Positions 1 through 6,243 of a DNA stretch of 6,243 nucleotides are shown here, piece by piece. Below the pieces are notes generated by a model. It saw only the letters and a program-made list of their open reading frames with translations. It was not told the origin of the DNA and made no database searches. The translations under genes were made by a program, and so were the position numbers. The stretch's first letter is position 1. The number at the start of each line of letters is the position of its first letter. The stretch comes from Candidatus Fermentibacterota bacterium (lineage in GTDB: Bacteria; JAFGKV01), in the NCBI GenBank assembly GCA_030620115.1, contig JAUXFG010000198.1:1-6243 (forward strand), read 5' to 3'.

Positions 1-76
1 CTGGTTTCTGGATGCTTGATGCTGGAAGGAGAACGGAACGACTCAGGGTTTCATCCAGTACCCAGCAACCAGTATC
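1..76. repeat. degenerate CTGGATGC-type word repeat in inverted arms
   Basis: Short words of the type CTGGATGCTTGATGCTGG fill bases 7-26. Their complement fills 53-74, where the minus strand reads ATACTGGTTGCTGGGTACTGG. The two arms form an imperfect inverted repeat around a unique centre. Similar words (CTGG plus ATGC, ATAC or TTGC) recur without an exact period. This is repeat-derived spacer. No coding frame with a ribosome binding site is visible. Confidence 0.45.
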
Positions 77-78
77 GT

Positions 79-129
79 TGCGCCTCAATCAATGCGCCAC
101 GGCATCATCACTCGTCGGTTTGAGGCGCA
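79..129 (-). terminator. inverted repeat just past the membrane-protein gene, possible 3' structure
   Basis: TGCGCCTCAA (79-88) and TTGAGGCGCA (120-129) are perfect 10-bp inverted arms with a 31-base loop. The loop holds a smaller GCC-AC-GGC hairpin (96-103). The stem starts seven bases after the stop codon of the minus-strand membrane gene, a position where transcripts usually end. No T tract follows on the minus strand, so it is not a standard intrinsic terminator. It could be a 3' stabilising structure or a repeat remnant. Confidence 0.35.
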
Positions 130-135
130 GCTTCG

Positions 136-450
136 CTAGAGAATCAGCAACTTAGCGCATAGAGCCACGCCTAGCCAACACCCGGAAATGACTGTTGCCA
201 ACCTGGCCGCTTTTGCCCAGCGAACAGGAAGCCATCTTCGTTGCAGAAAAAGGCCAATTGAGATGACGTGAAAAGGGATTGGAAGAGCCAGTCCGAGAGC
301 GAAGGTCGTTCCCATCCATGGGCCGGCCGATTCGGAAACGACCTGGGGAATCAGAGAGCCGGTGATGGCCCCGCAGAGGACCCTGGCAAGCAAGAAAACA
401 CCAGCCATGACAACGGTGTTGGCTAGTGCCCTGGCAATGATCTTGAACAT
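136..450 (-). CDS. small three-helix membrane protein, function unknown
   Basis: This is a hydrophobic protein of 104 residues. Three membrane segments can be seen at about residues 7-29, 47-70 and 82-104. They are separated by short loops, one of them basic (QRRWLPVRWAK, 70-80), which suggests that loop is cytoplasmic. No catalytic motif is visible and I do not recognise the family. The start chosen is the ATG at 450, which has GGAAAG (458-463) seven bases upstream. An in-frame ATG at 474 would add eight residues (MGFPESQH) but has no clear ribosome binding site. The gene follows the lipoprotein gene on the same strand by 40 bases (16 with the longer start), so the two are probably co-transcribed and may act together at the envelope. 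The reading frame is well supported; the function is not. Confidence 0.7.
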   Translation of the reverse strand: MFKIIARALANTVVMAGVFLLARVLCGAITGSLIPQVVSESAGPWMGTTFALGLALPIPFHVISIGLFLQRRWLPVRWAKAARLATVISGCWLGVALCAKLLIL

Positions 451-490
451 GTGCTGGCTTTCCGGAAACCCCATGTCATGCCAGGTATTC

Positions 491-988
491 TCATTCAGTC
501 ATGATTATGAATTGATCTGCTGCTTTCAGCAGGAAGGTCTGTCTCCCCGCATTCATGATTTGCACCACCACGTCAACATAGATATTTGGGCCCCACTTTG
601 GTCCGTTCCGTGCAATCCTCGGGAGCTGATGGGGAGGAGTTGATGACAGCGATTCATTTGAGAATGATGTCTCCCAAACCTCATCTCCGTTGATGACCCA
701 AAGCAGGATGAGACTGATGGTTTCCGGTATGTCCAATGAATCCACATCCGAAACAATGACATGTACTGCCAATGGCTTCCCGTCCGGAGGGGAGACTGGC
801 ATGAAATCTCGCCACAGGAAGCATTCCAACGTATATGAGTGGCCATCAATCTCCACCACTTCGGGAGCAGCGAGTAGTTGTTCAATCGGGATCGATGGTC
901 CAGTCACATCCGAATCGCATCCAGCGCTCTGCATTGCCACAAGAACGATTCCGAGCAGGAACAGCCTCCCTATTCGCCCTCTGAACAT
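491..988 (-). CDS. secreted lipoprotein, WRDFMP-PPDGKPL family, function unknown
   Basis: The protein has 165 residues. It starts with a lipoprotein signal peptide: basic MFRGRIGR, a hydrophobic stretch at residues 9-20, and a lipobox SAGC with the lipidated cysteine at 24. Asp follows at +2, which in E. coli would favour inner-membrane retention but does not in many other phyla. The mature part is mostly beta-prone and has conserved-looking blocks: VEIDGHSYTLE (46-56), LWRDFMPVSPPDGKPL (58-73), ILLWVINGDEVWETSF (94-109) and GPKWGPNIYVDVVV (129-142). From memory, these blocks match a family of small uncharacterised lipoproteins seen in FCB-type and related bacteria. I know no tested function. 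The start at 988 is preferred over an upstream ATG at 1027 because an excellent Shine-Dalgarno, AAGGAGGGG, lies just before it and the signal peptide then begins properly. It is probably the first gene of a two-gene transcript. Confidence 0.85.
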   Translation of the reverse strand: MFRGRIGRLFLLGIVLVAMQSAGCDSDVTGPSIPIEQLLAAPEVVEIDGHSYTLECFLWRDFMPVSPPDGKPLAVHVIVSDVDSLDIPETISLILLWVINGDEVWETSFSNESLSSTPPHQLPRIARNGPKWGPNIYVDVVVQIMNAGRQTFLLKAADQFIIMTE

Positions 989-991
989 ATT

Positions 992-1000
992 CCCCTCCTT
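992..1000 (-). promoter_or_regulatory. strong Shine-Dalgarno of the lipoprotein gene
   Basis: The minus strand reads AAGGAGGGG, with its GGAGG core five bases before the ATG at 988. This decides the start against the ATG at 1027. Confidence 0.85.
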
Positions 1001-1076
1001 CCTACATCGTGCAGCCAGCATAAGCATAGTCTATTGCCCTCTGCTTGCGCCACGAGCCGATTGTTGCAGGAAGTTG

Positions 1077-1090
1077 TCACATCAATGTGA
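1077..1090. promoter_or_regulatory. perfect dyad TCACAT-CA-ATGTGA, possible operator
   Basis: TCACAT (1077-1082) and ATGTGA (1085-1090) are perfect inverted halves with a two-base spacer. The site lies about 90 bases upstream of the lipoprotein start, where a regulator could bind. The half-site resembles those of CRP/FNR-type regulators but the order is inverted relative to TGTGA-N6-TCACA. No promoter could be placed with confidence, so this is only a candidate. Confidence 0.25.
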
Positions 1091-1210
1091 TCAGCCATCT
1101 CCGCCCCACCAAGCACTTTCTGCACCAACATCCCACAAGTTCCCAATCACCAATGATCAATTCCCCTCCCCCATTCCGGCTCATCAGCTCAACAGCTTCC
1201 TCCCTCCCCC

Positions 1211-1247
1211 CCAGATTCTTCAGTCGCTTCGCTCCCTCAGAATGACA
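1211..1247 (-). repeat. solo copy of the TGTCATTCTGAG palindromic repeat
   Basis: On the minus strand this 37-base unit begins TGTCATTCTGAG, has the core GGAGCGAAGCGACT and ends GAAGAATCTGG. It is nearly identical to the left arm of the composite element at 1335-1439, differing at two positions, but no forward partner follows it. Confidence 0.75.
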
Positions 1248-1334
1248 CAGACACTCACGCTCGATTTCCCAATTGTCAATGGCCAATGGCTAATCGTCAA
1301 TTCTCCTCCCTTCACTCCTTTAGATTGCCAGATT

Positions 1335-1439
1335 CCAGATTCTTCAGTCGCTTCACTCCCTCAGAAGGACACACATTCTCACACCCTTCTGCGCATAACC
1401 CCTGTCATTCTGAGCGACTCACGGGAGCGAAGAATCTCG
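1335..1439. repeat. composite inverted element, copy 1 (two 37-base arms, 31-base spacer)
   Basis: A reverse arm (1335-1371) and a forward arm (1403-1439) share TGTCATTCTGAG at the inner end and GAAGAATCT at the outer end. The inner end of the reverse arm has one change, giving TCCTTCTGAG. The spacer is 31 bases. The arms can pair to form a long hairpin apart from the 14-base cores. Repeats with CATTCTGAGCGA and CGAAGAATCT ends are known from many bacterial genomes as non-coding interspersed elements. No transposase is present, so this would be a passive, MITE- or REP-like element. Confidence 0.75.
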
Positions 1440-1491
1440 CTTTATTCCAGAATCCCCTCTCATATTCCCGTCTCTTCCTCCTTGGTCTGTC

Positions 1492-1587
1492 ATCTGAACG
1501 CTCCACGCTGAACGCTGTCTCCTTCTCCCCCTCCCCCTCTTCTCATTCGATGTTGGATGTTGAATGTTCGATGTTCGGCGTTCAATC
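1492..1587. repeat. GAACGCTG and GATGTTC word clusters
   Basis: GAACGCT and CGCTGAACGCTG occur at about 1494-1515. GATGTT-type words follow at 1549-1587: GATGTTGGATGTTGAATGTT, then CGATGTTCGGCGTTCAAT. The second cluster is partly the complement of the first (GTTCA against TGAAC), so the region can fold loosely. The period is irregular, about 7-8 bases. Confidence 0.55.
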
Positions 1588-1621
1588 CCTTAATCCGCAT
1601 TCCCACATCCCCTCATGCCAC

Positions 1622-1726
1622 CCAGATTCTTCGGTCACCCTGCTCCCTCAGAATGACACGCATCCACACATCCAAACATCAAGCACCCCTGTCATTCTGA
1701 GCGACCCACGGGAGCGAAGAATGTCG
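1622..1726. repeat. composite inverted element, copy 2 (same geometry as copy 1)
   Basis: The reverse arm is 1622-1658 and the forward arm 1690-1726, again with a 31-base spacer, so the total length of 105 bases equals that of copy 1. The forward arms of the two copies differ at only two of 37 bases. The spacers match at roughly half of their positions, and both end in CACCCC or AACCCC. The copies lie 287 bases apart. This is a second insertion or an old duplication of the same composite element. Confidence 0.75.
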
Positions 1727-1773
1727 ATCCCTTCGATGGAGTTCGTCTTCCCTTGATCCGCCATCCTCCTCCT

Positions 1774-1812
1774 CAGATTACAGATTCCAGATTGCTAGAT
1801 TATAGATTCTTC
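1774..1812. repeat. CAGATT / AGATTCC word repeat
   Basis: CAGATTACAGATTCCAGATT is followed by GCTAGATTATAGATTCTT, giving five AGATT words at irregular 7-8 base spacing. The same words occur at 1321-1341, where they run directly into the left arm of composite element 1. Confidence 0.6.
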
Positions 1813-1816
1813 CCCC

Positions 1817-1848
1817 CATTCACCCATTCACCCATTCACCCATTCACC
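1817..1848. repeat. perfect 8-bp tandem repeat (CATTCACC)x4
   Basis: Four exact copies of CATTCACC are followed by a decayed fifth (CAATCCCA). An 8-base unit is not a multiple of three, which argues against coding use. Copy number is likely to vary between strains. Confidence 0.9.
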
Positions 1849-1868
1849 CAATCCCAAAATCCCCAAAT

Positions 1869-1896
1869 CTCTAGTAAATCCATAGATTTAGTGGAG
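1869..1896. repeat. AT-rich hairpin between the repeat region and the methyltransferase operon
   Basis: A 12-base stem (1869-1880 with 1885-1896) surrounds the loop CATA. The inner part TAAATC-CATA-GATTTA is perfect, and the outer part has one mismatch and one G-T pair. It lies about 95 bases beyond the operon's last stop codon on the minus strand. No T tract follows on either strand, so a terminator role is only possible. Confidence 0.4.
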
Positions 1897-1959
1897 TATT
1901 ATCGCACCGGCAATTTTGGTCCACAAATGGTTCTCATGCGGTGGTTCGCAACACCTAGT

Positions 1960-1982
1960 CCTTTCTGATGTCGCTTGAAAGG
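1960..1982 (-). terminator. weak hairpin directly after the methyltransferase operon
   Basis: CCTTTC (1960-1965) pairs perfectly with GAAAGG (1977-1982) across an 11-base loop, eight bases after the TAG at 1991-1993. The stem is short and no T tract follows, so termination here is uncertain. Confidence 0.25.
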
Positions 1983-1990
1983 CGCCTACT

Positions 1991-2662
1991 CTATGCGATG
2001 ATCTCGCAGAATATGCTTGAATCGGCGACCACTTCGATGGATGCACTCGCGCCTAGGCCCGTTGCCAGGGCCAAGAACTCATCGGGGTGAACGATGGTGG
2101 CGGTGAAACCGTCCCTACAGACGATGACGCCATTGCCAGTGGCGGCTTCGTCTATCTCTCCGACCAAGCCATGGGCCGCCTGGATGCGAAACCAACTCAA
2201 GCGATGCTCCCAGAACTGCTCAGCATAGCTTGAGAACAGGACCTTCCCACCACTTCCCACAGCGCCAACAGCGCTGCGGAGGAGTGTGCGCTTGTCTACA
2301 TGGAACGCGGATATTCCATTCTGGATGCAGAACACAAGGTCAAACGCGTTTGGATGAAATGCAAGACTGATCGCGTTCATCTGGATGAAAGCAGTGTTCT
2401 TGAGCCCTCCCAGGTATTCCTGAGCATAACAAAGGCTGTCCAACGATGTGTCGACCCCCACCAACAGACTCGCAGTTGCCGCGAGTTCCTTGACCACCCT
2501 GCCGTAGCCACAGCCGAGCTCAAGGACTCGATCGCCCGGCCTGATCCTCTTCCGCACGTACTCAGTCTCAGCGGAGAGGTAACGCTGCACCGACTCTGGA
2601 GCCAGGTCATAGCAGTGCTTCAACCGTTGGGCTGAAAGGCTTTCAGAGTAATATGAATCCAT
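1991..2662 (-). CDS. class I SAM-dependent methyltransferase (second of the operon)
   Basis: The protein has 223 residues, the full length for a compact Rossmann methyltransferase. Motif I is VLELGCGYG (46-54), the SAM glycine loop. The acidic residue that binds the SAM ribose is D71 in VGVDTS, and the motif IV region is NAFDLVFCIQNGISAFH (105-121). FSSYAEQFWEHRLSWF (143-158), GEIDEAATGNGVIVCRDGF (168-186) and SSIFCEI match, from memory, a widespread uncharacterised family that begins YYSE.LSA.RL..CY. The ATG at 2662 overlaps the stop of the preceding gene (TGATG), so translation is probably coupled, and GGAGA lies ten bases upstream. The substrate is unknown. The neighbouring AadA-like gene hints at a small molecule rather than DNA or rRNA, but that is inference. 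Confidence 0.9.
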   Translation of the reverse strand: MDSYYSESLSAQRLKHCYDLAPESVQRYLSAETEYVRKRIRPGDRVLELGCGYGRVVKELAATASLLVGVDTSLDSLCYAQEYLGGLKNTAFIQMNAISLAFHPNAFDLVFCIQNGISAFHVDKRTLLRSAVGAVGSGGKVLFSSYAEQFWEHRLSWFRIQAAHGLVGEIDEAATGNGVIVCRDGFTATIVHPDEFLALATGLGASASIEVVADSSIFCEIIA

Positions 2663-3207
2663 CAGTCAATGTATCTCCGAATGTCTTGTGCAGCAGCGTC
2701 GGCCATCTCACGATAGTAGCGGAGGAGTGTTTCAAGCCAGGTGGCGGTGTCGGCACTTCTTCCACGGCGGAGATTCAATGCCAGATGGAATGCGTCGGCA
2801 TAGGGAGAGGAATGACTGAGCTCATATTCCAGTGCAGCCGTCTTTGAGAGCATTTGACCATCACGCCAGAAGACGATACATCGCGCAAGCCAATGGAGCA
2901 TGCTGGCGAGCCAAATGGCGGACTGAGTTCGCCATTTCCCCAGCGTCTCGATATCTCCTTTTGTTTGCCGTATGAGGTCTTCTTTGCAGGGATGCGAGAA
3001 TTCGACTGGTGCGCCGAAGTATAGATGATCGTGGTTGGCCAGCATATATCGATCAAAGGGCGTGATGGGATTGGAGACGTCCCATTTGCGCGTTGTTCCA
3101 CCGGCAACATAGCAGGCAGCCTGGATTTCCTGGCTACGGGCAATGGCAGCCTGGAATGTAGGGCGCCTCAACCACCTGTCCAGACTCCCAACCGCCTTCT
3201 GCGCCAA
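2662..3207 (-). CDS. C-terminal helical part of the broken AadA-like nucleotidyltransferase
   Basis: This open frame encodes up to 181 residues. Its first possible start is a TTG at 3207 without a ribosome binding site and directly after a TGA, so independent translation is unlikely. About the first 19 codons are the wrong frame over the N-terminal part. The real sequence begins near AAIARSQEIQAACYV. The rest (NPITPFDRYML, LYFGAPVEF, LARCIVFWRDGQMLSKTAALEY) is the helical C-terminal domain of the nucleotidyltransferase. It ends in TGATG, shared with the next gene. A HEPN toxin was considered, but no RX4-6H motif is visible. Confidence 0.65.
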   Translation of the reverse strand: MAQKAVGSLDRWLRRPTFQAAIARSQEIQAACYVAGGTTRKWDVSNPITPFDRYMLANHDHLYFGAPVEFSHPCKEDLIRQTKGDIETLGKWRTQSAIWLASMLHWLARCIVFWRDGQMLSKTAALEYELSHSSPYADAFHLALNLRRGRSADTATWLETLLRYYREMADAAAQDIRRYID

Positions 3208-3439
3208 TCACGAAGCGTTCCATCATCTGATCATGGATCAAACCGATAGTCTGCCCCTCCGCTTGTGTGATGGGAAGATGTAGAATCACACACGCGTCCA
3301 CATCGCTCCATCCGGGCTGGAAGTCCCCCAAGGTCACGCTGCCGAAGAGGAGCACGGATTGCAGATTCTCGCCCAAAGCATCTTGTACTTCCGCAAGCCA
3401 CCACTCAAGTAAGCGCTCAACCGCGAAAGGTATTTCCAT
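3134..3439 (-). CDS. N-terminal catalytic part of the broken AadA-like nucleotidyltransferase
   Basis: This frame encodes 101 residues from the ATG at 3439. A GTG at 3502 would overlap the upstream methyltransferase stop (GTGA) and add 21 residues, but it has no spaced ribosome binding site. The ATG at 3439 has AGAGG at the right distance and gives the N-terminus usual for the family (helix LLEWWLAEVQDALG, then the GS and DVD motifs). The last residues GCHCP before the TAG are probably out of frame. As it stands, the product keeps the catalytic motifs but lacks the helical domain that completes the substrate pocket in AadA. Confidence 0.7.
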   Translation of the reverse strand: MEIPFAVERLLEWWLAEVQDALGENLQSVLLFGSVTLGDFQPGWSDVDACVILHLPITQAEGQTIGLIHDQMMERFVIGAEGGWESGQVVEAPYIPGCHCP

Positions 3440-3444
3440 CTTTG

Positions 3445-3449
3445 CCTCT
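3445..3449 (-). promoter_or_regulatory. ribosome binding site AGAGG of the nucleotidyltransferase gene
   Basis: AGAGG on the minus strand lies five bases before the ATG at 3439 and favours that start over the GTG at 3502. Confidence 0.55.
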
Positions 3450-3498
3450 GCCCTCTTATCGCACCCAACGGCTGAAATCAGCAACGCGTTGTTCGCGA

Positions 3499-4158
3499 TC
3501 ACCTCTTGGTGTGGTAGATCACATTCCAGCTTTTCTCTTCAGTGCGTTCGATATACTCGACATTGTCTGCGACATCCTCAAGAATCTCGATAATTTCTTC
3601 CTTGGTGGGGAAGTTCTTGACGATTTCGAATATGCGGCCATCTGAGAGAGTGCGTTGCTCAAGGGTATTTCCATCATCATCCTCTCTTCTGATCTCGCAT
3701 TCGTATGGAAGTTGGTCGACGAATAGCACCGGCGAGCCAGGGACAAGCTTGCGGTGAAGAGTTGAGAGGAAGACAGGAAGCCGGCGCTTCGGAACATGGG
3801 ACCACCACCAAATGGCGAAGGCCGCGGTGAAGCCTCCGGGGATGCCATCGAGGGAGTAGGCGTCGGCAATCTGAAACGTGACGTTTATCAGGTGTGCGCA
3901 TCTGTTTTGCGCCACGGAGACAACCGAAGGGTTGATGTCAATGGCAAGAACAGAGGCAGCAACCTCGCCGATCACCTCGGTCCAGTATCCTGTCCCGCAC
4001 GCGATTTCAAGCACGTCGTGCCCCCTGAACAGCGCCCTGTATCTGGCCTTGATGGGAACCCGAAGTTTTTCCGATTCGGGATCGGTGTATCCAGCGCTAA
4101 CATCGTATTCCAGTGCCCGTTCCGCGTAGTATCGAGATACGTCGTCAGCCAAAGACAT
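3499..4158 (-). CDS. class I SAM-dependent methyltransferase (first of the operon)
   Basis: The protein has 219 residues and a complete Rossmann core. Motif I is [11 protein letters not shown] (49-59), the acidic ribose-binding residue is D74 in LAIDIN, D99 in the ADAYSL block probably contacts the adenine, and [14 protein letters not shown] (114-127) covers the motif IV-V region. The N-terminus [10 protein letters not shown] and the late block [16 protein letters not shown] (174-189) match, from memory, a common uncharacterised family with the [10 protein letters not shown] and WWSHVP signatures. The ATG at 4158 is chosen because GGGGAAG lies five bases upstream; a TTG at 4182 would add eight residues without a ribosome binding site. 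It is the first gene of the minus-strand operon, 59 bases before the nucleotidyltransferase start. The sequence gives no substrate. It is only distantly like the other methyltransferase here, so the pair is not a recent duplication. Confidence 0.9.
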
Positions 4159-4163
4159 GATTG

Positions 4164-4170
4164 CTTCCCC
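4164..4170 (-). promoter_or_regulatory. ribosome binding site GGGGAAG of the first methyltransferase
   Basis: GGGGAAG on the minus strand is five bases before the ATG at 4158 and decides against the upstream TTG at 4182. Confidence 0.55.
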
Positions 4171-4203
4171 GTGACCTCTCAAAAAACCTGTGCAATATTG
4201 GAG

Positions 4204-4236
4204 AAATCCCCCTCAATCCCCCTTTAGTAAAGGGGA
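4204..4236. repeat. AATCCCCCT palindromic repeat with CCCCTTT-AGT-AAAGGGG hairpin
   Basis: The words AAATCCCCCT and CAATCCCCC lead into a perfect 7-bp hairpin: CCCCTTT (4219-4225), loop AGT, AAAGGGG (4229-4235). Elements of the form ATCCCCCTTT...AAAGGGG are known as interspersed repeats in several bacterial groups. This copy lies 46-78 bases upstream of the first methyltransferase start, so it is probably in its promoter or 5' leader and could affect expression. That effect is inferred. Confidence 0.65.
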
Positions 4237-4375
4237 GAAGGTCGGATACACGGACCTATTGAGTGGTTACCCTTTGCCTTCCTAGACGATATTAACACCA
4301 GAATTAAGTGGAAAGCAAGCAGGAATCCAGATCGAGCCCTCTGTTCGGACCCTTGGATTAGCCCGCATTTCTCAC

Positions 4376-4395
4376 CGGCTTTCGTAGCGAAACCG
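4376..4395. repeat. hairpin CGG-C-TTTCG-TAG-CGAAA-CCG
   Basis: TTTCG (4380-4384) and CGAAA (4388-4392) pair around TAG. CGG and CCG extend the stem, with C4379 bulged. This is probably part of a repeat-derived stretch that continues to 4480. Open frames here give translations with CRGTACRA-type sequence, which arise from the neighbouring palindrome. Confidence 0.4.
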
Positions 4396-4454
4396 CCGAG
4401 ATGGTTCTGGATGCAAGGCTTGCGACCGAGGCTCCCGCAGGCGTATCCACTTCG

Positions 4455-4480
4455 GTAGGCACGGCATGCCGTGCCCCTAC
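4455..4480. repeat. palindromic repeat GGCACGGCATGCCGTGCC with GTA/TAC ends
   Basis: GGCACGGCATGCCGTGCC (4458-4475) is a perfect 18-bp palindrome. GTA (4455-4457) and TAC (4478-4480) extend it after two unpaired C residues. The form GTAGGGGCACGGCATGCC is a familiar interspersed repeat in many bacterial phyla. It lies about 300 bases from each of the two divergent genes. Confidence 0.75.
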
Positions 4481-4554
4481 ATGGGGGTTTGGTCAGACGG
4501 GAAGTGAACGAATTGTCCGCTGCATGGATTCTATTAGTGAAATCCGTTCGCAAC

Positions 4555-4720
4555 CGTTCACGGGTTGAAAGGTTCAAAAGTTCAAGGTTCTTCAGAAATC
4601 TGAACGTGATCTTGAATCCGGCTTCTAACGGGAAACTCAGAACCCGTAAACGCCTACACATTGCCCAAGCTGACTTCAGGCAACCCTGAACGGTGAACTC
4701 TGAACCTATGAACGCCTACA
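4555..4720. repeat. GTTCA / TGAAC word repeats and a split AACGCCTACA direct repeat
   Basis: Words of the type GGTTGAAAGGTTCAAAAG and GTTCAAGGTTC (4563-4591) are followed by TGAAC words at 4600-4712. AACGCCTACA occurs exactly at 4649-4658 and at 4711-4720, 62 bases apart, each after a related stretch (CTCAGAACCCGTA and CTCTGAACCTATG). TTCAGG-CAAC-CCTGAA (4675-4690) is a perfect 6-bp hairpin between the two direct copies. No gene is seen. Confidence 0.5.
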
Positions 4721-4739
4721 TCCGTTCCCATTCGCCACG

Positions 4740-4753
4740 CCGCGTCAGCGCGG
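4740..4753 (+). promoter_or_regulatory. hairpin CCGCG-TCAG-CGCGG just before the ribosome binding site
   Basis: A perfect 5-bp GC stem with a four-base loop ends five bases before the GAGGAGG of the TPR gene. In the mRNA leader it could influence ribosome access. No alternative structure that sequesters the site was found. Confidence 0.3.
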
Positions 4754-4757
4754 TATC

Positions 4758-4766
4758 GAGGAGGTG
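4758..4766 (+). promoter_or_regulatory. strong Shine-Dalgarno GAGGAGGTG of the TPR gene
   Basis: GAGGAGGTG is followed by six bases and then the ATG at 4773. An in-frame GTG at 4764 lies inside this site and is therefore rejected as start. Confidence 0.85.
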
Positions 4767-4772
4767 CTTCCA

Positions 4773-5927
4773 ATGAAACAGATTTCGCACATGCTATCGA
4801 TTGTATTGATCCTATGGACGAGCGCCCTGGCCCAACCCCCCGAACCAGTCGTGACTTTGCGGCAGAAGGTCCTCTCCAAGGAATCATACATGAGTCTTGT
4901 TCAGCAATGGCTCGATTACATGGATGAGCACGGTGAAAGCACGGAAGGGCATCTCAATGTTGCTCAGGCACAACGGTATGCAGGCGAAGCCAAGGAGCTC
5001 TACCTGCGTCACTACCGCAGGGCCGTGGAACTCGAGCCGAATTCCGTCCGCGCGCTGGATCTTTGCGGTTCTTTCACCTGGCGTCTCGGCACTCCTGAAG
5101 ACAAAGCCCAAGGGCGTCAAATGCTGGAACGCGCCAAGAATCTCGATCCGAGCTATGGAGAGATCCTGTACAGCCTCTACGGGATGTACTGCTGCGAAGG
5201 CCGCCTTGATGAGACAGAGGATATCGCCAGTGATATCTACCGCAGGGGCATCATCTCCACACCACTGCAGGACTTCGGCTACAACCTCCTGGCAGGTCTC
5301 CCGGAAAAGGCCGTGCTCTTCACCAATGGAGACAATGATACCTACCCACCCATCTCCCTCCAGGCAGGGCTCGGCTATAGAGAAGATGTGCTTGTTTTGA
5401 ACATAAATCTTCTCAAATGCGAGGAATACGCGCAGGCGATTGCGGAGCGTTATCCTGACTGGTTCCCACAGTCGAAGGCGACCGCTGACAGCGGCCGCCT
5501 CTCTACCGCGAAAGCAGTGGCCACAGAACTCTTGAGAACAGGAAAACACCCCCTCTATGCGGCCATAAGCGTCGATTTCGACGATCTGCCTTGTACTAGG
5601 ACTATCCAAGGCTTGTGTGCAAGGATTGACAGACTTGAAGGCGATGAAGCACATATCGACGAAAAGAAAACCTTCTCTCTGCTGCGAGACGTGTACCGTC
5701 TCGACAGCGCCACGAACTGGGCCTATCCATGGGAGCTCAGGAACGCGGAGCGAATGCTCATGAACAACTACTGCGCCCTGGCATACCGAGCAGCAGTTGC
5801 ATCAAGGGAACACGGCGATGAAGAAGCGGCCCGTTTCCTCGCAGCCATGGGACGCCACATAGCCGAATTCCATGAGCTGGGTGCCGCAATCGCGGCATTC
5901 GATGAGTTGATAGGATCAAACGATTGA
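4773..5927 (+). CDS. secreted TPR protein with a DUF2723-tail-like domain
   Basis: The protein has 384 residues. MKQISHMLSIVLILWTSALA|Q is a signal peptide with probable signal peptidase I cleavage after residue 20, so the protein is exported. Residues about 60-165 contain helix pairs typical of TPR: YRRAVELEPNSVRALDLCG (81-99), MLERAKNLDPSYGEILYSLYG (117-137) and GRLDETEDIASDIYRRG (143-159). The second half starts with KAVLFTNGDNDTYP (179-192), then LQAGLGYREDVLVLNINLL (196-214), HPLYAAISVDF (259-269) and a distal ERMLMNNYCALAYRAA (326-341). From memory, LFTNGDNDTFP followed by a 'RpDV.vvNlsLL' block is the hallmark of the soluble C-terminal domain of DUF2723 multi-membrane proteins, which are glycosyltransferase-like. 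Here it stands alone without the membrane part. It is monocistronic, with no close partner. A role in envelope glycan or protein modification is inference. Confidence 0.85.
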   Translation: MKQISHMLSIVLILWTSALAQPPEPVVTLRQKVLSKESYMSLVQQWLDYMDEHGESTEGHLNVAQAQRYAGEAKELYLRHYRRAVELEPNSVRALDLCGSFTWRLGTPEDKAQGRQMLERAKNLDPSYGEILYSLYGMYCCEGRLDETEDIASDIYRRGIISTPLQDFGYNLLAGLPEKAVLFTNGDNDTYPPISLQAGLGYREDVLVLNINLLKCEEYAQAIAERYPDWFPQSKATADSGRLSTAKAVATELLRTGKHPLYAAISVDFDDLPCTRTIQGLCARIDRLEGDEAHIDEKKTFSLLRDVYRLDSATNWAYPWELRNAERMLMNNYCALAYRAAVASREHGDEEAARFLAAMGRHIAEFHELGAAIAAFDELIGSND

Positions 5928-5933
5928 GGGAGA

Positions 5934-5970
5934 GAATCTGGAATCTGGCAATTTCTAATCTGTCAATCTC
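5934..5970. repeat. GAATCTG word repeat after the TPR gene
   Basis: GAATCTG occurs twice in tandem (5934-5947), then TAATCTG and CAATCTC follow at irregular spacing. The words resemble the complement of the CAGATT words at 1774-1810. Further on, AAGTG-GTTTG-CACTT (5994-6008) is a small hairpin without a T tract. No clear terminator for the TPR gene was found. Confidence 0.45.
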
Positions 5971-6039
5971 GGGATGTTTCAGGATAGATTGGGAAGTGGT
6001 TTGCACTTTCGGAACCCTCCCTGTAATGACTGAGGCCCC

Positions 6040-6243
6040 GGGGTCATCGCGAGCGACAGCGCGGCGATCCCGCGTACCGCGCGGGATTGCTTCGTCGCGG
6101 ACTCTATCCTTAGCTTGCCGAAGGGCTCCTCGCAATGACAGGAGGCCTGGGGTCATCGCGAGCGAAAGCGCAGCGATCTCAATGGGTGGATGAGATTGCT
6201 TCGTCGCGGACTCTATCCTTAGCTTGCCGAAGGGCTCCTCGCA
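6040..6243. repeat. tandem 109-bp units of a GTCATYGCGAG palindromic element
   Basis: Unit 1 is 6043-6139, with ends GTCATCGCGAG and CTCGCAATGAC (11-bp inverted ends, one mismatch). Unit 2 starts at 6152 and is cut by the window edge. The period is exactly 109 bases with no indel. The last 49 bases shared (6086-6134 and 6195-6243) are identical. Left parts differ at two bases. The centre is quite different but keeps a hairpin in both. CTCCCTGTAATGAC (6017-6030) sits where the end of an earlier unit would fall and may be its remnant. The element is non-coding. Confidence 0.85.
6067..6087. repeat. central hairpin of unit 1: ATCCCGCG / CGCGGGAT
   Basis: This is a perfect 8-bp stem with loop TACCG, extended by GCG against TGC outside. 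The equivalent position in unit 2 (6176-6196) has ATCTCA and TGAGAT with a nine-base loop and the same total length of 21. Confidence 0.7.

Follow-up and report, generated by a model that had tools for sequence, protein, structure and literature searches.

The window, by which we mean the whole 6,243-nt stretch of Candidatus Fermentibacterota DNA analysed here, carries a gene whose product we read from sequence comparisons as the exported third component of an ECF sigma/anti-sigma system: it would act in a role like that of RseB and come from an unrelated family, and we put the probability of this reading at roughly 0.58. In the protein a TPR superhelix follows a signal peptide and precedes a domain otherwise found in the extracytoplasmic tail of DUF2723/TMEM260-like proteins (Pfam PF11028, CAZy GT117), a family that includes the human O-mannosyltransferase TMEM260 (PDB 9rql). 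Since in most close relatives the gene comes first in a sigma/anti-sigma operon, the protein is probably a sensor part of ECF systems, and the placement of the relatives in such operons behind ECF-type promoters suggests a role in regulation, probably through binding of a ligand or a partner. An exported component derived from a glycosyltransferase tail domain in such a system is probably previously undescribed: in the literature searched, to which the ECF re-classification study did not belong, we found no description of an exported third gene in operons of this kind. The term DUF2723 was not found in the literature searched either.

The window gene and its product

The open reading frame is real, starts with ATG and encodes 384 amino acids; its features are collected in Table 1. 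The N-terminus, MKQISHMLSIVLILWTSALA followed by Q, was recognized as a signal peptide by eye rather than with a dedicated predictor, from its n-region, its hydrophobic core and the A-L-A preceding the Q, and residues 2-17 form a helix in the AlphaFold2 model. No further transmembrane segment was seen in the sequence or in the model. With 68 relatives in the alignment the model of the whole protein reached a mean pLDDT of 92.8 and a pTM of 0.89. It shows helix pairs from residue 36 to 174, then a strand (181-184), a helix (187-200), a strand (207-210) and more helices, and in the C-terminal part three strands (261-264, 275-279 and 282-287) followed by three long helices. The second domain has an alpha/beta core up to about residue 315 with helices beyond, and modelled alone it gave a pLDDT of 91.4. 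The NGDNDTYP block lies where the first beta strand ends C-terminally and the following helix begins.

Searches of the whole window protein against Pfam and NCBIfam returned TPR families only, and in the single-sequence Pfam search these matches were weak. The assignment as TPRs comes from the profile, which clearly matched designed TPRs and OGT, and from the confidently modelled helical repeats. Structural alignment of this part with the TPRs of O-GlcNAc transferase gave a VIA-align Z of 15 over 133 residues (rmsd 2.2), and a fold search with the whole protein returned TPR proteins alone.

Table 1. Positions of features in the window
Feature	Coordinates	Strand	Basis and remarks
ECF-type promoter candidate, CTGAAC-N17-CGTT	4700..4726	+	73 nt upstream of ATG
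Ribosome-binding site, GGAGG	4760..4764	+	sequence; eight bases before ATG
CDS, exported TPR + NGDNDT-domain protein, 384 aa	4773..5927	+	alignment of 68 proteins; AlphaFold2 model
Signal peptide, residues 1-20	4773..4832	+	sequence; predicted cleavage after ALA
TPR superhelix, about residues 21-160	4833..5252	+	profile match, model, structure alignment
DUF2723-tail-like domain, residues 166-365	5268..5867	+	HHalign to 38 full-length tails
TNGDNDTYP, residues 184-192	5322..5348	+	sequence
Invariant NGDNDTYP, residues 185-192	5325..5348	+	alignment, model
YREDVLVLNINLL, residues 202-214	5376..5414	+	R203, D205, N210 nearly invariant (family alignment)
Tandem repeat	6085..6243	.	50 nt identical at 6085-6134 and 6194-6243; contig end

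The tail domain and its free-standing family

The initial annotation, made from the sequence of the window, had taken the protein for a relative of the DUF2723 tail that stands free, is exported and carries TPRs, and the profile-profile match, the signal peptide and the TPR model bear this out. HHalign of the 68 free-standing proteins against 38 full-length DUF2723 tails gave a probability of 100 and an E-value of 3.4e-53 over 210 columns, covering residues 166-365 of the window protein. The length of this match indicates that the entire domain, beyond the two motifs, is common to both settings. The annotation had suggested looking for full-length DUF2723 proteins in the genome; two PF11028 proteins are encoded there, on contigs C1 and C276. 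The C1 protein is 48% identical to the window protein over 52 amino acids around the motif. The tail of the C276 protein (L004, a 793-aa frame in G000:C276) has diverged and reads LFTDNTPDL instead of LFTNGDNDT. It had also been claimed that the NGDNDT block is strictly kept where the transferase domain is missing; N, G, D, D, T, Y and P are indeed invariant in the 68 free-standing proteins, an invariance that is partly built in because the loci were gathered by a pattern on the motif itself. The domain profile also matches the solved chain of human TMEM260 (9rql, residues 421-479, E 7e-5), which retains just GD of NGDNDT.

PF11028, the N-terminal GT-C transmembrane module, was matched by the full-length proteins of the same genome but not by the window protein in the Pfam scan. 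In GT-C enzymes the catalytic acidic residues sit in this membrane module, which the window protein lacks. The annotation had further stated that TPR-like helices replace the membrane part. The TPRs are present as claimed, with the correction that full-length DUF2723 tails have TPRs too: the pairing of domain and TPRs is common to both settings and the order alone differs, with the TPRs after the domain in the full-length proteins and before it in the window protein. The genetic surroundings differ as well: DUF2723/TMEM260-like genes stand alone or with sugar genes, whereas the free-standing genes stand with ECF sigma factors.

Pfam has no model for the domain of about 200 residues, and a scan with the domain alone yielded scattered chance matches. 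With residues 163-346, Foldseek found nothing with an E-value below 0.08, and the best VIA-align Z was 3.6 in a fold library that does not list 9rql itself; since the 9rql sequence does match, its absence from the library carries no weight. As modelled, the domain is Rossmann-like in layout and without a trusted fold relative among solved structures.

Relatives were fetched with the pattern NGD[NM]DTY from 85,000 species genomes; 461 were found and the best 80 kept, every one from a metagenome-assembled genome. Among these best 80 of 461 about 75 are free-standing and mostly exported, the exceptions being three DUF2723 loci (L105, L108 and L118). The usual free-standing plan begins with a signal peptide or a lipobox; some 190 residues follow, then the motif and another 190-245 residues. 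About a third of these free-standing relatives are lipoprotein-like. Their hosts are distributed across FCB-group phyla and include Eisenbacteria, KSB1, Zixibacteria, Ignavibacteria, Neomarinimicrobiota, WOR-3, Calditrichota, Bacteroidota and others. In a maximum-likelihood tree a branch with support 100/98 separates all full-length tails from all free-standing domains, and the latter fall into three clades, I, II (which includes the window) and III. A subgroup of lipoproteins carries NGDMDTYP (L096, L098, L099, L104, L109 and L113, also L033) and shows no adjacent sigma gene where the downstream sequence suffices. Longer free-standing versions occur in L076 (6854-8785, 643 aa), still with a sigma gene directly downstream, and in L114 (6326-8152, 608 aa).

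Operon context and promoters

A census of neighbouring genes repeatedly turned up an ECF sigma gene directly downstream, and a profile made from eight of these sigma factors was then run over all loci. In 51 of the 69 free-standing loci (within the best 80 of 461) that have at least 500 nt of downstream sequence, the next gene, in the same orientation, is an ECF sigma gene; 50 of these 51 sigma genes are no more than 150 nt away, and 31 overlap the free-standing gene or abut it. Elsewhere in the 901 kb the profile picked up about five further sigma genes, and it found none in 41 control loci of full-length DUF2723 genes (137 kb). The linkage is found in clades I, II and III alike. The other 18 of the 69 relatives have no adjacent sigma gene, which we counted against the reading as a third component. 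Pfam sigma regions 2 and 4 were confirmed in two copies, those of the window's own genome and of Prado127. The distance matrices of sigma factors and partners correlate with r 0.92, a value confounded by species history. No free-standing gene was found beside a DUF2723 gene among the loci examined.

Nearly all sigma-linked loci contain a third gene, for a predicted membrane anti-sigma factor. By motif and hydropathy its layout is one TM helix, an outer tail of 30-100 amino acids and mostly an Hx3Cx2C motif. This motif defines zinc-type class I anti-sigma domains (ASDI) (PMC7406223), and the partner gene shares the layout of class I anti-sigma factors with their single TM helix. The zinc motif is absent from the Bacteroidota copies, and one of the three candidates tested touched the Pfam zinc-finger model, below the cut-off. 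Class I anti-sigma domains adjoin 6% of Bacteroidetes ECFs in one survey, in which TPR proteins are not mentioned (PMC7406223). The tails of the KSB1-type anti-sigma factors are conserved within about 20 residues of the C-terminus (QkxGxnxxeDSxL...), with D-S/T-x-L about 12 residues before the end; plausibly this conserved tail motif is a docking peptide for the TPR groove, or else a protease site. The pattern (R/K)(E/D)DSxLxxf... was seen in the last ~20 residues of the anti-sigma genes of L066, L077, L086, L094, L095, L100, L101, L102, L106, L115 and L119, and the non-zinc anti-sigma proteins of Bacteroidota L073 and L090 have similar tail ends.

In the source genome the contig of the window (C129) ends 316 nt past the gene, inside the repeat and before any sigma gene expected downstream. 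In L040 (Eisenbacteria Prado127), the nearest relative, the gene is followed by that of a sigma factor whose orthologue in the source genome lies on another contig (G000:C283:428-1000), with 51% identity and an E-value of 5e-51 against 31% for the next best. It starts 428 nt from the contig start in the orientation that would fit C283 after C129, and is followed by a predicted anti-sigma gene with HLERCTRC and a TM segment at 93-110. No overlap in sequence links the end of the window to the beginning of C283, so that the arrangement is at most consistent with one operon broken by repeats. Adjacency in the window genome is therefore what we infer, with the sigma/anti-sigma pair on another contig and the window contig ending in a repeat; as the L040 genes overlap, an insertion of at least 740 nt would be required here. 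Repeats, dispersed and tandem, occupy 1211-1726 and 5933-6243 of the window; besides the one at the contig end they are a 48-nt unit in three copies (at 1211, 1335 and 1622), two 42-nt units (1398 and 1685) that are inverted relatives of it, and an inverted pair of 20 nt that match perfectly (1324-1343/5933-5952). On the minus strand a gene of nucleotidyltransferase type is flanked by two genes for class I methyltransferases (1994-2662 and 3502-4182); here an NTP_transf_2 frame (3137-3502, minus) overlaps a Pfam-less frame (2665-3207, minus) in another reading frame; the pair at 2665-3502 may represent the two parts of a single nucleotidyltransferase gene that a frameshift has divided.

To look for promoters, spaced tetramer pairs in the sequence preceding 70 free-standing genes were counted without supervision, with shuffled controls. 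TGAA or GAAC paired with GATT or TGTA occurred in 14-16 loci, compared with at most 9 for any pair in the shuffled controls. TGAAC-N16-GATTA was found in 18 of 27 clade III loci and TGAAC-N16-TGTA in 16 of 26 clade I loci. The clade II relatives carry CTCAAC-N17-CGTT, which becomes CTSAAC-N17-CGTT once the window is included; the S at position 3 (CTG in the window, CTC in the relatives) was allowed after the window had been seen. Each clade motif has a background rate of 0.0005-0.0025 per locus and almost never occurs in the other clades. In clade I the promoter tracks the sigma gene: it is present in 15 of 18 loci with, and in none of five without, a sigma gene (Fisher p 0.0017). Judged by their sequences, the clade motifs are ECF-type promoters in which the -10 element varies by clade along with the sigma factor.

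The window contains a single match to CTSAAC-N17-CGTT, upstream of the gene, where 0.01 is expected. With the same spacing the clade II motif lies 69-82 nt upstream of the gene in L042, L043, L044, L049 and L050, with one at 41; motifs in L125, L127 and L128 were left uncounted, as these loci are apparently from the same species as L044, L043 and L049. L040 has no clear promoter match. Genome-wide the window-type pattern has 14 matches in the own genome compared with 10 in the reversed control, a frequency near chance, so that the support for the window promoter is its position and not its rarity, and no regulon can be read from the pattern.

Proposed role and competing explanations

As a third component the protein could work as follows. 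The sigma factor would transcribe its own operon from the upstream ECF-type promoter. The exported protein would remain periplasmic, or sit on the outer membrane in its lipidated versions, and through its TPR groove it may hold the anti-sigma factor by the latter's short C-terminal periplasmic tail, or be held by that tail. The NGDNDT block is a candidate ligand site because it sits at a strand end, the typical ligand position in alpha/beta folds; in analogy with the glycosyltransferase tail it might bind a signal such as a glycan, a lipid-linked sugar or an unfolded exported peptide. Binding of the signal would then alter the grip on the anti-sigma factor and release the sigma factor. According to one proposal, TMEM260 and TMTC enzymes use their TPR tails to recruit acceptor proteins (PMC11292533); this suggests an exported protein or a glycan as the binding partner of the domain pair.

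By analogy, the closest working parallel is RseB of the RpoE-RseA-RseB system, likewise an exported protein whose gene shares an operon with those of an ECF sigma factor and an anti-sigma factor that crosses the membrane once. RseB binds to RseA on its periplasmic domain and protects it from cleavage (PMC8103513), whereas for the window family binding to the anti-sigma tail is what the parallel would predict. Sequence and architecture are unrelated, as Pfam scans of the window protein and of 68 relatives brought up TPR families only and no RseB/MucB match, and in contrast to the RseB system the gene order here is exported protein, sigma factor, anti-sigma factor. TPRs are tied to ECF regulation in ECF42 sigma factors, which bear a TPR extension (PMC8999054, PMC8103513); those TPRs are cytoplasmic and fused to the sigma factor, while in the window family they are exported on a separate protein.

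The chief rival explanation is that the protein is an effector and not a sensor, namely the main output of the ECF operon, which handles glycans or unfolded exported proteins without contact to the anti-sigma factor. We consider this rather unlikely, although a first gene behind the promoter suits a target as well as a regulator, the relatives without an adjacent sigma gene (18 of 69) imply a protein able to work apart from sigma, and the domain belongs to envelope glycosylation enzymes. What speaks for a sensor instead is that the tight, often overlapping coupling to sigma and anti-sigma genes in three deep clades exceeds the needs of a target gene, as does the conserved C-terminal peptide on the clade I anti-sigma tails. 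The homology of tail domain and TPRs to DUF2723 proteins, together with the full-length copies in the source genome, would also fit an accessory of glycosylation that recruits or presents acceptor proteins in trans to the transferases of the same cell; with sigma and anti-sigma genes as the neighbours, and none of the loci examined placing the gene beside a DUF2723 gene, we regard this as improbable.

The initial annotation had left room for a catalytic role of the motif. An enzyme in its own right might well display what is seen here, polar residues that do not vary and that sit where a beta strand of a Rossmann-like layout ends, but solved structures gave no similar fold with known catalysis (best Z 3.6) and human TMEM260 keeps GD alone, which makes catalysis at the NGDNDT site very improbable. 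That the gene is the relic of a broken DUF2723 gene, to which the confinement of homology to the tail might point, is hardly credible given an intact frame of 384 codons with its own signal peptide and promoter and 68 homologues, and we rejected it because the 100/98 branch parts the full-length from the free-standing domains.

ECF systems are the main route of bacteria from envelope signal to transcription and, to our knowledge, most of them have no known sensor. Read as the exported third component, the window protein stands for a concrete exported candidate sensor family that occurs in many uncultured phyla and comes with its operon, its promoters and a peptide that may serve for docking. 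A further-reading proposal, which we hold only tentatively and think doubtful in its full extent, is a new three-component ECF class, widespread in the FCB group, in which NGDNDT would sense envelope glycans or glycoproteins, the anti-sigma peptide would be held by the protein and the state of glycosylation would be passed on to transcription. The Pfam-less tail domain of DUF2723/TMEM260 proteins gains in this family a soluble, well-folding stand-alone form that could be used for finding its ligand. TMEM260 is a congenital heart disease gene, and the ligand of the stand-alone domain would bear on the substrate choice of TMEM260.
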